Assembly (NCBI GenBank): GCA_944325625.1
Contig: CALVAP010000015.1
Location: 36,412 to 100,411 of the forward strand
DNA length: 64,000 nucleotides
DNA from: Candidatus Gastranaerophilales bacterium
Lineage (GTDB): Bacteria > Cyanobacteriota > Vampirovibrionia > Gastranaerophilales > Gastranaerophilaceae
Direction: 5' to 3'
Shown here piece after piece: positions 1 to 64,000 of this stretch. The notes beneath the pieces are model-generated. The model made no database searches. It saw nothing but the letters and a program-made list of their open reading frames with translations, and was not told the origin of the DNA. The translations under genes and the position numbers were made by a program. How positions within the stretch are numbered: the stretch's first letter is position 1; each line of letters begins with the position of its first letter.

Positions 1-1525
1 TTCTGTAGTTATACAAAAGTTCGACCCTTATATAAATGTTGATCCGGGAACGATGAGTCCGTTTCAGCATGGAGAAGTTTTTGTAACGGATGATGGAGCA
101 GAAACTGATTTAGACTTAGGTCATTACGAGAGATTTACGGGAACAAATCTTGGTAAGATTAATAACGTCACCTCAGGAAGCGTATATCAGACAGTAATAA
201 AAAAAGAGAGAAGGGGAGATTATTTAGGGGCTACGGTTCAGACAATTCCTCATATTACAAACGAAATTAAATCAAGATTGAAGAAGGCAACAACTCAGTT
301 CAAGCCTGATTTTTTGATAGCAGAAATCGGGGGCACAATAGGAGATATTGAGGGATTACCTTTTATAGAGGCAATAAGACAATTTCGTTCGGAAGTGGGC
401 TTTGGAAACAGCATCTCAATCCATGTAACGCTTATACCATATTTACAAGCTGCAGGAGAGATGAAGACTAAACCATCCCAACATAGTGTTACAACTCTCA
501 GAAGTTATGGAATACAGCCTGAAATATTAGTTTGTAGAACGTCAAAATCTATTCCCAAAAAAGAAATTGAGAAGCTGGCGCTTTTCTGTTCTGTGCCCAA
601 GGAAGCAGTTATTGAGTGTAAAGACTTAAAGAGTATTTATGAAGTACCGTTGGCATTAGAGGAGCAAAATCTTGCATCTGTGGTACTGTCAAGATTACAA
701 ATGAAAGATAAAACACCAAAGCTTGAAGAGTGGAGAAAGCTTGTAGAAAAGATAAAAAACCCGCAAAAGACTTTTAATGTTGTTATAGCCGGTAAGTATA
801 CAAAGTTGAGTGATGCCTACATATCTGTTGTTGAATCATTAAAACACGCAGGTTATGCGCACAGTGCACAAATTAATATCAAATGGGTGTCTGCGGATGA
901 GTGTATAGATGAAGCAAAAGCAAAAGAAGCGATGAAAGATGCAGATGCACTTGTTGTTCCGGGCGGATTTGGAGTTAGAGGAATAGAAGGTAAGCTTAAT
1001 GTTATAAGAATAGCCAGAGAAAAGAATATTCCATTTTTAGGTCTGTGCCTGGGAATGCAGTGTGCAGTAATAGAGTATGCAAGAAATGTTGTTGGTTGGA
1101 AAGATGCGAATTCAACCGAATTTGAAGAGGGAACAACGCACCCTGTGATAGACCTTATGTTGGAGCAAAAGAATGTAGAGGGATATGGCGGAACGATGCG
1201 TTTAGGTCAATACGAATGTCGATTGACAAAAGGGACAAAGGCACAAAAAGCTTATGGAAAAGATGTTATTTTTGAGCGTCATAGACACAGATATGAAGTA
1301 AATCATGAGCTAAGAAAGCAAATATCTGATGCGGGATTAGTTTTTTCAGGCATGTCCCCTGATGGGATGCTAGCGGAAATAGTGGAACTTCCGCAAAATG
1401 ATTGGTTTGTGGCGTGTCAGTTTCATCCGGAGTTCAAATCCAGACCCGAAAAACCGCATCCGCTTTTTAAAGGTTTAATTTCTGCCGTTGACAAGCAGAA
1501 AAGTTCAAAAAATCAGGTTAAGTAA
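1..1525 (+). CDS. pyrG: CTP synthase, 5' end outside window
   Basis: Makes CTP from UTP, ATP and glutamine in the cytoplasm. The reading frame is open from base 2, well before the first in-window ATG at 53. The residues before that ATG (VVIQKFDPYINVDPGTMSP) are the conserved synthase-domain continuation, so the gene starts upstream of the window. The N-terminal amidoligase part carries HGEVFVTDDGAETDLDLGHYE. The C-terminal class I glutaminase has GGFGVRG, the nucleophile Cys in GLCLGMQ and the His-Glu pair in FHPE. About 507 residues are visible. It leads a same-strand run with gltD-like 35 bp downstream. Family assignment is certain. Confidence 0.97.
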   Translation, partial: SVVIQKFDPYINVDPGTMSPFQHGEVFVTDDGAETDLDLGHYERFTGTNLGKINNVTSGSVYQTVIKKERRGDYLGATVQTIPHITNEIKSRLKKATTQFKPDFLIAEIGGTIGDIEGLPFIEAIRQFRSEVGFGNSISIHVTLIPYLQAAGEMKTKPSQHSVTTLRSYGIQPEILVCRTSKSIPKKEIEKLALFCSVPKEAVIECKDLKSIYEVPLALEEQNLASVVLSRLQMKDKTPKLEEWRKLVEKIKNPQKTFNVVIAGKYTKLSDAYISVVESLKHAGYAHSAQINIKWVSADECIDEAKAKEAMKDADALVVPGGFGVRGIEGKLNVIRIAREKNIPFLGLCLGMQCAVIEYARNVVGWKDANSTEFEEGTTHPVIDLMLEQKNVEGYGGTMRLGQYECRLTKGTKAQKAYGKDVIFERHRHRYEVNHELRKQISDAGLVFSGMSPDGMLAEIVELPQNDWFVACQFHPEFKSRPEKPHPLFKGLISAVDKQKSSKNQVK

Positions 1526-1560
1526 ATAATAATAGTAAATAAAGATAAAGAGGTAATGAG

Positions 1561-2937
1561 ATGGAAAAAGTATCAAGACAACACCCAAAAGAACAAGATA
1601 AAATACAAAGACGCTCAAATTTTGATGCAGTAGAGGAGAATTTGACAGCAGAACAGGTAAAACTGGAAGCGTCAAGATGTTTGAGTTGTAAAAATGCCAG
1701 ATGTGTTCAGGGCTGTCCTGTAAATATAAATATACCGGGATTTATAAGTGCTTTGAAGGAGGATAATCTTGAAAAAGCAGGTGATGTAATAAGAGAAACC
1801 AGCTTGTTACCGTCTGTATGTGGAAGAGTCTGTCCGCAAGAGCGTCAGTGCGAAGGGAAATGCGTATTGGGAATAAAAGGCGAGCCGGTTGCTATTGGTG
1901 CATTGGAAAGATATGTAGGCGATAATACAGCAATGAAAATAGGTGAAATTAAGCCAACAGGTAAAAAAGTTGCAGTAGTCGGTTCTGGTTGTGCAGGGAT
2001 AACAGCAGCAGCGGACTTAAGAAAGGCAGGACACGAGGTTGTAGTGTTTGAAGCGTTGCATAAACTTGGCGGCGTATTAAGATATGGCATTCCACCGTTT
2101 AGACTTCCTCGAACAGTTTTAGATAGAGAAATAGATACATTAAAAAGCATTGGTGTAAAATTTGAAACGAACGTTATTGTTGGAAAATCGATAACAATTA
2201 ATCAACTTAAAGAAGATGGTTTTGATGCTATATTTATATGTTCAGGTGCCGGTTTGCCAAAGATGATGGGGATTCCGGGCGAAAATTTAAACGGAGTATA
2301 TTCGGCAAATGAATTTTTGACCAGAGTAAACCTAATGGGTGCGAACAAAGCAGAAACCCCGACCCCACTTCGAGTAGGCAAGAAAGCAGCAATAATTGGC
2401 GGAGGAAACGTAGCTATGGATGCTGCAAGAACAGCTGTAAGGGTAGGTTTTGAAGAGGTTTCAATTTTATATAGAAGAACAGAAGCCGAGCTTCCTGCGA
2501 GATTGGAAGAAATTCGTCACGCTAAAGAAGAAGGGGTTGCATTCAAATTTTTGCATGCACCTGCAGAAATATATGGCGAAGACGGATATGTAAAAGGCAT
2601 GAGGTTTGATATTATGGAGTTGGGAGAACCTGATGAATCAGGAAGAAGAAGACCAGTTCCGACCGGTAAGAGTGAAGACATGGACTTTGATACGGTAATA
2701 GTTGCACTTGGAACCGGACCAAATCCGATTATCCAAAAATCGGCAGAAAGCGAAGGATTAAAGATAGAGACAGACAGAAAAGGTTACATAGTTGTGCAAG
2801 AGGACACAAGAGAAACATCGCTGGAAAATGTATATGCAGGAGGCGATGTAGCACCGGTAGGTGAATCAAATGCTATAAATGCGATGGGAGCAGGAAAGAG
2901 AGCAGCAGCAGCGATTAATGAACTTCTTGCCCAATAA
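1561..2937 (+). CDS. gltD: Glutamate synthase small-subunit-like NADPH oxidoreductase
   Basis: Flavin- and Fe-S-dependent NAD(P)H oxidoreductase of the GltD/GltA-like family. The N-terminal Fer4_20 region has the cysteine cluster CLSCKNARCVQGCP and a second set VCGRVCPQERQCEGKC. An FAD-binding Rossmann motif (VVGSGCAGITAA) follows near residue 140 and an NADP-binding one (IIGGGNVAMDAARTA) near residue 280. The C-terminal GGDVA motif is present. At 458 residues it matches the stand-alone (homotetrameric-type) class. No large glutamate synthase subunit is in the window, so the partner, or an alternative Nfn-like role, is open. The upstream AAAGAGG supports the ATG at 1561. Confidence 0.88.
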   Translation: MEKVSRQHPKEQDKIQRRSNFDAVEENLTAEQVKLEASRCLSCKNARCVQGCPVNINIPGFISALKEDNLEKAGDVIRETSLLPSVCGRVCPQERQCEGKCVLGIKGEPVAIGALERYVGDNTAMKIGEIKPTGKKVAVVGSGCAGITAAADLRKAGHEVVVFEALHKLGGVLRYGIPPFRLPRTVLDREIDTLKSIGVKFETNVIVGKSITINQLKEDGFDAIFICSGAGLPKMMGIPGENLNGVYSANEFLTRVNLMGANKAETPTPLRVGKKAAIIGGGNVAMDAARTAVRVGFEEVSILYRRTEAELPARLEEIRHAKEEGVAFKFLHAPAEIYGEDGYVKGMRFDIMELGEPDESGRRRPVPTGKSEDMDFDTVIVALGTGPNPIIQKSAESEGLKIETDRKGYIVVQEDTRETSLENVYAGGDVAPVGESNAINAMGAGKRAAAAINELLAQ

Positions 2938-2952
2938 TAGAAAGAGGTGCAA

Positions 2953-4188
2953 ATGGAACTCGATATTATAAAAAGTACGGATTCAGAGGTTGCAGAGCTT
3001 ATTGAAAAAGAGCTTGAGCGGCAGAGAAATACGTTGGAATTGATAGCCAGCGAGAATTTTACATCGAAAGCTGTAATGGCGGCTTGCGGGACTGTACTGA
3101 CTAATAAATACGCAGAAGGTAAACCGCATAAAAGGTTTTATAACGGATGTGAAAATGTAGATGCAATAGAAGAACTGGCTCAGAAACGTTGTTGTGAGTT
3201 GTTTGGAGTTGAGCATGCAAATGTGCAGCCACATTCCGGAGCGCAGGCGAATATGGCAGTTTTTCTTTATGCATTAAAGCCCGGTGATACGGTTTTGGGG
3301 ATGGACTTATCGAATGGCGGACATTTAAGCCATGGCTCGCCGGTTAATTTTTCGGGGATGTATTTTAACATTGTAAGCTATGGAGTTAATGAGAATGGCG
3401 AAATAGATTACGAAGACGTTGAGAAAAAAGCACTTGAGTGCAAGCCCAAAATGATAATTTGTGGAGCATCTAACTATTCCAAGATAATAGACTTTAAGCG
3501 GTTTAAAGAAATAGCAGATAAAGTAGGCGCATATTTAATGGCGGATATAGCGCATATAGCAGCGTTAGTAGCGACGGGTGAGCATCCTTCGCCAGCAGAA
3601 TATGCTGATTTTGTAACGACAACGACGCATAAAACGCTGAGAGGTCCAAGGGGCGGTATAGTGATGTGCAAACAAGAGCACGCCTTGGGCATAGATAAGG
3701 CTGTTTTTCCGGGGATACAAGGCGGTCCTTTAGAGCACATAATAGCTGCAAAAGCGGTTGCACTAAAAGAGGCACTAAAACCTGAGTTTAAAGAGTATGC
3801 AAAGCAGATTATAAAAAATGCTAAAGCACTTGCAGATTCACTTATGTCTAATGGAATGGATATTATTGGCAATGGTACGGAAAATCACTTGATGACGTTA
3901 GATTTAAGAAAATATGGAAAAACAGGAAAAGATATAGCAAATGTGTTGGAGGAAGTTGGAATAACCGCAAACAAAAACACGGTGCCCAATGACCCGCAAA
4001 GTCCTTTTGTAACCAGTGGAATAAGACTTGGTGTTCCTGCTTTGACAACACGTGGTTTGAAAGAAGATGATATGAAAGAAGTTGGCGAGATTATAGCTTT
4101 GGCAGTATTGAATTCAGATGACAAAGAAAAGCTTGCGCAGTTGCGAGAACGTTCTCAAAAACTTTGTGACAAGTATCCTTTATATTAA
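2953..4188 (+). CDS. glyA: Serine hydroxymethyltransferase
   Basis: PLP enzyme converting serine plus tetrahydrofolate to glycine and methylene-THF. It has the family signature around the PLP lysine, [14 protein letters not shown], near residue 227, plus ELIASENF near the N terminus and NGCENVD. Length of about 411 residues is normal. The frame could begin two codons earlier at a GTG (2947), but AAAGAGG at 2941-2947 is correctly spaced only for the ATG at 2953, so I take that start. It lies 15 bp after the gltD-like gene and 12 bp before the wecA-like gene, probably in one operon. The one-carbon link to fmt in the same run fits. Confidence 0.96.
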
Positions 4189-4200
4189 AGAGGCAGAAAA

Positions 4201-5238
4201 ATGACGCTTTTACAATTATCAGATGCTCATATAGTAGGAACAATTATTTCGTATTTGCTTGGGGTTTTTATAGTCCCGTTGGTCATTTCTTTTTCAAAGA
4301 AGAAGGGGCTGGTAGACAATCCCGGTGAAAGAAAAATACATGACCATCCAGTCTCAAGGCTTGGAGGTGTTTCTATTTGGGTTAGCACTATGCTTACTTT
4401 TTTAGTGTTAGTAATTTTGAGTTTTTATCCAAAAGGTTCGTTGCTTTCAGGGATTTTGTTGGGCGGATCATTGATGTTCTTTTTAGGACTCGTGGATGAT
4501 GTATATTGTCTTAATGCTAAATTCAAATTGCTTATACAGGTTTCTATTGCGACGATAGTGTATTTGTTGGGGATAAGAATAGATACAATTTATAATCCCT
4601 TTGGGGATTTGATTCAGTTGAATATGTTGATTTCATACATTCTTACAATACTATGGATTGTTGGGATAAGCAATGCAGTTAATTTTATAGACGGTATAGA
4701 CGGTTTGGCGGGCTCGATAATAACAATAAGTGCAGTTACATTGGGAGTTATATCGGTTACGGTTGCGCCAACTAATGTTTCGTCTTTGATTGCCTTCATT
4801 TTAGCAGGTTCAATGCTTGCGTTTTTGACATATAATTTTAATCCGGCAAAGATTTTTATGGGAGATTCCGGTGCGCTTTTTGGCGGATTTATGCTGGCGG
4901 TTTTGTCTATAACGGGCGTGATAAACAATGATACAATTGCAATGTATGTTCCAATATTAATTTTATCAGTACCGATTATGGATATTACGTTTTCAAGTCT
5001 GAGGAGAATTGCAAAAGGGAAATCACCATTTGTTGCGGATAGTGAGCATATTCATCATAAACTGTTGCATGCCGGATTGTCGCAGAACAAAACGGTTCTT
5101 GTTTTGGCAATAGTAGCAATAATTTCAGGTGCTTTGGCATCGCTTGTAATCAATACATCAATCCTTAAATACTTCTTGTATGCGGTGGCTGTGTCTGTTA
5201 TATTATTGTTGTTGAGTTTTTTCGCGAAACAGAAGTAA
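4201..5238 (+). CDS. wecA: Undecaprenyl-phosphate sugar-1-phosphate transferase (WecA/TagO/MraY family)
   Basis: Polytopic membrane enzyme that transfers a HexNAc-1-phosphate (typically GlcNAc-1-P) from the UDP-sugar to undecaprenyl phosphate, the first step of surface glycan assembly. Family signatures are KIHDHPVSRLGG near residue 45, the acidic GLVDD near residue 100, NFIDGIDGLAG near residue 155, IFMGDSGALFGG near residue 217 and a C-terminal SEHIHHKL. About ten hydrophobic segments are visible. AAAGAGG precedes the ATG. The HIHH-type ending favours WecA/TagO over MraY. The sugar specificity cannot be read from sequence. Confidence 0.9.
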   Translation: MTLLQLSDAHIVGTIISYLLGVFIVPLVISFSKKKGLVDNPGERKIHDHPVSRLGGVSIWVSTMLTFLVLVILSFYPKGSLLSGILLGGSLMFFLGLVDDVYCLNAKFKLLIQVSIATIVYLLGIRIDTIYNPFGDLIQLNMLISYILTILWIVGISNAVNFIDGIDGLAGSIITISAVTLGVISVTVAPTNVSSLIAFILAGSMLAFLTYNFNPAKIFMGDSGALFGGFMLAVLSITGVINNDTIAMYVPILILSVPIMDITFSSLRRIAKGKSPFVADSEHIHHKLLHAGLSQNKTVLVLAIVAIISGALASLVINTSILKYFLYAVAVSVILLLLSFFAKQK

Positions 5239-5250
5239 TAGGAATGAGAA

Positions 5251-5826
5251 ATGGCTATAAAAAAGATTGTAAAATACGGAGATGATTTTCTAAGACAACC
5301 TTCAAAAGAGGTTCATAAAGTATCGAAAAAGGTACAGGATTTAATCCGTGATTTGCTAGATACGATGTATGCGAGCAATGGAGTAGGTTTGGCAGCTCCT
5401 CAGATTGGAGAACATTTAAGGGTATTCGTTATTGATACTTCGACAAATGATGAACCGCTTAACCCTATAGTTTTTATAAATCCTAAAATAATAAAGAAAT
5501 CAGGTGCAGTGGTTAGTCATGAAGGTTGTTTGAGCTTTCCGGAAGCATATACTGATGTTAGAAGATACAAAAATGTCATGGTGAAAGCTCTTGATAGACA
5601 TGGAAAACCCTTTGTATTGGAGGCAAAAGATGGAAGTCTTTTGGCAAGAGCAATACAGCATGAGTTTGATCATTTGGAAGGTATTTTGTTTATAGACCAT
5701 GTGAGAAACAGATTTGAAGCAGATAAAGTTTTAATGGAGCATGGATTGCCGCCGGTAGAGGAAGATAAATTATTGGACGAGGCGGAGATGGAAGAAATGT
5801 TAAAAGAGGACGGTACTGTTGATTAA
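5251..5826 (+). CDS. def: Peptide deformylase
   Basis: Metallo-enzyme that removes the formyl group from nascent N-terminal methionine. All three family motifs are present: GVGLAAPQIG, EGCLSFP (metal-binding Cys) and HEFDHLEG (two metal-binding His plus the catalytic Glu). Length is 191 residues with a short acidic tail. It overlaps the start of fmt by 8 bases, the classic def-fmt pair whose products act at opposite ends of the formylation cycle. The ATG is preceded by AGGAATGAG. Confidence 0.97.
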   Translation: MAIKKIVKYGDDFLRQPSKEVHKVSKKVQDLIRDLLDTMYASNGVGLAAPQIGEHLRVFVIDTSTNDEPLNPIVFINPKIIKKSGAVVSHEGCLSFPEAYTDVRRYKNVMVKALDRHGKPFVLEAKDGSLLARAIQHEFDHLEGILFIDHVRNRFEADKVLMEHGLPPVEEDKLLDEAEMEEMLKEDGTVD

Positions 5827-6760
5827 GGTAGTATTTTTAGGAACGCCAAAAATAGCAGTCAAGTCGTTGGAGTATTTAATAAATTCACCGGAAATAGAAG
5901 TCTGTGCTATAGTAACACAGCAGGATAAGCCTTGCGGACGAGGTCACAAGCTTAGTTGTCCGCCGGTAAAAGAGATAGCACAAAAGTACGGAATAGAAGT
6001 CCTCCAGCCAAAATCGATTAGAAAAGAACCCGAAATTATAGCAAAATTGAAGTCAAAGGAGCCTGATTTCTTTGTAACATTTGCGTTCGGGCAAATTTTA
6101 TCGCAAGAAGTTTTAGATATACCAAAATATGCAACAGTGAACCTGCATGCATCATTGTTGCCAAAATATAGAGGCGCCAATCCTATCCAGCGCTGTATAT
6201 ACAACGGTGATAGCATAACCGGTATAACCACCATGATTACGGTCTTAGAGCTGGATGCCGGTGATATTTGTATGTGTGAAGAAATTGAGATATTACCGAG
6301 AATGACAGATATGGAACTGGCTGAAATTATTTCAGAAAAATCTCCAAAAATGATAGAGGAAACTCTAAAAGGTCTTAAAACAGGTAGCCTGACGCCCCAA
6401 AAACAGGATGAAACTCAAGTTACCTTTGCAAATAAGTTCATAAAACAGGATGGAAAGATAGATTTTGATAAAACTGCAAGGGAAATAGTAAATCAGATAA
6501 GAGCTATGTATTCTTGGCCAAATGCTTATACATATTACAAAAATAAGATGATAAAGATATTAAAGGCACAAGCAATTCCATATGAAGGTTGTGAAAATGC
6601 AGCAGCTGTAATATCAGTGAATAAAGAAGGAATAGAGGTTTGTGCCGGCGGTGATAAGCTCTTAATAGAGCTGGTAAAACCTGAAGGTAAAGGGTTAATG
6701 AGTGCATATTCGTGGGCAAACGGTTCAGGAATTAAGGCAGGAGACAAGTTTGGAGAGTAG
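5819..6760 (+). CDS. fmt: Methionyl-tRNA formyltransferase
   Basis: Formylates Met-tRNAfMet using 10-formyl-THF. The N-terminal formyltransferase fold begins KVVFLGTPKIA. The catalytic region NLHASLLPKYRGANPIQR lies near residue 108 and LDAGDI near residue 143. A C-terminal tRNA-binding domain follows. Length is 313 residues. The start is TTG inside the end of def, with AAAGAGGA about nine bases upstream, and the codon usage is continuous from there. The overlap suggests translational coupling with def. It ends in TAG one base before the aroH start. Confidence 0.95.
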   Translation: MIKVVFLGTPKIAVKSLEYLINSPEIEVCAIVTQQDKPCGRGHKLSCPPVKEIAQKYGIEVLQPKSIRKEPEIIAKLKSKEPDFFVTFAFGQILSQEVLDIPKYATVNLHASLLPKYRGANPIQRCIYNGDSITGITTMITVLELDAGDICMCEEIEILPRMTDMELAEIISEKSPKMIEETLKGLKTGSLTPQKQDETQVTFANKFIKQDGKIDFDKTAREIVNQIRAMYSWPNAYTYYKNKMIKILKAQAIPYEGCENAAAVISVNKEGIEVCAGGDKLLIELVKPEGKGLMSAYSWANGSGIKAGDKFGE

Positions 6761-6761
6761 C

Positions 6762-7130
6762 ATGGGAATTGTTGCAATACGAGGAGCTATAACTGTAGAT
6801 GAAAATACGCAAGAAGCAATAAAAAATGCGACAGTAGAGTTATTTCAAGAAGTAATGTCACAAAATAAGCTGCAAACTGAAGATGTTTTGTACATAAACT
6901 TTTCAGCGACGAAAGATATAACAAAAGTTTATCCTGCAAAATTCATAAGAACTGAACTTGGGATTTCGACAATACCAATGATGTGCTACCAAGAAATGGG
7001 AGTAGAAGGGTCTTTGCAGATGTGCCTCAGATTATTAATTGTAGTAAATACAATTAATGACAAATATAAAGTGAAGCATGTTTATTTAAAAGGGGCAAAA
7101 GTTTTGCGCCCGGATATTGCCAACAGTTAA
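6762..7130 (+). CDS. aroH: Monofunctional chorismate mutase, AroH class
   Basis: Converts chorismate to prephenate on the way to Phe and Tyr. Length is about 122 residues with the AroH-type (not AroQ) signatures: the N-terminal IRGAITVDENT supplying an active-site Arg, the central MGVEGSLQMCLR with the conserved Glu and Arg, and the C-terminal VYLKGAKVLRPD. The frame extends 60 bases upstream into fmt, but the ATG at 6762 has TGGAGAG eleven bases before it and starts exactly at the conserved N terminus. It is the last gene of the pyrG-to-aroH run. The aroC, aroK and aroB genes lie at 27.5-30.3 kb. Confidence 0.93.
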   Translation: MGIVAIRGAITVDENTQEAIKNATVELFQEVMSQNKLQTEDVLYINFSATKDITKVYPAKFIRTELGISTIPMMCYQEMGVEGSLQMCLRLLIVVNTINDKYKVKHVYLKGAKVLRPDIANS

Positions 7131-7140
7131 GCTATTCTAT

Positions 7141-7164
7141 AAAAAAATAGGGGCATAAGCCCCT
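7141..7164 (-). terminator. GC hairpin with T-run on the minus strand
   Basis: AGGGGC-ATAA-GCCCCT forms a strong stem at 7149-7164, next to seven As at 7141-7147. Read on the minus strand this is stem followed by a T-run, a normal intrinsic terminator. On the plus strand, where aroH ends 18 bases earlier, there is no T-run, so it is a poorer terminator for that operon. The orientation therefore hints at a minus-strand transcript arriving from 7165-7400. Confidence 0.55.
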
Positions 7165-7397
7165 AGCTGTCTGGAATTAAGAATAGTTGGAAGTATGAAA
7201 AAGATTAATTATATATAACAATATTTTAGGTGTTAGTGCAATTACCCAGTGGTTTATAGTTAAATTGCTCTTTAGGCTAGCTCTAGCGACCAAACTAAAA
7301 TAGTGCCTGTAAAGAATAAGTGTATACTTTGCACTAATTGCGAAACGTAATAAATAAAAGGATTTTGAGCCATTGTTAATAAACTTAATATTAGTAC
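7165..7397 (-). other. Gene-free stretch with inverted repeats; possible structured RNA
   Basis: No convincing coding sequence. A 75-codon minus-strand frame begins with TTG and has no protein-like composition. TTAGTGCAA at 7233-7241 is matched by its inverse TTGCACTAA at 7329-7337, and a smaller GCTAG/CTAGC hairpin lies between them. A minus-strand TTGTCA-17-TATTAA promoter can be drawn just upstream (7376-7404), and the hairpin plus T-run at 7141-7164 would end the transcript. This fits a non-coding RNA, but nothing identifies a family. Confidence 0.25.
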
Positions 7398-7426
7398 TTG
7401 ACAAAAAAATATATATGTTGCATAAT
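7398..7426 (+). promoter_or_regulatory. Promoter for the 7493 gene
   Basis: A perfect TTGACA (7398-7403), a 17-base spacer and CATAAT (7421-7426). The expected start near 7433 gives a leader of about 60 bases. It is one of the best sigma-70 type promoters in the window. Confidence 0.75.
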
Positions 7427-7492
7427 GAAAGTGTTGAATGAAGTGTAAATAAAACACTTAATCAAAACAAAAGAGAACTTGGTAGAAAGAAA

Positions 7493-7855
7493 ATGAAAGT
7501 AAATGCAATAACTAACAATAGAATAGAAAATAAAAGAACATTCAGAGGATATTCTGACCCTGGAGTGTATGCATTCAGCTCACAGTTTGGTTCAGCAAAA
7601 GACGCAGAAAAGTTCTTAAAATCTGTTAGAGCAGCAAAAAGACAAGATGCGGTATCAACAAACTTTATAACCGCTTTTATAAATAAACTGACACTCGCAG
7701 GTGAAATTCTTGGATTTCGTAATCTAAGAGAGGCAGCAGAGATAATGCAAACACCTGAACACAAAGCAATCGTAGCAAAGATAGACAAGGGCGTAGATGC
7801 AATGCTCGAAGCTACAGGCTACAGCAGTTCTAAGGCAATAAACTTAGTCGCATAA
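7493..7855 (+). CDS. Unknown small protein, 120 aa
   Basis: Not recognised. A soluble, mostly helical-looking 120-residue protein with a basic N terminus (MKVNAITNN, then KRTFRGYSD near residues 14-22). No signal peptide or membrane segment. It has its own strong promoter at 7398 and its own terminator at 7905, so it is a well-defined single-gene unit and probably well expressed. The short aromatic-Gly motif TFRG near the N terminus resembles AFKG in the unknown protein at 54.1 kb. Function cannot be inferred. Confidence 0.75.
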   Translation: MKVNAITNNRIENKRTFRGYSDPGVYAFSSQFGSAKDAEKFLKSVRAAKRQDAVSTNFITAFINKLTLAGEILGFRNLREAAEIMQTPEHKAIVAKIDKGVDAMLEATGYSSSKAINLVA

Positions 7856-7904
7856 CATTTATAACACAATGACCATATAGCACGAAATCAAAATAATAAG
7901 CATC

Positions 7905-7932
7905 ACCATAACGAGAGTTATGGTTTTTTTTT
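7905..7932 (+). terminator. Intrinsic terminator after the 7493 gene
   Basis: ACCATAAC-GAGA-GTTATGGT stem followed by a run of nine Ts. Confidence 0.85.
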
Positions 7933-7943
7933 AGATTAACAAC

Positions 7944-7973
7944 AATGCGAAAGTTTAGAAAAACTTTCGCATT
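7944..7973 (-). terminator. Hairpin after the prepilin gene
   Basis: A 13-bp stem, AATGCGAAAGTTT paired with AAACTTTCGCATT, 19 bases beyond the stop of the minus-strand prepilin. The T-run is weak, so termination efficiency is uncertain. Confidence 0.55.
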
Positions 7974-7991
7974 AAAACAAAAAGAGAGAGG

Positions 7992-8791
7992 TTAATAGTT
8001 CATCGCCCCTTCTTCAAGCACCCGACCGGTGCATTTTGCTGCTTCGCCCCCCCAAATGTTTTTTCCATCTCTATTAACAATCTCAGTGGTACAGAGTGGT
8101 GAACTCGGGTTATTGTTCCAGTAGTCGGGATCATAGCCCTGATATTTAGCATATAATTTTGAGCCATAAGGCATAACAGTACCTTGCGCTACACCGTTTT
8201 GGTTATATGCTGCTATCTCAAATTCAAAAATATCTCTACCCCACTGATTAGGACCTTTTTTGCCGTTGATATCAGTTGTAATAAAGGGACCATGATATCC
8301 CCACGCCATTCCGTCCGCAGTAACAAAAACTTGGGACTCTGTACTTAGTATTGGACCTCCGTTTTCATTTAACTCAACACAATCTTCCCAGTTGTTGCTA
8401 TTACAAGTTTTAACAACTTTCATATATTTATTTATAATAATGGGCCAATTTTTTACCGAATCATCATAGTGATCTAGGTTATCTATTAATTGTTCTTCAT
8501 CATGTATAGCCAAAGATATGACATTAGAAACAGTAGAATAGGCTTTTTTAAGTCCAGTAACATAAGGATGTTTTTGATACTTAGAAACAAGAGTAGGGAT
8601 AGTCATAGCAGCAATGACACCGATAATGGTTAAAGTGATAAGAGTTTCAGCCAAGGTAAAAGCACGCTTAGTGTGATGCCCAAAAAGCCTAAAAGCCTTA
8701 TTAGAAGCTAACTTCTGGGGAGGGGGGGGGCGCTTAGCGGCACAGTTTGTGCGATTTCGACATTTTTAACTATGTAGCTGTCAAAATTCAT
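7992..8791 (-). CDS. Type IV prepilin-like protein, out of frame with its start at a C9 tract
   Basis: The body has a prepilin signal, KRAFTLAETLITLTIIGVI, with F+1, E+5 and a hydrophobic helix, then about 200 residues rich in Asn/Trp/Gly and four or five Cys, typical of a surface pseudopilin. In this frame the only start near it is a TTG inside the signal (8654), with no ribosome-binding site. Upstream at 8791 an ATG follows a strong TAGGAGG and opens a 27-codon frame (MNFDSYIVKNVEIAQ...) that stops at 8708. A run of nine Cs on the coding strand (8722-8730) lies between. One extra C, or two fewer, would join the leader to the prepilin through PPPQKLASNKAFRLFGHHTKR. The gene is therefore OFF as sequenced: phase variation, a mutation or a homopolymer error. 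Confidence 0.7.
8722..8730 (-). repeat. Poly-C (plus-strand G9) tract in the prepilin leader
   Basis: Nine consecutive Gs on the plus strand, followed after one base by four more on its other side, in a genome of roughly one-third GC. The tract lies inside the coding leader of the prepilin and sets its frame, which is the arrangement of contingency loci that vary by slipped-strand mispairing. Confidence 0.8.
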
Positions 8792-8834
8792 AAAATATTG
8801 CCTCCTATAATTATGTACATATCCAACATATATG

Positions 8835-8863
8835 ATTTTACAAAATTATGGAATAAATTGCAA
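8835..8863 (-). promoter_or_regulatory. Promoter for the prepilin gene
   Basis: On the minus strand, TTGCAA (8863-8858), a 17-base spacer and TAAAAT (8840-8835). The expected start near 8828 lies about 37 bases before the ATG at 8791, with TAGGAGG between. This supports 8791, not 8654, as the true start. Confidence 0.55.
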
Positions 8864-8910
8864 TAAATTTTACAGAAACTTGGTGGGGTAGATTGCAAAT
8901 TAAGGTATCA

Positions 8911-8940
8911 AAAATAAAAGCTGTATCTGAATGATACAGC
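8911..8940 (-). terminator. Terminator after the 8993 gene
   Basis: GCTGTATC-ATTCA-GATACAGC stem (8920-8940) read on the minus strand, followed by a T-rich tail, about 50 bases beyond the stop of the small minus-strand gene. Confidence 0.7.
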
Positions 8941-8992
8941 GAAAAAAGGAGTGGACTATGAGTTTTGAAATTAGCTAGAATTAGTGTATTGG

Positions 8993-9256
8993 CTAAATTT
9001 TCATATCGAAGTTTGGTTTTTCTGTAACGTCACGCATAATTGCCCCGAGGTTATATGCTTGGCGGTTATACTGATTGATTTGCTCTGTGACATCGCCATT
9101 AAATACCTGCTCATTTTTTTCAAGATAATCAAAAATTGGTGTCCAAAGGCTGGAAACCTGATTTTCGAGAGTTTTTTGAGCCTCTTGAAGTGTTCTTGTA
9201 GGAACTTTTACATTAAGACCAAAAGGCAGGTTAAATAGTCCGTCTGTCACTTTCAT
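8993..9256 (-). CDS. Unknown small protein, 87 aa
   Basis: Not recognised. A soluble protein with an amphipathic helical middle (residues 20-70, rich in Gln, Glu and Asn) and no signal or membrane segment. GGAG lies only two bases before the first ATG but eight bases before the GTG at codon 3, so translation may start at that GTG. It has its own terminator at 8911. The plus-strand frame over the same bases has no protein-like composition. Confidence 0.6.
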   Translation of the reverse strand: MKVTDGLFNLPFGLNVKVPTRTLQEAQKTLENQVSSLWTPIFDYLEKNEQVFNGDVTEQINQYNRQAYNLGAIMRDVTEKPNFDMKI

Positions 9257-9319
9257 TACTCCGCTAATCTGATACTAATAACTTCGGCACTAACCGTTAA
9301 ATCTTTAATTATTTTTTTA

Positions 9320-9345
9320 AATTTGTAAATGAAATGTTACAAATT
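9320..9345. promoter_or_regulatory. Inverted repeat between divergent small genes
   Basis: AATTTGTAA, eight bases, TTACAAATT: a perfect 9-bp inverted repeat in the gap between the minus gene ending its 5' side at 9256 and the plus gene at 9540. Its position suits an operator. The rest of 9257-9539 is AT-rich with no gene or other clear signal. Confidence 0.35.
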
Positions 9346-9539
9346 ATCTATTTTCATTGTTTGGAAGATATATTCATTCACATTATTGCTTATTTTTTAA
9401 TAGCTCTTTTGTAGTGTAGAGTTGTAGTACTTTTTGGCATTTTTTTCGCATATAAATAAATGTAAACTGAAATTGGAACGACGTATATGTTTTTTTTCAC
9501 GTCCTTCGGTTTTAGAGTAGTAGACTTTGGAGATTTGCT

Positions 9540-9848
9540 ATGTTAACAGAAAAATTTCAGGAAGAACTTAATAATAGAAAGCAAATTGAAGTTAAGGATG
9601 TAAACAAAGACATGGTGAGCTGGCTGGAGGATTTGGCTGAAGAAGTTAACTGCCGTGTCGACCGAAAAGAGTGGAAAAGCAAGTATAACAGTTATGTTGT
9701 ATACGATTATGAGCCGTTTTGTTCTGACGGATTTGAGATTAATTTGTTTTTGTCCTCAACAAGTCGTGCTCATTTGAACTTTCTAAAATATCTTTATGAT
9801 AATAAAGTTAGCACTCTTAAGTATCTAGACAGTTGTATTAAAAAATAA
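9540..9848 (+). CDS. Unknown small protein, 102 aa
   Basis: Not recognised. An acidic/basic mixed soluble protein of 102 residues. The N-terminal 35 residues look helical, and the rest is rich in Tyr, Phe and Asp. There is no membrane segment. TTTGGAG precedes the ATG by about eight bases. It is followed 16 bases later by a strong terminator, so it is a single-gene unit. Confidence 0.65.
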   Translation: MLTEKFQEELNNRKQIEVKDVNKDMVSWLEDLAEEVNCRVDRKEWKSKYNSYVVYDYEPFCSDGFEINLFLSSTSRAHLNFLKYLYDNKVSTLKYLDSCIKK

Positions 9849-9864
9849 TACAGCTTTTTGATTG

Positions 9865-9890
9865 TGCCGCCTAAAAGGCGGCATTTTAGA
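9865..9890 (+). terminator. Terminator after the 9540 gene
   Basis: TGCCGCCT-AAA-AGGCGGCA stem followed by TTTTAGATTTT. Confidence 0.8.
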
Positions 9891-9952
9891 TTTTAATTGC
9901 TATAGAGCTAAAAATATGTTAATCTTGAAGTATTAGCTTAGTGAGGATTGTT

Positions 9953-10306
9953 ATGAAGAAAGTTTTTTCAGGATTGATATTAGTCTTATTTGCTGCCACA
10001 TCTGTTTTGGCCGCTGATACCACCTATTCAACAAGAAAACAAAAAAAAGAACAAAAAGTGAAAGCGCCTGTGAATTTGTATGTTCCGCCTGTTTCTCAGT
10101 CTAATCCTCAGACTATGCAAGGTCTTTATGGGCAAAATTTTGTTCCACAGGTTAATTTTCAACCGGGTGGTAACTCAGGTGTACAGATAAATACTCCTTA
10201 TTTTGAACGACAAAATGATACTTCTGAGATTACACAACCAAATGGTACATCTTCGAATAACTATTTGGACAACTCAAGTGAAAATCCATATGAAACAAGG
10301 TATTAG
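9953..10306 (+). CDS. Small secreted protein, low complexity
   Basis: A clear signal peptide: basic MKK, a hydrophobic run (GLILVLFAATS) and a VLAA cleavage site near residue 20. The mature 97 residues are Gln/Asn/Pro/Ser/Thr-rich with no Cys, probably disordered, periplasmic or exported. The frame reads four codons further upstream to a GTG, but GTGAGGA is spaced correctly for the ATG at 9953. The last residues are YETRY. No family recognised. Confidence 0.7.
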   Translation: MKKVFSGLILVLFAATSVLAADTTYSTRKQKKEQKVKAPVNLYVPPVSQSNPQTMQGLYGQNFVPQVNFQPGGNSGVQINTPYFERQNDTSEITQPNGTSSNNYLDNSSENPYETRY

Positions 10307-10346
10307 CGTTTAACCTTGAGATAATTTGCTAACTACATTTTTATAC

Positions 10347-10375
10347 AAAAAAAAAGACAACCGGGAAGTTGTCTT
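10347..10375 (-). terminator. Terminator after the 10403 gene
   Basis: Minus-strand AAGACAAC-TTCCCG-GTTGTCTT stem followed by at least seven Ts. Confidence 0.8.
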
Positions 10376-10381
10376 GTAAAC

Positions 10382-10396
10382 AAGTAAGTAAAAAGT
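10382..10396. repeat. Left arm of inverted repeat flanking the 10403 gene
   Basis: AAGTAAGTAAAAAGT here is the inverse of ACTTTTACTTACTT at 10954-10967, with one extra base. The two arms enclose one minus-strand gene. Confidence 0.5.
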
Positions 10397-10402
10397 GGAA
10401 CG

Positions 10403-10927
10403 TTATGCCAGTCTAAATATGCTGGCGTTTTGGGAGTCTTCTTCTTCATCACTGTCCACACTAAGAGTTATGAAGGTGAAAGGATTTGAACCTTTTTTCT
10501 CACCTGTCATGTCTGTTATTTCGGAGGTAGTAGATGATGCAGGGAGCGCAAAAACTTCTCTTGCATTGAGGTCTTGTTGTTTTGTTTCCTGCGGAACATT
10601 TACTTTACCATCCATATTGTTTGGCATGGCATATGTGCCAAGTGCTGCCGCTTTGTTTAGATATTGAATGCTTGCAACTATTGCTTGATTTTGTTGAAAG
10701 TTCGTGTCTAAACCGGCATTTCTTACCGAGATTTGCTGAATTTGTTCTATTGAAAGCTTTGAGCTGTACAAATCAGCACCAAGTGACGGTCTGTTGAACT
10801 TTGAATAGTCCACTTTAAAATTATTTTGGACATCTTTTTTCTCTGCGTTTGCAAAAATCTGACTTGCAACTTCATTTATTGCAGCAGAGTCTATTGCAGA
10901 TATCCCTTTGTTGATGCCAAAGTTCAT
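10403..10927 (-). CDS. Unknown protein, 174 aa
   Basis: Not recognised. A soluble protein without signal or membrane segment. Residues 1-100 are helical-looking and rich in Asn, Gln, Ala and Ile. The tail after residue 100 is Thr/Ser/Glu-rich with an acidic patch (DSDEEEDS) and is probably disordered. AAGGGGA sits upstream of the ATG at a usable distance. The leader contains repeated GTAAG units, and the gene is enclosed by inverted repeats (see 10382 and 10954). Confidence 0.65.
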   Translation of the reverse strand: MNFGINKGISAIDSAAINEVASQIFANAEKKDVQNNFKVDYSKFNRPSLGADLYSSKLSIEQIQQISVRNAGLDTNFQQNQAIVASIQYLNKAAALGTYAMPNNMDGKVNVPQETKQQDLNAREVFALPASSTTSEITDMTGEKKGSNPFTFITLSVDSDEEEDSQNASIFRLA

Positions 10928-10953
10928 CGTCGTCGTTCCCCTTTTCAGACTTT

Positions 10954-10967
10954 ACTTTTACTTACTT
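10954..10967. repeat. Right arm of inverted repeat flanking the 10403 gene
   Basis: ACTTTTACTTACTT, within a longer stretch of CTTA units (10954-10993) in the leader of the minus-strand gene. In the mRNA it could pair with the 3' arm at 10382-10396. Confidence 0.5.
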
Positions 10968-11109
10968 ACTCACTTAGATTCAACCGATACTTACTTGGTT
11001 TTCTCCTTGTAATTTATAATTCGGCTTGGATAAAAAAATCTTTAGAATTTAGAGGCTTTTTGTTACAAAATATTTACAATAAAAATAATGTTTTTGTGTA
11101 ATCCCTAGT

Positions 11110-12396
11110 CTAATCAACGACTTCTGCGTACATTTTTTCGTTAATAAAGTTTGTTAAAAGGCATTTCTGCATTGTGTTGCATACGTTTTTGGGAGATTGG
11201 GTGTATACTGTAATATAATTTTCGCTTAATCCTTTATAAAGTCCTGTTTTGGGACAAGGTTTTTTTTCAAACATTATCTGATGTTGAGTTTTAAGATTTT
11301 TATTAAGAAAATCTTTGTATTTTGTATCCATAATGTTTTTTAAGATATTGGCTCTTTGAAGTTTTATTTCCTGTTTTATTTGGTTCGACATTTGAGCAGC
11401 AAGCGTGTTTTTTCGTCTACTGTATGGAAAAACATGTGCAGTAGTGAGTTTTGATTTAAGGATGTTTTGGCAAGTCGTTTCGAAATCTTTATCTGTTTCA
11501 TCAGGAAACCCCACAATTATATCGCTGCCAACAAATGGAAGCGTGAAGCTCTCATTTATCATTTCAATTTGTTCCAGATAATGTTCAACGCTATAGTGTC
11601 TATTCATCGCCTTTAGGGTTTTATTGCAGGCAGATTGCAGCGAAAGATGAAAATGCGGACAAAACTTTTTTGATTGTGATAGATGATTGATCAGTCCTTC
11701 TGTTATTTCAAGCGGATTTAGAGAACCGAGGCGAAAACGCTTTATTTCTGAATTTTCAACTAAATCGATAAGATCAATAAGGCTGCTTTTAGGATTGTGG
11801 TCCAAACCCCATTGACCAATGTGAATTCCGGTCAGTACAAGCTCTTGAAATCCGTGCTCGGTATAGATTTGTAATTGTTCTTTTATGTCTTTAATTTGTG
11901 CACTTCTTGACTTACCTCTTGCTCTCCAGATTGTGCAATATGAGCATCTGTTATTGCATCCGTCTTGTATTTTTAGGTAGGCACGTGTTTTTGTCGGATT
12001 TTTAATTCTTTTGTATAAAAATTTGTTTTGTGCAAATATGTCAGAAACATTAACTTTTTTCGACTGTTTTAGATAATAAGTGATGTTCATTTTTTCAGTA
12101 TTGCCCAAGACCATATCTATAAAATCGTAATTTTGAATTGTTGAAGCTTCAAGCTGGGCAAAGCATCCTGTTAAAACAGTAAAATTTTCGGGATTGTCTT
12201 TTTTCGCCTTTCTTAAAATTCTTATTGCCTCATTATCTGCGTTAGATGTTACGGAGCAAGAGTTCAGGATAAAAAGGTCGGCTTCTTTTTCGTTCTTTGC
12301 TTTTAGCATACCAAGATTTTCAAGGTCTTCTGCTATCAAATTTGATTCAATTTGATTGGTTTTGCAGCCTAGGGTTTTTATGTAATAATATTTCAT
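11110..12396 (-). CDS. mtaB: tRNA t6A37 methylthiotransferase
   Basis: Radical SAM enzyme adding a methylthio group to t6A37 in ANN-decoding tRNAs. The N-terminal UPF0004 domain has Cys in LGCKTNQIES, NSCSVTSNAD and TGCFAQLE. The radical SAM core has CNNRCSYCTI near residue 147. A C-terminal TRAM-like region follows. At 428 residues with the LGCKTNQ start it matches MtaB rather than MiaB or RimO. No ribosome-binding site precedes the ATG. A TTGCTA-16-TAATAA promoter-like pair ends nine bases before it, so the message may have almost no leader. Confidence 0.9.
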   Translation of the reverse strand: MKYYYIKTLGCKTNQIESNLIAEDLENLGMLKAKNEKEADLFILNSCSVTSNADNEAIRILRKAKKDNPENFTVLTGCFAQLEASTIQNYDFIDMVLGNTEKMNITYYLKQSKKVNVSDIFAQNKFLYKRIKNPTKTRAYLKIQDGCNNRCSYCTIWRARGKSRSAQIKDIKEQLQIYTEHGFQELVLTGIHIGQWGLDHNPKSSLIDLIDLVENSEIKRFRLGSLNPLEITEGLINHLSQSKKFCPHFHLSLQSACNKTLKAMNRHYSVEHYLEQIEMINESFTLPFVGSDIIVGFPDETDKDFETTCQNILKSKLTTAHVFPYSRRKNTLAAQMSNQIKQEIKLQRANILKNIMDTKYKDFLNKNLKTQHQIMFEKKPCPKTGLYKGLSENYITVYTQSPKNVCNTMQKCLLTNFINEKMYAEVVD

Positions 12397-12491
12397 TGTA
12401 ACAATTTATTAATAATATCGATATCACTAGCAAAAAAAAGTATTTTGACGAGTTATACTGGTAGTGAAATTGTGTAACAAAGGTGGGGAAA

Positions 12492-13487
12492 ATGCAACCA
12501 GTAAGTTTGGCTTATAACCAAAACGAGTATAGAGTTAACCCGATACGTTCTAATGAATCACGCATGCCGCGTCGGGAAAGAGCATATGTGGAAAATTATG
12601 GACAAGATGGAGAAAGTCTTGGAAAAGCATATCAACAAGCAGTTCTAATTGCTAATATGAAGGATGAACAACTTCTTTCTTTAGCAAAAGCAGACGCAAA
12701 CAAAGATAAAAAATACAAGCTTGGCACGTATACTGCAGCACTTGTTGGTGTGCCTGTGGTTGATACATTTGTAAGTGGTGCGCTGAGCGAAGCTCCAAAG
12801 CTTTCGGGAAAATTGGGAACAATGGGCAAAGTTGCTGCCGGTTGGGGTGGTGCTTTTATGTTAGCCGGTTTGTACAACGGATTTGTAGACAAAGTTTCCG
12901 CAGTTTCTCCGGTTGTAAAGAATTTTGAAGAAAAACATCCAGTAATTGCTTCTCTGCTTTCATTAGCAGGATTTGCGGCTGTGTTAGTTGGGGCGCATAA
13001 AGGTATTGGTAAAGCTTCAGAGGTATTCGTTAATAAATTCCCTAAAATTGCGGAAAGCATGTCTAATTTAAAAAGCAGTGTAGCTGATACTATAAACAAT
13101 TCAAAGTTTAATGAAAAGATTGTTCAACCGGCAAAGACAAAAATTGTTGAACTTGCTCAAAAATATCCGAAGACGGCAAGAACAACCATTGGTGCAGCTG
13201 TGTTGAGTGTGCCGTTTATGGTTATGGGTACTTTGTTCAAGTTGTTTACAGAGAAGTACGAAAAAGCAGAACAGGTTAAGGATACTTACAAAAAATTGGC
13301 GGAAGCAAGAGACATCAATAGACTGGTTCTCAACAAAATAAATAGCGGGATTGTGGATGAGCCGATTGTAAATCTTGCAAATCTGGAAGCAGAAAGGGAG
13401 CTTGATGAAGCTAAGCAAGATATAGAGAATGCAGAATGCGAAGTTGAAGAAGATGAATACGATTCAGATAATGGGCATTTTGACTAA
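12492..13487 (+). CDS. Unknown membrane protein, 331 aa
   Basis: Not recognised. About four hydrophobic segments (near residues 77-97, 105-130, 148-170 and 228-250) alternate with Lys-rich loops, followed by a Glu/Asp-rich coiled-coil-like tail that ends in many acidic residues. There is no signal peptide; the N terminus is Asn/Arg-rich. GGTGGGG lies just before the ATG at 12492, so I prefer it to the GTG at 12483 that is part of that site. Overall design resembles the unknown proteins at 46.4 and 54.1 kb. Confidence 0.7.
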   Translation: MQPVSLAYNQNEYRVNPIRSNESRMPRRERAYVENYGQDGESLGKAYQQAVLIANMKDEQLLSLAKADANKDKKYKLGTYTAALVGVPVVDTFVSGALSEAPKLSGKLGTMGKVAAGWGGAFMLAGLYNGFVDKVSAVSPVVKNFEEKHPVIASLLSLAGFAAVLVGAHKGIGKASEVFVNKFPKIAESMSNLKSSVADTINNSKFNEKIVQPAKTKIVELAQKYPKTARTTIGAAVLSVPFMVMGTLFKLFTEKYEKAEQVKDTYKKLAEARDINRLVLNKINSGIVDEPIVNLANLEAERELDEAKQDIENAECEVEEDEYDSDNGHFD

Positions 13488-13504
13488 GTAAAAATATTGC
13501 AAAA

Positions 13505-13532
13505 AAGAGCCGTGATAAACGGCTCTTTTTTT
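13505..13532 (+). terminator. Terminator after the 12492 gene
   Basis: AAGAGCCGT-GATAA-ACGGCTCTT stem followed by Ts. Confidence 0.85.
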
Positions 13533-13560
13533 GTATATAAGAGAGAAAAGAGTATTGCAC

Positions 13561-13589
13561 TTGACTATAAAAAATTCTTGTGATAACGT
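13561..13589 (+). promoter_or_regulatory. Candidate tRNA promoter
   Basis: TTGACT, 17-base spacer, TAACGT, ending 12 bases before the tRNA. The -10 is imperfect. Confidence 0.4.
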
Positions 13590-13601
13590 TTAATCAGAAG
13601 A

Positions 13602-13673
13602 GGGCTTGTGGCGCAGCGGTAGCGCAGAGGACTCATAATCCTTTGGTCGCTGGTTCGAATCCAGCCGGGCCCA
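13602..13673 (+). tRNA. tRNA with CAU anticodon, probably tRNA-Ile2
   Basis: A complete cloverleaf of 72 bases. Acceptor is GGGCTTG with CGGGCCC (two G-T pairs), the D stem is GCGC/GCGC with a short loop, and the anticodon loop CTCATAA carries CAT at 13634-13636. The T arm is GCTGG-TTCGAAT-CCAGC and the discriminator is A. The 3' CCA is not encoded. The anticodon stem lacks the three G-C pairs of an initiator. The loop CTCATAA and following TTGGTCG resemble TilS-modified isoleucine tRNA more than elongator Met, but this cannot be settled from one gene. Confidence 0.93.
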
Positions 13674-13682
13674 TTTTAATCA

Positions 13683-13715
13683 GGAAAAAGAGCTATTGTT
13701 GGCTCTTTTCCTTTT
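13683..13715 (+). terminator. Terminator after the tRNA
   Basis: AAAAGAGC and GCTCTTTT form a stem with a short loop, followed by CCTTTTA. The rest of 13716-13916 holds no gene I can support. Confidence 0.6.
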
Positions 13716-13916
13716 ATGGAGAGTGTAGTAGGTCATAGATATTTTTATAACAGATGTTTAGGGTTTTTATAGCTTCTCCGCGAGTAGTAATGTGTTAAGC
13801 AAGCTAACTAAAGATTAAGAATTCGGACTTGAGTATGATAAAGTTAAAATATCTTTTCACCATTGAAAAATTCTTTTTCGCAAATTTTTGTTATAATTTT
13901 GTGTGGGGCAAATATA

Positions 13917-15125
13917 ATGGATAAGAAACTTTTAAAAAAATATTTAAAAGAGTTTACAAGTGGTAAACGCACATATATTTGGGGGGCAAGTTCGTTCCTA
14001 AAAAAAATATTCAAAGAGTTGAATTCTAAAGATTATAACATCATTGGAATTATTGATAAAGATTCTACTAAAGAGGGAAAACACTTCTGTGGATATCAAA
14101 TATTTGGGGCTAATAGAGTAAAAGAGCTTAAGCCGGAACGAATAATTAACGCCGCGAAAAATTATCCGTATTTGTCACAACAAATCAAAAAAGATTTGGA
14201 GGAAATAGGGATTAATTGTGAGGTTTTTTCTCTGGATTATTTTGTGAAAAAATCGACTCCAGTCAGGCTTAATCCGATTTTATTCTTTTTAAAATCAAAT
14301 AAAGAAAAATTGAACTACATTGTAGAAGAAAGTAAGAAGCTCTACTATTATGATTCTGCCATCAGAAGTATGCTTCGACCGGATGAAAAAAGAATATTGC
14401 ATATGCTTGCTAAGTATTATTACAGTGGACGAGGTGCAATTTTTGATGCGGGAATATTTCTAGGAGGGTGTACAGAGGCTTTTTGTAATGGATTAAATGA
14501 AAATAAAAGGGTGAAACCTAATAATCAGATATGGGCATATGAGTATGGAAACTGTAGTCCTGATGTAAATTTTGAGGTGGATGGAGCATATACATTTGAA
14601 TTTCTCCAAAACAGCTATCCTAATAAAAAAATAAATTATGACTTTACAAATATAGTTAGAGAGAATTTGGAAGGTTTAAACAAGCCAAGTTGCTATCAAC
14701 TTTATTTGGGTGATATCAACGTTCAGCCTTATCCAAATAAAATAGAGATAATGTTTTTGGATGTATGTAAGTGCCCAAGGACGAACTTTGCGATGCAAAA
14801 ACTTTTTAGTCGTCTTATACCAAATAAATCGGTGGTTATACAGCAGGATTATATTTTTAGTGCTTGTCCTTGGCTTAGAATTACTATGGGTTATCTCAAA
14901 GACTATTTTGAATTTATAGGTGCGACAAAAGTTAATAGTGCATTGTTTTTATTGAAAAAAGAAATCCCTGCTGAAATCCTAAATGTGGACCCATATGAGA
15001 AGTTCGACTATGAAAAGCTGGTTGAATTGCATAATTACTATAATCAGTATTTGAATCAAGAACAATCGGATATGATAGTTAAGGCTGTTGAATTCATAAA
15101 AAGAGATAAAAATATCCGCGAATAG
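13917..15125 (+). CDS. Rossmann plus methyltransferase-like protein, function unknown
   Basis: Two parts. Residues 15-110 look like the sugar/nucleotide-binding Rossmann module often fused to glycan enzymes (TYIWGASSFLKKIF, then GIIDKDS). Residues 165-370 look like a class I SAM methyltransferase of the TylF/FkbM kind (AIFDAGIFLGGCTEAF, later EIMFLDVCKCPRTNF). The substrate is unknown; a surface sugar is a reasonable guess. The frame extends back to a TTG at 13863, but a TATAAT at 13892-13897 lies inside that extension and GTGGGG precedes the ATG at 13917. It is monocistronic, with cysE 75 bases downstream. Confidence 0.6.
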   Translation: MDKKLLKKYLKEFTSGKRTYIWGASSFLKKIFKELNSKDYNIIGIIDKDSTKEGKHFCGYQIFGANRVKELKPERIINAAKNYPYLSQQIKKDLEEIGINCEVFSLDYFVKKSTPVRLNPILFFLKSNKEKLNYIVEESKKLYYYDSAIRSMLRPDEKRILHMLAKYYYSGRGAIFDAGIFLGGCTEAFCNGLNENKRVKPNNQIWAYEYGNCSPDVNFEVDGAYTFEFLQNSYPNKKINYDFTNIVRENLEGLNKPSCYQLYLGDINVQPYPNKIEIMFLDVCKCPRTNFAMQKLFSRLIPNKSVVIQQDYIFSACPWLRITMGYLKDYFEFIGATKVNSALFLLKKEIPAEILNVDPYEKFDYEKLVELHNYYNQYLNQEQSDMIVKAVEFIKRDKNIRE

Positions 15126-15200
15126 TTTTTAGCTTCCATTAATCAAGCTTGAAAAACACATTTACCCATGATATTTTTAAACAGCGAGGAAGGGTATTAG

Positions 15201-15854
15201 ATGATATTAAAAGCAATTAAACAAATCATAGAAGATATTCATACGATATACAAGAATGATCCCGCTGCTGCAAATATTTTCGAAGTTTTATTTTGCTACC
15301 CGGGATTGCATGCGTTAATTGCGCATAGAATTGCACACAAATTGAGATACTGGAAAATACCGTTTATACCAAGATTAATTTCTCAAATAATGAGGTTCTT
15401 TACGGGAATAGAAATACACCCCGGTGCGACAATAGGGAGAAGGTTGTTTATTGACCATGGCATGGGCATAGTAATAGGGGAAACGACCATAATAGGTAAT
15501 GATGTATTGATATACCAACAGGTTACACTGGGAGGCACGTCAATGACCCATGGTAAACGTCACCCTACAATTGGTAATAATATTGTAATAGGTGCAGGTG
15601 CAAAAGTTTTGGGAAACATTAAAATAGGTGATAATTCCAGAATAGGTGCAGGTTCCGTAGTGATAGATGATGTTCCTGAAAATTCTACAGTAGTAGGAAT
15701 TCCTGGAAAAATTGTTCATCAAAGAATTATGGTAGACGGACAATTACAGCACAATAGAATCCCTGATCCTGTTACGTGTTCTCTTAATAGAATGAAGTAT
15801 GAACTTGTTGATTTAAGACAGCAGTTAGAAGAACTTAAAAATGCAAATAATTAA
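15201..15854 (+). CDS. cysE: Serine O-acetyltransferase
   Basis: Acetylates serine to O-acetylserine, the first step to cysteine. A left-handed beta-helix of hexapeptide repeats runs from about residue 70 to 175. Active-site motifs are [20 protein letters not shown] and [10 protein letters not shown], and VVGIPGKIV closes the helix. At 217 residues it is the short EpsC/bacterial type, without the long N-terminal domain of enteric CysE. GAGGAAGG precedes the ATG. No cysK is in the window. Confidence 0.94.
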
Positions 15855-15859
15855 ATAAA

Positions 15860-15895
15860 TTAGAGGGAGCCCCAACTGAATGAAGCTCCCCCTAA
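15860..15895. terminator. Hairpin between convergent genes
   Basis: TTAGAGGGAGC and GCTCCCCCTAA pair with one mismatch across a 14-base loop. It lies between cysE and the convergent minus-strand gene, and could serve both, though neither side has a strong T-run. Confidence 0.5.
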
Positions 15896-15921
15896 CCTAG
15901 AGTTTAGTTCAATTTAAAGGC

Positions 15922-16812
15922 TTAAAGAGAAATATTTCTTGTGAGTCCCCCAATAATAGCTCCAATAATAGCACCGTATTTGCCTCCTTTTTTTGCACCT
16001 ATAAGGGCTCCTGCACCGGCACCTGTTATGGCTCCGCCCAAGGCTCCTCCTGTACGACTCATGGCTGCATTACCACGGTCACGATCTAATCCGGCAATTT
16101 CTTCTTTAAGCATATCTGAATCTTTTGTGTCACCAAACAATCCAAAGGTTAGTCCTTTTTTAAGACCTTGAGCAAATGAGCCGGAAAGGTTTGCATCTAC
16201 GTCTGCAAGTAGGTCGCTTCCTGTAACTTGAGCGTAAAATTCTCTTGCTTTTGCATTCATTTCTTTGTCACTGAGTGGTTCTTGTGCATATGTTCCGTCA
16301 GCTTTCCTTACCATTTTTTGGTACTGTGGTATTTTGCCAAGTTCTGCCTTTAATTCGTTGAACATAGTCATAACTTCATCTTTTCTATTATCACGAATTA
16401 CAAGTTGAAGATTCACCGTAGCAATTCTAGCGGCATCAAGAGGAGATTGCATAGCATTTTGTCTTTGAGCCCTGCCTATCTGGCGGTCTAGGGCTTGATC
16501 TTCTCTTCTTTGAGCAAGACTATAATTGATATCGCTAAACCTTTCTTGTCGTTGAGCGGCAGATTCCAGTCTGCTTTGGTACAGACTTGCCCTCTTGGCT
16601 TCGCGTTCTTCAGGTGTCATATTTGCCCATTCTCTACGTTCAGCTGCGCTCATACCGTAAATTCCATATTCATATGAAGGGTAGTCAGAGAATAAACTCA
16701 TATCGGAAAACGTCCCTATGGTTGCGTCATAAAGTGCCCCACCATTGTTACCAAAGTAGTCACTTCCATATCCATACGCATTAAACGGACTCAAGGCAAA
16801 AGAGTATGTCAT
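15922..16812 (-). CDS. Glycine-zipper-ended unknown protein, 296 aa
   Basis: Not recognised as a named family. The N-terminal 50 residues are Tyr/Gly/Asn-rich. Residues 55-115 form a highly charged Arg/Glu/Gln helix, probably a coiled coil. The last 45 residues are a glycine zipper (GGALGGAITGAGAGALIG, then GAIIGAIIGG), as found in membrane-inserting or pore-associated tails. The frame has an ATG four codons earlier, but GGAGG sits between the two and is spaced for the one at 16812. It is transcribed divergently from the permease at 16997. Confidence 0.7.
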   Translation of the reverse strand: MTYSFALSPFNAYGYGSDYFGNNGGALYDATIGTFSDMSLFSDYPSYEYGIYGMSAAERREWANMTPEEREAKRASLYQSRLESAAQRQERFSDINYSLAQRREDQALDRQIGRAQRQNAMQSPLDAARIATVNLQLVIRDNRKDEVMTMFNELKAELGKIPQYQKMVRKADGTYAQEPLSDKEMNAKAREFYAQVTGSDLLADVDANLSGSFAQGLKKGLTFGLFGDTKDSDMLKEEIAGLDRDRGNAAMSRTGGALGGAITGAGAGALIGAKKGGKYGAIIGAIIGGLTRNISL

Positions 16813-16932
16813 ACTAACCTCCATAAGCTAATTCTATCTAACCCTATTTTTATCAAAAATTTTCGCGTTCATAAATTGCGTTAGCCAAGTTGTTTTGTAA
16901 TAAATCTTTACAAATATGAATATTCCATAATA

Positions 16933-16961
16933 TTTACTATTTTTTATATTTGAATTAAAAT
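16933..16961 (+). promoter_or_regulatory. Promoter for the permease gene
   Basis: TTTACT (16933-16938), a 17-base spacer and TAAAAT (16956-16961). The leader would be about 29 bases and holds GAGGAG. Confidence 0.55.
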
Positions 16962-16996
16962 TGTCAAAAGGGTATTTTTATTGAGGAGACAAGATA

Positions 16997-18328
16997 ATGG
17001 AAGCATTACATGCTTTAGTAGCGCAGAACGCGGTTATGATTTCAGGTATAATTCTGCTTATTGCGTATATCTTTATCGCTACTGAAAAAATTTCAAAAGT
17101 TACAGTTGCTCTTGTGGGAGCATCTATAACAATTTTATTGGGACTTGTTACGGCAAGTCGTGGTCAGGAGTCAATTCCTGTTCATTACTTTGCTAATTTT
17201 ATAGATTTTAATGTTATTTTCTTACTTATAAGTATGATGATAATAGTCCATATATCATCACAGAGCGGGATGTTTAACTGGGTGGCTAATGAGCTTTTAC
17301 GGTTTACTAAAGGTCATCCTATTAAAATATTGATAGCGCTTGCAATTTTTACAGCTGTTGCTTCGGCATTTTTGGATAATGTTACTACTGTTATACTAAT
17401 TATGCCTGTTACGTTTGTTATTGCAAAGGAACTGGAAATTGACCCTATTCCGTATTTAATGACAGAGATTTTAGCGTCCAATATAGGCGGAACAGCTACT
17501 CTTATTGGTGATCCACCAAATATTATTATCGGAAGTAAGGCTGGGTTATCTTTTATGGATTTTGTAAATGAGCTTACGGGAATTGTTGCTATAATTCTAG
17601 CCGTTACTGTTGCCATTTTGATTTTTGTTTTTAAATCAAAACTTAAGGCAACTCCCGAAAATATGAATAAAGTTGCAAACCTTGATAATTCACACACAAT
17701 AACTGATAAAAATCTTTTATTGCGTTCGGGCTTAACGCTTTTGGTCGTCATAGTAGGATTTATGCTTCATGATGTTACTCATATTGAAACTTATCTTATG
17801 GCTATGATGGGGGCGAGTTTTTTACTTATATTTGAAAAACCCAAAGGAATACTTGAGTCTGTAGAATGGAATACAATTTTCTTTTTTGTAGGTTTGTTTA
17901 TCATTATTGGCGGTTTAGAGGCTTCTGGTGGTATCAAGCTTATGGCCCAATGGTTATTGGATGTTACCAATGGTAGTGAAAAAGCTACTGCAATGATTAT
18001 TTTGTGGGGGTCGGGTATTCTATCGGGTATTATAGACAACATCCCTTACACGGCGACTATGACACCTATGATTTATCAAATTCAGGTTACTCAAGGTGTA
18101 GCTTATGCACATCCTTTATGGTGGTGTTTGGCGCTTGGTGCTTGTCTTGGAGGTAATGCTACAATTATTGGAGCTGCGGCTAATGTTATTGTGTCCGAAA
18201 CGGCAGCGTCTAAAGGGCATAAAATTACATTTATGCGTTATTTGAAGTACGGTTTGAGTATTATGTTTATTTCCTTGGTTTTGTCCTCAATATACATATA
18301 TTTTAGATTTTTATCAAATGTGGCGTAA
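16997..18328 (+). CDS. ArsB/NhaD-superfamily ion permease
   Basis: A membrane transporter of the ion-transporter superfamily (SLC13/ArsB/NhaD/P-protein), with about eleven hydrophobic helices over 443 residues. The family signature SNIGGTATLIGDPPNIIIGS lies near residue 160, and its inverted-repeat partner GNATIIGAAANVIVSE near residue 395. FLDNVTTVILIMP in helix 4 and IDNIPYTATMTP in the second half are also typical. The substrate (Na+/H+ exchange, arsenite or a dicarboxylate) cannot be decided; no ars genes are nearby. It stands alone between its own promoter and terminator. Confidence 0.85.
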   Translation: MEALHALVAQNAVMISGIILLIAYIFIATEKISKVTVALVGASITILLGLVTASRGQESIPVHYFANFIDFNVIFLLISMMIIVHISSQSGMFNWVANELLRFTKGHPIKILIALAIFTAVASAFLDNVTTVILIMPVTFVIAKELEIDPIPYLMTEILASNIGGTATLIGDPPNIIIGSKAGLSFMDFVNELTGIVAIILAVTVAILIFVFKSKLKATPENMNKVANLDNSHTITDKNLLLRSGLTLLVVIVGFMLHDVTHIETYLMAMMGASFLLIFEKPKGILESVEWNTIFFFVGLFIIIGGLEASGGIKLMAQWLLDVTNGSEKATAMIILWGSGILSGIIDNIPYTATMTPMIYQIQVTQGVAYAHPLWWCLALGACLGGNATIIGAAANVIVSETAASKGHKITFMRYLKYGLSIMFISLVLSSIYIYFRFLSNVA

Positions 18329-18350
18329 TTATATGAGTTGCAAAATAGAG

Positions 18351-18378
18351 GCGGAGGGTGTTTTCCCTCCGCTTTTTT
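18351..18378 (+). terminator. Terminator after the permease gene
   Basis: GCGGAGGG-TGTTTT-CCCTCCGC followed by six Ts. Confidence 0.9.
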
Positions 18379-18451
18379 GTTAAAATATTGCTATAATCTG
18401 ATGTTATTGTATAATTATAAAAGTAGTTGTACACAGGAAATAGAAATATAA

Positions 18452-19804
18452 ATGGATATAGACAGTAGAATAATTTTTAATCTCTTTGTAGTTGTAATTT
18501 TATTATTGGCTAATGCCTTTTTTGTTGCTTCAGAATTTGCTTTGGTTAGTGTAAGACAAACCAGAATGATGCAACTGTCTAAAGAGGGCAATACGACGGC
18601 GACAATAGCAATACATGCGCTTGAGCATTTGGACAGGTATATTGCTGCGGTACAACTGGGTATAACTATTTCCAGTATTGGAATTGGTTGGGTTGGAGAA
18701 GGTGCTATTGCTAAACTTATTGAGCCTTTGTTTGGTTTTCTGCCATTTCTTGGTAAAAATATTGCAGTTCACTCGGTTTCTGTTACGATTGCATTTTCAC
18801 TGATAACATTACTTCATGTCGTTATTGGTGAGCTTATGCCAAAATCTATAGCTCTGCAGTATCCCGAAAGAACTGCTCTTTTTGTTACACGCCCGATGGC
18901 TTTTATCACTAAGATTTTTACTCCGTTTATTTTTATATTGAACGGATTTGGTAATGTTTTGTTGAGATTATTGCACATCCCACCTGCTTCTTCTGTTCAT
19001 TTATCACATTCAGCAGAGGAGTTGGAGTTGATTATTGATGCAAGTTGTAATGAGGGAATGCTTAATGAAACAGAAAAAGATATGTTGCAAAATGTTTTAA
19101 AGTTTTCGGATTTAGTAGCAAAGCAGATTATGGTGCCAAGACCTGATATGGTAGCTATTGAATCTGTTATGTCGCTTGAAGAAATTGAAAAAATAGTTTC
19201 TGAAAACCAATATACGAGATATCCTGTTTATGAAGAGGATTTGGACCATGTTACGGGTATTTTGCATGTAAAGGATTTGTATGCCTTTAGACGAGAAGAT
19301 AACAAAGAGTTTAATATTCATGAGCTTTTACGTGAACCGCTTTTGGTTCCTGAAACTGTTAAGATGGATCAATTGGTTAGGGATTTTAAAACCACCAAAA
19401 ACCAGCTTGCTATTGTTGTAGATGAGTTTGGCGGAACATCTGGTTTGATTACCCTTGAGGATGTTCTTGAGGAGATTTTTGGCGAAGTTCAAGATGAATT
19501 CGATGAAGAAGAAGCTGATATTAAGCAAGTCAGCGAAGATGAATATATTGCCAATGCTATGCTTCGACTGGATGAGTTAGAGGAATTTTTTGAACTCAAC
19601 CATATTGATGAAGACGATGTTGATACTATAGCAGGTATTGTTGTTAAAGAATTGGGTAGAATTGCTGAGCTTAATGATACCGTTGTTTATGAAGGGTTGG
19701 AGTTCACGGTTATAGAAATTGACGGTGCTCGCATTACTAAGTTGAAAATAAAAAAATTACCTCAGGCGATAGAGCCGCAAGAAGAGAATGTCAATAAAGC
19801 TTAG
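18452..19804 (+). CDS. CorC/HlyC-family CNNM plus CBS membrane protein
   Basis: Residues 5-195 are a CNNM (DUF21) transmembrane domain with NAFFVASEFALVSVR near the start and HVVIGELMPKSIALQYPE. Two CBS domains follow (about 210-335, with MVPRPDM and DEFGGTSGLITLEDVLEEIFG). The CorC/HlyC C-terminal domain ends near residue 435. Family members are linked to Mg2+/Co2+ efflux or tolerance, and despite the old hemolysin name they are not toxins. The ATG is preceded by AGGAAA. It is a single gene, with secG 60 bases downstream under its own AAGGAGA site. Confidence 0.9.
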   Translation: MDIDSRIIFNLFVVVILLLANAFFVASEFALVSVRQTRMMQLSKEGNTTATIAIHALEHLDRYIAAVQLGITISSIGIGWVGEGAIAKLIEPLFGFLPFLGKNIAVHSVSVTIAFSLITLLHVVIGELMPKSIALQYPERTALFVTRPMAFITKIFTPFIFILNGFGNVLLRLLHIPPASSVHLSHSAEELELIIDASCNEGMLNETEKDMLQNVLKFSDLVAKQIMVPRPDMVAIESVMSLEEIEKIVSENQYTRYPVYEEDLDHVTGILHVKDLYAFRREDNKEFNIHELLREPLLVPETVKMDQLVRDFKTTKNQLAIVVDEFGGTSGLITLEDVLEEIFGEVQDEFDEEEADIKQVSEDEYIANAMLRLDELEEFFELNHIDEDDVDTIAGIVVKELGRIAELNDTVVYEGLEFTVIEIDGARITKLKIKKLPQAIEPQEENVNKA

Positions 19805-19864
19805 CTTTCAATTTTTTTATTTTCGTGATAACCTGTTTTTACAAATAGACTTAAGGAGACTTTT

Positions 19865-20089
19865 ATGCAAACTTTTATATGGATTATTCAAATTATAGCA
19901 GCGGTGCTATTGATTGCGCTTGTGCTTATGCATTCACCTAAGGGGGATGGGATAGCTTCCTTTGGCGGAACTTCTCAGTTGTTTTCTTCTCAAAAAAATG
20001 CGGAAAAGGGATTGAATAAGCTTACAATGTATGTTTCTATAGTATTCATTGTATGTTCTTTTATACTTGCTTATTGTGTCGTTAAGTAG
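19865..20089 (+). CDS. secG: Preprotein translocase subunit SecG
   Basis: A small component of the SecYEG channel. Its 74 residues hold two transmembrane helices (about 5-22 and 52-72) joined by the family loop HSPKGDGIASFGGTSQLFSS. AAGGAGAC is ideally spaced before the ATG. A strong terminator follows. Confidence 0.95.
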   Translation: MQTFIWIIQIIAAVLLIALVLMHSPKGDGIASFGGTSQLFSSQKNAEKGLNKLTMYVSIVFIVCSFILAYCVVK

Positions 20090-20110
20090 GCAGGCTTAAG
20101 AATATTTTTA

Positions 20111-20151
20111 AAGGCGCACAATCTATATATTAGATTGTGCGCCTTGTTTTT
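20111..20151. terminator. Long-stem terminator between secG and nadE
   Basis: A 15-bp perfect stem, AAGGCGCACAATCTA with its inverse, and a 5-base loop, followed by GTTTTT on the plus strand. It lies between convergent genes and probably serves secG mainly. Confidence 0.88.
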
Positions 20152-20160
20152 ATGTTACTT

Positions 20161-21672
20161 CTATCCTTTAAACATTGTTGTTAGGGGAATGTTCCTGTCC
20201 AGTAAAGACTTTTTACTAATTTTTAGTGAATATGTAAACTGATTACGCTTAAATTCCATTATATTGAGTTTTCTTATTATGTCTTTTACGAGGTTTTTGT
20301 CAAACTTTTCAGATATTTTTTCAATAGACTCTCCACATTCAATATACCGGAAAAGTATTTCATCTAATATTTCGTAATCCGGTAGGGTGTCTTGGTCTTT
20401 TTGGTTGGGTCTTAGTTCAGCCGAAGGTGCTTTTGTTATGATGTTTGTTGGAATAACTTCTTTGTCTTTGTTAATCCAACGGGAAATAGCATAGACTTCT
20501 TGCTTGTAAAGGTCTGCAATAAGATTTATTCCCCCGCAAGTGTCGCCATAGAGTGTGCAGTAGCCCATAGCGGCTTCGGATTTGTTGCCGGTTGAAACAA
20601 GTATTCTGTTTTCTCGATTTGAATAGGACATTAATATATTAGCTCGAAGCCTTGCTTGAAGGTTTTCTTCCGCTAAATCACAATATGACTTGCCTTGAAT
20701 TTCATTGATAAATGTGTCAAAGAGTGGTTTTATTGGGATTGTTTTGCATTCCATATTCAGATTTTTTGCTAGTTCGTAGGAATCTTTCCAGCTGCCTTCG
20801 GTTGAATATTTACTTGGCATTGTTATACCCAGTACATTTTGTGGACCTATTGCGTTACACATTATGACCGCCGTTAATGCAGAGTCTATTCCTCCTGATA
20901 ACCCTATTACTGCTTTTTCAAATTTGTTTATTCTACAAAACTCTTTAAAAGCAAAGCTTAGCGAGTTAAAAATTTCTTCCTCAATACTTATTTGTAGTTT
21001 TATAAGTATTTCTGAGGCACTTGTATCAATTATTACGAGTTCTTGAGTTAGCCTCTTAGCATAGGCTAGTATTTTACCGTTTTCATTTGCTGCAAATGAC
21101 CCTCCATCGAATATACTGTGTTGAGCAAGTCCGAGGTGGTTTAAGAATATTGTTTTTTTACCGTTTATTGGCTTAGTTTCTCGATTTTTGATAAATGGCG
21201 TTGAAGATAATTTTATAACCCAGTCTGCTTTTTCCTCTTTGTACTCATCATCACCTAACAAGGTCAAAAATTTAATTCCATCTTGTTCAAATATTTGCTT
21301 GGTGGATTGAGGTTTAAAGTATCTTTGTTTTTCGTAGGAAAGATTTTCTTCGGATGAAATTGTTGTTATTTTTCGGTTTTCAATAAGTAGAGCAGAGTTA
21401 TAGAAATCTTTATCAAGTTTTTGAACTGTTCCAATCAAAATGGTAATTTGTTCGGAATAGGGAATTATTTCATCAAGAATTTTTGAGGACTGTTCATAAT
21501 ATTCCTGAGAATATAAAAGGTCGTTTGCTCCATAAACGGTAATTGTTTGCTCGGGAAAGATTACTAGGTGAGCATGAGCATTTATAGCCAGTTTTATTTG
21601 ATTTATTACATTTGTTTTATTGTTATCAAAGTCTCCAATTGTTAGATGTGTTTGTGCCAGTGCTATTTTCAT
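20161..21672 (-). CDS. nadE: NAD+ synthetase with degenerate nitrilase domain
   Basis: Amidates deamido-NAD. The C-terminal synthetase part is intact: VIGLSGGIDSALTAVI (ATP pyrophosphatase loop), STGNKSEAAMGYCTLYGD and later KAPSAELRPNQKDQ. The N-terminal nitrilase-like glutaminase keeps the first catalytic Glu (VIFPEQTITVYGANDLL). However, the segment that should read (V/I)CED(I/L)W reads LTLLGDDEY, with no Cys, and the Lys expected before the FDExRYF-like EKQRYF is not evident. At 503 residues it is a little short. It may use free ammonia rather than glutamine. It closes the murC-to-ftsQ run with a 3-base gap. Confidence 0.9.
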   Translation of the reverse strand: MKIALAQTHLTIGDFDNNKTNVINQIKLAINAHAHLVIFPEQTITVYGANDLLYSQEYYEQSSKILDEIIPYSEQITILIGTVQKLDKDFYNSALLIENRKITTISSEENLSYEKQRYFKPQSTKQIFEQDGIKFLTLLGDDEYKEEKADWVIKLSSTPFIKNRETKPINGKKTIFLNHLGLAQHSIFDGGSFAANENGKILAYAKRLTQELVIIDTSASEILIKLQISIEEEIFNSLSFAFKEFCRINKFEKAVIGLSGGIDSALTAVIMCNAIGPQNVLGITMPSKYSTEGSWKDSYELAKNLNMECKTIPIKPLFDTFINEIQGKSYCDLAEENLQARLRANILMSYSNRENRILVSTGNKSEAAMGYCTLYGDTCGGINLIADLYKQEVYAISRWINKDKEVIPTNIITKAPSAELRPNQKDQDTLPDYEILDEILFRYIECGESIEKISEKFDKNLVKDIIRKLNIMEFKRNQFTYSLKISKKSLLDRNIPLTTMFKG

Positions 21673-21675
21673 ATT

Positions 21676-22548
21676 CTACTCCAGTTTGATATAGTATGTT
21701 TCTTCCCATCTTAAGTCAATATATTTAACGGGTTTATCCATTTTTTTAACCTGTTCTAGTATCGGAGCTATTTCGCTGACGCGTTTTGGTGTTGTGCTGT
21801 TAAGTTCTCCGATACGTAATGTTGTTGTTTGAAGTTTTACATATATGTCTTTGGGGTCACGAAAATCCAGGTATGCGATTTTTTCTCCCGAATTTGCTTC
21901 TATCATTCTTGCAAGTTTTTCTATTCTGGAAACTTTTTTTTCATCCCAATTTCTATAATCGTCACCTCTGGTTCCATATGTCAAAACAAGATATGTCTTG
22001 TAGGAAGGATTAAGCGGCATATAATCTCGTCCTATAAGAACTCCACCTTGTGCAAAAAATGCGATTGGGGCAACATCTTCGCTAGGTGAAATTGTCAACA
22101 CCGGAAGTCTTTCATCAACCATTACTACAAATCTTGCCGGCCACCAAAAACGTCGAATGTAGACATTTTTTATTGGGCGTAGCCTTTCTACATTTTTTGC
22201 CAATTCTCTTGTATCCATCAGGAAGATTGGAACATGCTCAACTCCTGTTCTTCTCAGTTCATTGAGAATTTTGTAACTGGGAGTAATTTTATTCCCCATT
22301 ATTTTGAGTGATTTATTTTCTATTGAATTAAATGCAGTAGCGCTGACGTACCACATCTTACAGTGATATAGCCTGTATCCTCCGTATATCAGGATTGCAA
22401 TTAAAACTATTCGTAAAAACATTCTGAGTCTGTTCAGCTTAATCTTGCTTCTACGAACATTTCGCTGAAGTTGATGGGCTTTAACCCTGCGCTGTATAGC
22501 TGCGTCGGGGTTGCGTGAGTATTCTTCTGTGTATTCTTCTTCACTCAT
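21676..22548 (-). CDS. ftsQ: FtsQ/DivIB-like cell-division protein
   Basis: A bitopic division protein linking early and late divisome. A basic cytoplasmic tail of about 43 residues is followed by one transmembrane helix (FLRIVLIAILIYGGYRLYH). A POTRA-like segment (about residues 75-130) and the beta domain (130-280, with the VDERLPVLTI turn) come next. Sequence alone is divergent. The call rests on the layout and its position right after ddl at the end of a mur cluster, where ftsQ usually sits. No ftsA or ftsZ follows; nadE does. Confidence 0.82.
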   Translation of the reverse strand: MSEEEYTEEYSRNPDAAIQRRVKAHQLQRNVRRSKIKLNRLRMFLRIVLIAILIYGGYRLYHCKMWYVSATAFNSIENKSLKIMGNKITPSYKILNELRRTGVEHVPIFLMDTRELAKNVERLRPIKNVYIRRFWWPARFVVMVDERLPVLTISPSEDVAPIAFFAQGGVLIGRDYMPLNPSYKTYLVLTYGTRGDDYRNWDEKKVSRIEKLARMIEANSGEKIAYLDFRDPKDIYVKLQTTTLRIGELNSTTPKRVSEIAPILEQVKKMDKPVKYIDLRWEETYYIKLE

Positions 22549-23499
22549 CTATTTTTGTAATCCTGATGAATTAAGTATTAGCTGCACGAGTTGATCGTAT
22601 GAAATTCCTATACATTTTGATTGCGCTGGTAGATCGCTCAGGTCGGTCATTCCAGGGCTGGTGTTTATTTCAAGAACGTATGGTATATCATTTACTACAT
22701 AAAAATCTACTCGTGATAATGAAGTACAACCGCATGCTTTGTGTGCTTTGATTGCTATATCTTTTATTTGCGCTGTTAGCGTTTCCGAAAATTCAGCAGG
22801 TAAAATAAATTCAGTCATACCTGCTGTATATTTTGCCTCATAGTCATACCATTCTGTTTTGGTACGAAATTCAAGAATTGCGGTAGCAAAAACTTCACCT
22901 CTGTCTTCAAGTACCCCAACTGTTGCACTTCTTCCGGTCAAAAACTCTTCAATCAATATGTCTTGATTTAGTTTTGAGGCTTCTTCATATTTCGAGATAA
23001 GTTCTTCTTTATTGGAAACTTTATACATTCCGATGCTTGAACCTTCACAAACAGGTTTTATCATTAGAGGAAATTTTAGTGATTTTGTTTTTTCAAGAAG
23101 CTCATCACCCTTTTTTACGAATACGGAGTTTATTAATGGGATCCCTGCTGATTTAAGCATTTCTTTTGTGTAGTATTTGTTCATGCAAAGTGCAGAGGAC
23201 ATAACCCCACAACCAGTATATTTTATGCCAAGTATCTCAAGCAGACCTTGAATACAACCATCTTCGCCATATTTTCCGTGTAAGGCGTTGTATGCTATTT
23301 CTATTTTGTTATCCAAAAGATTTTGGGCTATATTTTTGTCTACATCAATCATTATAGCATTTTTGTAACCAAGTCGATGAAGCGCTGCAAGGCAATTTTT
23401 TCCTGAACGAAGTGAAACCTCTCTTTCGTTCGACATACCACCTGCAAGTACTGCTATATTTGTATTTTTATCTATTAATTGTTCAAAAACTCTTTCCAT
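22549..23499 (-). CDS. ddl: D-alanine--D-alanine ligase
   Basis: ATP-grasp ligase making the D-Ala-D-Ala end of the peptidoglycan stem. Motifs are VLAGGMSNEREVSLRSG near the N terminus, NALHGKYGEDGCIQGLLE, the nucleotide-binding MIKPVCEGSSIGMYKV, and SRVDFYVV through LEINTSPGMTDLS at the metal site. Length is 316 residues. The start overlaps the end of murB by 25 bases, suggesting translational coupling. ftsQ follows with no gap. Confidence 0.95.
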   Translation of the reverse strand: MERVFEQLIDKNTNIAVLAGGMSNEREVSLRSGKNCLAALHRLGYKNAIMIDVDKNIAQNLLDNKIEIAYNALHGKYGEDGCIQGLLEILGIKYTGCGVMSSALCMNKYYTKEMLKSAGIPLINSVFVKKGDELLEKTKSLKFPLMIKPVCEGSSIGMYKVSNKEELISKYEEASKLNQDILIEEFLTGRSATVGVLEDRGEVFATAILEFRTKTEWYDYEAKYTAGMTEFILPAEFSETLTAQIKDIAIKAHKACGCTSLSRVDFYVVNDIPYVLEINTSPGMTDLSDLPAQSKCIGISYDQLVQLILNSSGLQK

Positions 23500-24374
23500 A
23501 TCTCTTTTTCAACCTCGTTCATTTCGCCTATAAACTTTATCTCCGGTATAAGTTTTATGCCGAATTTTTCTTTAACTTTATTATACATTTTTTTCATTAA
23601 TAGGGAAACATCTTCACTTCTAGCTCCACCATTATTTATTATGAAATTTGCGTGGTTTTCAAATACTTGTACATTCCCGACACAAAGCTCTTTTGCTCCT
23701 GCAAGTTCTAATAATCTGCCTGCCGAGTTGTCTTTTGGGTTTTTAAAAACACTTCCGCAATTTGGTTTGCTAAGATTTGGCTGTTTATTTTTTCTAAATT
23801 CTTGATTGGCTTCCATTTTTGACAAAATTTCATTTTTGTCTTTGGGTGTTAGGTTGAACTCAACCTCCAGAACAATCAAGGGTTCTTGTTGAATTGTGGA
23901 GGTTCTATAACCAAAGCCCATATCATTCGGGTAGAGGGTTTTTATTTGCATTGAATTTAAGTCAAATACTTTTGCATAGGAAAATATGTCTGAAATACAT
24001 TGTCCATGCGCCCCTGCATTCATACAGACAATGCCTCCTATGCTTCCCGGAAATCCGCACATGAATTCCATTCCGCTTAAGCCTGCTTGTGCGGCGGATT
24101 TTGCCACCAATGGCCCCATTGCTCCAGCCTGCGCTTTGATTGTTTTACCGCTTATTTCAAACTTATTTAGCTTTTTACTTATAATTACGTTGCCGTTAAT
24201 GCCTTCTGAACTTATTAGTACGTTCGACATTCCACCAAGAATTATGGGGGCATCAATTGATTGGAGTAAGTTGGAAAACTCCTCAACTGTTTCAGGAAAA
24301 TATACTTTTCTTGCATTACCTCCAATTTTAAAGCTTGTATAGTTCTTTAGTTCAAAATTTTCATATTCTTGCAT
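23475..24374 (-). CDS. murB: UDP-N-acetylenolpyruvoylglucosamine reductase
   Basis: FAD-dependent reductase making UDP-MurNAc. It has the NYTSFKIGG start, the FAD-binding LGGMSNVLIS, GMEFMCGFPGSIGG near residue 105, YGYRTSTIQ-like GFGYRTS, the NCGSVFKNP catalytic-Ser region near residue 210, and the C-terminal VENHANFIIN-like ENHANFIINNGGA. At 299 residues it is the short type II form. It lies 16 bases after murC. Confidence 0.95.
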   Translation of the reverse strand: MQEYENFELKNYTSFKIGGNARKVYFPETVEEFSNLLQSIDAPIILGGMSNVLISSEGINGNVIISKKLNKFEISGKTIKAQAGAMGPLVAKSAAQAGLSGMEFMCGFPGSIGGIVCMNAGAHGQCISDIFSYAKVFDLNSMQIKTLYPNDMGFGYRTSTIQQEPLIVLEVEFNLTPKDKNEILSKMEANQEFRKNKQPNLSKPNCGSVFKNPKDNSAGRLLELAGAKELCVGNVQVFENHANFIINNGGARSEDVSLLMKKMYNKVKEKFGIKLIPEIKFIGEMNEVEKEIWKEFLNN

Positions 24375-24390
24375 GTTTTTGAGATAGCTC

Positions 24391-25785
24391 CTAAAGTATT
24401 TCGGCTACTGCTTTGCCGAGTTTTGTAATGTCGCCCGCACCTAAAGTTATTGCTGTATCATTTTTCTTGAGTTCAGTTGCTACTTTATTTGTTATGTCAG
24501 AAATTTTGCCCCCGATATATATTACTGATTTTTCAGGAAAATTCTTTTTTAAATCTTTAGAAAATTCCTCAGAGGTGTGCCCCCCAATGGGTTCTTCGCT
24601 AGCCGCATAGGTATCTAGGACGATAACTTTATCCGCGTCATTGAAGGCTTTTAAGAACTCATCATATAAACCGTGTAATCTTGTATATCTGTGTGGCTGA
24701 AATATTGCCACTATTCGGCTTTTAGGATTACAAGTTCTTGCGCAATCGAGAGTTGCTTTTATTTCACTTGGATGGTGGGCGTAATCGTCTATAATTTTTA
24801 TCCCTTTGACATCTGCAATTTGTTGATATCTTTGCCCCATTCCGGTAAAGTCTTTAAAATATTTAGCTGCTTCTTTGATATCAATTCCAGCCTCATTCAA
24901 TGCTGCAGCAACAGCTAAGGCGTTACAGATATTATGTTTGCCATGAATTGACAAAAGTATTTCAGTTATAAATTCACCATTTTTGTATAAGCCAAAACTT
25001 GTTTTTCCGTCAATAAAACCTTGATTTTGAGCTGTGTACGTTGCATCTTTAAAGCCGTATGTGATGAAATGTTTATTTGGATTTCTTTTCATAAGCTCAA
25101 CATTTCCATTGCAGTCTTTATTTATAACTATTTTTGCTTCACTGGGCAGATTGCTTAAAAATGTTGTGAATGTTGAAAGAAGGGAGTCCATTCCATCTTT
25201 GTAAAAGTCTATGTGGTCGACTTCTATGTTGTTGATAACAATCACATCAGGTGAGTATTTTAAAATTGTTCCGTCAGATTCATCCAACTCTGCCGTAAAG
25301 TATTTTCCATCAGAGCTTTTAGCATTTGTCCCTATATCAAGAACTATGCCACCAACCACAAAAGAAGGCGAAAGTCCTGCTTTCTCCATTACGTACGCGC
25401 TTAAACCGCTTGTTGTAGTTTTTCCGTGAGTTCCTGAGAAGCCGATGAATTTGCCTTTTTCTTTTTGAAAGTTTTCTGCTATAAATTTGAGTAAATCAGA
25501 ACGGTGTAAAACCTTTAGCCCTAAGCTTTTTGCCTTTTTAAGTTCGGGATTACTCTCTTTTATTGCGCTGCTTGCTACAACGATTGAGTTTTCAGGCAGA
25601 TTTGCTTCATTATGTCCTATAAAAACCTTTGCGCCAAGGTCTTTAACTTGATTAAAATACTTGCTTGCATATAGGTCCGAGCCGCTTACACTATAGCCTT
25701 CTTCTAACAGATACTTAGCAAGTCCACTCATACCTACTCCGCCTATTGCTATAAAATGAAAATTTTTTCTCTTTTTATCTTCCAT
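24391..25785 (-). CDS. murC: UDP-N-acetylmuramate--L-alanine ligase
   Basis: Adds L-Ala to UDP-MurNAc. Motifs are HFIAIGGVGMSGLA (UDP-binding start), the ATP loop GFSGTHGKTTTSGL near residue 118, AELDESDGT, NIEVDHIDFY and the C-terminal FQPHRYTR and DDYAHHPSEI. Length of 464 residues is normal. It heads the minus-strand run murC-murB-ddl-ftsQ-nadE. The 130 bases upstream show no terminator and only weak promoter-like matches. Confidence 0.96.
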   Translation of the reverse strand: MEDKKRKNFHFIAIGGVGMSGLAKYLLEEGYSVSGSDLYASKYFNQVKDLGAKVFIGHNEANLPENSIVVASSAIKESNPELKKAKSLGLKVLHRSDLLKFIAENFQKEKGKFIGFSGTHGKTTTSGLSAYVMEKAGLSPSFVVGGIVLDIGTNAKSSDGKYFTAELDESDGTILKYSPDVIVINNIEVDHIDFYKDGMDSLLSTFTTFLSNLPSEAKIVINKDCNGNVELMKRNPNKHFITYGFKDATYTAQNQGFIDGKTSFGLYKNGEFITEILLSIHGKHNICNALAVAAALNEAGIDIKEAAKYFKDFTGMGQRYQQIADVKGIKIIDDYAHHPSEIKATLDCARTCNPKSRIVAIFQPHRYTRLHGLYDEFLKAFNDADKVIVLDTYAASEEPIGGHTSEEFSKDLKKNFPEKSVIYIGGKISDITNKVATELKKNDTAITLGAGDITKLGKAVAEIL

Positions 25786-25902
25786 TATTCTTCCCTCGCG
25801 TCTTACCCTATTTTAGTACAAACAAAGCGGAATTTCGGCTACATTAAACAATGTAAAATATAAAGTTTTTTTCTTCTTACATCTGGTATTGTGAAAAAAA
25901 AA

Positions 25903-25911
25903 TGTTATAAT
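25903..25911 (+). promoter_or_regulatory. Extended -10 box six bases before an ATG
   Basis: TG-T-TATAAT, an extended -10, ends at 25911. The expected transcription start is at or next to the ATG at 25918. There is no good -35. Confidence 0.5.
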
Positions 25912-25917
25912 GGTAGT

Positions 25918-26175
25918 ATGAAGGTTTTAAGTATGTTAAAAAAATCCCTCTCTATACTCCTGCTTGCTATGATTACTCCTCTTTTTAGCGCCTGCCAAAA
26001 AGGAGAGATTGTCACATCTACAGGAAGTCTTGGACAGCGTGCTGAGAAGCTTAAGCATTTATTGCCAAATGACAAGCCTGCCCCTAAAGAAAGAAGTGGT
26101 GTAATTTATTTGGGTAGAGAGTATGAAAATAACCAATTTGGACCAGCAGCAGTGAAATTTGTTTTCGAAAGGTAA
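25918..26175 (+). CDS. Small lipoprotein-like protein
   Basis: An 85-residue protein with a signal-like N terminus (MLKKSLSILLLAM) and a Cys in PLFSACQKG near residue 25 that could be a lipobox, although -3 is Phe instead of the usual Leu/Val. The mature part is about 60 residues, basic, with a YLGREYENNQFGP end. If the message is leaderless the start is 25918. If not, the ATG at 25933 with AAGG upstream is the alternative and would give 80 residues. No family recognised. Confidence 0.6.
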   Translation: MKVLSMLKKSLSILLLAMITPLFSACQKGEIVTSTGSLGQRAEKLKHLLPNDKPAPKERSGVIYLGREYENNQFGPAAVKFVFER

Positions 26176-26202
26176 TTAATGATATTTTTTCATAAAATCA
26201 AC

Positions 26203-26230
26203 TAGACTTTTATTTTTTTTATTTTATTAT
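26203..26230 (+). promoter_or_regulatory. Candidate promoter for the BlaI-like gene
   Basis: TAGACT, 16-base spacer, TATTAT, about 30 bases before the ATG. AAGGAG follows. Confidence 0.4.
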
Positions 26231-26261
26231 ATCTGTAGCACATAACACTAAGGAGTATTTA

Positions 26262-26615
26262 ATGAGCACATCTCATGGCAGTCTTGAAAATATTATTTTA
26301 AACGCAGTTTGGTATATTGAAGAAAATAAGCTTTTTAAAGAGATTACTGTATCTGCGGTTTATGATTTGGTTCAGCGAACCGACAGTCCTAGAGCATATA
26401 CAACGATAAAGACAGTTATGGATAGGTTGGTTGATAAAGGTGTTCTCGTTAGAAAAAAATCGGGGAAAAAGTTTTCCTATGAATCTGTGCAATCTCGTGC
26501 GCAAATGGCAAAAGAAGCCATATTAAAACTTGCCAGTGTTTACTTTAATGATGATTTAAAAAGATTAAACGAGGCTGTTAATACAGTATGCAATTCTTCA
26601 AAAATTTATGTTTAA
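26262..26615 (+). CDS. BlaI/MecI/CopY-type winged-helix repressor
   Basis: Penicillinase-repressor family DNA-binding protein, 117 residues. The winged helix runs from about residue 8 to 80, with the recognition-helix region YTTIKTVMDRLVDKGVLVRKK near residue 46 and the wing GKKFSYESV. A short dimerisation helix follows. No BlaR/MecR sensor protease and no beta-lactamase lie nearby, so it is an orphan. Its target may be its own operon (with the 26588 and TadE-like genes). AAGGAG is spaced 5 bases from the ATG. Confidence 0.85.
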   Translation: MSTSHGSLENIILNAVWYIEENKLFKEITVSAVYDLVQRTDSPRAYTTIKTVMDRLVDKGVLVRKKSGKKFSYESVQSRAQMAKEAILKLASVYFNDDLKRLNEAVNTVCNSSKIYV

Positions 26616-27043
26616 TACTTAGCAATTTTTTGCTGTGTATTCACAAAAAGTCTCTGGCAAAAGCTAATACCAAAAAGGATTATACCCTCGAGAGAAAGCA
26701 GGTCGCTGAAATAATAATGGACGTGCTTGTGGGTAAAATTACAGTGAGAGAGGGGATATTACGTTTTCCTAAGAACTGTGAAGACGATTGTCTTAGTGTT
26801 GCCTGGCATGCGCTTGTTCATTTTGAAGCGGATGAAGATATTGCAGCCAAAGATGACGTCTTTAGAGATGTACAAGTCGATTTTTTAGAGGGACTTTACA
26901 ATATTCTGGTCGAAGGACATGATTTGCCTAAAAACTTGATTGCGGGATATAATAAGTACCATAGCGGTGTGGATACCTGTCAGTGTTCAGGGAGAGAATA
27001 CTTTTGGCACGAGATGAAAAAAAATATTGTTATTCAAGATTAA
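26588..27043 (+). CDS. Unknown protein, up to 151 aa
   Basis: Not recognised. The soluble part from about residue 30 on (rich in Glu, Asp, Val, with RFPKNCEDDCLSVAWHALVHF in two short blocks and CQCSGREYFWHEM at the end) has conserved-looking Cys and His. The first 18 residues are hydrophobic and might be a signal anchor or simply upstream read-through, because the ATG at 26588 overlaps the repressor by 28 bases and has only a distant GAGG. Start uncertain. It overlaps the TadE-like gene by 40 bases. Confidence 0.6.
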   Translation: MQFFKNLCLILSNFLLCIHKKSLAKANTKKDYTLERKQVAEIIMDVLVGKITVREGILRFPKNCEDDCLSVAWHALVHFEADEDIAAKDDVFRDVQVDFLEGLYNILVEGHDLPKNLIAGYNKYHSGVDTCQCSGREYFWHEMKKNIVIQD

Positions 27044-27555
27044 ATCATTCTCATAAGTCTCAGAGTACTTTGGAGTTTGCGTTAATTCTCCCTTTATTGG
27101 TATTGATGATTCTTGGTATTATGGAACTTGCTTTTTTATGGCATCAGCAAAATTCTCTTGAGCTTGCTGCGGATGAAATTGCTGCTAATCTTGCACTTGT
27201 TGACGGATTTGGATGTTATATGTCTGAGGAGGCAAAAAATGTTATAACAAATAAGACTGCTTTTCTTCAAGAACGTAAAATTTCATTCTCATCTCAGATT
27301 ACCAATAATGCTAACACTTATACTTCAAATGAAAGCTTTAAAGGAAAACCTTTTGTAGTTGTAAAAGTAGATTGTATTAAAAATTCAGCGTCTTCTGCTT
27401 CGAGTTCTTCTTTTAGTGTTCAACTTCAAGCTGTTCATAGACTTCACTTTTTTTCGGCAAGCTTACCGAATTTTCGCACCGGTTCACGAATTACCATTAT
27501 TCCTGATAATGTAACTTTAGTTTCGTCAAAAAAATCGGTTTTAACAAAAAATTAG
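27004..27555 (+). CDS. TadE-like pseudopilin
   Basis: Minor pseudopilin-like protein. Residues 21-45 carry the TadE signature QSTLEFALILPLLVLMILG followed by IMELAFLW, preceded by a short basic leader. The remainder is a 140-residue extracytoplasmic domain, Ser/Asn-rich. The start is taken as the TTG at 27004 with GGGAGAG upstream; a GTG at 26983 is in frame but has no site. It is the third gene in the repressor operon. Other Tad genes are absent here; the Flp-like pilin is at 56.9 kb. Its end overlaps aroB by 4 bases (convergent). Confidence 0.75.
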   Translation: MARDEKKYCYSRLNHSHKSQSTLEFALILPLLVLMILGIMELAFLWHQQNSLELAADEIAANLALVDGFGCYMSEEAKNVITNKTAFLQERKISFSSQITNNANTYTSNESFKGKPFVVVKVDCIKNSASSASSSSFSVQLQAVHRLHFFSASLPNFRTGSRITIIPDNVTLVSSKKSVLTKN

Positions 27556-28637
27556 TTACAAATTTCTTCAGGCCTAGTTCCTGAGGTTATTTTTACAGCT
27601 GCACGCCCAATGGGAAGAATAAATCTCACTTTATTATCCAAGACTTTTTTGTCGAATGACATAGCTTCTATCAGGTCTTCTTTTTTTATTCCGGATGGAA
27701 GGACATATGTTAGCGCATACTTGGCTAATAGTGATATTGCTTCATTGTAGTAATCTGCTGATATCGTATTCAACTTTTTTGCCAAATCAAAAGCAAACCT
27801 CATTCCTATTGCGACGGCTTCTCCGTGCGTAAAATGAGTGTAATTGGTCACTTTCTCTATTGCATGAGCATATGTGTGTCCAAAGTTAAGTATTGCCCTT
27901 AATCCTGCCTCTTTTTCATCTTCATTTACAACTTTTGCTTTTATTTCACAACATATTTTGATAAGTTCTTTGAGTGTTTTATTATCTCTTTGCTTTATAC
28001 TTTCGACATTCTTTGTAAGAAATTCTAAAAATCCATAATCACATTTTGCAGTTTTTTCTATAAAAGCATATTTAATTACTTCGGACAAACCGGTTTTAAA
28101 TTGTCTGTTATCAAGAGTTTTAAGTACAGATGTATCAGCTAATACAAATTTTGGCTGGTAGAATGCTCCTATTAAATTTTTTCCAAACTCTGTGTTGATT
28201 GCTACTTTGCCACCAACAGACGAATCTACTTGTGCAAGAAGGGTTGTCGGAATTTGTACAAAGTCTATTCCCCTTAGGTATGTCGCAGCACAAAAGCCTG
28301 TAATATCTCCTATAACCCCACCACCAAACGCTATTAGTGCATCTTTTCTTTCAAGTTTTAGTTCTTGTGCTTTTTCTAATATCAGCTTATAGGTTTCAAA
28401 GTTTTTGTATTGTTCTCCGTCTTCCAGAATAATATATTCTGCATTTTTTAAATTTAACGAGTTAGGGTATAAATCTATAATTGTCTTATTAGTTACAACC
28501 AAAAGCTTTTTGGCTGAAGTGTATTTCTCAATATAAGCCTGTGCATTACCAATTAGATTTTCACCAATGAATATTGGATATGTATACGACGGTTTCTCAT
28601 TAATTTTTACGTTTACATCTTGGCTTTCTGTTTGCAT
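27552..28637 (-). CDS. aroB: 3-dehydroquinate synthase
   Basis: Second step of the shikimate pathway: NAD- and metal-dependent cyclisation of DAHP. It has DGEQYKNFETY, the NAD-binding GGGVIGDITGFCAATYLRG, PTTLLAQVDSSVGGKVAIN, and metal-binding residues in the RAILNFGHTYAHAIE region. Length is 361 residues. The start lies 38 bases inside aroK, and it is the last gene of the eight-gene minus-strand run that begins at rplS. Confidence 0.95.
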   Translation of the reverse strand: MQTESQDVNVKINEKPSYTYPIFIGENLIGNAQAYIEKYTSAKKLLVVTNKTIIDLYPNSLNLKNAEYIILEDGEQYKNFETYKLILEKAQELKLERKDALIAFGGGVIGDITGFCAATYLRGIDFVQIPTTLLAQVDSSVGGKVAINTEFGKNLIGAFYQPKFVLADTSVLKTLDNRQFKTGLSEVIKYAFIEKTAKCDYGFLEFLTKNVESIKQRDNKTLKELIKICCEIKAKVVNEDEKEAGLRAILNFGHTYAHAIEKVTNYTHFTHGEAVAIGMRFAFDLAKKLNTISADYYNEAISLLAKYALTYVLPSGIKKEDLIEAMSFDKKVLDNKVRFILPIGRAAVKITSGTRPEEICN

Positions 28638-29163
28638 ATTTTGTGTAAATCTCCATAATTTCTTCAGCTACTTCATTTGCATTTTTATTGTCTGTTTGAA
28701 TTGTATAGTCTGCTTTTTCGTATATATTTTCTCGAAGTTTTAGTATGTCTTTTATTCTTTTCTTTGGGTTTTCGGATTTTAAAAGAGGTCTGCTGTTATC
28801 ATCTTTTATATGGTTGTATATCGTATTAGAGCTTGCGCAAAGATAGAATGTTATAGTGCTTTGTTTTAGAAAATTTCTGTTTTCTTCACTTAAAAAAGCC
28901 CCGCCTCCCATTGATATAATAAGGTTCTGTTGTTTACATAATTCATCCAAAAGCTTTGTTTCTATTTGTCTAAAATATTGTTCCCCCTTTTTTTCAAATA
29001 TTTCATTAATCGACATTTGCTCTTGATTTTCAATTTTGTCATCCATCTCAACCCTAATAAAATTAGGCAGGTACTTTGCAAGCTCAGTAGCAGTTGTTGT
29101 TTTTCCGCACCCCATCATGCCGGTTAGTGCTATTATTGTCTTTTTGGGTTTAGTTTTTTCCAT
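28600..29163 (-). CDS. aroK: Shikimate kinase
   Basis: Phosphorylates shikimate at the 3-hydroxyl. It has the P-loop GMMGCGKTTTATELA near residue 15, the shikimate-binding MDD and MGGGAFLSEENR, and SRPLLKS in the lid. At 187 residues it is slightly long, with a basic C-terminal tail that overlaps the aroB start. It abuts aroC with a one-base overlap. Confidence 0.94.
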   Translation of the reverse strand: MEKTKPKKTIIALTGMMGCGKTTTATELAKYLPNFIRVEMDDKIENQEQMSINEIFEKKGEQYFRQIETKLLDELCKQQNLIISMGGGAFLSEENRNFLKQSTITFYLCASSNTIYNHIKDDNSRPLLKSENPKKRIKDILKLRENIYEKADYTIQTDNKNANEVAEEIMEIYTKYANRKPRCKRKN

Positions 29164-30347
29164 TAATGTGTACCGGTTTTGATTTTGTAGTTTTCAAAAT
29201 TAGATTTAATTTCGCTAAGGTTATCAGAACCAAATTTTTCAAGAAACGCATTTGCCAAAACATATGCACACATCGCTTCTGCGACTATGCCGCAAGCTGC
29301 TACCGCGCATACATCTGCCCTTTCGAAATGTGCTTCTATTGGTTCTTTAGAGAAAAAGTCTACGGATTTTAGAGGGGTTCTCATTGTTGGAATCGGTTTC
29401 ATTGTTACTGTTATAACCAGAGGTTCCGCGTTTGTCATTCCTCCTTCAAGTCCGCCTGCGTTGTTAGTTTTGCGTGAAATTTTGTTGTTGTGTACAAAGA
29501 TTTCGTCATGTACATTACAGCCAAATTCTTCTCCTGAGCGTGTGCCTAATCCTATTTCTACAGCCTTGACGGCAGGGATAGACATAAGTGCTTGAGAAAG
29601 TATTCCATCTAATCTTCTGTCCCAATGAACGTATGAACCCAGCCCAACAGGCAGGTTGGTGAATATAATTTGTGCTTTTCCGCCTAATGTTGTTCCTTTT
29701 TCACTCGCTGTTTTTATTGCGTTTTTCATTTGCTCATAGGCTTCATCATCAGCACAGCGTAAGTCAGAGCCTTCTGCTTTTTCTTGTATCTCGTCATAGC
29801 TCATTGTGTCAGTTTTGGTTTTAACTGTTCCAAGCTCTATTACGTGCGAAAATCCTGTTATTCCAAACTCTTTTAAAATCAGTTTCGAAACGGCTCCAAC
29901 AGCTACTCTTGTCGTTGTTTCTCGGGCGGAGGAACGTTCAAGCACGTTTCTTATATCATCAAAATTATATTTTGTTGCGCCTGCATAATCTGCGTGTCCG
30001 GGGCGTAGTTTGGTTATTCGTTTCTCTGCTATTGCCTTGGCTATAGCTTCATCACTGAGGTCTTGTGGTTCTGTGTTCATTGATATTTGCCAGTTTTCCC
30101 AGTCTTTGTTCTTTATTTCGAGTGAAATGGGTGAACCTATTGAGACACCATGTCTTACTCCTGATTTTATTTCTGCAGTATCTGTTTCTATTTGCATTCT
30201 TCCGCCACGTCCGTATCCGACTTGACGTCTTTTCAGCTCGTTGTCTATAAATTTTTTGTCTATTCTAAATCCTGCGGGAACTCCTTCTATAATTGCATTA
30301 AGGCATTTTCCATGTGATTCTCCCGAAGTCAGAAATCTTAATACCAT
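29163..30347 (-). CDS. aroC: Chorismate synthase
   Basis: Makes chorismate from EPSP using reduced FMN. It has the N-terminal FLTSGESHGKCLNAIIEG, RRQVGYGRGGRMQIE, LRPGHADYAGATKYNF, SSARETTTRVAVGAVSK and the C-terminal GGMTNAEPLVI with MRTPLKSVDF. Length is 394 residues. It sits between lptA (one base gap) and aroK (one base overlap), so the LPS-transport and aromatic genes are in one message. Confidence 0.96.
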   Translation of the reverse strand: MVLRFLTSGESHGKCLNAIIEGVPAGFRIDKKFIDNELKRRQVGYGRGGRMQIETDTAEIKSGVRHGVSIGSPISLEIKNKDWENWQISMNTEPQDLSDEAIAKAIAEKRITKLRPGHADYAGATKYNFDDIRNVLERSSARETTTRVAVGAVSKLILKEFGITGFSHVIELGTVKTKTDTMSYDEIQEKAEGSDLRCADDEAYEQMKNAIKTASEKGTTLGGKAQIIFTNLPVGLGSYVHWDRRLDGILSQALMSIPAVKAVEIGLGTRSGEEFGCNVHDEIFVHNNKISRKTNNAGGLEGGMTNAEPLVITVTMKPIPTMRTPLKSVDFFSKEPIEAHFERADVCAVAACGIVAEAMCAYVLANAFLEKFGSDNLSEIKSNFENYKIKTGTH

Positions 30348-30348
30348 T

Positions 30349-31317
30349 CTATTTTCCTTTTTCGCTATCTAAATTTTTTAGGTTACGTATGCTTGTTAGG
30401 ACATTTCCCTCTGCATAAAAGTTTTTTGGCTCCATATACATTACAATTTTATCTGCTTCGATGGAGCGAGCTTGTTCTGTTATTTTTGAGCGTCCTGTAA
30501 ATACTACTTCGTTAAGTTGGTTTGTTTTTTTATCCGGAAATACCGTAGCTTTGGGACCTACTGCTATGTAATCTTTGTAATGTACCCTTACATTTCCGCT
30601 TGCTATTATTATATTGTTTTTTCTGTCATACTGTTGATAATTTGACCAAACCTGAATTCTGTCACCTTTTTCAGAGGTAATATCCGTATAGGCATTCCCT
30701 TCGGATATTGCAATTTGGTTTGATGTTGTATATACAAAACGCTCTGCCATAAGTGTATTGCTTGTTCCTTGGGTTATTTTGGCGTCACCTATTAATTCCA
30801 TTTTCTCCAAATCGCTATTTTTGTTCAGTTTTGCGACAGCTTTATCTGAGTAGCTCTTTATATCATCGTAGTTGATTATTGTACCGCCGGAGGCTGTCAT
30901 GGTATTTGTTTTTGTGTCGTATTCTTGCTCTTCTGATGTGATTATTGCTGTTGGCTTTTTTAGAGTTGTTATGATTGTTTGAGCGTCGCCTGAAGCCGTT
31001 ATTACCTTGTTTAGAAGTGATACCTTCAATATGTTTGATTTTATTTCACTTTTCTTTCCGCCTCGGATTTGATAGGCGTAGGGCTTGTTAAAAAATGTAG
31101 CTTCATCCAATTGACCTTTTTCTTGGTCTATTGTTGCTTCTGCATAAGGACTTTTTACGTGAACATCATCAATTTGAACTTCAACATTACCTTCAAACTT
31201 ACCTTTATTTTCACCTGCACTAAATGATTGTTTTTCTGAGCGGATTGTTAAGTCTGCACAGTTTGCAACCATTGCTGTACATAGTATTATTGCCATTATT
31301 GCTAAGAATTTTTTCAT
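30349..31317 (-). CDS. lptA: LptA/OstA-like LPS transport protein
   Basis: Periplasmic bridge protein of the LPS export machine. A signal peptide (MKKFLAIMAIILCTAMVANC) precedes a repeated beta-jellyroll of the OstA/LptA type with recurring AEATIDQEKGQLDE-, GDAKITQGTS- and ASGNVRVHYKD-like strands to about residue 300. At 322 residues it is longer than enteric LptA, as in other LptA/LptD-N-like proteins. It overlaps lptC by 4 bases. No lptB, F, G or D gene is in the window. Confidence 0.82.
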   Translation of the reverse strand: MKKFLAIMAIILCTAMVANCADLTIRSEKQSFSAGENKGKFEGNVEVQIDDVHVKSPYAEATIDQEKGQLDEATFFNKPYAYQIRGGKKSEIKSNILKVSLLNKVITASGDAQTIITTLKKPTAIITSEEQEYDTKTNTMTASGGTIINYDDIKSYSDKAVAKLNKNSDLEKMELIGDAKITQGTSNTLMAERFVYTTSNQIAISEGNAYTDITSEKGDRIQVWSNYQQYDRKNNIIIASGNVRVHYKDYIAVGPKATVFPDKKTNQLNEVVFTGRSKITEQARSIEADKIVMYMEPKNFYAEGNVLTSIRNLKNLDSEKGK

Positions 31318-31889
31318 AGTTTCTTCCCTTCACCGCCAAAAAGCTCGGTTTTGACTTTACCTTTGATTTTAAAATCGGACCAATCCGGAGTTAGTGACGC
31401 CATTTCTCCATGTAATCTTATTTGGTCTTTCTTTTCCATTACTATATTTCCTTGGGCGGTAATTTCTTCTTGTTTGCCCTGCCAGGTTATTCTGTCTGCC
31501 ATTATGTATTCACCGCCTTTGTAGACTATTAAAGATTTATCGTACAAAACAACTTTTTGTGTTGTTTCGGTAAGGGTTCCTTTGTCAGAACGAAAACTCA
31601 TTATTACCTTTCCGTCGCGATAAAAATTACCCATAACGTTGTATAGTAATACTACTTTATCTTTACTATTGTAGTGTCCTTCTTCTGCATATATTTCCCA
31701 GTATTTTGCGTTGTCTTTTGTCTCTGTTACAATAAGTCCGCGCACAACGACCTTTTGGTTATCCATTGCATTAGAGAGTATGTCTTTGCGAAAATTTTTT
31801 GTAATCATTCTTCCTGCAATAAACGCCCATATTAACCCTATTATTACAAGAATTGCTAATGCTATATAAAATTTGTTACGCTTTTTCAT
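31314..31889 (-). CDS. lptC: LptC-like inner-membrane LPS transport protein
   Basis: A bitopic protein that receives LPS from LptBFG and passes it to LptA. A transmembrane helix near residues 8-26 (YIALAILVIIGLIWAFIAG) is followed by a periplasmic beta-jellyroll of about 150 residues with typical WEIYAEEGHYN and ADRITWQGKQEEITAQGNI strands. Length is 191 residues. Paired with lptA by a 4-base ATGA-type overlap. It implies an outer membrane. Confidence 0.82.
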   Translation of the reverse strand: MKKRNKFYIALAILVIIGLIWAFIAGRMITKNFRKDILSNAMDNQKVVVRGLIVTETKDNAKYWEIYAEEGHYNSKDKVVLLYNVMGNFYRDGKVIMSFRSDKGTLTETTQKVVLYDKSLIVYKGGEYIMADRITWQGKQEEITAQGNIVMEKKDQIRLHGEMASLTPDWSDFKIKGKVKTELFGGEGKKL

Positions 31890-31960
31890 TCTTACCTCTA
31901 CTGTTAGATTTTAGCATAAAATTACCCTATAGAATATTTGTAAACAAGTTTTTACAGAAC

Positions 31961-32605
31961 TTATACGAGTGATAACTGCTTTGCTTTGCCTTGTTCCAGT
32001 AGGTTGCGTACAAATAATTTTCGATGATATTCAGTTATTCCGTACTGTAATATTGCTTCGGTGTGGGATTTTGTTAAATAACCTTTGTTTGATGCCCATT
32101 TGTATTGAGGATATTTTTTATCAAGCTTTTTCATCTCAAAATCACGTTCTACTTTTGCAAGAATACTGGCTGCTGCAATTGAAGCGGATTTTGCGTCCCC
32201 TTTGATTATAAATTTTTGTTCGTATTCAAAATTCTTTATTAGTTTGTTGCCATCAACAAATACTTCTATGTCGGTGTTACTAAGTTTTTGAATAACTTCG
32301 CAACAAGCTCTTTTCATCGCATCCAGTGATGCGTTGAGTATATTCATCTCCTCTATTTGTTCAACACTTGACGTGCATATTGCCCAGATTGAATTTAATT
32401 TTATTTCATTATAAAGTAGTACTCTTTTTTCCTCGGTAAGTTTTTTAGAATCATTCAATGCCTCAAGCAACCCTTTTGGCTCTTTTGTAAAACATACAGC
32501 TGCGGCATAAACTCCTCCTGCCGCAGGTCCTCTTCCGGCTTCATCTGTTCCGATTAAAAACTTTCTTTTCTTATTATTCTTGTCAAATTCTATAAGTTCA
32601 CTCAT
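31961..32605 (-). CDS. rnhB: Ribonuclease HII
   Basis: Removes RNA from RNA-DNA hybrids, especially single ribonucleotides. It has the catalytic start LIGTDEAGRGPAAGGVYAAAV, DSKKLTEEKR, and the central VFVDGNKLIKNFEY with ASILAKVERD. Length is 214 residues. The start overlaps the end of rbgA by 8 bases. lptC follows 71 bases downstream. Confidence 0.95.
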   Translation of the reverse strand: MSELIEFDKNNKKRKFLIGTDEAGRGPAAGGVYAAAVCFTKEPKGLLEALNDSKKLTEEKRVLLYNEIKLNSIWAICTSSVEQIEEMNILNASLDAMKRACCEVIQKLSNTDIEVFVDGNKLIKNFEYEQKFIIKGDAKSASIAAASILAKVERDFEMKKLDKKYPQYKWASNKGYLTKSHTEAILQYGITEYHRKLFVRNLLEQGKAKQLSLV

Positions 32606-33443
32606 CTATTTCATCCAGTGTGAATCTTCCGGTTTTTCCGTCACGAAAATCTTTTAAAACTAACGCTGCAGTGCGAGTCGTATCAGGTTCTTTGCCCGAA
32701 ATAAGCCAGTTTCTTGAAATTGCTATATTCTCCAGTGTCGCCATTTTGTCTTTTTCAAGTTTATAGTACTCGTATAACTTATCATTGTATATTTCACTCA
32801 GGATGTTTATTAGTTCTGTAGCTACCTCTTCGTTATGGTAGGCATTTTCGCTGACTGAATTGACAAAGGCAAGTTTTTGCGCAATTTTCTGGTCTTCTAA
32901 TTTAAGCGGTATTATTCCGGGGGTGTCAAGCAAGTCAATTCTGGGGTTAACCCTTACCCACTGTTGAATTCTCGTTACTCCAGCTTTCGCTCCGGTTTTG
33001 GTTTTGGATTTTTTGATAAGTTTGTTGATTATGCTTGATTTGCCAACATTTGGCATGCCAACTACCATAACTCTTATCGGACGCGGAAGTAAGCCTTTTT
33101 GTACAAGTTTAAGCATTTTTGGCTTTCCAAGTTCTATAAGTTGAGTTGTTATGGTCGAATAGTCACTGTTACTGCGCGAAGAAGATACTATGACTTTATG
33201 CCCAAAATCTTTTTCTAACTTTTTTTTCCAGAGTTTTGTTTTTTCTTCATCTGCCAGATCAGCCTTGTTGAGTATTATAAGTCTTGGTATTTCTCCGAGT
33301 AGTTTTGTAATATCAGGATATATGCTGCTTTTGGGAATTCTTGCGTCTAAAACTTCTATTACAACATCAACAAGGCTGAGTTGTTCTTTTAACTTTCTCT
33401 CAGCCTTGGCAATATGTCCTGGATACCAATGTATATGTGACAT
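32598..33443 (-). CDS. rbgA: Ribosome biogenesis GTPase YlqF/RbgA
   Basis: Circularly permuted GTPase for late 50S assembly. Motif order is permuted as expected: G4 NKADL near residue 60, then G1 GMPNVGKSSIINKL near 130, and G3 LLDTPGI near 173. The N-terminal HWYPGHIAKAER is the family hallmark. The C-terminal helical domain binds rRNA. Length is 281 residues. Located 15 bases after rplS; the rplS-rbgA-rnhB order is common in bacteria. Confidence 0.95.
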   Translation of the reverse strand: MSHIHWYPGHIAKAERKLKEQLSLVDVVIEVLDARIPKSSIYPDITKLLGEIPRLIILNKADLADEEKTKLWKKKLEKDFGHKVIVSSSRSNSDYSTITTQLIELGKPKMLKLVQKGLLPRPIRVMVVGMPNVGKSSIINKLIKKSKTKTGAKAGVTRIQQWVRVNPRIDLLDTPGIIPLKLEDQKIAQKLAFVNSVSENAYHNEEVATELINILSEIYNDKLYEYYKLEKDKMATLENIAISRNWLISGKEPDTTRTAALVLKDFRDGKTGRFTLDEIDE

Positions 33444-33458
33444 TTGGTAAAAATCTTC

Positions 33459-33812
33459 TTATCTTTTTTCGAGCTTTTCTTTAATTCTTGTTGCTTTACC
33501 TGAGCGTTCTCTCAAGTAATATAATTTAGCGCGTCTTACTTCACCTCTTCTTAGTACAGCGATTTTTTCAACACGCGGAGAATATACCGGGAATACTCTT
33601 TCTACTCCAACACCTTGGAATATTTTTCTAACGGTTATAGTTTTACCGACGCCTGAACCACGTTTTTTAATAATCGTTCCTTCAAACGCTTGGGTTCTTT
33701 CTTTGTTGCCTTCAACAATTCTTACAAATACTTTTACCGTATCTCCGGGATTTAATTCCGGCAATTCTTTATCGAGGTATTGTTTTTCTAAATCTTTAAT
33801 TATAGGGTTCAT
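33459..33812 (-). CDS. rplS: 50S ribosomal protein L19
   Basis: A 117-residue ribosomal protein at the 30S-50S interface. It contains [20 protein letters not shown] and [18 protein letters not shown] motifs and ends in the basic [14 protein letters not shown] region. First gene of the long minus-strand operon. A promoter-like pair lies at 33849-33877. Confidence 0.97.
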
Positions 33813-33848
33813 CTCTTTTTTCCTTTTATCAATCGTCTAGGTTCCTCC

Positions 33849-33877
33849 ATGCTAAGTAAAACATAAATTAATTTCAA
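33849..33877 (-). promoter_or_regulatory. Candidate promoter for the rplS operon
   Basis: Minus strand TTGAAA, 17-base spacer, TAGCAT; expected start about 30 bases before the rplS ATG. The -10 is imperfect. Confidence 0.4.
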
Positions 33878-33945
33878 GTACCTTTGCGCTTTTATTCATA
33901 CTTTTAAAAGATTTGTTACAATAATGCGATTTGTTTTTCTGTGTG

Positions 33946-33951
33946 TATAAT
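33946..33951 (+). promoter_or_regulatory. -10 box six bases before an ATG
   Basis: TATAAT at 33946-33951 is followed by six bases and the ATG at 33958, with no ribosome-binding site. No good -35 is seen; a TTTGTTACAAT element lies at 33912-33922. Confidence 0.45.
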
Positions 33952-33957
33952 GTTTCT

Positions 33958-35898
33958 ATGGGATTTGTTAACGAAATTTTAGCAAGTAATCTATCGTATA
34001 TTAGGAAATATGACGAAGTTTTGTGTAAAAAAATCGAGTCTATCGAAGCTGTTTCGCCGTCTATTGAGCTGACTTATACAGATTTGGGCGAACCAAATTT
34101 ATCGATAAACGCTGTTCCTATAAGTGCTCAAACAGGTGCCCAGAAAGAGGCTGAAACAAAGGTTGGAGCTTTTAGTCATAACAATCCTTCTTCAATACAT
34201 ATTGTTTTTGGTACAGGGTTTGGATATATTTTTAAGCAAGCTGTAGAGTTTTCAAAAGGCACTGTTATTCTGTATGAGCCAAATCTTGAACTGCTTAGGG
34301 TTATGCTCGAGATGGTAGATTTGACTGATGTTCTGGCTCGTCCGAGAGTGTATGTCGCAAATGATTTGGTGGCTTTGGAAAAACACTTTTCATCTTCTTT
34401 TCTGCCTTCGGGAAAGACGGCGCTTACTTTTACCAATTACCATAGGACTTGCCTTAAAAATGATTTAGACTTGCTGTTAAAAAAACTCGGTGTTTTGCAG
34501 GGGATTATGGAAACAAATGAAAACCAGCGTCTAAAGACTGGGTTTGCTTATGCTAAAGATGTGACAAGAAATTTACCCTTTTTATACAAGTGTAACAGTA
34601 TCAACGTAATAAAAGACTCCTTAAAATCAATGCCGGCTATAATTGCAGCTGCCGGTCCCAGTCTTGGAGAAAATCTTGAACTTATTAAAAAATATCGTGA
34701 CAAGTTTGTGCTTTTTGCTGTTTCCACTTCTTTTGCTTCTCTTGTAAAAAATGACATTAGCCCTGATTTTGTTTCTATGATTGAACGATTTGATGCTTCA
34801 AATTTCGTTAAAGAGTACTCAATTCAAGATGTTTGTCTTATTGCCGAACCGTATGTTAACCGTTCGGTTCTGAACTCTGATTTTAAAAATAAGTTTATAA
34901 CTGCTTCAGTTGAAAATTCTGCAAACAAAATTTATGAAAAAGCATGCGCTGTTGAAAATAATGGATTTGAAACAAAAGGGACAGTCGCATATAATGCTTT
35001 ATTTGCTGCAAAATTTTTGGGATGTAATCCGATAATTCTTGTTGGACAGGATTTGGCATATGTTGATGGTGAGTGTTACAGCAAAAATTCTCCGCTTTCG
35101 GATATAAAATGTAGAAAAACAAATTCAGCTTGGGAAATATATGTTCAAAATCGTGAACGTCTCAAAAATAACCTCTACGGGCATATTAAAAATGGAAATG
35201 ATGCTGCCTTTGAGACTGAAATTGACAGAAAAGTTCAAGAACTCAATGCCCAGCTTACTTCGCTTAAAACTCCACTGGGGAAAGAAGTTGCTACCTCTCT
35301 TGTTTTTGCATTGTTTGTTGAATATTACAAATCTTTTGCAAATAGATTTGCTTCTAAAATAGACTTGTATAATGTATCTCAAAAAGGTGCGGACATAGGT
35401 GATTTTCGTTATAAGCCTCTCGAAAGTATTCTTTGCGATCTTCCAGACATTGATAAATCAAAACTAAAGAGTATTTCAGAAATTAGTTCAAAGTGCTTTG
35501 TTGATTGCAAGTTCTTGGATAATGAGTTGAGTCTTTTGGAACAAGCGAGTTGTGAAATTCAATCTTTTTATGAAGACTTTTGTTTGTTGGGCGAGGAACT
35601 TAAAGAAACGTCTTCGAATAAAGAGTTTGCTCTAAACCTGTTGAAGAAAATCCTTCAACAGTATATGCAAATTCAACAGAAATTCTCTAAAGAGTCAGTT
35701 ATTTATAAAGAAATTACAATGGCTTCTAAAAGTGCTATTTCAAATGTTATGGGTGACTTTTCGGCAGATATTTTGCCCGTATATAGTGCTTTAGGTGTGT
35801 TCTTTAACGATGATGCAGGTCGAATAAGATATTTGATTGGGGTTCTCAAGATAGTTAAAAAGGAAATAGAAGATGAAATTGGTTGTGCAAAGAGTTAA
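33958..35898 (+). CDS. DUF115/MptE-like motility-associated glycosyltransferase
   Basis: A large protein of about 646 residues with the 6-hydroxymethylpterin pyrophosphokinase MptE-like (DUF115/Maf) core. PAIIAAAGPSLGENLELIKK lies near residue 225, VSTSFASLVKNDISPDFVSMIERFD follows in two short blocks, and NPIILVGQDLAYVDGECYS near 365 is the family centre. Maf proteins of this type transfer nonulosonic acids to flagellin in other bacteria; that role is by family only. The start is the ATG at 33958; an in-frame TTG at 33931 lies upstream of the -10 box. The end overlaps dtd by 26 bases. Confidence 0.8.
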   Translation: MGFVNEILASNLSYIRKYDEVLCKKIESIEAVSPSIELTYTDLGEPNLSINAVPISAQTGAQKEAETKVGAFSHNNPSSIHIVFGTGFGYIFKQAVEFSKGTVILYEPNLELLRVMLEMVDLTDVLARPRVYVANDLVALEKHFSSSFLPSGKTALTFTNYHRTCLKNDLDLLLKKLGVLQGIMETNENQRLKTGFAYAKDVTRNLPFLYKCNSINVIKDSLKSMPAIIAAAGPSLGENLELIKKYRDKFVLFAVSTSFASLVKNDISPDFVSMIERFDASNFVKEYSIQDVCLIAEPYVNRSVLNSDFKNKFITASVENSANKIYEKACAVENNGFETKGTVAYNALFAAKFLGCNPIILVGQDLAYVDGECYSKNSPLSDIKCRKTNSAWEIYVQNRERLKNNLYGHIKNGNDAAFETEIDRKVQELNAQLTSLKTPLGKEVATSLVFALFVEYYKSFANRFASKIDLYNVSQKGADIGDFRYKPLESILCDLPDIDKSKLKSISEISSKCFVDCKFLDNELSLLEQASCEIQSFYEDFCLLGEELKETSSNKEFALNLLKKILQQYMQIQQKFSKESVIYKEITMASKSAISNVMGDFSADILPVYSALGVFFNDDAGRIRYLIGVLKIVKKEIEDEIGCAKS

Positions 35899-36307
35899 AA
35901 GTGCCTCGGTTACGATTGATAATAAATTGTATAGCAGTATTAAAAATGGTTTTATGGTTCTTTTTGGGGTAGAGAAGGGAGATACCATCGATAAAGCGGA
36001 GTGGCTGGCACAAAAGCTTGTCAATCTTAGGGTTTTTGAGGACGAAAACAAAAAAATGAATAACTCAATTCTTGAGGTTGGGGGCGAAATTCTTGTTGTT
36101 TCTCAGTTTACGCTTGCAGGGAACTGTAAAAAAGGAACAAGACCAAGTTTTGATAGTGCTGAGGAGCCGAAAAAAGCAGAAGAAATTTATAATGAATTTT
36201 GCAGTATTTTATCTCGCAGTATTGCGGTTAAAACAGGAGTTTTTGGTGCAATGATGGACGTTGCACTTGTTAATGACGGACCTGTCACTTTTATATTAGA
36301 AAAATAG
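35873..36307 (+). CDS. dtd: D-aminoacyl-tRNA deacylase
   Basis: Removes D-amino acids from mischarged tRNAs. It has the MKLVVQRVKSASVTID start, the catalytic SQFTLAG near residue 78, KGTRPSF, and the C-terminal cross-subunit NDGPVTF. Length is 144 residues, typical. It begins 26 bases inside the upstream gene and is probably coupled to it. Confidence 0.96.
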   Translation: MKLVVQRVKSASVTIDNKLYSSIKNGFMVLFGVEKGDTIDKAEWLAQKLVNLRVFEDENKKMNNSILEVGGEILVVSQFTLAGNCKKGTRPSFDSAEEPKKAEEIYNEFCSILSRSIAVKTGVFGAMMDVALVNDGPVTFILEK

Positions 36308-36312
36308 TTTTC

Positions 36313-36341
36313 TTGCGAAAGCGTTTCTTTTTGCATAAAAT
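36313..36341 (+). promoter_or_regulatory. Promoter ending nine bases before an ATG
   Basis: TTGCGA, 17-base spacer, TAAAAT (36336-36341), then nine bases and the ATG at 36351. With start 7-9 bases after the -10, the leader would be zero to two bases. No ribosome-binding site is present. Confidence 0.5.
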
Positions 36342-36350
36342 ATTGTTGTT

Positions 36351-37598
36351 ATGAAAAAACCGGAATTGTTAATGCCTGCTGGCAACAAAGAAAAATTGGA
36401 GTATGCTGTTCGATATGGTGCGGATGCAGTCTATTTAGGCTTGGGCGAGTTTAGTCTGCGCTCTATGCGAAAAGGTGAAATTATAACAGAACAAAATCTT
36501 AAATCTTCTGTTGAGCTTGCACATCAACTTGGTGCTAAAGCCTATTTAACTTTAAATATTTTTGCTTTTAATAGTGACATAAAAAACCTTGAAGCTAATT
36601 TTGAAGTAATTTCTGATTCTAAACCGGATGCCATTATATTTTCTGATTTTGGTATTTATAATGTGATAAAAAAATATATGCCTGATGTTGAACTGCATGT
36701 TAGTACCCAGACTAATATTTTGAACTATGAAACTGTCAGGTTTTGGCAAGATTTGGGAGCTACAAGAGCAATTCTTGCAAGAGAACTTTCCATTGATGAA
36801 ATAGCAGAAATAAAATCCAAGGTTCCGGATATGGAAATCGAAGTCTTTGTTCATGGAGCACAGTGTGTTTCTTTTTCGGGAAGATGTCTTTTAAGTGATT
36901 ACATGACGCATGGTGAGAGAAAAGCAAATCATGGCGGATGTGCTCAGGCTTGTCGGTGGAGTTACAAACTTGTTGAAAAAACTCGCCCTTTAGAGCCTTT
37001 TGAAATTAATGAAGACGAACGTGGAACTCATATTCTTAGTCCTAAAGATTTGAACTTAATCCGACTTATACCACAGCTTGTGGATGCCGGAGTTGACAGT
37101 TTGAAGGTCGAAGGGCGGACAAAGAGTCTTTATTATGTTTCTGCTGTTGCTAAGGCATATCGCGAGGCAATTGACAGATATTGCGATAATAATTTAACGC
37201 AGTTCGATGATTTGTATGATGAGCTTAGAAAAGTTGGTAACCGAGGTTATACACAGGGATTTTATACCGGTAAACCAAACTCCGACGGATATAGTTATGA
37301 TATTTCAAAAGGGTTAGCTGGTGCTGATTTTTTGTGTGAATTCTGGGATAAAGTTGAGCAAGATAATTCAACTAAGTTTCTGGTTAAAATTAAAAACAAA
37401 ATTCTTATTGGTGATGAAATAGAAGTGATAACTCCTGATGAGAAATTTGTTTCGAAAGTTGTTTCGATAACCAACAAGGATAATGAAAGTGTTGAGGTCG
37501 CTAATACTAATGATGAAATTTATTTGACTTTATCACGTAATCCGCTTGATTATAAATATGCGCTTGCTCGCACATTAGGCATAAAAAATGAGAGATAA
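36351..37598 (+). CDS. U32-family tRNA/rRNA hydroxylation-type protein
   Basis: Peptidase U32 family. ELLMPAGNKEKLEYAVRYG opens the TIM-barrel. The signature EVFVHGAQCVSFSGRCLLSD lies near residue 163, with further Cys in HGGCAQACRW, matching the iron-sulfur cluster set of TrhP/RlhA-type RNA hydroxylases rather than a true protease. Length is 415 residues, the short TrhP-like class. No ribosome-binding site; see the promoter at 36313. The YqeG-like gene starts 6 bases after the stop. Confidence 0.85.
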   Translation: MKKPELLMPAGNKEKLEYAVRYGADAVYLGLGEFSLRSMRKGEIITEQNLKSSVELAHQLGAKAYLTLNIFAFNSDIKNLEANFEVISDSKPDAIIFSDFGIYNVIKKYMPDVELHVSTQTNILNYETVRFWQDLGATRAILARELSIDEIAEIKSKVPDMEIEVFVHGAQCVSFSGRCLLSDYMTHGERKANHGGCAQACRWSYKLVEKTRPLEPFEINEDERGTHILSPKDLNLIRLIPQLVDAGVDSLKVEGRTKSLYYVSAVAKAYREAIDRYCDNNLTQFDDLYDELRKVGNRGYTQGFYTGKPNSDGYSYDISKGLAGADFLCEFWDKVEQDNSTKFLVKIKNKILIGDEIEVITPDEKFVSKVVSITNKDNESVEVANTNDEIYLTLSRNPLDYKYALARTLGIKNER

Positions 37599-37603
37599 AA
37601 ATA

Positions 37604-38083
37604 ATGATTTTAAAACCGGACTATAATTTGATATCACTAGACGAAATTAGCGTAGACGAACTTATTAAGCAGGGAGTTAAAGCTGTTATTTTTGACTTGG
37701 ATAGTACAGTAATGGCATCCAAAAGCGGTACTTTTGAGCAAAATGTTTTAAAGTTTTTTGATGAATTATCCCAAAATTTTTGTGTAGCAATTTTGAGCAA
37801 TAACAAGAATAAAAATTACATAGCCAAAGCTCAAAGCCAATGCAAGATTGATGTAATCGGGCATGCAAATAAACCTAATCCCAAAACACTTTTGCAGTAT
37901 CTTAGTTCGAAAAATATTGAACCACAACATGCGGTAATGGTTGGCGACAGACCACTTACGGATATTCTTGCGGGATGTTTGGCCGGAACCAAAACAATTC
38001 TTGTTGATTCGATTACAAGGACAACAGAACCTAAGCTTACAAGGTTTGTTAGATTTTTGGAACGATTGACAATAAGACGCTAG
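37604..38083 (+). CDS. YqeG-like HAD phosphatase
   Basis: HAD-superfamily IIIA phosphatase of the YqeG/GEP4-like type. It has motif I FDLDSTVMASKSGT (first Asp replaced in context VIFDLDST), motif II AILSNNKN, and motifs III/IV KPNPK and MVGDRPLTDILAG. In YqeG relatives it may act on phosphatidylglycerol phosphate or nucleotides; the substrate is not known here. Length is 159 residues. It shares a message with the U32 gene and converges on the helicase. Confidence 0.88.
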   Translation: MILKPDYNLISLDEISVDELIKQGVKAVIFDLDSTVMASKSGTFEQNVLKFFDELSQNFCVAILSNNKNKNYIAKAQSQCKIDVIGHANKPNPKTLLQYLSSKNIEPQHAVMVGDRPLTDILAGCLAGTKTILVDSITRTTEPKLTRFVRFLERLTIRR

Positions 38084-38110
38084 AGAAATTATTTTATCAT
38101 TTGTATCTGT

Positions 38111-41107
38111 CTAACCCGAGAGCGAGAAGATGTCGTAAATTTCTTGGTCTGTAAGCTCTGTGATAATTTTTTCACCTTCGAATACAGCTAAATCGGCAAG
38201 TTCTTTTTTAGATTTAATCATTTCGTCAATTTTTTCTTCGAATGTCGAAAGCGTGATAAGCCTGTGAACCATAACGTTTTTATCTTGTCCAATGCGATAC
38301 GTTCTATCGGTTGCTTGATCTTCGACCGCAGGGTTCCACCATAAGTCATAGTGAATTACATTAGTCGCACTGGTTAGGTTTAAACCTGTTCCACCAGCTT
38401 TAAGTGAGAGAATCATTGTTTTTATGCTTTCATCGTTTTGGAACCGGTCAAGCATTTCTTCTCTTTGTGCTCTTGTGAGTGAGCCATGGAAAAATAATGG
38501 TTCGTATCCCATTTCATCTTGTATAATCGTGTCAAGCAAATGTCCCATTTCTTTGTATTGAGTGAAAACAAGAGTTTTTTCATTATTATCATTTATGCTT
38601 TTTAGCAGCGAGATAAATTTTTCGGTTTTTCCCGACATTTCCTTTGTTAAATCGCCGTTTTTAAGGTATTGATACGGGTGGTTACATACCTGTTTTAATG
38701 CTGTTATCAGCTTGAATATAAGTCCACGGCGGTTTATGCCGCTTACTTGTGAAATTTGTCCCATAATTTCTTCCAATACTTTTTCATAAAGTATTGCTTG
38801 TTGCTTTGCAAGATAACAATATTCATCCATTACAACTTTTTCCGGTAAGTCTGCAATTACGCTTTTGTCTGTTTTTAATCGTCTTAAGACAAATGGAGAA
38901 ACAGATAAACGTAATTTTTCCGCCCGTTTAAGCTCTTTAAATCTTTCTATAGGGATAGCATAACTCTTTTGAAAATCTCTCAATGAGCCTAAATATCCTT
39001 TATTAATAAAGTCGAATATACTCCATAACTCATTTAGTCGGTTTTCAACAGGGGTACCGGTCATTGCAATTTTTATACTGGATTTGAGCGATTTTACGGC
39101 TTGTGTTTGTGATGTGTCAGGATTTTTAATATTCTGTGCTTCATCTACAACTAATGCCCCCCAGGTATGCTTTTTTATCTTTTCTATATCAATTCTTAGG
39201 ATTGCATATGTAGTAATTACTATATCTGCTTTAGTGTCAAGTTCGCGTTCCAAGCCATGGTATATGGACGCTTTTAGAGAGGGAGCGAACATTTTTAGCT
39301 CTTTTACCCAGTTTCCGACAAGTGTTGTCGGACAAATAACCAGTACAGGTTGCTTAAGTTTGTTTTCATCTTTTAATTTGACAATCAAGCTTATTACCTG
39401 AATAGTTTTACCTAGTCCCATGTCATCAGCCATGCAACAACCAAATCCTTTTTGAGTGTTGGTATATAACCATTTAAACCCTTTTTCCTGATAAGGTCGC
39501 AATATTCCTGCAAGATTAGGCGATACAGATATATCCTCTGTTTTGGTCATATCTTTCAGAATTTCGGCAAAGGCGCTGTCATAATCAAATTCAAATTCAT
39601 CAAGACTACCGGAAAGTGAAGCATGAAGTAAATCCAGTTTCGTTAAATCTTTGATATCCGGATTTTTAACCTTTTTAAGAAGTTTTTCTCGTTCGTTTCT
39701 GTCAATAAGCACGTATTGATTTTTATATTTTATAAGTCCGTCAGCATTTTTTGAAAGCTTTTCAAACTCTTCAGGTGTGAGTTTTTCATCGCCTATTGCA
39801 ATAGAATATGAGAAGCTTAAAATTTCGTCCAAAACGAGTGTTTCCGGACTATTGGAGTTAAGAAGTTCGTATAAATCTGCACTTCTGTTTTCTTTGACTT
39901 TGGCGTTTATTGACGCACGAGGAACTACAATGTTATCAAGACCTTCGGGTAATATTACCTCAATATTGGCTTTATTAAGATAATAGATTGTCTGAGTCAT
40001 TATTTTATAGACTTCGTTTAAGTGCAGATGAAGCGAGTAATTATTACCTTCCTCTAATAGGTCCTCTATTTCAGGCATATAACGGTGAGCATATCTAAGT
40101 TGTTTTTCGACAATACTTGATGCAGTATCCAGATCCATATCAAAAATTGGTCGTTGTTCCATAAGTTCATCAAGTGTAGCAACTTCTTGTGTAAGTTTGT
40201 TTTTGATTTTAATTTTTAATTCAAAGTCATCGTCGCCGACTTTTTTTATCTCAATAAAAGGCACAATATCATATTTACCGATATAAAGTTCATCTAGCCA
40301 TTGTGCGATTGTTTCGGCTAAGTCAACGCTGCGAAGATATCTTTTGTGCTCAATATCTTTTACAAAATAAATTGCTGATTTTGCATCTTTAAAGCGTATA
40401 TTTTTTACACCCAAAAATTTGTAAATGATGTAATTTACGTAGTTTGCAATAATTCTTTCTATTTTATTCGGAGTGTCACTCTCGTCAATAAAATAATCTT
40501 CTTTTGCATCGGTTTTGACAGAGTTCAAAAGCCTCATAGCGTCCCGATTTTTTATAAATAGTTCCCAAACAACTTTAAAGGTTTGTGATTTTGGTTCAAT
40601 TTCAGGAATAAAGTATAGTTTTTCAATAAGTTTTAAAATAGTTTGTGTTAAACGATTTATATAGTTAAAACTATCAGAGCCTGCATCAAAATCAACAATT
40701 CCGTCTAATTGAGTAAAGTAATCCCAAATTGTATCGATAGGAACAACATAGCCGCATGTTTGTTTCCCGTTGATTTTTATATATTCCGAATTAAATCTGA
40801 AAAGTGACCCTTTTGCTTTTGCATAGAAGTCAAAATTATTAGTTGGGGTTACAAAAACCTTGATTTTTTCGCCTTCAAAAATGAAATAAAAATCAGTATT
40901 TCTAAAGGGGAGATTGGGAGTTACGAAAAGGTCGGAAAATTCATCTTCAAACAATTGATATATTGTGCTCAGCTGAAGTCTAAAATCCTTATTTTCTTGT
41001 CCGATAGGGTTCTCGCTGAGGTTTAAAAATAAATCATCAACGTCATTTTTTTTAAGTGACATTATATTATTTTGCTTTATTTTTGCATGATTTATATTTT
41101 TTTCCAT
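38111..41107 (-). CDS. SNF2-family helicase/ATPase
   Basis: A large Swi2/Snf2-type DNA translocase, 998 residues. The first half (1-520) is a long N-terminal region with no recognised motif. The helicase core then shows MADDMGLGKTIQVISL near residue 565 (Walker A), VVDEAQNIKNP (DEAQ box), TGTPVENRLNELWSIFDF, and the C-terminal lobe with VFTQYKEMGHLLD, SLKAGGTGLNLTSA and HRIGQ-like YRIGQDKNV near residue 955. Such stand-alone bacterial proteins act on DNA or RNA polymerase; the role here is unknown. No restriction or defence genes are nearby. Confidence 0.88.
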   Translation of the reverse strand: MEKNINHAKIKQNNIMSLKKNDVDDLFLNLSENPIGQENKDFRLQLSTIYQLFEDEFSDLFVTPNLPFRNTDFYFIFEGEKIKVFVTPTNNFDFYAKAKGSLFRFNSEYIKINGKQTCGYVVPIDTIWDYFTQLDGIVDFDAGSDSFNYINRLTQTILKLIEKLYFIPEIEPKSQTFKVVWELFIKNRDAMRLLNSVKTDAKEDYFIDESDTPNKIERIIANYVNYIIYKFLGVKNIRFKDAKSAIYFVKDIEHKRYLRSVDLAETIAQWLDELYIGKYDIVPFIEIKKVGDDDFELKIKIKNKLTQEVATLDELMEQRPIFDMDLDTASSIVEKQLRYAHRYMPEIEDLLEEGNNYSLHLHLNEVYKIMTQTIYYLNKANIEVILPEGLDNIVVPRASINAKVKENRSADLYELLNSNSPETLVLDEILSFSYSIAIGDEKLTPEEFEKLSKNADGLIKYKNQYVLIDRNEREKLLKKVKNPDIKDLTKLDLLHASLSGSLDEFEFDYDSAFAEILKDMTKTEDISVSPNLAGILRPYQEKGFKWLYTNTQKGFGCCMADDMGLGKTIQVISLIVKLKDENKLKQPVLVICPTTLVGNWVKELKMFAPSLKASIYHGLERELDTKADIVITTYAILRIDIEKIKKHTWGALVVDEAQNIKNPDTSQTQAVKSLKSSIKIAMTGTPVENRLNELWSIFDFINKGYLGSLRDFQKSYAIPIERFKELKRAEKLRLSVSPFVLRRLKTDKSVIADLPEKVVMDEYCYLAKQQAILYEKVLEEIMGQISQVSGINRRGLIFKLITALKQVCNHPYQYLKNGDLTKEMSGKTEKFISLLKSINDNNEKTLVFTQYKEMGHLLDTIIQDEMGYEPLFFHGSLTRAQREEMLDRFQNDESIKTMILSLKAGGTGLNLTSATNVIHYDLWWNPAVEDQATDRTYRIGQDKNVMVHRLITLSTFEEKIDEMIKSKKELADLAVFEGEKIITELTDQEIYDIFSLSG

Positions 41108-41174
41108 TCCGATATTATAGCAAAAAATTTAAAAATTTGTTGTAAAATTTTTTATTTGCATATTTGTGTTTAAC

Positions 41175-41210
41175 AAAAAAAGACCACTCATTCACAGAGC
41201 GGTCTTTTTT
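41175..41210 (-). terminator. Terminator after the DUF4013 gene
   Basis: AAAAAAGACC and GGTCTTTTTT enclose a 16-base loop with a small inner CTC/GAG pairing. Ts follow on both strands, so it works as a bidirectional terminator, here placed 14 bases after the minus-strand gene's stop. Confidence 0.8.
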
Positions 41211-41224
41211 GTGGTGAATAATTT

Positions 41225-42016
41225 TCATTCTTTGCAATATGCTACATAGTATTGAGCTATGATATTTCCAAGCACTATAGACAGGTAGAATGAAATTATA
41301 GGCAGTATCAATATACCAATTTTTGTAAAGAATAGTAGACCTATACAGGATGCGAATATTGCAAGCACGACTACAAGCATTATAAGCATTAATAAATATT
41401 TCCAGATTGATTTTAGAGCAAGTTGACGAGCTCTTATAAAATCAAATGCTGCGACAAATCTGTCTTTTTCGCAGAAAGACATAATCAATGCAGGAATCAT
41501 TATTGAAACATAAACAACTATAAATAAAGCAATCATTGAAATTAGCATAGCGAAAAATGGGGAAAAAGCCATCCAAAAAGTGCTTATTGCTATAATTCCG
41601 CTTGAAAAAATACCCAAGCCCGAAGTTATAATAAAGAATGCAAGAATGGCTTTAAATCCTCTTTTAAAGAGTTTGCCCATAACTTCGTCCCAATCGGGAA
41701 CGGCATCATCCTGAGAACGCATATAGCGTCTTACTGTAGTAAGAAGGTATCCAGTAGCCATTGAGTGCATCCAAATTGATAGTGTTATCAATGCAATAGC
41801 ACCAAAATAAAGTAAAATTAATATCAAGTATGTGCTAGGTCCGTCATCTCGCAAAAAGTCTACGCCAATTCGGGGTAAAGCTTCTGAGTGGACGATATCC
41901 ATAGACAAAGCAATTACCTTGAGAAAAAACAGTAAAATTGACCCGATTAAAATTTTTACGAACCAATTTTTTTCTTTAAACACAAAAGTAAATGCATTAA
42001 CAAGATTTAAAGACAT
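41225..42016 (-). CDS. DUF4013-type membrane protein
   Basis: A polytopic protein of 263 residues with about six transmembrane helices. The loop GYLLTTVRRYMRSQDDAVPDWDE near residue 90 (here split: GYLLTTVRRY, then VPDWDE) is the recognisable DUF4013 hallmark. No enzymatic residues are evident. The function of the family is unknown. It lies 22 bases after ribH on the same strand. Confidence 0.75.
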   Translation of the reverse strand: MSLNLVNAFTFVFKEKNWFVKILIGSILLFFLKVIALSMDIVHSEALPRIGVDFLRDDGPSTYLILILLYFGAIALITLSIWMHSMATGYLLTTVRRYMRSQDDAVPDWDEVMGKLFKRGFKAILAFFIITSGLGIFSSGIIAISTFWMAFSPFFAMLISMIALFIVVYVSIMIPALIMSFCEKDRFVAAFDFIRARQLALKSIWKYLLMLIMLVVVLAIFASCIGLLFFTKIGILILPIISFYLSIVLGNIIAQYYVAYCKE

Positions 42017-42038
42017 AAATCTTCCTCCATTAAACTGA

Positions 42039-42503
42039 TTATAATTGTTTTAATAAGTTGACCATTTCAATAGCACTTTTAGCTGCGTCAGAGCCTTTGT
42101 TTCCTGCTTTAGTTCCTGCTCTTTCAATTGCTTGTTCGATATTATCAGTGGTCAATACGCCAAACATAACAGGAACACCAGTTTCCAGCGATACATGTGC
42201 TATACCTTTTGAAAGTTCTGCACAAACATAATCATAATGTTGTGTGGAACCTTTTATTATTGCACCAAGTGCAATAATTGCCGAATATTTTTTTGATATT
42301 GCAGCTTTTTTAGCGGTGATAGGAATTTCAAATGCTCCCGGTGTCCAGATAACATCTATATTATTTTCATCTACCCCATGCCTTACAAGTTCATCTATCG
42401 CGCCGGAAAGCAGCTTTGAACCTATAAATTCATTAAATCTTGCAATTACTATGCAATATTTTTCACTACCACCTATTAAATTACCTTGAATTATATTTGT
42501 CAT
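42039..42503 (-). CDS. ribH: 6,7-dimethyl-8-ribityllumazine synthase
   Basis: Penultimate step of riboflavin synthesis. It has [10 protein letters not shown] at the N terminus, [31 protein letters not shown] with the catalytic His, and [23 protein letters not shown] in two short blocks. Length is 154 residues. It is a stand-alone ribH without other rib genes nearby, and I see no FMN riboswitch in the 90 bases upstream. Confidence 0.96.
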
Positions 42504-42558
42504 TATTTTTTCCTCTTGGTTCTACTTAATATGTAAATATTACAACTTTTTTAAAATA

Positions 42559-42587
42559 TTTACAACATTTTAAGTAATAAATATAAT
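42559..42587 (+). promoter_or_regulatory. Promoter of an apparently leaderless gene
   Basis: TTTACA (42559-42564), a 17-base spacer and a consensus TATAAT (42582-42587), then six bases and the ATG at 42594. Transcription should begin at or within a base of the start codon. No ribosome-binding site is present. Confidence 0.65.
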
Positions 42588-42593
42588 TGGGTA

Positions 42594-43664
42594 ATGAAGA
42601 TTTTATTCGTTACGGACTTAATTCCGATAGATGAAAAAGAAAATTGTGCAAAGGCTCTTGTGCCCATAGTCAAGGAGCTGTCTTTGGTTCATCAGGTTGA
42701 TGTTGTTAGACCAAATTTTTTGTTGAACAGTTTTATCAGAGGAAAAATTATTAAACCTGAGGGATATTACAATTTTGATGGGATACGTATTAGAAATCTA
42801 AATTTCTACTCTCCATTTTTATTTGGATATGGAGGAATAAACATTGGAGATTACGACGAGATTATTGCTCATATGCCATCGGGCATTCTTTTTGTACAAA
42901 GATTATTGAAATCAGTCAAAAAAGAACGTCCTAAGCTGACTTATGCTGTTCATCAGTCTGATATAGAGGTAATGAACTCTTTTATTTATTCGATTTATTT
43001 TAAAAAAGCGCTCAAAAATGCATATCTTAATGCGGACAGAATTATATGCAGAGCACCGCATTTAAAAGATAAATTATTGAAAATTCTGCCCGAGTGTTTT
43101 TCAAAAATTGAAGTAAAAGTGTCCAAAATTCCATTAAAGTATTTTGTATCTGATGAATTTATGTACTCTAAAATTAATGCTTATGAAAAGATAAAGTTTA
43201 TAACGGCTGCCAATTTAATCAAGAGAAAAAATATTGATTTAATTTTAAAAGCATTAGTGAAATTTCGAGCCTATAATTTTTCTTTGGATGTTATTGGCGA
43301 TGGTCCAAAGAAGAAAAGTTTGATAAAGCTTTGCAATCAGTTGAGATTAGAGGATAAAGTAAGATTTTATGCAAAGATGCCACAAGATGAGTTGATTGAC
43401 AAGATGAAAGAGGCTAATGTCTTTATTCTACCCAGTGTCAATGAAACTCTGGGACTTGTCTACCTTGAAGCTTCTGCAAGCGGTTGCTTATGTATAGGTA
43501 CAAAAGGAACAGGAATTGACGGTGTTTTACATGATAATATTAATTGTTTTTTGTGTGAGCCTTCTGTTGATGGTGTTTCAAGAGTTATTGCAAAAGTATT
43601 TAAACTTACGGCTAAAGATTTTGAAAACCTCCTTCAAAACAGAGTTCTTGCTGATATAAAGTAG
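42594..43664 (+). CDS. GT4-family glycosyltransferase
   Basis: Retaining glycosyltransferase with the GT-B fold. The C-terminal half has ITAANLIKRKNIDLILKAL, VIGDGPKKKSL and the donor-binding VFILPSVNETLGLVYLEASA with the E-x7-E motif near residue 290. The N-terminal half is divergent. Length is 356 residues. Acceptor and sugar are unknown; by position it is alone, between ribH (divergent) and pilT. Start by the promoter at 42559. Confidence 0.85.
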   Translation: MKILFVTDLIPIDEKENCAKALVPIVKELSLVHQVDVVRPNFLLNSFIRGKIIKPEGYYNFDGIRIRNLNFYSPFLFGYGGINIGDYDEIIAHMPSGILFVQRLLKSVKKERPKLTYAVHQSDIEVMNSFIYSIYFKKALKNAYLNADRIICRAPHLKDKLLKILPECFSKIEVKVSKIPLKYFVSDEFMYSKINAYEKIKFITAANLIKRKNIDLILKALVKFRAYNFSLDVIGDGPKKKSLIKLCNQLRLEDKVRFYAKMPQDELIDKMKEANVFILPSVNETLGLVYLEASASGCLCIGTKGTGIDGVLHDNINCFLCEPSVDGVSRVIAKVFKLTAKDFENLLQNRVLADIK

Positions 43665-43704
43665 CTATTTGCAACAAGGCAGACGTTTTAGATTCAATAT
43701 AGTT

Positions 43705-43727
43705 TATTTGTATTATGTAAACAAATA
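43705..43727. promoter_or_regulatory. Inverted repeat upstream of pilT
   Basis: TATTTGT, nine bases, ACAAATA: a 7-bp inverted repeat about 70 bases before pilT. A weak TAGACA-17-TATCTA promoter (43743-43771) lies between it and the gene. Operator-like, no known regulator. Confidence 0.3.
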
Positions 43728-43798
43728 TAAAATATTTTTTAATAGACATAAAAGTAGTAAAATATTATCTATAAGAACTTATTAATCTAAGAGGAGTT

Positions 43799-44926
43799 AT
43801 GGACGAGTTTAAAATAATACCGTTTTTAAGAAGTGTTGTAAAACAGGGAGTTTCAGATATTCATTTAAGAGTTGATGAGTATCCCGTAGTAAGAAAGGAT
43901 GGAAAAATCCTAAAGATTACAAACCTTGCCAAAATGACGGACGATGATTTGGAAAATACATTAGCTGAGCTTTTACCCGGAATATTAAAAAGTAGAGCGG
44001 ATCAGGTTTTTGACCTTGATTTTGCGTATGAGATAAAAGGTGTTTCCCGCTTTAGGGTAAATATGTCAAGACAATTGGGCAAGCTAGCACTGGTTATTCG
44101 TACTATTCCGTACGAAATTCCCAAAATCAAAGAGTTGGGGCTGCCTGTCTCAATAGAACAGTTTTCGGCGTTGAATAACGGTATTGTTCTTGTTACTGGT
44201 CCCACAGGTAGCGGTAAGTCTACAACTCTTGCTTCGCTTATTGAAAGTATCAATACTTCTATGCAAAAACACATAATTACAATAGAAGATCCAATTGAGT
44301 TCCTTTATACTAATAAAAAATGTATTATATCTCAAAGGCAGGTGGAAGTTGATACAACATCTTTTCCCGATGGTGTAAAATATGCCCTAAGACAAGACCC
44401 CGATGTAATTCTAATTGGGGAAATCAGAGACCGAGAAACCATGTCTGCAGCCTTAAAAGCAGCAGAAACAGGACATTTGGTTTATGCAACAATGCATACA
44501 AATGATGCTGTTCAGACGGTTAATCGTATTGTCAATATTTACGAACCTCAAGATAGAGAATTTATTAGAAAGCAACTATCAGAAACGCTTAGAGCAACAG
44601 TATCACAGCGATTACTTCCGCGTAAAGATACTGAGGGAAGAATTCCTGCTTGTGAGGTTTTGGTTGTTACTCCGACTGTGAAAGATTTTATAGCCAAAGA
44701 TAACTTGGAAGAAGTTTATGACCTTGTTAAAAAGGGTTCATTTAACGATATGATTACGATGAATATGTCTATATATGAACTTTATGTTAGAGGATATATT
44801 TCTGAGGCTACCGCCCTTTCTGCTACCGATAACAAGAATGAATTGAAGCAATATATGAGAGGTGCTTACCATGGTGCCAATTCTAAGGCGTTGAAATTAA
44901 AGGAAGAACTTAGCAGTGAACAGTAG
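43799..44926 (+). CDS. pilT: Twitching-motility ATPase PilT
   Basis: Retraction ATPase of type IV pili, a hexameric secretion-type ATPase at the inner membrane. It has VSDIHLRVDEYPV near residue 20, Walker A GPTGSGKSTTL near 133, the Asp box RQDPDVILIGEIRDRETM near 200, Walker B context and the His box GHLVYATMHTNDA. A PilT-type AIRNLIRE motif is not evident at the C terminus, which is somewhat divergent. Length is 375 residues. AAGAGGAG precedes the ATG. Its last 11 bases overlap recO. Confidence 0.9.
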   Translation: MDEFKIIPFLRSVVKQGVSDIHLRVDEYPVVRKDGKILKITNLAKMTDDDLENTLAELLPGILKSRADQVFDLDFAYEIKGVSRFRVNMSRQLGKLALVIRTIPYEIPKIKELGLPVSIEQFSALNNGIVLVTGPTGSGKSTTLASLIESINTSMQKHIITIEDPIEFLYTNKKCIISQRQVEVDTTSFPDGVKYALRQDPDVILIGEIRDRETMSAALKAAETGHLVYATMHTNDAVQTVNRIVNIYEPQDREFIRKQLSETLRATVSQRLLPRKDTEGRIPACEVLVVTPTVKDFIAKDNLEEVYDLVKKGSFNDMITMNMSIYELYVRGYISEATALSATDNKNELKQYMRGAYHGANSKALKLKEELSSEQ

Positions 44927-45686
44927 CAATTATCTTACGGACGCTATAAACATCAAGTCTTATAATTTGAGTGAGTCAGATAAGATTCTGTTGATGTATT
45001 CCAGAGATAAAGGTCTTTTAAGAGGTGTTGCAAAAGGAGCAAAAAAAACTAAGAGTAAGTTTGGTGGGCGTATGGATATGCTTGTTGCCAACAAACTTAT
45101 GCTTTATAAGGGAAAAAATTTAGACACTATATGCCAGGCAGAAGCGATTAATACGTTTAATAATCTTAGAAATGATATGGATAAGATGATTTATGCGGTC
45201 TATATGGCAGAAATAGTTACAGGCTTTGGCACAGAAGATGATCCCAACAGTTCTGAGATTTATGATATTTTTTATAAAGCGTTGGCAAGAATTTCTTCTG
45301 CTAAGACAATTGTTGAAATTCTGCTTTGTGTTATGAGATTTCAGCTAAAAATGATGCGAATATGCGGCTATGAATTACAGCTGAAAAATTGTGTAATGTG
45401 TGGTTGTTCTATTGATAAAGAGAGCAAAGAAGTTATTTTTTCGGAACAAAAAGGTGGAGTTCAATGTAATTCTTGTGCCACAGGAAGCGGTGTAAGGTTA
45501 CCCCAAAAACTCAGAAGTTTTCTGGATGTTCTTGCAGATACTGATTTCGATGCTTGTACGATTTATGACGAAAAAGCTACACCCAAAATTGCTTCTTACT
45601 GCTTTTCAATGGTGAAGTCATATGTGGCACTTCACTCGCAAAAGAAACTTATGTCAGAAAAAATGCTCGGTGAGCTGGTCCAATAG
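44916..45686 (+). CDS. recO: DNA repair protein RecO
   Basis: RecFOR recombination mediator. An N-terminal OB fold (INIKSYNLSESDKILLMYSRD in two blocks; RGVAKGAKKTKSKFGGRMD) is followed by a helical domain with a zinc-finger-like set CVMCGCSIDKES and CNSCA. Length is 256 residues. The start is GTG inside the end of pilT with GGAAG nine bases upstream. Confidence 0.9.
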   Translation: MNSSNYLTDAINIKSYNLSESDKILLMYSRDKGLLRGVAKGAKKTKSKFGGRMDMLVANKLMLYKGKNLDTICQAEAINTFNNLRNDMDKMIYAVYMAEIVTGFGTEDDPNSSEIYDIFYKALARISSAKTIVEILLCVMRFQLKMMRICGYELQLKNCVMCGCSIDKESKEVIFSEQKGGVQCNSCATGSGVRLPQKLRSFLDVLADTDFDACTIYDEKATPKIASYCFSMVKSYVALHSQKKLMSEKMLGELVQ

Positions 45687-45746
45687 AGCTTGTAAATTTG
45701 GATATTATTGGATAACTTGTTAAAAGTAAAAAATAGGAGAAATAAT

Positions 45747-46124
45747 ATGAAAAATCTAATGAGTATAATAATTGTAGCGTTTGTTGCTTTTATTTTGACA
45801 GGTGCAGGGGCATTAGCTTCTGCAAGAAACTTTGTTCCGAAGGATTTTACTGTAGTTAAAGCAAGTCATATCCTTGTTGAGTCCAAAGAAGAAGCTATTG
45901 AAATAAAAGAGAAACTTGATGCTGGTGAAGATTTTGCAATTCTTGCACGTCAAAACTCGCTTTGTCCTTCAAAGGTTGTAGGCGGGGATTTGGGCTATTT
46001 TAAGCGTGGACAGATGGTAAAACCCTTTGAAAATGCTGCTTTTTCGCTGCCTGTTGGTCAAGTATCCGAACCTGTTCAAACTGAATTTGGTTGGCACATA
46101 ATAAAAGTAACTGACAGACGCTAG
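45747..46124 (+). CDS. Exported parvulin-type peptidyl-prolyl isomerase
   Basis: PpiC-like isomerase with a signal peptide or anchor ([19 protein letters not shown]). The parvulin domain spans about residues 40-125, with [34 protein letters not shown] in two short blocks, and [14 protein letters not shown] at the end. At 125 residues it is a minimal isomerase that would help fold envelope proteins. The ATG at 45747 has AGGAGA upstream; a TTG at 45708 is in frame but unsupported. Confidence 0.9.
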
Positions 46125-46154
46125 AGAATGTGGTTTTGAACAAATACCACTCAG

Positions 46155-46397
46155 TTAGATTTCTTCGTATAAAGTTGATGCATTTTGAGCGGGCACATTT
46201 CCTGTAGGAATGACAAGGACTTTTACACTGACTGTTTTATTATATTGTTCTATTTTAATGATATCCCCAACTTTGAGTTGCTTTGCCGGCTTTGCAATTG
46301 CGTCATTAACGTAAATTCTACCTTGTTCCGCGACATCATTTGCGACTGTGCGTCGTTTTATTAACCTTGAAACCTTCAAAAATTTATCTAATCTCAT
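46155..46397 (-). CDS. S4-domain RNA-binding protein (RqcP/HslR-like)
   Basis: An 80-residue single S4 domain: MRLDKFLKVSRLIKRRTVAND, with the conserved Arg-rich helix and the GRIYVNDAIAKPAKQLKVGD turn in short form. It resembles RqcP/YlmH/HslR-type proteins used in ribosome-associated quality control. It lies 3 bases after the unknown membrane-protein gene on the same strand. Confidence 0.88.
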   Translation of the reverse strand: MRLDKFLKVSRLIKRRTVANDVAEQGRIYVNDAIAKPAKQLKVGDIIKIEQYNKTVSVKVLVIPTGNVPAQNASTLYEEI

Positions 46398-46400
46398 AAG

Positions 46401-47747
46401 CTATATTGTAGCGGCTGAATTGCTTTGTGCAAGTTTTTCTTCCAAGTGTTTTGCAACATGAAAATCTTTTGAGCCGGAGAATTTTTTTCTGTACTCAAAC
46501 ATAATTTTTGGCATAGCATAACCCAAAGCTGCACAACAGATGCCGATATTGGAAAGAATAGCAGCTATTTTGTAGTTTCTGGCTTTTTTCATAAAGTCTT
46601 TGAGCGGTAAATTACTTTTCTTGCTATGGTTAATGAAGTTATCAAGCATCGAAACAAATTCTTTCATCTGTTCGGTGTCAATATATTTTCCGGGGTCGAT
46701 GTTTCCTGTTTTTTCAAATTGTCCGATTAATCCTGAAATCTTTGCACCTTTTACAATAGTAGAGTCTTGATTTTGAGCTATGTATCCAAGAACATCTTTA
46801 GGCGTTTTAAGTTTTTTGAATTCATTTATCTCATTTTTAAGCTTGTCTGTACCCATAGCATCTTTAAGTGTTTCGGAGTTTATAAATCTCAAGTCCATAT
46901 CCACAGGGGTCTTGAATCTGTTTTTAAAGAGTTTTTCAATACCCTTTTGTATCCATCCGCCAGCCATATACATAAAGAATAACAATGAACCTTCTTTGAT
47001 AGCATATTCTGCAAATTCGTATTTGTTTCTTGCCTTGTGTAGTCTTTCTGTTGTTATTCCTGCGTCTATAATCATCAAATTTCTAACAGGGTTAAACATA
47101 AATGATTGAAAATTCAGTCCGCCAAAAGATGGTTTACCTTGAGTTTTGTTGGATTTTTTCCCTTGGAATGTCGTTTCGCTGAAATTGGCAAAGGTTTTTA
47201 CTTCTTTAATTTTTTCAGCCATAATTTCATCGTTTGCTTTTTTCTTCATATATTCTTTTATGACGGCTTTTTCTGTTGTTTTTTGTTTATAGTTAGTTAA
47301 CGCAAAGTAAGAGACAAATGTAAGAATAGTTGCGAGTGCAAATTTGGAATAGAAAAGTTTTTTGAATGTAGGCAAATTGTCAACGGCATCATTAATCGAC
47401 TTAAGCATGTTTTTGCCTTCATTGTTCGAGGGATTAAGAATTTTTTTTGCAAAATCTATATGGTCTTGAGACGTTGCAACCCGAACATCTACATCCGGAT
47501 TAAGTCCTTTGTATTTGTAAATTGTTTTGTCTGCAATCCATCTGAAGAAAGGCAATCCACCAAGCCAGATAATCTGAGTACCGAACTCATCAATAAATCT
47601 GTCTTTACCTTCAAGTTTACCGCCCGCATCAAAAGAAAAATAGGTTAGACCTGAGCTGTTTATAGTATCCTTAATAGCCAGAGGAATTTTTGATTCCGGG
47701 TTACCGAGAGTAGATATTATAGAGTTTGATAATGATGAAACTTGCAT
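46401..47747 (-). CDS. Unknown membrane protein, 448 aa
   Basis: Not recognised. Hydrophobic segments lie near residues 132-150, 250-268 and 392-410, separated by long Lys-rich soluble parts. In the middle, a Lys/Asn/Gln-rich linker (about 185-205) leads to KPSFGGLNFQSF. The last part (about 300-380) is helical and charged. The C-terminal helix contains two Cys and is followed by MPKIMFEYRKKF. Overall layout, the SFGG-type motif after a polar linker and the Cys-containing last helix recall the protein at 54.1 kb, suggesting a common lineage-specific family. Confidence 0.7.
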   Translation of the reverse strand: MQVSSLSNSIISTLGNPESKIPLAIKDTINSSGLTYFSFDAGGKLEGKDRFIDEFGTQIIWLGGLPFFRWIADKTIYKYKGLNPDVDVRVATSQDHIDFAKKILNPSNNEGKNMLKSINDAVDNLPTFKKLFYSKFALATILTFVSYFALTNYKQKTTEKAVIKEYMKKKANDEIMAEKIKEVKTFANFSETTFQGKKSNKTQGKPSFGGLNFQSFMFNPVRNLMIIDAGITTERLHKARNKYEFAEYAIKEGSLLFFMYMAGGWIQKGIEKLFKNRFKTPVDMDLRFINSETLKDAMGTDKLKNEINEFKKLKTPKDVLGYIAQNQDSTIVKGAKISGLIGQFEKTGNIDPGKYIDTEQMKEFVSMLDNFINHSKKSNLPLKDFMKKARNYKIAAILSNIGICCAALGYAMPKIMFEYRKKFSGSKDFHVAKHLEEKLAQSNSAATI

Positions 47748-47773
47748 TACAGTTGTACCTTCCGTTTACTCAA

Positions 47774-47944
47774 TCACAAGCCCCAAGCTAAATTCATAAG
47801 TTTTGTTAAAGGGGCTTTAGCTTTTCGAAATCCGCACAGACGACCTTGGCGACCTCCGGCTTCCTTCACAGCAACAGATAAACGACGTCGAATATTAATC
47901 GTTCCTTCCGGTGTGATATTGAGTTGACTTACGGTTTTTAACAT
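47774..47944 (-). CDS. Small basic protein, 56 aa
   Basis: A short frame read directly from the sequence: MLKTVSQLNITPEGTINI, then RRRLSVAVKEAGGRQG and a C-terminal RKAKAPLTKLMNLAWGL. AAAGGGA is ideally spaced before the ATG, and the stop lies 26 bases before the next minus-strand gene, so it is probably cotranscribed with the 46401 gene. Net charge is strongly positive, with no signal peptide. It could be nucleic-acid binding or ribosome-associated. Family not recognised. Confidence 0.6.
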   Translation of the reverse strand: MLKTVSQLNITPEGTINIRRRLSVAVKEAGGRQGRLCGFRKAKAPLTKLMNLAWGL

Positions 47945-48026
47945 AGTTCCCTTTATTTTATGTTTTTATAATGCCGGTGATGTTAATTTTGTGCCCATTT
48001 TTGAGTTAAAATTTGCAAATTGTAAC

Positions 48027-48055
48027 AAAAAAGCCTTCTGACATTTCAGAAAGCT
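48027..48055 (-). terminator. Terminator of the 48.1-kb small RNA
   Basis: On the minus strand AGCTTTCTGA-AATG-TCAGAAGGCT followed by six Ts. One position is a T-G wobble in the minus-strand RNA but a C-A mismatch on the other strand, so the hairpin belongs to the minus strand. Confidence 0.75.
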
Positions 48056-48165
48056 CGTAATTTAAACAAACCAATCAAGTACATTGTCTAAATGCGAACC
48101 TTCTTCCTATTCAATCTGCGTCGGAGGCAATAACTCATAAATAAATATTTCCTAGAAATTCTTAC
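48027..48165 (-). ncRNA. Candidate small RNA, about 139 nt
   Basis: A self-contained transcription unit: a strong promoter at 48172-48199 and an intrinsic terminator at 48027-48055, with no gene of normal length between them. The first half (AGTTATTG) can pair with the second (CAATG-T-ACT) to make a long hairpin around a CCTCCGACGC region. Length and layout are compatible with a 6S-like or other regulatory RNA, but I do not recognise a family. A 16-codon basic frame (48088-48138, MSYCLRRRLNRKKVRI) with AGGAAA upstream is an alternative reading. Confidence 0.5.
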
Positions 48166-48171
48166 AAAACT

Positions 48172-48199
48172 AGTATACCAAGTTACATAAGATTGTCAA
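48172..48199 (-). promoter_or_regulatory. Strong promoter of the candidate small RNA
   Basis: Minus strand TTGACA (48199-48194), a 16-base spacer and TATACT (48177-48172). Confidence 0.7.
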
Positions 48200-48229
48200 T
48201 AATTGGTTATACTTATATTTTAGTTTATT

Positions 48230-48245
48230 GTTAACTTTTGTTAAC
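48230..48245. promoter_or_regulatory. Paired GTTAAC sites
   Basis: GTTAAC-TTTT-GTTAAC, two copies of a palindromic hexamer 10 bases apart (about one helical turn), between the divergent small-RNA promoter and the Gly-rich gene. Operator-like. Confidence 0.35.
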
Positions 48246-48309
48246 CTAAAAAGCAATTTTGATAAGAATAATGTTTTTACATGTGTAAGAGAGAAATAGA
48301 GGATATCTT

Positions 48310-48978
48310 ATGACTGAGAAAGTTGGGAGCGTAACGCTTATACAAAGTGCTGATAGCAGTTCATCAGCCAAAAAGACGCCCAAAAAGTCTACGAAGTCAA
48401 AGAGCAACAGCGTATGGACAGATAAAAGAGCCGTTGCAAAGCCAAAAGTTACAACAACGACAACCTCATCAGGCTGCGGATTTTGGGGCAAGCTGGGTAA
48501 TGGATTAAAGTCTTTGGCTTGTGGATTTGGAAATCTGTTGGCAGGTGGAATAAAAGCCTTTGGCGGACTTCTTGGAATGGGCGGAAAAATGATTGGCGGG
48601 CTTGGCGCTGCATTGGGTTCTAGCAATTTAGGCTTTGGGCTGGGTGTCGGTCTTGGAATGTATGGTATTTATAACAGTATTGGTAATGGCGGATATTTTG
48701 GAATAGGCGCAATGGGCTGCGGTTGGCCGTTTATGACAACCAGCGGATTTTACAGACCGCTTTGTTCCGGAATAGGCGGATGGAGGGCACCGGCATTTAT
48801 TGCCGGAGGGTTTCCGAATCTGCTAAGTTGCAACGGATTTGGTGCTGCAAATCTTTTAGGATTTGATTTTAATGCCTTTGGCAATTGCGGAATAAGAGGT
48901 GCTCATGCCAGCTTAAATCCTTTGCAACATTACTGGAGCTGTGGTTCTGGCGGTAAACCGGTATTTGGATTTCGTTAA
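48310..48978 (+). CDS. Glycine-rich hydrophobic protein, 222 aa
   Basis: Not recognised. The first 55 residues are Lys/Ser/Thr-rich with no signal peptide. From residue 55 on, the protein is about one-quarter Gly with Phe, Leu, Ala and Cys: GCGFWGKLGNGLKSLACGFG, then LLAGGIKAFGGLLGMGGKM and GLGVGLGMYGIYN. This is an amphipathic to fully hydrophobic glycine-zipper stretch. About eight Cys are spread through it. AGAGGA precedes the ATG. It could be a membrane-inserting or self-assembling surface protein; a bacteriocin-like role is conceivable, but no immunity or export genes are adjacent. Confidence 0.7.
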   Translation: MTEKVGSVTLIQSADSSSSAKKTPKKSTKSKSNSVWTDKRAVAKPKVTTTTTSSGCGFWGKLGNGLKSLACGFGNLLAGGIKAFGGLLGMGGKMIGGLGAALGSSNLGFGLGVGLGMYGIYNSIGNGGYFGIGAMGCGWPFMTTSGFYRPLCSGIGGWRAPAFIAGGFPNLLSCNGFGAANLLGFDFNAFGNCGIRGAHASLNPLQHYWSCGSGGKPVFGFR

Positions 48979-48992
48979 TTGAGTTTTATTTT

Positions 48993-50924
48993 TTAGTCCA
49001 TAAATTTGCCGTTAAACAAGTCCATAATCATTTTTGCTTGGTCTGAGCAATTTGTTGGTTGCGGAGATGGTTGAGCTTTTTTTTCGGTTAATTGGGCTTC
49101 ATAAAACTCTTTTTCATCGTTTTCATCGCTCAAGTCAGTGTTTGCTGTCTTGGCGGGCTGCACTTTTGTTTGGGTTTGTGGGGTTATATTAGATTTTTTT
49201 TTTATCCCCGATTTTAGTTCTTTTGCTTCGTCTTCAGAAATTAATCGAATTTCAATCGGCATATCAGAATTTCCAAATAAAGCTTCAATTGCCGACTTTA
49301 GTGGAGTCATTCTTCCTGATTCTCTGGATTGTTTAACAAAAATATCTTTTGTAAATCCGATAACAACTTTATCTGCTCTAATTAGCACAGGGCAAGACAA
49401 ATTGGCAAAAAACATTTTGCTTGGCAGACTTGAAAAATTGTTGAGTAAGGAGTCCCAAAGTTCTAATCCGTCATCACTTATCGCTGTGTTTTGAGTGGTT
49501 ATTGAAGGTGTTGTCGTATTTTGATTAAGATGAACACTTTCTTCAGCGATAATTGCGTCAGCCTGTGAAATGACATGTTCTTCTTCTTTAACTATAATTT
49601 CAGGTTCAGCCGGTGTGGATGGTAACGTTGTTGGCTGCGATATTTCTTTAGATTCTGTTTGAGGCATTTTAGATGGTATATTAGCAATAGAAGAAACTGC
49701 TACTTGGATTGTTGACTTCGGTTGTATAACTTGAGACACATTGTTTGTACCAAGACCGTTAGAAATTTGATTTTCAATTTCCTCAACCCTTTTTACAAGG
49801 TCAGAAAATCTTGTATCGGAAAGTTTTGTTGACAGTTCAATTATGCCAACTTCAAGCCACAAATATCTGTCTGTAGCATTTTTAATTTCTCTTAGATAGT
49901 TTGCAAGTCTGTCTATTGCATAATTTATAGAGCATGTATCAAGCAAATTAGCTTGAGGTTCAATCATTTTAATTGCATCATCACTAAGCTGGGTTATATT
50001 TGTAATAGTTTCTATATCGGCACAAGTTTTTATAATAAGCAGGTTTCTGAAGTATTCAATTAAGTTGGAAATGATTTGTAAGGGCTCGTTTCCTTTAGAA
50101 TATATGTTGTTTATCTCAAAAATTGCTTCTTGCGGATTTTTGCTAAGAATTTTTTGAGTGAGATTAAAAAGAGTTTTTACCGAAATTTTACCCAGAAGAT
50201 TTTCTACGTCTTGAACATCAATTTGTTTTTGGACATCAAGAATACTTAATTGGTCTAAAAGCGCAAGGGCATCGCGCATCCCGCCTTGTGAAGATTTTGC
50301 AATTGCAAAAAGCGCGTCTTGTGAAATATTAATTTGCTCTTTATCCGCGATAAAAGAAAGTCTTTTTACAATGTCGTCAACAGTAATTCTTCGAAAATCA
50401 AAGCGTTGACATCTGCTGACAATTGTTTCTAAAACTTTGTGTGCTTCTGTTGTTGCCAAGATAAAGACAACATTTTGAGGCGGTTCTTCAAGCGTTTTTA
50501 AAAGCGCATTGAATGCCGTGGTGGATAGCATATGAACTTCGTCAATTATGTAAATTTTGTATTTGCCATGGATAGGGACATACTGGATTTTTTCCAAAAT
50601 ATTTTGAGCATCTTCAACAGAGCGATTGCTTGCGGCGTCTATTTCTATAACATCGACAGGAGTGGAATTTGTTATATCCACACAGCTGGGACAAACACCA
50701 CATGGTTCAACAGTAGGGCCATTAGTGCAGTTAAGAGATTTTGCCAAAATTCTTGCTGATGAGGTTTTTCCTGTTCCTCTTGGACCGCAGAAAAGATAAG
50801 CATGTGCGACTTTGTTAAGTTTTATCGCATTGGATAAAGCTTGAGAAATGTTCTCCTGTCCGACAAGGTCTGAAAAGGTCTGAGGTCTGTATTTTCGATA
50901 TAGTGGAACGTATGTTGTGCTCAA
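48993..50924 (-). CDS. dnaX: DNA polymerase III subunits tau/gamma
   Basis: Clamp-loader ATPase. It has YRKYRPQTFSDLVGQENI, Walker A GPRGTGKTSSARILAK near residue 50, zinc Cys CTNGPTVEPCGVCPSC, DEVHMLSTTAFNALLKTLEEP and the SRC motif VSRCQRFDFRR. Domain III ends near residue 370; a Pro/Thr/Glu-rich linker follows, then a tau-like C-terminal region. It is 643 residues from a TTG start with AGGG seven bases upstream. A run of ten As near codon 574 (49194-49203) could give shorter forms by slippage. Confidence 0.95.
   Translation of the reverse strand: MSTTYVPLYRKYRPQTFSDLVGQENISQALSNAIKLNKVAHAYLFCGPRGTGKTSSARILAKSLNCTNGPTVEPCGVCPSCVDITNSTPVDVIEIDAASNRSVEDAQNILEKIQYVPIHGKYKIYIIDEVHMLSTTAFNALLKTLEEPPQNVVFILATTEAHKVLETIVSRCQRFDFRRITVDDIVKRLSFIADKEQINISQDALFAIAKSSQGGMRDALALLDQLSILDVQKQIDVQDVENLLGKISVKTLFNLTQKILSKNPQEAIFEINNIYSKGNEPLQIISNLIEYFRNLLIIKTCADIETITNITQLSDDAIKMIEPQANLLDTCSINYAIDRLANYLREIKNATDRYLWLEVGIIELSTKLSDTRFSDLVKRVEEIENQISNGLGTNNVSQVIQPKSTIQVAVSSIANIPSKMPQTESKEISQPTTLPSTPAEPEIIVKEEEHVISQADAIIAEESVHLNQNTTTPSITTQNTAISDDGLELWDSLLNNFSSLPSKMFFANLSCPVLIRADKVVIGFTKDIFVKQSRESGRMTPLKSAIEALFGNSDMPIEIRLISEDEAKELKSGIKKKSNITPQTQTKVQPAKTANTDLSDENDEKEFYEAQLTEKKAQPSPQPTNCSDQAKMIMDLFNGKFMD
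49194..49203 (-). repeat. A10 tract inside dnaX
   Basis: Ten As on the coding strand encode the end of Ile574 and Lys575-577. One base more leads to a TAA after one further codon (ATC TAA). One base fewer leads to TAA after AAT CTA ATA. Either slip gives a protein of about 578-579 residues. Confidence 0.8.
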
Positions 50925-50988
50925 AACTTTGCCCTAATCTCACTCTGATAATATAATTATATATGAAAAATTTTAAATAAGGCGAATT

Positions 50989-51885
50989 ATGAACATTATT
51001 AAACCAAAGGCATTAAAAGTAGGTGACACTATAGGTTTTCTGAGTGTTTCAGGACCTGTGTATGAATTGGAGAGAGTTGATAAAGCTAAAAAATATTTTG
51101 AACAAAAAGGCTATAATGTTCTGGTTTCTGATACAACATATATGAAAAAGGATTTTCTTGCAGCTGATGATGATGTAAGACTTGCCCAGTTGCATGAATT
51201 TTTTGCCGATGACAATATAGATGCCATTTTATGTACAAGAGGCGGGTATGGTGCAATTAGGCTCATTGAAAAAATCGATTATAACTTGTTACAAACTAAG
51301 CCCAAAATTTTTGCGGGTTTTTCTGATGCAACGGCATTTCTGGCATCTATTTCAAAAAAGTGCGGTTTAGTCACATATCATTCACCCATGCCTTATCCGG
51401 ATTTTGGATGTGATGAGGTATCAAAGACCACAGAAAAATCCTTTTTTGAAATTCTTGGTGGAATGCAATTTGAGGCAAAATTGGACGGGAAGGTGTACCA
51501 TACCTCAAATGCAGAAGGTGTGCTCTGGGGAGGGAATTTGGCAACTTTAGCGTCTATGGTAGGAACAGATTTCTTGCCAGAAGAAAAGTTTATTTTATTT
51601 CTTGAAGATGTAAATGAGCCGGCGTATAAGGTTGATAGGTATTTGACAGAATTATCGTTTGATAAAAACTTCCAAAATAATCTCTCAGGAATAGTATTGG
51701 GAGAATTTACTCAGCTTGATGAGCCTGATTTTTTTGATAACATTTTTTCTGCACTTGGGGAAAAACTCAGTATACCTATAATTTCAGGTTTAAAAATAGG
51801 GCATGTGAAAGACAAAATCACTGTACCTGTGGGTATTAAGGTTAGATTGGATTCACAGAATCTTCTGCTAAAAGAAATTATATAG
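50989..51885 (+). CDS. ldcA: LD-carboxypeptidase (S66 family)
   Basis: Muropeptide recycling peptidase that cleaves the terminal D-Ala from tetrapeptides in the cytoplasm. It has LKVGDTIGFLSVSGPV at the start, the region CTRGGYGAIRLIEKIDY, the nucleophile Ser in FAGFSDATAFL near residue 107, and the charge-relay Glu (LEDVNEPAY) and His (KIGHVKDK) later on. Length is 298 residues. AAGG lies before the ATG. It is divergent from dnaX. Confidence 0.92.
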   Translation: MNIIKPKALKVGDTIGFLSVSGPVYELERVDKAKKYFEQKGYNVLVSDTTYMKKDFLAADDDVRLAQLHEFFADDNIDAILCTRGGYGAIRLIEKIDYNLLQTKPKIFAGFSDATAFLASISKKCGLVTYHSPMPYPDFGCDEVSKTTEKSFFEILGGMQFEAKLDGKVYHTSNAEGVLWGGNLATLASMVGTDFLPEEKFILFLEDVNEPAYKVDRYLTELSFDKNFQNNLSGIVLGEFTQLDEPDFFDNIFSALGEKLSIPIISGLKIGHVKDKITVPVGIKVRLDSQNLLLKEII

Positions 51886-52102
51886 TTTAAACGGCTTAGC
51901 ATATAGATAAAACTTACAACATGTATTGTATTTTTAATGTTATTGTAACAATTAAGTTTGGTTAAGAAAAATATTACTATTTTATCCATGAATAGTTGTG
52001 TTTTTTGAATGATAGCTAAATCGAAGTATTTTTTGTTTTTATAAAGTAATGTAACAATGCTACTCTTGTCGTACGAAAAAAGATGAAGTTTCGTAACAAA
52101 AG

Positions 52103-52111
52103 TGTTATAAT
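52103..52111 (+). promoter_or_regulatory. Extended -10 promoter of the Ycf45-like gene
   Basis: TG-T-TATAAT, an extended -10 without a clear -35. Expected start near 52118 leaves a leader of about 170 bases. The stretch 51886-52102 before it holds no gene, only AT-rich sequence with two TTGTAACAAT-like elements (51942-51952 and 52048-52058). Confidence 0.55.
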
Positions 52112-52205
52112 AGAAATGTAAGGTACAATATCAATAAGGAGATAAAATAAAAAACATACCAGTCTTGTTGTAATAGAGGTTTGCAACAGTAAAGAATGGG
52201 GTCGG

Positions 52206-52292
52206 ATGTCTGAGGGGACATCACATGGCGAAGCTAGCACAGACTACATAGACTTTACAAAGTACAATCCTCACATCGAAAGGACAATATGA
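52206..52292 (+). CDS. 28-codon leader frame coupled to the Ycf45-like gene
   Basis: An ATG preceded by GGGGTC opens MSEGTSHGEASTDYI, then DFTKYNPHIERTI, and stops in the ATGA that also contains the next start codon. The same frame is open a further 20 codons upstream with protein-like content (HTSLVVIEVCNSKEWGR) but has no start there. An AAGGAGA at 52136-52142 has no ATG, GTG or TTG at the right distance. Possibly a leader peptide, or the remains of a longer gene. Confidence 0.35.
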   Translation: MSEGTSHGEASTDYIDFTKYNPHIERTI

Positions 52293-53881
52293 ACGAAGTT
52301 AAATTTCACAGTGACCTTGACAGGTTAATTGAGATTTTGCCCCCAAAGGTTGGGAGATGCCTTAGTAATGACAAGCTTAATGACGTAATAGAGATAGTTA
52401 TGGATTTAGGCAGGGTACCGGAGATAAGGCATGCATCAGGAGAGACAGAATTTATTAGTGGTGATCTCATCACAGAAGATGATTTAAATTTTATCACCCA
52501 ACGTATTCCAGAATTTACTAACGACAATCGTTCAGGTATAGCAGGTACCTTGCACAGAATAAGTGCAATAAGAAACAGGCAAGGCAAAATAGTAGGGCTT
52601 ACTTGTCGTATTGGACGGGTTGTCACGGGGACTATAGAATGTATAAAAGATTATGTTCTAACAGGAAAAAGCATATTATTTTTAGGCAGACCTGGGGTTG
52701 GAAAAACCACAAAACTAAGAGAAATATCAAGGCTTGTTGCAGATGATTTGAAAAAAAGAGTAGTAATAGTAGATACCTCAAACGAAATAGCGGGAGATGG
52801 TGATACTCCTCACCCGGCAATCGGGCATGCCAGAAGGATGCAAGTATCGCAGCCGGAGCATCAAAAGGATATAATGATAGAAGCAGTAGAAAACCACACA
52901 CCGCAGGTAATAGTGGTGGATGAAATCGGGACAGAAGAAGAAGCACAAGCTGCCAGAACTATTGCAGAAAGAGGGGTAATGCTTATAGCAACAGCACATG
53001 GTAATAAGCTTGAGAACCTTATAAAGAACCCGATTTTATCGGATTTGGTTGGAGGTATTCAATCCGTAACATTGGGAGATGATGAAGCAAAGCGTCGTTC
53101 AAGCCAAAAGACAGTTTTGGAACGTGAAAAACAGCCAACCTTTGATATAGTTATAGAGATTATAGACAGAAATACATTAGCAGTATACAAAGACACTGCA
53201 GAAGCTGTCGATTGTATCTTGAGGGGATGGCCGATAAGACCTGAAATCAGAAAAGTTGACCAAAAGTACGAAGAGAAGAAGCCATCCATTATGGACAAGG
53301 TTAATGAATTAGATAGCAAGATTAATAGTGCTAACAGCATGAATTTTTCATTTTCTCGTCAGCAATATGTAGAGCAGGTTAAGAACTTTAAAAAGATATA
53401 CATTTACGCAGTATCAAGAACTATAGTGGATAAAGTTCTTGAGAGATTGGATTTGAACGCGGAAATAACAAAGAATATTGATGATGCAGATATAGTTATT
53501 GCACACAAGAACTTTGCAAAAGGTGGTAACAAAATACTTAGTGCAGCAAATGATTATAGGTTGCCGATATATTATGTTCGCTCCAATTCAATGTCACAGG
53601 TACAGAAGGTTGTAAAAGAAGCATTGGGAATAAAAGAGAGTGCACAAACTCTTCAAGGATATTATGACGATGCGGAAAGAGCGTTGGATGAAGCAAAGAA
53701 AGCAATAGAAAAAATACAACAAGGTGCCCAGGATGTTGAGTTGACACCTCAAAGTCAGCAGATAAGAAAACTTCAGCATGAATTGGTTGAACAACACAAT
53801 CTTCAGTCAGAAAGTGTTGGTGAAGGAACAACACGCAGGTTGAGGATTGTTGGTGGAAAAGACTACAAAAATGTAGGATAG
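52289..53881 (+). CDS. Ycf45-like AAA ATPase with R3H domain
   Basis: Resembles the Ycf45/SpoIIIAA-like nucleotide-binding proteins of Cyanobacteria and plastids. The P-loop LFLGRPGVGKTTKLREISR lies near residue 133. Walker B follows (VIVVDEIGTEEEAQAARTIA in short form), and an arginine-rich segment DDEAKRRSSQKT. The middle (about 340-470) is specific. The C-terminal R3H-type motif is IRKLQHELVEQHNLQSESVG followed by TTRRLRI. Likely single-strand nucleic-acid binding; physiological role unknown. At 530 residues. A strong hint for the lineage. AAAGGA precedes the ATG. Confidence 0.85.
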   Translation: MNEVKFHSDLDRLIEILPPKVGRCLSNDKLNDVIEIVMDLGRVPEIRHASGETEFISGDLITEDDLNFITQRIPEFTNDNRSGIAGTLHRISAIRNRQGKIVGLTCRIGRVVTGTIECIKDYVLTGKSILFLGRPGVGKTTKLREISRLVADDLKKRVVIVDTSNEIAGDGDTPHPAIGHARRMQVSQPEHQKDIMIEAVENHTPQVIVVDEIGTEEEAQAARTIAERGVMLIATAHGNKLENLIKNPILSDLVGGIQSVTLGDDEAKRRSSQKTVLEREKQPTFDIVIEIIDRNTLAVYKDTAEAVDCILRGWPIRPEIRKVDQKYEEKKPSIMDKVNELDSKINSANSMNFSFSRQQYVEQVKNFKKIYIYAVSRTIVDKVLERLDLNAEITKNIDDADIVIAHKNFAKGGNKILSAANDYRLPIYYVRSNSMSQVQKVVKEALGIKESAQTLQGYYDDAERALDEAKKAIEKIQQGAQDVELTPQSQQIRKLQHELVEQHNLQSESVGEGTTRRLRIVGGKDYKNVG

Positions 53882-53905
53882 AAATATTTTGTGGAGTATG
53901 GAAAG

Positions 53906-53938
53906 AAGGGCTTGCTTATTATTAATAAGCAAGCCCTT
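53906..53938 (+). terminator. Long hairpin after the Ycf45-like gene
   Basis: A 15-bp perfect stem (AAGGGCTTGCTTATT with its inverse) and a 3-base loop, 25 bases after the stop. The tail is AATAATTTAG, so the T-run is weak. The gap 53882-54074 holds no gene. Confidence 0.65.
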
Positions 53939-54074
53939 AATAATTTAGTATAATAATCGTAAAATCAGTAAGACAGATAATGTCTAAAACTGAAAAAATA
54001 TGTAAAATTTTTTTAATAAAGAAATTCATTTAAGCAAAAAAAAAGCTTGAAGAGCTTTAAGATAGACGGAAACG

Positions 54075-55439
54075 GTGACTAGTGTGAACATGAAAATTGA
54101 CATTAATAGCAAACCGGCATTCAAAGGTGCCGCAAGGGCTGGTGCAGCTGTAAAAGATGTTGCATCGGGAGTTCTTGCTGAAATTCCAAAGGGAAAAGAA
54201 TTTTCAAGTGAGAAACTAAGTTCGTTTCTACAGTACGTAAACAGCACAATATCATCTCCCGAACAGCGGCTGATAATGGGTGTGACAGCATTATTTTCAC
54301 AACCATTTATAGATTTGAATAATGAGCGCGTCAGCGAAGAGACGCGATTAATGTCTTTTGCCCGCACACTGTCAAAAATAGTTGTTGGAACAACTGTAGG
54401 GGTCTTGGTACGAAAAGAGGCAATCAGGTTGGCTCATAAATATACGAAGCTGATACCTGTACCTAATGTACAAAATTCAGGTTCTTGGGCAAAACCTGCA
54501 CCGGAACATTCTATACTTAGTCCTCCGTATGTAAGGAATTATACTGAAGATTATTATAAAAATTACGTTAATGCGCTGGGAAGCGTTATGGGGATAGGGG
54601 TTTCGCTAGTCACAAACTTCTTAATTGATGCACCGTTGACACAATTGATGACAAACCGTTGTTATGGATTGTTAAAGGAGGATGATGATAAGCAAGCAAA
54701 ACCGCATTCTAACTTGCTAGAAGAAGCCTTAAACAAGAAGAATTCGCAAAATGTAAGTTTTGGTAATTCTGCTGTCAAGTTAGTCGAGAATTTGGATGTA
54801 AAGTACTCCGGGTTTGAGGGTGTCAAACATTGGTTTTGGAAACGATTTGCGCCTGATCCAAGCGGCATGTTAATGCATACTGCTGCTGTAGGCTGGGCTG
54901 CAAGTTCGGCAGCACAAATAGCAGGTATGTTGTGTAACGACAAAATTGATTCAAACAAGAAAAAATTCCTTATTCCTCAAGAGTTTGCTGATGCTGTAGG
55001 TAATATTGCGCTTTATTATGCAATTACTGCTTCTGTAAAAACGGGTGTGGAAAAGCTTTTTGAAGATGGTAAAATTCGTATTAAGTCTGTTATGGATTCA
55101 ATACAAAATGAAGGCGCAAAAAAAGGTATTACAATAGAGAAACTTTTCAATAATAAAAATGTAAAAGTTTCAGAAGGTTTAAAACAGTTACCTAAGTCCA
55201 AGGCGTTATATTTGGCGCATAAAAACGGAGCAAGCATATTGGCAACGCTTGCGGCGAGCGTGCTTTCGTGTAATATTTTGACTCCATATTTTAGGAATTT
55301 CTATGGTGCATATTGTCAGGAAAAGCTAAAGGAGCGTTCTTCCAAGTTGAATGCAAAAATTTTTGATATAAATATTCATAATGATAAGTTTAAGGAAAAA
55401 TCTGAACATAAAGATGTATTTAAAAAGTTTTTGGTATAG
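54075..55439 (+). CDS. Unknown membrane protein, 454 aa
   Basis: Not recognised. The N terminus has MKIDINSKPAFKGAARAG, without a signal peptide. Hydrophobic segments lie near residues 100-115, 168-190, 275-292 and 378-398. A Lys/Asn-rich linker at about 215-228 is followed by NVSFGNSAV. The C-terminal helix has a Cys, then TPYFRNFYGAYC and a charged tail. It resembles the 46401 protein in layout. Two starts are possible: GTG 54075 with GGA upstream, or ATG 54090 without one. It is a single gene with its own flanks. Confidence 0.7.
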   Translation: MTSVNMKIDINSKPAFKGAARAGAAVKDVASGVLAEIPKGKEFSSEKLSSFLQYVNSTISSPEQRLIMGVTALFSQPFIDLNNERVSEETRLMSFARTLSKIVVGTTVGVLVRKEAIRLAHKYTKLIPVPNVQNSGSWAKPAPEHSILSPPYVRNYTEDYYKNYVNALGSVMGIGVSLVTNFLIDAPLTQLMTNRCYGLLKEDDDKQAKPHSNLLEEALNKKNSQNVSFGNSAVKLVENLDVKYSGFEGVKHWFWKRFAPDPSGMLMHTAAVGWAASSAAQIAGMLCNDKIDSNKKKFLIPQEFADAVGNIALYYAITASVKTGVEKLFEDGKIRIKSVMDSIQNEGAKKGITIEKLFNNKNVKVSEGLKQLPKSKALYLAHKNGASILATLAASVLSCNILTPYFRNFYGAYCQEKLKERSSKLNAKIFDINIHNDKFKEKSEHKDVFKKFLV

Positions 55440-55453
55440 ATATTGAAACAATT

Positions 55454-55481
55454 TTGACATTCGGGTTTAGAGCGCTAAAAT
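55454..55481 (+). promoter_or_regulatory. Promoter of an apparently leaderless gene
   Basis: TTGACA (55454-55459), a 16-base spacer and TAAAAT (55476-55481), followed by six bases and the ATG at 55488. No ribosome-binding site. Confidence 0.6.
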
Positions 55482-55487
55482 TGTTTT

Positions 55488-56891
55488 ATGAAGAGAGTTT
55501 ATTTGATATATCCGCCATCAGTGGTGATGAATAGGGAAGATAGGTGCCAACAACCGATTAAAGAGTTGTTAACCATACCTCCATTACCTCCTACGGATTT
55601 AATGTATCTTGCTTCAGTGGCAAGGAACGAAGGCTGTGAATGCAAAATTAAAGATTACAGTATTAACGGTGAAACCTTAGAGGAGTTTAAAAGAGATTTA
55701 TTGGAGTTTCATCCCGATATATTGGTTGTTAATGTTGCGACTCCTACATTGGAGTCTGATTTGACTGTCTGTAAGGCAGCAAAGGAAGTTTTTCCGAAAA
55801 TTCTGACGCTGGCAAAGGGTGCATATTTTCTCAAAGAGAATATTTCTGTGTTAAATAGATTTGATGATTTAGATATTGTTATAAGAGGGGAAGCAGAGCA
55901 AACATTTAAAGAGATAGTTCAAGGTAAGCAGTTGGAGGATGTTTTAGGGATTACATACAGAAAGAACCATATAGTTTTTAATAATGGTCCAAGACCTTTT
56001 ATTGATAATCTGGACGAATTGCCTTTTCCGGCATGGGATTTGGTTGATATGGAGTTATATCGCAGACCGGATAACAACAAAAAACAGGCAGTAATAAAAG
56101 TTTCCAGGGGGTGTCCGTTCCATTGTTTTTTCTGTCTTGCAACGCCGGTTTCGGGCAAAAAAGTCAGAATGCGTTCGGTGGATAATATTATTGCAGAGAT
56201 TAGAGAGTGTAAAGAAAAATATGGGGTTAGGGATTTTTTATTTTGGTCAGATATATTTGACATTAGCAGGGAGTGGACAGTAAATCTTTGTAATCGAATT
56301 ATAGAAGAAAAGTTGGACATAGTTTGGTCTTCAAATACAAGAGCTGATACGGCAGATTATGAGCTTGCAACAATTATGAAAAAATCAGGTTGTGGGCTGG
56401 TTTCAATAGGTATAGAATCAGGTTCGCAGTACATGCTTGATAAAATGGGTAAAAAAACCACTATCAGGCAAATTGAAACAACAGTTAAGGCGTTTAGAAA
56501 AGTAGGAATAAAAGTATATGGATATTTTGTTCTTGGGCTTCCGTGGGAAACCGAAAAAACAGCACAAGAGACAATTACATTTGCTTGTAAATTAGATTTG
56601 AATTATGCCAATTTTTATACCGCAACTGCATTTCCGGGGTCGAGATTCTGGGATTATGCGCTTGAAAATAATCTTTTTGATGATGAAGATAAATATAAAA
56701 GCGCGTATTATTATCCAAGTGTTCGAACGCATGAACTTAGCAAGGAAAGAGTTTTTGAACTGCATAAGGAAGCAGTAAGAAGATTTTATCTTCGACCGTC
56801 TTTTATCTTGAAAACGCTTTTTTCAATAAAATCACTTACTGAGCTTAAAAATTATACTATTGCTGGTATATCCTTGTTGTTTAAAAGGTAG
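55488..56891 (+). CDS. B12-binding radical SAM protein
   Basis: A cobalamin-binding N-terminal domain (residues 1-140, PPLPPTDLMYLASVARNEG and DILVVNVATPTLESD) is followed by a radical SAM core with the cluster motif SRGCPFHCFFCLATPVSGKK near residue 205, and SIGIESGSQYMLDKMGK near 315. Length is 467 residues. This class includes hopanoid, bacteriochlorophyll and antibiotic methylases and others; the substrate cannot be told. Downstream are an Flp-like pilin and two MDR dehydrogenases, but whether they act together is open. Start from promoter spacing. Confidence 0.87.
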   Translation: MKRVYLIYPPSVVMNREDRCQQPIKELLTIPPLPPTDLMYLASVARNEGCECKIKDYSINGETLEEFKRDLLEFHPDILVVNVATPTLESDLTVCKAAKEVFPKILTLAKGAYFLKENISVLNRFDDLDIVIRGEAEQTFKEIVQGKQLEDVLGITYRKNHIVFNNGPRPFIDNLDELPFPAWDLVDMELYRRPDNNKKQAVIKVSRGCPFHCFFCLATPVSGKKVRMRSVDNIIAEIRECKEKYGVRDFLFWSDIFDISREWTVNLCNRIIEEKLDIVWSSNTRADTADYELATIMKKSGCGLVSIGIESGSQYMLDKMGKKTTIRQIETTVKAFRKVGIKVYGYFVLGLPWETEKTAQETITFACKLDLNYANFYTATAFPGSRFWDYALENNLFDDEDKYKSAYYYPSVRTHELSKERVFELHKEAVRRFYLRPSFILKTLFSIKSLTELKNYTIAGISLLFKR

Positions 56892-56911
56892 GTTTTTATG
56901 GTAAAATCGAA

Positions 56912-57088
56912 ATGAAAAAAAAGGCACAAGGATTGATAGAATATATATTGGTATTTCTTTTTGCTGCGGTTGTAATGTATTATTTTGCAGCAAAATTGGA
57001 TATTTCAAAGTTAAAAAATTTTGCGATATATGGAATACGAAACCAAAATGCAATAAACAGGATAATTCTTCCGCCAATGACAGATTAG
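56912..57088 (+). CDS. Flp/type IVb-like pilin, 58 aa
   Basis: A short frame found by reading the gap. MKKKAQGLIEYILVFLFAAVV is present (in two pieces: KKKAQGLIEYIL and VFLFAAVVMYYFAAK). This is a basic leader, then the Gly-x3-Glu-Tyr signature of Flp/Fap pilins and a single hydrophobic helix of about 20 residues. A 30-residue tail ends in LPPMTD. No strong ribosome-binding site; a TAAAAT at 56902-56907 is close to the ATG. It probably forms or caps an Flp/Tad-like pilus together with the TadE-like protein at 27.0 kb. Confidence 0.6.
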   Translation: MKKKAQGLIEYILVFLFAAVVMYYFAAKLDISKLKNFAIYGIRNQNAINRIILPPMTD

Positions 57089-57101
57089 ATTGGGTGTTAT
57101 T

Positions 57102-58121
57102 ATGAGAGCAGCAGTCATAGAGAATGGTAAAATAATTGAAAAAGAGATAAAAAAACCGGAGTTAACAACAAAAGGCGCGCTAATAAAAGTTTTGGGTTGT
57201 GGTTTATGCGGGTCGGATATTGTAAAATTCAGGCATGGTATAAGTAAAGATGGAACCGTTTTGGGGCATGAAATTATTGGTGAAATTATTGAGCTTAATG
57301 CAGATGAAAAATTAGGATTTAGAGTTGGCGATAAGATAGCAATGGGACATCATTATCCTTGTTTTGATTGTATCTATTGTAAAGGGGAGAATTATTCAAT
57401 GTGTAAAACTTTCAAGGCATCGAATATTATCCCCGGTGGTTTTGCCCAGTATATTCTTGCAGATGAGAATCATTTAAAACATACAGTGTTTAAAGTTCCT
57501 GATAATCTTACAGATATAGAAGCTTCGTTTATGGAACCTTTGTCCTGTTGTATTCGAGCGGTTAGAAGGGCGGAACTTAAACCGCAGTCAAAAGTTCTTG
57601 TAATAGGACTGGGATCAATTGGTTTTTTGATGGGGCAAGCATTGAAGGCATACGGACATACGGTTGTGGGTACTGATCTGGCAAAAGACAGGCTTCAGTT
57701 GGCGAAAACGCATGGCTTTGATTGTGTGATAAAGTCTTCTTCAGATGTTAAACAAACGGCAGAAGAAATAAAACTTAATTCTCAAGAAGAAGGTGTAGAT
57801 GCTGTTTTTATGACATCAGGCTCTGACAAGACTTTTGAGTTGTGCTTAAAGAGTGTTAGAAACGGCGGAACGGTGTTGATATTTTCATCTGTGCCAGAAG
57901 ATGAGGCAGGTTTTTCTAACAATGATATTTACTATCGAGAGCTGAAAATACTTGGAAGCTATTCACCTGCACCGAGCGATATAAAACAGGCTATGGAGTT
58001 TTTGAAAACGGGTAAGGTAAGAGTTAAGGATATTTCTGTTGAGTATTCTCTTTCAGATGTCCAAAAAGCAATAGAAGATACACTGGAGCATAAAATTTTT
58101 AAGGCGTATATAAGATTATGA
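57102..58121 (+). CDS. Zinc-dependent MDR dehydrogenase A
   Basis: Medium-chain dehydrogenase/reductase, 339 residues. The catalytic zinc ligands are Cys in GCGLCGSDIVKF and HE in LGHEIIGE. The structural zinc set CFDCIYCKGENYSMC is complete. The NAD(P)-binding GLGSIGFLMG lies near residue 172. It resembles threonine/sorbitol dehydrogenases, but the substrate is unknown. The ATG at 57102 is chosen over an upstream TTG; the site before it is weak. It overlaps the next gene by four bases (ATGA). Confidence 0.83.
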   Translation: MRAAVIENGKIIEKEIKKPELTTKGALIKVLGCGLCGSDIVKFRHGISKDGTVLGHEIIGEIIELNADEKLGFRVGDKIAMGHHYPCFDCIYCKGENYSMCKTFKASNIIPGGFAQYILADENHLKHTVFKVPDNLTDIEASFMEPLSCCIRAVRRAELKPQSKVLVIGLGSIGFLMGQALKAYGHTVVGTDLAKDRLQLAKTHGFDCVIKSSSDVKQTAEEIKLNSQEEGVDAVFMTSGSDKTFELCLKSVRNGGTVLIFSSVPEDEAGFSNNDIYYRELKILGSYSPAPSDIKQAMEFLKTGKVRVKDISVEYSLSDVQKAIEDTLEHKIFKAYIRL

Positions 58122-59179
58122 AAGAAATTATGAAAGCAATTCAATACTATGGTATAGACGATATAAGGTATGAAGATGTAGAAATAAAAGAGCCAAAATC
58201 GGCGGAGGTTTTGGTAAAAGTTGAAGCAGCGCTCACCTGTGGAACTGATATAAAAACATTACGTAGGGGACATCCTGTCTTGATAAAAAGCATTCCCTCT
58301 CGATTTGGTCATGAGTTTTCTGGTGTTGTGGCAAAGGTTGGGAATAAGGTAAAAGATTTTAAGGTTGGAGATAGGGTAGTGGCAGCAAATTCTGCTCCCT
58401 GTGGCAAGTGTTTTTTTTGTAGGAATGAGCAGTATAATTTGTGTGAAAATCTGGAATTTTTGAATGGTGCATATGCGCAATACATCACTGTCCCAGCGCG
58501 TATAGTTGAAAAAAATATGATAAAAATACCTAATCATTTACCCTTTGAGTTGGCGGCATTTACGGAGCCATTGGCTAATGTTGTGCATGGCGTTGAGCGA
58601 ACAGGTATAAAACAAGGTGATGTAGTTGGAATAGTAGGTACAGGCCCAATTGGATTGATGTTTGCAAGATTGGCAAAGCTTAAGGGGGCAAAGGTTCTTG
58701 TCGCAGGGCGTAATCCCGAAAAGTTAAAAATGGCGTTGGATTTTAGCGGGGCAGATGAAGTAATTGACTTAAAGAAATATAAAAATCCCGAAAAAATATT
58801 CCAATCTTTTTCCAGAGAAGGCAAAGGACTTGATGTTGCAGTTGAGTGTGTAGGTTTGCCTGAGATATGGGAGCTTATGCTGCGATGTGTGAGAAAAGGC
58901 GGGGTTGTACATTTTTTTGGAGGGTGCAAGTCAGGTTCAAAGGTAGAGCTGGATACGACTCAGCTTCATTATGGTGATATAAGGATAATGAGTGTTTTTC
59001 ATCATACACCAAAGTATTTCAGAATGGCATTGGAGCTTATTGCAGCAGGACATGTTGATGTTGAGAAGTTAATTGGCAGAAGGCTTCCCCTATCTCAGAC
59101 AAAAGCGGCGCTGGAAATACATGAACGGGGTGAAGCGATAAAAGTTCTCATTATGCCCAGTAGTGATGATATATTTTAA
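58118..59179 (+). CDS. Zinc-dependent MDR dehydrogenase B
   Basis: A second MDR protein, about 353 residues, not a recent duplicate of its neighbour. The Cys in LTCGTDIKTLRRGHP, FGHEFSGVVAKVG, structural zinc APCGKCFFCRNEQYNLC and the nucleotide motif VGTGPIGLMFARL near residue 175 are all present. Four-base overlap with dehydrogenase A argues for a joint role, for example successive oxidations in sugar or polyol metabolism. It converges on dxr with a one-base gap. Confidence 0.85.
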   Translation: MKEIMKAIQYYGIDDIRYEDVEIKEPKSAEVLVKVEAALTCGTDIKTLRRGHPVLIKSIPSRFGHEFSGVVAKVGNKVKDFKVGDRVVAANSAPCGKCFFCRNEQYNLCENLEFLNGAYAQYITVPARIVEKNMIKIPNHLPFELAAFTEPLANVVHGVERTGIKQGDVVGIVGTGPIGLMFARLAKLKGAKVLVAGRNPEKLKMALDFSGADEVIDLKKYKNPEKIFQSFSREGKGLDVAVECVGLPEIWELMLRCVRKGGVVHFFGGCKSGSKVELDTTQLHYGDIRIMSVFHHTPKYFRMALELIAAGHVDVEKLIGRRLPLSQTKAALEIHERGEAIKVLIMPSSDDIF

Positions 59180-59180
59180 A

Positions 59181-60350
59181 TTAGCGAGAGCAAAGAAGCT
59201 GTTCAATCATTTGTTTTGCTTCTTCTCGAGTTTTTTCATCTATAGAAAGAATATCTTCCAAAGTTGCATTTTCAATCGGAACATGTTTATTCAGCAGTGT
59301 TTCAACGATGTAGTTTATATCGGTGAGTCTGATTTTCCCATCCAAAAACGACATAACGGCTTCTTCATTTGCAGCGTTAAGAACTGTTGGAAATGTTCTA
59401 CCTTTCTTTCCCGCGTCAAAAGCAAGTTTTAGAGCTGGAAACTTTTCAAAATCCGGAGCTTCAAATGTAAGTTGTGCAATTTTTACAAAATCAAAACTCT
59501 CTGTTTCAATACCGGTAATTCTTTTTGGATAAGTAAGAGCGTATTGAATAGGTATATGCATGCTCGGAATTCCCATTTGTGCTATAACACTTCCATCTTC
59601 GTACTCAATGGCACTGTGAATGACACTTTGCGGGTGGATTACAACTTTAATGTCATCATAATCCATGTTGAACAAATGATGTGCCTCAATTACTTCTAAT
59701 CCTTTATTCATAAGTGTAGCCGAATCGACGGTAATTTTACGACCCATATTCCACCTTGGGTGGTTAAGAGCTTCTTTAGCTGTAGCATTTTGTATTTCTT
59801 GCAGCGGTTTATCTTTAAAAGGTCCGCCAGATGCGGTAATTATAAGTTTTTTAGGTTTGATTTTGGAAGAAGCACCGGTATTCAGACACTGAAAAATTGC
59901 GCTGTGCTCGCTATCTACCGGAAGAATTTCAACTCCGTATTCTTTTGCGAGCGGCATGACAATATCACCAGCCATAACGAGTGTTTCTTTGTTGGCGAGA
60001 GCTATATTTTTTTGGTGTTTGATAGCTGATATTGTTGGCTTCAAACCAATTTTACCGGATACAGCGACGAGAACGATATCAACATCTTTATCAGTAACAA
60101 GCTGTTCAAGCCCATTTTCGCCAAAGAAAAATTCAACGTTTGGAAACTCCACAGAAAGTTTATCTGCATCAGATTTGTCGAGTACGCTTACCTTTTGTGG
60201 GCAAAATTCTTTTATCTGTCTTTTGAGCAGTTCAATGTTTTTGCCTGCCCCAAGAGATATAACGCTAAAACTGTCCTTTATTTGGCTAATGACTTCCAGT
60301 GCTTGAGTTCCAATGGAGCCGGTTGAGCCGAGAATTGCAACTTTTTTCAT
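59181..60350 (-). CDS. dxr: 1-deoxy-D-xylulose-5-phosphate reductoisomerase
   Basis: Second step of the MEP isoprenoid pathway (NADPH, divalent metal). It has the N-terminal VAILGSTGSIGTQALEVI, KNIALANKETLVMAGDI, PVDSEHSAIFQCL, ASGGPFKDKPLQEIQ, HPRWNMGRKITVDSATLMNK and later HPQSVIHSAIEYEDGS. Length is 389 residues. No neighbour from the same pathway; dxr feeds the undecaprenyl carrier used by the wecA-like enzyme. Confidence 0.96.
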   Translation of the reverse strand: MKKVAILGSTGSIGTQALEVISQIKDSFSVISLGAGKNIELLKRQIKEFCPQKVSVLDKSDADKLSVEFPNVEFFFGENGLEQLVTDKDVDIVLVAVSGKIGLKPTISAIKHQKNIALANKETLVMAGDIVMPLAKEYGVEILPVDSEHSAIFQCLNTGASSKIKPKKLIITASGGPFKDKPLQEIQNATAKEALNHPRWNMGRKITVDSATLMNKGLEVIEAHHLFNMDYDDIKVVIHPQSVIHSAIEYEDGSVIAQMGIPSMHIPIQYALTYPKRITGIETESFDFVKIAQLTFEAPDFEKFPALKLAFDAGKKGRTFPTVLNAANEEAVMSFLDGKIRLTDINYIVETLLNKHVPIENATLEDILSIDEKTREEAKQMIEQLLCSR

Positions 60351-60396
60351 TCCCTAATTATAGAACAAAATTTTTAGTAGTCCAATGAAAATATAT

Positions 60397-60422
60397 GCGC
60401 GCAGAAAAATTTTTCTGCGCGC
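60397..60422. terminator. Perfect 26-base palindrome between dxr and the HdeD-like gene
   Basis: GCGCGCAGAAAAA followed directly by its inverse. In RNA it can fold with the A5/T5 centre as the loop region. It lies 12 bases after the stop of the minus-strand HdeD-like gene, where a terminator is expected, but has no T-run after the stem. Confidence 0.5.
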
Positions 60423-60434
60423 GTAAGTTAATGA

Positions 60435-60983
60435 CTAAAGTTCACTCAGATATTTTTTTCCGCTTCCATAGAAGGAAATCATGGTAATTCCACCAACGAG
60501 CATGTTTGCTCCGATTAGAAGTCCTATAACCCATAATGCGGATGATGGAAGCCCGAAAATAATTATGAATGCCAGAAAAAATTGTATAATCGCGGCAATA
60601 ATACCGAGTGCAACTCCAGAGCCCTTGATAAGATTTCGATTTTGGATGGAAAGGGCGATAGTATTTATTCCGTCAAAAATGAAGTAAATACCGATAATTA
60701 AGGTTAGTAAAAGAATACTAAAAATAGGTTTGGCGCTCATATAAACCCCCGCACCAATGAGAAGTATTCCAATAAGGCTTGAAAGCCAAGGGTTTTCGAG
60801 TTCTTTCCTTAGGATAATTGTACTTATAAGTTTGTATATTCCGGCTATAATAAGCCCTATGCTTAGGATAAGTGTAGCTCCCAAAGTTGCAATTTGAGGC
60901 ATAAGCATAATAAGTATTCCTAGTATTACGAAGAAAATACCTTCGATAAGCATAGTTGTAAATAATTTTTTTGTCACTTCCAT
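60435..60983 (-). CDS. HdeD-like membrane protein
   Basis: A 182-residue protein with six closely spaced transmembrane helices in three pairs, as in the HdeD/DUF308 family: IEGIFFVILGILIMLMP at the start, then GLIIAGIYKLIST and IGIYFIFDGINTIALS. HdeD is linked with acid resistance in E. coli; relatives are widespread and mostly uncharacterised. The ATG at 60983 is preceded by AAAGGAG; an ATG 16 codons upstream lies within the preceding gene. Confidence 0.83.
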   Translation of the reverse strand: MEVTKKLFTTMLIEGIFFVILGILIMLMPQIATLGATLILSIGLIIAGIYKLISTIILRKELENPWLSSLIGILLIGAGVYMSAKPIFSILLLTLIIGIYFIFDGINTIALSIQNRNLIKGSGVALGIIAAIIQFFLAFIIIFGLPSSALWVIGLLIGANMLVGGITMISFYGSGKKYLSEL

Positions 60984-60984
60984 T

Positions 60985-61257
60985 TTAAACTCCTTTTTTA
61001 AACCTACGAACGCTAGTATTAGGCGGACCAAGCGGTGAAATTTTTTCTTTCCATGCTTTAATTATTCGCGCTTCAATAATATTTGCTTCTTCTTTAATGT
61101 AACTTTGGTAATTATGAGGCAGGTGAAAGAACCGCCAAGTTGTATATATGTTTTGAGGGGTATCAATTGGGAATTTGTTGTTTATTGTATCGGCAAATTC
61201 TATATATTTAGTTTTTTGTTTATTGGGATGAGAAAGCAGTTTTCTATTTTTTTTCAT
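60985..61257 (-). CDS. Unknown small basic protein, 90 aa
   Basis: Not recognised. A strongly basic N terminus (MKKNRKLLSHPNKQKTK) is followed by a Tyr/Asn/Phe-rich middle (NIYTTWRFFHLPHNYQSY) and a helix EEANIIEARIIKAWKEK. AAGG is six bases before the ATG. The end of the gene contains the ribosome-binding site of the HdeD-like gene, so they are cotranscribed. Could be DNA- or membrane-associated; nothing supports a function. Confidence 0.55.
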   Translation of the reverse strand: MKKNRKLLSHPNKQKTKYIEFADTINNKFPIDTPQNIYTTWRFFHLPHNYQSYIKEEANIIEARIIKAWKEKISPLGPPNTSVRRFKKGV

Positions 61258-61273
61258 ATTTAACCTTGATATT

Positions 61274-61315
61274 GCTAATACTGCAATATAACATTTTGTG
61301 TGTATCAGTATTAGC
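61274..61315. promoter_or_regulatory. Perfect inverted repeat between divergent genes
   Basis: GCTAATACTG at 61274-61283 and its inverse CAGTATTAGC at 61306-61315. The centres are 32 bases apart, close to three helical turns. It lies between the small minus-strand gene (5' end 61257) and the glycosyltransferase at 61395, positioned to affect either. Confidence 0.5.
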
Positions 61316-61394
61316 CACGAAGGTCTAGTATTTGAATTAGTTCTTTTAGGTAATGAAATTTTATGATATTATGAGATAAGGAAAGAGGAGAGTT

Positions 61395-62477
61395 ATGCCA
61401 AAAGTTTCGGTACTCATGCCTGTTTATAATACATCGGAGAGTTATCTTAGAGAGGCAATCGAAAGTATTTTAAATCAGACATATACGGATTTTGAATTTA
61501 TAATAATAAACGACGGTTCGACGAATAATGCTCAGGACGTTATTTTATCATACAAAGATGAGCGAATTGTGTATGTAAAAAATGAGCAAAATCTAAAGTT
61601 AATAAAAACACTTAACAAAGGTCTGGACCTCGCTAAAGGTGAATATATTTTGCGAATGGATGCAGATGACATATCCAGAGAAATAAGAATAGAGTGTTCT
61701 GTAAAGTTTATGGATGAAAACCCAAATATCGCAGTAGCAAGTTCATATGCGTTTGGAATTCCCAAGAAGATAAAGTATAAATTGCCGACAGAAAACAGGA
61801 TTATAAAGCCATTCTTAAGATATATAGCTAATTGCATGATGCATCCGGCGATAATAATGCGAACTTCGGTACTACGTGAGAATAATTTTCGTTATGATGA
61901 GAGATATATTCATAATGAAGATTATAAATTATGGATAGATATAAATGAAAAAGCAGAATTGGCAAATATAGGAGAATTTTTATTGATGCATAGGCTGCAT
62001 GATGAAAGTGTTTCTGCTCAAAACATGAAGATTCAGCAGACCATTACGCATAAAATACTATGGGAAAATTTAATTAAGGATTTTGCTCCAAGGGATAAAA
62101 AACTCATAAAAATAGTGAATAAGTATTTTGATGATGAAGAACTGAGTTTGTCAGAGTTTAGAAAAATTGATGTATTTTTATGTAAAGCTCTTTCTAAGAT
62201 AAAAAAAATACTGGATGTATCAATGCATAAATATCTCAAAGAAATCTACAAAGGAGTTTATAAAAGGTATGTAAGAAGGACAAAACCGAGTCTTGGATTA
62301 ATATTTTTGGTGTGGATATCGAGTTTTTGTTCAAAAATTGGTGCAGGTAATGAATTGAAAAATGAGCTAACATTGGAGGTCTTTGATAAAATGCAGGAAA
62401 GCCTGCAAGTAAGTGGGCCACAAGACGGAACAAAATTTGCAATTCCTGAAAATAGCGGAGAAGAAAGATGTCAATAA
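61395..62477 (+). CDS. GT2-family glycosyltransferase
   Basis: Inverting glycosyltransferase with the GT-A fold. KVSVLMPVYNTSESYLREAI at the N terminus, IIINDGSTNNAQDV, the DXD-type metal motif LRMDADDIS near residue 90, and HPAIIMRTS and HNEDYKLWI typical of GT2 are visible. Residues 240-340 are a helical tail of unknown role, with one hydrophobic stretch. AAGAGGAGA precedes the ATG. It overlaps the next gene by ten bases. It lies directly upstream of another glycosyltransferase and fliD. Confidence 0.88.
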   Translation: MPKVSVLMPVYNTSESYLREAIESILNQTYTDFEFIIINDGSTNNAQDVILSYKDERIVYVKNEQNLKLIKTLNKGLDLAKGEYILRMDADDISREIRIECSVKFMDENPNIAVASSYAFGIPKKIKYKLPTENRIIKPFLRYIANCMMHPAIIMRTSVLRENNFRYDERYIHNEDYKLWIDINEKAELANIGEFLLMHRLHDESVSAQNMKIQQTITHKILWENLIKDFAPRDKKLIKIVNKYFDDEELSLSEFRKIDVFLCKALSKIKKILDVSMHKYLKEIYKGVYKRYVRRTKPSLGLIFLVWISSFCSKIGAGNELKNELTLEVFDKMQESLQVSGPQDGTKFAIPENSGEERCQ

Positions 62478-63670
62478 AGGTTTTGTTATTATCACAAGAA
62501 AAAGTTCATGCCGCGGTTAATGGGGCGACCAAGATGCTTTATTATTTTGCAAATGGACTGGCGGATAGAGGCTATGAAGTAGTAGTAGCCTACCCTACGG
62601 ATGAAAACCCGACAGCAGATCCAAATCTCAACCCTAAAGTTGCTTTTTATAATTTAAACTACATAGATATGAGTAAATATAAGTCCAAAAGACGCAGATA
62701 TAGTCTTAAAGAGCTTATAATGCTAAAACTGTGTAAAAATGCACTGGAAAAAATCAAAGTCCATGATATAGGAAATAGAATGGAGTACGTTGTGGACAGA
62801 GAAAAACCTGATGTCATAATCCCGTTTTTTGCGCATGTAACAGCACAACTTGTATTTGGAAAAAGGTACGAAATTCCGATTATACAGATGTATCATACTC
62901 ATCCAAAGGTTTATCATGCTAAAGTTTCGACGTTGGAAAAAAAACCTAAGGACATGGCAATTTTGTTTAATCATTGTGTAAAGAAAATTACAGCTTTGCA
63001 GTTGTTTTTCCCATCTTATGCTGAGTATATGAAGCCATATTATTCGGGTAAAATATGTATAATACACAATCCGGTAAAAATCCCCCAAGAGAAAGTTGAT
63101 TTAAAAACAACAAAAAAGAAGCTCATATATTTATCAAGAATAGATAAGAATAAGGGACAGAACTCATTGATAGAAGCATTCTCGATGATAGCCCATTCAT
63201 ATCAGGACTGGGAAGTTGAATTGTGGGGGGATTTTGAACCTCAAAAGTATCTTAGAGATATAGAAAATCTTATAGCCAAGTATGATTTAGGCAGACAGGT
63301 AAGAATAAAGGGAGTAACAAATAATCCAACCGAAGTGTTCATGAATGCGGATATAGGAGTGTATCCAAGCAATTTTGAAGGATTTCCGCTGGGACTTTCT
63401 GAAGCGCTTGCTATAGGATTGCCTTGTATTGGTTTTGAAACAGCTACAGGAATAAATGAGCTAATAAAAGACAGAGAAAATGGTTTGTTGTGCGAATATA
63501 GTATTATAGATTTAGCGAGGAAACTAACAGAGCTAATGAATAACCAACCATTAAGGATAAAATATGGTGATAATGCCCGAAAATCTGTTGAGCAGTACTC
63601 AGAAGCTGCCTTTTGGGCAAAATGGGAAAACTTTATATGTGATGTCTTGTACAGCGGAAAAAAGAAATAA
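62468..63670 (+). CDS. GT4-family glycosyltransferase
   Basis: Retaining GT-B enzyme, 400 residues. The N-terminal part contains VNGATKMLYYFANGLADRGY. The donor-binding half has LIYLSRIDKNKGQNSLIEAF, RVRIKGVTNNPTEVF-like VRIKGVTNNPTEVFMNADIG and the E-x7-E region YPSNFEGFPLGLSEALAIG near residue 305. The start is within the end of the GT2 gene, with AGCGGAGAAGAAAG upstream. Being followed by fliD after 126 bases, it may glycosylate a flagellar or other surface substrate. Confidence 0.87.
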   Translation: MSIKVLLLSQEKVHAAVNGATKMLYYFANGLADRGYEVVVAYPTDENPTADPNLNPKVAFYNLNYIDMSKYKSKRRRYSLKELIMLKLCKNALEKIKVHDIGNRMEYVVDREKPDVIIPFFAHVTAQLVFGKRYEIPIIQMYHTHPKVYHAKVSTLEKKPKDMAILFNHCVKKITALQLFFPSYAEYMKPYYSGKICIIHNPVKIPQEKVDLKTTKKKLIYLSRIDKNKGQNSLIEAFSMIAHSYQDWEVELWGDFEPQKYLRDIENLIAKYDLGRQVRIKGVTNNPTEVFMNADIGVYPSNFEGFPLGLSEALAIGLPCIGFETATGINELIKDRENGLLCEYSIIDLARKLTELMNNQPLRIKYGDNARKSVEQYSEAAFWAKWENFICDVLYSGKKK

Positions 63671-63796
63671 TTACAGCTGAGAATATCAAGTTAAATGTAT
63701 AATGTATAGACTTTTGTATAATTTAGAATAGCTCAATTAAATAAAGGATACATGAAATCCAAAACCATTGTATATTTATGACAAAAGGAGGGAAAC

Positions 63797-64000
63797 ATGT
63801 CTATTTCGTTTACAGGTTTAGCATCAGGGTTGGACACAGCGTCATGGGTTGAAGCATTGGTAGCTGCTCGGACAAGCTCACTTGTTACACCGTTGGTGGA
63901 GCAAAAAACTGAGTTGAATGCTCAACAGTAGATTTTATCAAAGGTGAAAAAGACATTTTCTAATATTTTAAAATCTACTCAAAAGTTTACAGACGCAAAT
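63797..64000 (+). CDS. fliD: Flagellar cap protein FliD, N terminus, with in-frame amber codon
   Basis: Filament cap and hook-associated protein 2. An excellent AAAGGAGGG site precedes the ATG, and MSISFTGLASGLDTASWVEA is the FliD N-terminal signature. Codon 45 is TAG (63929-63931), inside the conserved N-terminal helix, and the frame then stays open to the window end with continuing FliD-like helix (ILSKVKKTFSNILKSTQKF). Many genes in this window end with TAG, so general recoding is unlikely. The rest lies outside the window. The 126 bases upstream hold TATAAT boxes and a 9-codon frame, but no clear sigma-28 promoter. Confidence 0.75.

Follow-up and report, generated by a model that had tools for sequence, protein, structure and literature searches.

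The 64,000-nucleotide stretch of Candidatus Gastranaerophilales DNA analyzed here (hereafter, the window) carries a predicted type IV prepilin gene whose start codon and body are put in different frames by a run of nine cytosines in the leader. This gene is probably turned ON and OFF by slipped-strand mispairing at the run, a reading to which we assign a probability of roughly 0.87. The gene is one of 14 prepilin genes with such a run in the source genome (hereafter, G000; 1.70 Mb in 17 contigs, 99.7% complete), and the best reading of these sequences is a repeat-based contingency system that would serve mainly prepilins and be mostly OFF. The recurrence of the arrangement in 14 genes, together with a public protein (P0009) that matches a sister locus and has the leader in frame, supports the phase-variable prepilin proposed in the preliminary description of this DNA as the best available interpretation.

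Organization of the window gene

The features of the locus are collected in Table 1. The distance from the ATG to the prepilin motif is 131 nt (2 mod 3) in the window gene, compared to 135 nt (0 mod 3) in sister copies devoid of a tract, and the arithmetic agrees with the earlier claim that the leader is one base out of the prepilin frame. The ATG opens a leader of 20 residues before the run (MNFDSYIVKNVEIAQTVPLS), and the prepilin frame, which is not that of the ATG, runs uninterrupted via KRAFTLAETLITL to position 7992, comprising a basic distal leader that ends in KRA ahead of FTLAETLITL, and a body that, counted from the Phe of FTLAE, is 222 residues long. A change in run length shifts the frame between this plausible start and the body. 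The reported break does fall at the C9 run; the tract is impure, however, reading C9-T-C4 (8730-8717), whereas sisters sharing its leader carry pure runs of C11-C13.

Table 1. Predicted features of the window prepilin locus (window coordinates).
Feature	Position	Strand	Basis or remark
Putative sigma-70-type promoter, TTGCAA-17-TAAAAT	8835..8863	-	prediction; hexamers recur in module copies
Shine-Dalgarno (SD) sequence, TAGGAGG	8801..8807	-	sequence
Leader ORF, ATG 8791-8789, 27 aa	8708..8791	-	early stop from frame break at the C run
C9 homopolymer, presumed slippery tract	8722..8730	-	sequence
T + C4 after C9, impure tract tail	8717..8721	-	sequence
N-terminal methylation motif KRA-FTLAETLITL.., type IV prepilin, PF07963	8601..8669	-	profile match
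Prepilin body and distal leader, intact open frame	7992..8720	-	out of frame with ATG 8791
Terminator-like hairpin 3' of the prepilin stop codon	7943..7974	-	sequence

The assignment to the prepilins relies on a match of the body to N_methyl (PF07963) above the cut-off (E 3.6e-5) and on the methylation motif FTLAE with Glu5 after the cleavage site; residue -1 of this site is Ala in the window gene and Gly in many relatives. TIGR02532 scored above its cut-off in four of the five paralogues submitted, these being the four that have the leader, and a Foldseek comparison with the PDB returned no match at E<=0.001. Across the genome, PF07963 has 46 matches at E up to 0.1, 35 of them above the cut-off, and the assembly machinery is represented by one A24 prepilin peptidase match (PF01478) and five T2SSE ATPases (PF00437) above the cut-off.

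G/C tracts in the source genome

Within the window, the C9 tract is the sole C or G run of at least 8, a result equalled in 6 of 100 shuffles, and the excess inside the window alone is modest. Genome-wide, the excess is strong: we found 16 distinct G/C runs of at least 9 (lengths 9-13), 13 of which reach at least 11, compared to 1.05 and 0.04, respectively, expected when a first-order Markov model of the window is extrapolated to the genome length. Fourteen of the 16 runs precede a prepilin motif of the FTLAE type by 55-106 nt. The corresponding genes, among which the window run is the shortest, represent 14 of the 46 N_methyl matches (11 above the PF07963 cut-off and 3 below) and are poly-C on the coding strand in 12 cases and poly-G in two (C4:160550 and C7:68132). 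No prepilin was found near the remaining two runs (C4:178889 and C16:36641), the former of which is located between two convergent ORFs. A G/C homopolymer of at least 9 in or by a reading frame is the threshold for contingency loci in PMC5953494, a length reached by the C9 of the window and by the runs of the 14 prepilin genes. The leader of one copy (L041:5828-5849) bears a compound run, C12-A10.

A shared promoter-SD-leader module

The promoter-leader DNA of the window matches 13 places in G000 at 77-100% identity, the same 13 that are obtained by selecting module copies with GGAGGCAATAYTTTATG, and the same DNA search over 38 other genomes yielded a single weak match of 42 nt. Ten of the 13 copies carry C9-C13, one an interrupted C6-T-C5 run (C4:219978) and two no run (C4:19444 and C1:184455). 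The promoter postulated upstream of the window gene fared unevenly: with 9 of 12 hexamer matches, the site constitutes no evidence on its own, because seven such sites were observed in the region versus 5.5 in shuffles, but the hexamer pattern TTGNNN-17-TANNNT occurs at identical spacing from the SD in all 13 copies.

Mean pairwise DNA identity among the copies is 0.84-0.93 from approximately 76 nt before to approximately 195 nt after the ATG, and falls further into the bodies to 0.37-0.80 (mostly 0.55-0.72), suggesting a common 5' switch ahead of diverse bodies. The median dN/dS of these bodies (0.28; 74 of 78 pairs usable, 13 copies) points to coding sequences that are under purifying selection.

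In both tract-less paralogues, the identical SD-ATG and leader are read in frame straight into the prepilin. This supports the start at ATG 8791 assigned in the preliminary description and indicates that the leader belongs to the prepilin protein, whose frame in the tract copies is broken at the run; these two homologues without the tract do not start elsewhere, as had been considered there, and the suggested comparison with intact homologues places the same leader in frame in C4:19444, C1:184455 and P0009. It is scarcely probable that the leader ORF instead encodes a regulatory peptide, acting as an attenuator or translational coupler tuned by the tract, with the prepilin being started separately. 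Such an arrangement is suggested by a locus of genome G001 (L087), where an upstream ORF contains the tract and, in its in-frame form, runs into the start of a prepilin that has a separate SD-ATG. Leader and prepilin make up one frame, however, in both tract-less copies of G000 and in the public proteins P0009 and P0003, and the module copy sequences showed no second SD-ATG in the interval from tract to motif.

Near-identical leaders attached to diverse bodies, and two tract-less copies in frame, could also be read as decaying pseudogenes, or as silent donors to the two in-frame copies in the style of pilS and pilE. We consider this very unlikely, given that promoter-like hexamers and SD have been kept in 13 of 13 copies, that the bodies are open and show the dN/dS ratio given above, and that in-frame forms of tract genes are known (P0003, P0009 and 13 ON genes in genomes G008 and G023).

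In-frame and truncated forms among public proteins

P0009, a public protein of 256 residues whose longest contig measures 3181 bases, agrees at 213 of 213 residues with the body of the G000 copy C1:162933, which lies on a 294,028-base contig and carries an out-of-frame C13. The leader of P0009 is in frame (..VPLSCPPPQKLASN.. / MNFDSYIVKNVEIAQTVPLSCPPPQKLASN..), and the C1:162933 locus therefore probably exists in the ON state elsewhere, as judged at the protein level. A further in-frame form, P0003, is 80% identical to the body of C13:119873. These two proteins and two tract-less forms make up four of the 18 closest protein clusters (P0001-P0018); the other 14 begin inside the body, at MAETL or MTIPT. 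Such gene calls begin within the signal helix, and are probably misannotations caused by an out-of-frame leader.

Among the public proteins searched, none represents the window's own locus in frame, the sole protein more than 68% identical to the window body (P0001) being one of those that begin inside the body. The protein search for in-frame leaders returned four proteins and missed the leader-sharing P0002, so its silence on others is uninformative. A scan of genome contigs brought up only two distant loci, in an uncultured-bacterium bin and a goat-colon bin, and for a second body type no in-frame tract form was present among the four closest proteins.

Tract prepilins in other genomes

Runs of at least 10 are held by 40 of the 59 genomes searched, and their number correlates positively with that of prepilin matches (Spearman 0.61 over 39 genomes, with overlapping run matches and prepilin counts that are lower bounds). 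Genomes G009 and G014, with at least 79 and at least 80 prepilin matches, yet have two C10 matches each; the design is thus not universal in the family. Many prepilins of relatives are devoid of a run: when 40 best-hit loci from eight genera were sampled without selection, the body was recognized by script in 32, only six of which have a run of at least 9 within 220 nt. The leaders vary by genus, being poly-Pro or poly-Gly, so the switch has either been rebuilt or diverged past DNA similarity.

In G008, a genome of another genus, 35 of 37 runs of at least 9 fall in prepilin leaders, and one of the remaining two lies at a contig end. For G023, runs were sampled from listed places of at least 10, with shorter runs hence under-seen; a one-strand view had placed these tracts mostly outside prepilins, which was ruled out when both strands revealed poly-G leaders. 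G021 holds at least 15 tracts, 10 of them without a body within 330 nt; six of these 10 are cut by contig ends and are like the others in the sequence adjacent to the run. Loci L210-L223 of the same genome present G14-G20 runs in a different leader module common to them (GGAGGAATGGTTATG..CACTTTC-Gn); several of these runs lie at contig ends, which suggests that assemblies may break at such sites and may underestimate the number of prepilins.

Four tracts of G001, a genome of the same genus as G000, precede a second SD-ATG, and their states are not simple ON or OFF. In its loci L087, L075, L076 and L084, a small ORF upstream of the prepilin (MHLNFNT..CPPP or similar) contains the C11-C13 tract; in L087, where the tract is in frame, this ORF reaches a TGA overlapping the start of the prepilin, which has a separate SD-ATG; phase-variable translational coupling is a possible reading of this layout. 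Distal leaders in L089-L128 (G023) and L213-L223 (G021) are often lengthened by stretches recurring between genes (..CYNSDV.., ..PYGRGR..), as if intergenic repeats had been inserted between tract and prepilin motif.

We hold at even odds a broader reading for much of the family: a dedicated switchboard of G/C-tract prepilins, with a dozen to tens of them separately switched per genome, leaders that arose anew in each genus (poly-Pro or poly-Gly), a usual tract length one base off that makes OFF the default, and a pilus composition that would be nearly private to each cell.

Frame states and the surplus of OFF genes

Frame states were assigned by a script that chose the start codon, giving preference to an ATG preceded by the best SD. 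In G000, none of the 14 tract genes is in frame (0 of 14 ON), which against an expectation of one third gives p 0.0075, a rough value as the copies are related. One of them, L041 (motif 4021), has an alternative in-frame ATG without SD, and out-of-frame lengths lead to a stop after 27-34 residues in module copies. Among other genomes, 5 of 34 scored genes are ON in G008 (one further start being unclear), 8 of 45 in G023 (out of 52 runs; a run of 10 is OFF in 35 of 36 cases and a run of 11 is ON in 7 of 8), 0 of 5 in G021 and 0 of 9 at the loci of G001, G005, G012 and G009, some of which share the upstream-ORF layout of G001. Over all groups, 13 of 107 scored tract genes are ON, a surplus of OFF states that may reflect a default-OFF design, population consensus or frameshifting.

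Assembly or sequencing error, in which each run would have been read with one base too few or too many and the prepilins would all be in frame, had been named in the preliminary description as the main alternative. The uniform OFF state of the 14 G000 genes is compatible with such an error, as is G023, where nearly every run of 10 falls one base short of the frame (OFF2: 29 G10, 2 C10), resembling systematic base loss. We nonetheless regard it as highly improbable. The interrupted copy C4:219978 is likewise out of frame although its short runs (C6-T-C5) are little error-prone; the 13 G000 tract genes that have an SD-ATG are off in both phases, seven by one and six by the other; ON and OFF lengths are found side by side in G008 and in G023; P0009 is in frame; and 14 of the 18 closest protein clusters begin inside the body. 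Error would also leave unexplained why 14 of 16 runs in G000 lie in prepilin leaders.

Alternatively, the runs could be programmed slip sites, on which ribosome or RNA polymerase would slip at poly-C or poly-G to provide a steady low level of prepilin while DNA length stays constant. CCC-C and GGG-G are shift-prone codon contexts, as this explanation would have it, and it would account for tract copies that are mostly out of frame yet conserved. A programmed site should nevertheless favor a single phase, whereas the G000 genes are off by one or by two (although G023 is nearly of one phase), and sister lengths vary from C9 to C13, with states that, as seen in proteins, vary between assemblies. 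We deem it unlikely, and slippage of the ribosome or polymerase may be an addition to DNA slippage rather than a substitute.

Proposed mechanism and relationship to known systems

Under slipped-strand mispairing, replication slippage would add or remove single bases in the run and so turn the prepilin frame ON or OFF. An in-frame length would yield a precursor that the one prepilin peptidase of G000 would cut before the Phe of FTLAE, discarding the run along with the leader, and the type IV pilus ATPases would help to assemble the resulting pilin. Because the run lies within the removed part, gain or loss of three bases would keep the frame without altering the mature pilin, and the run is thus proposed to act as a pure ON/OFF switch. 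Each tract copy would switch independently; with most copies OFF, a cell would show few switchable pilins at once, over a base of tract-less ones, and the population would retain many pilin types, each cell displaying few. The window run itself may slip rarely, being impure and shorter than the runs of the other 13 genes.

The Opa genes of Neisseria have their own promoters, a CTCTT repeat in the leader-coding region and separate switching. The 13 module copies, with a promoter-like site each, a leader repeat and variable bodies, follow a comparable plan, the likeness being one of design only. Several scattered, repeat-switched copies are common to both, the Opa repeat being given as CTTCT in PMC5953494. 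Opa proteins, however, are outer-membrane barrels switched by a pentamer repeat, while the G000 genes encode predicted type IV prepilins with poly-C or poly-G. The pilE/pilS system consists of promoterless silent copies and one expression locus. The module copies do not conform to such cassettes, for promoter-like hexamers and an SD are present in 13 of 13. Pilin diversity is shared with pilE/pilS, and C tracts are reported in some pilS alleles (PMC5953494), but there a single expression locus recombines with silent donors, whereas in G000 a promoter-like site and an SD precede every module copy. A G/C homopolymer within the frame of a pilus gene also switches Neisseria pilC1/pilC2 ON and OFF (PMC5953494). 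Unlike the genes described here, pilC encodes a pilus-associated protein rather than a prepilin, is present in one or two copies and lacks a multi-copy leader module. In Campylobacter, the targets of G/C tracts are mainly surface-glycan genes. Many hypermutable G/C homopolymers are a feature shared with that genus (PMC8355987), whereas 14 of the 16 G000 tracts sit in prepilin leaders.

The slippage mechanism is already known from Neisseria pilC and Opa, but its use across multiple prepilins was absent from the papers covered: no such system was found in the literature on phase variation or type IV pili of Gastranaerophilales/Melainabacteria, preprints and most subscription journals being outside the scope of the search. 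Meningococcus has a mean of 15.4 poly-G tracts per genome (PMC5953494). If our reading is right, this lineage, presumably one of uncultured gut bacteria, has as many long G/C tracts per genome (16 in G000 and 37 in G008), which in these two genomes are devoted almost wholly to prepilins. It would provide a reason for holding dozens of prepilins and a means by which cells could vary their adhesion or their phage receptors, would explain why many of these prepilins are called without their leader in databases, and would turn genomes known from assemblies alone into a testable system.

Further features of the window

Upstream of the prepilin unit, the minus strand holds an 87-aa ORF (8993-9256) with no Pfam match below E 0.09, which is followed by a terminator-like hairpin (8940-8920). 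The window also encodes a T2SSE-type ATPase at 44123-44785 (PF00437, E 1e-47).
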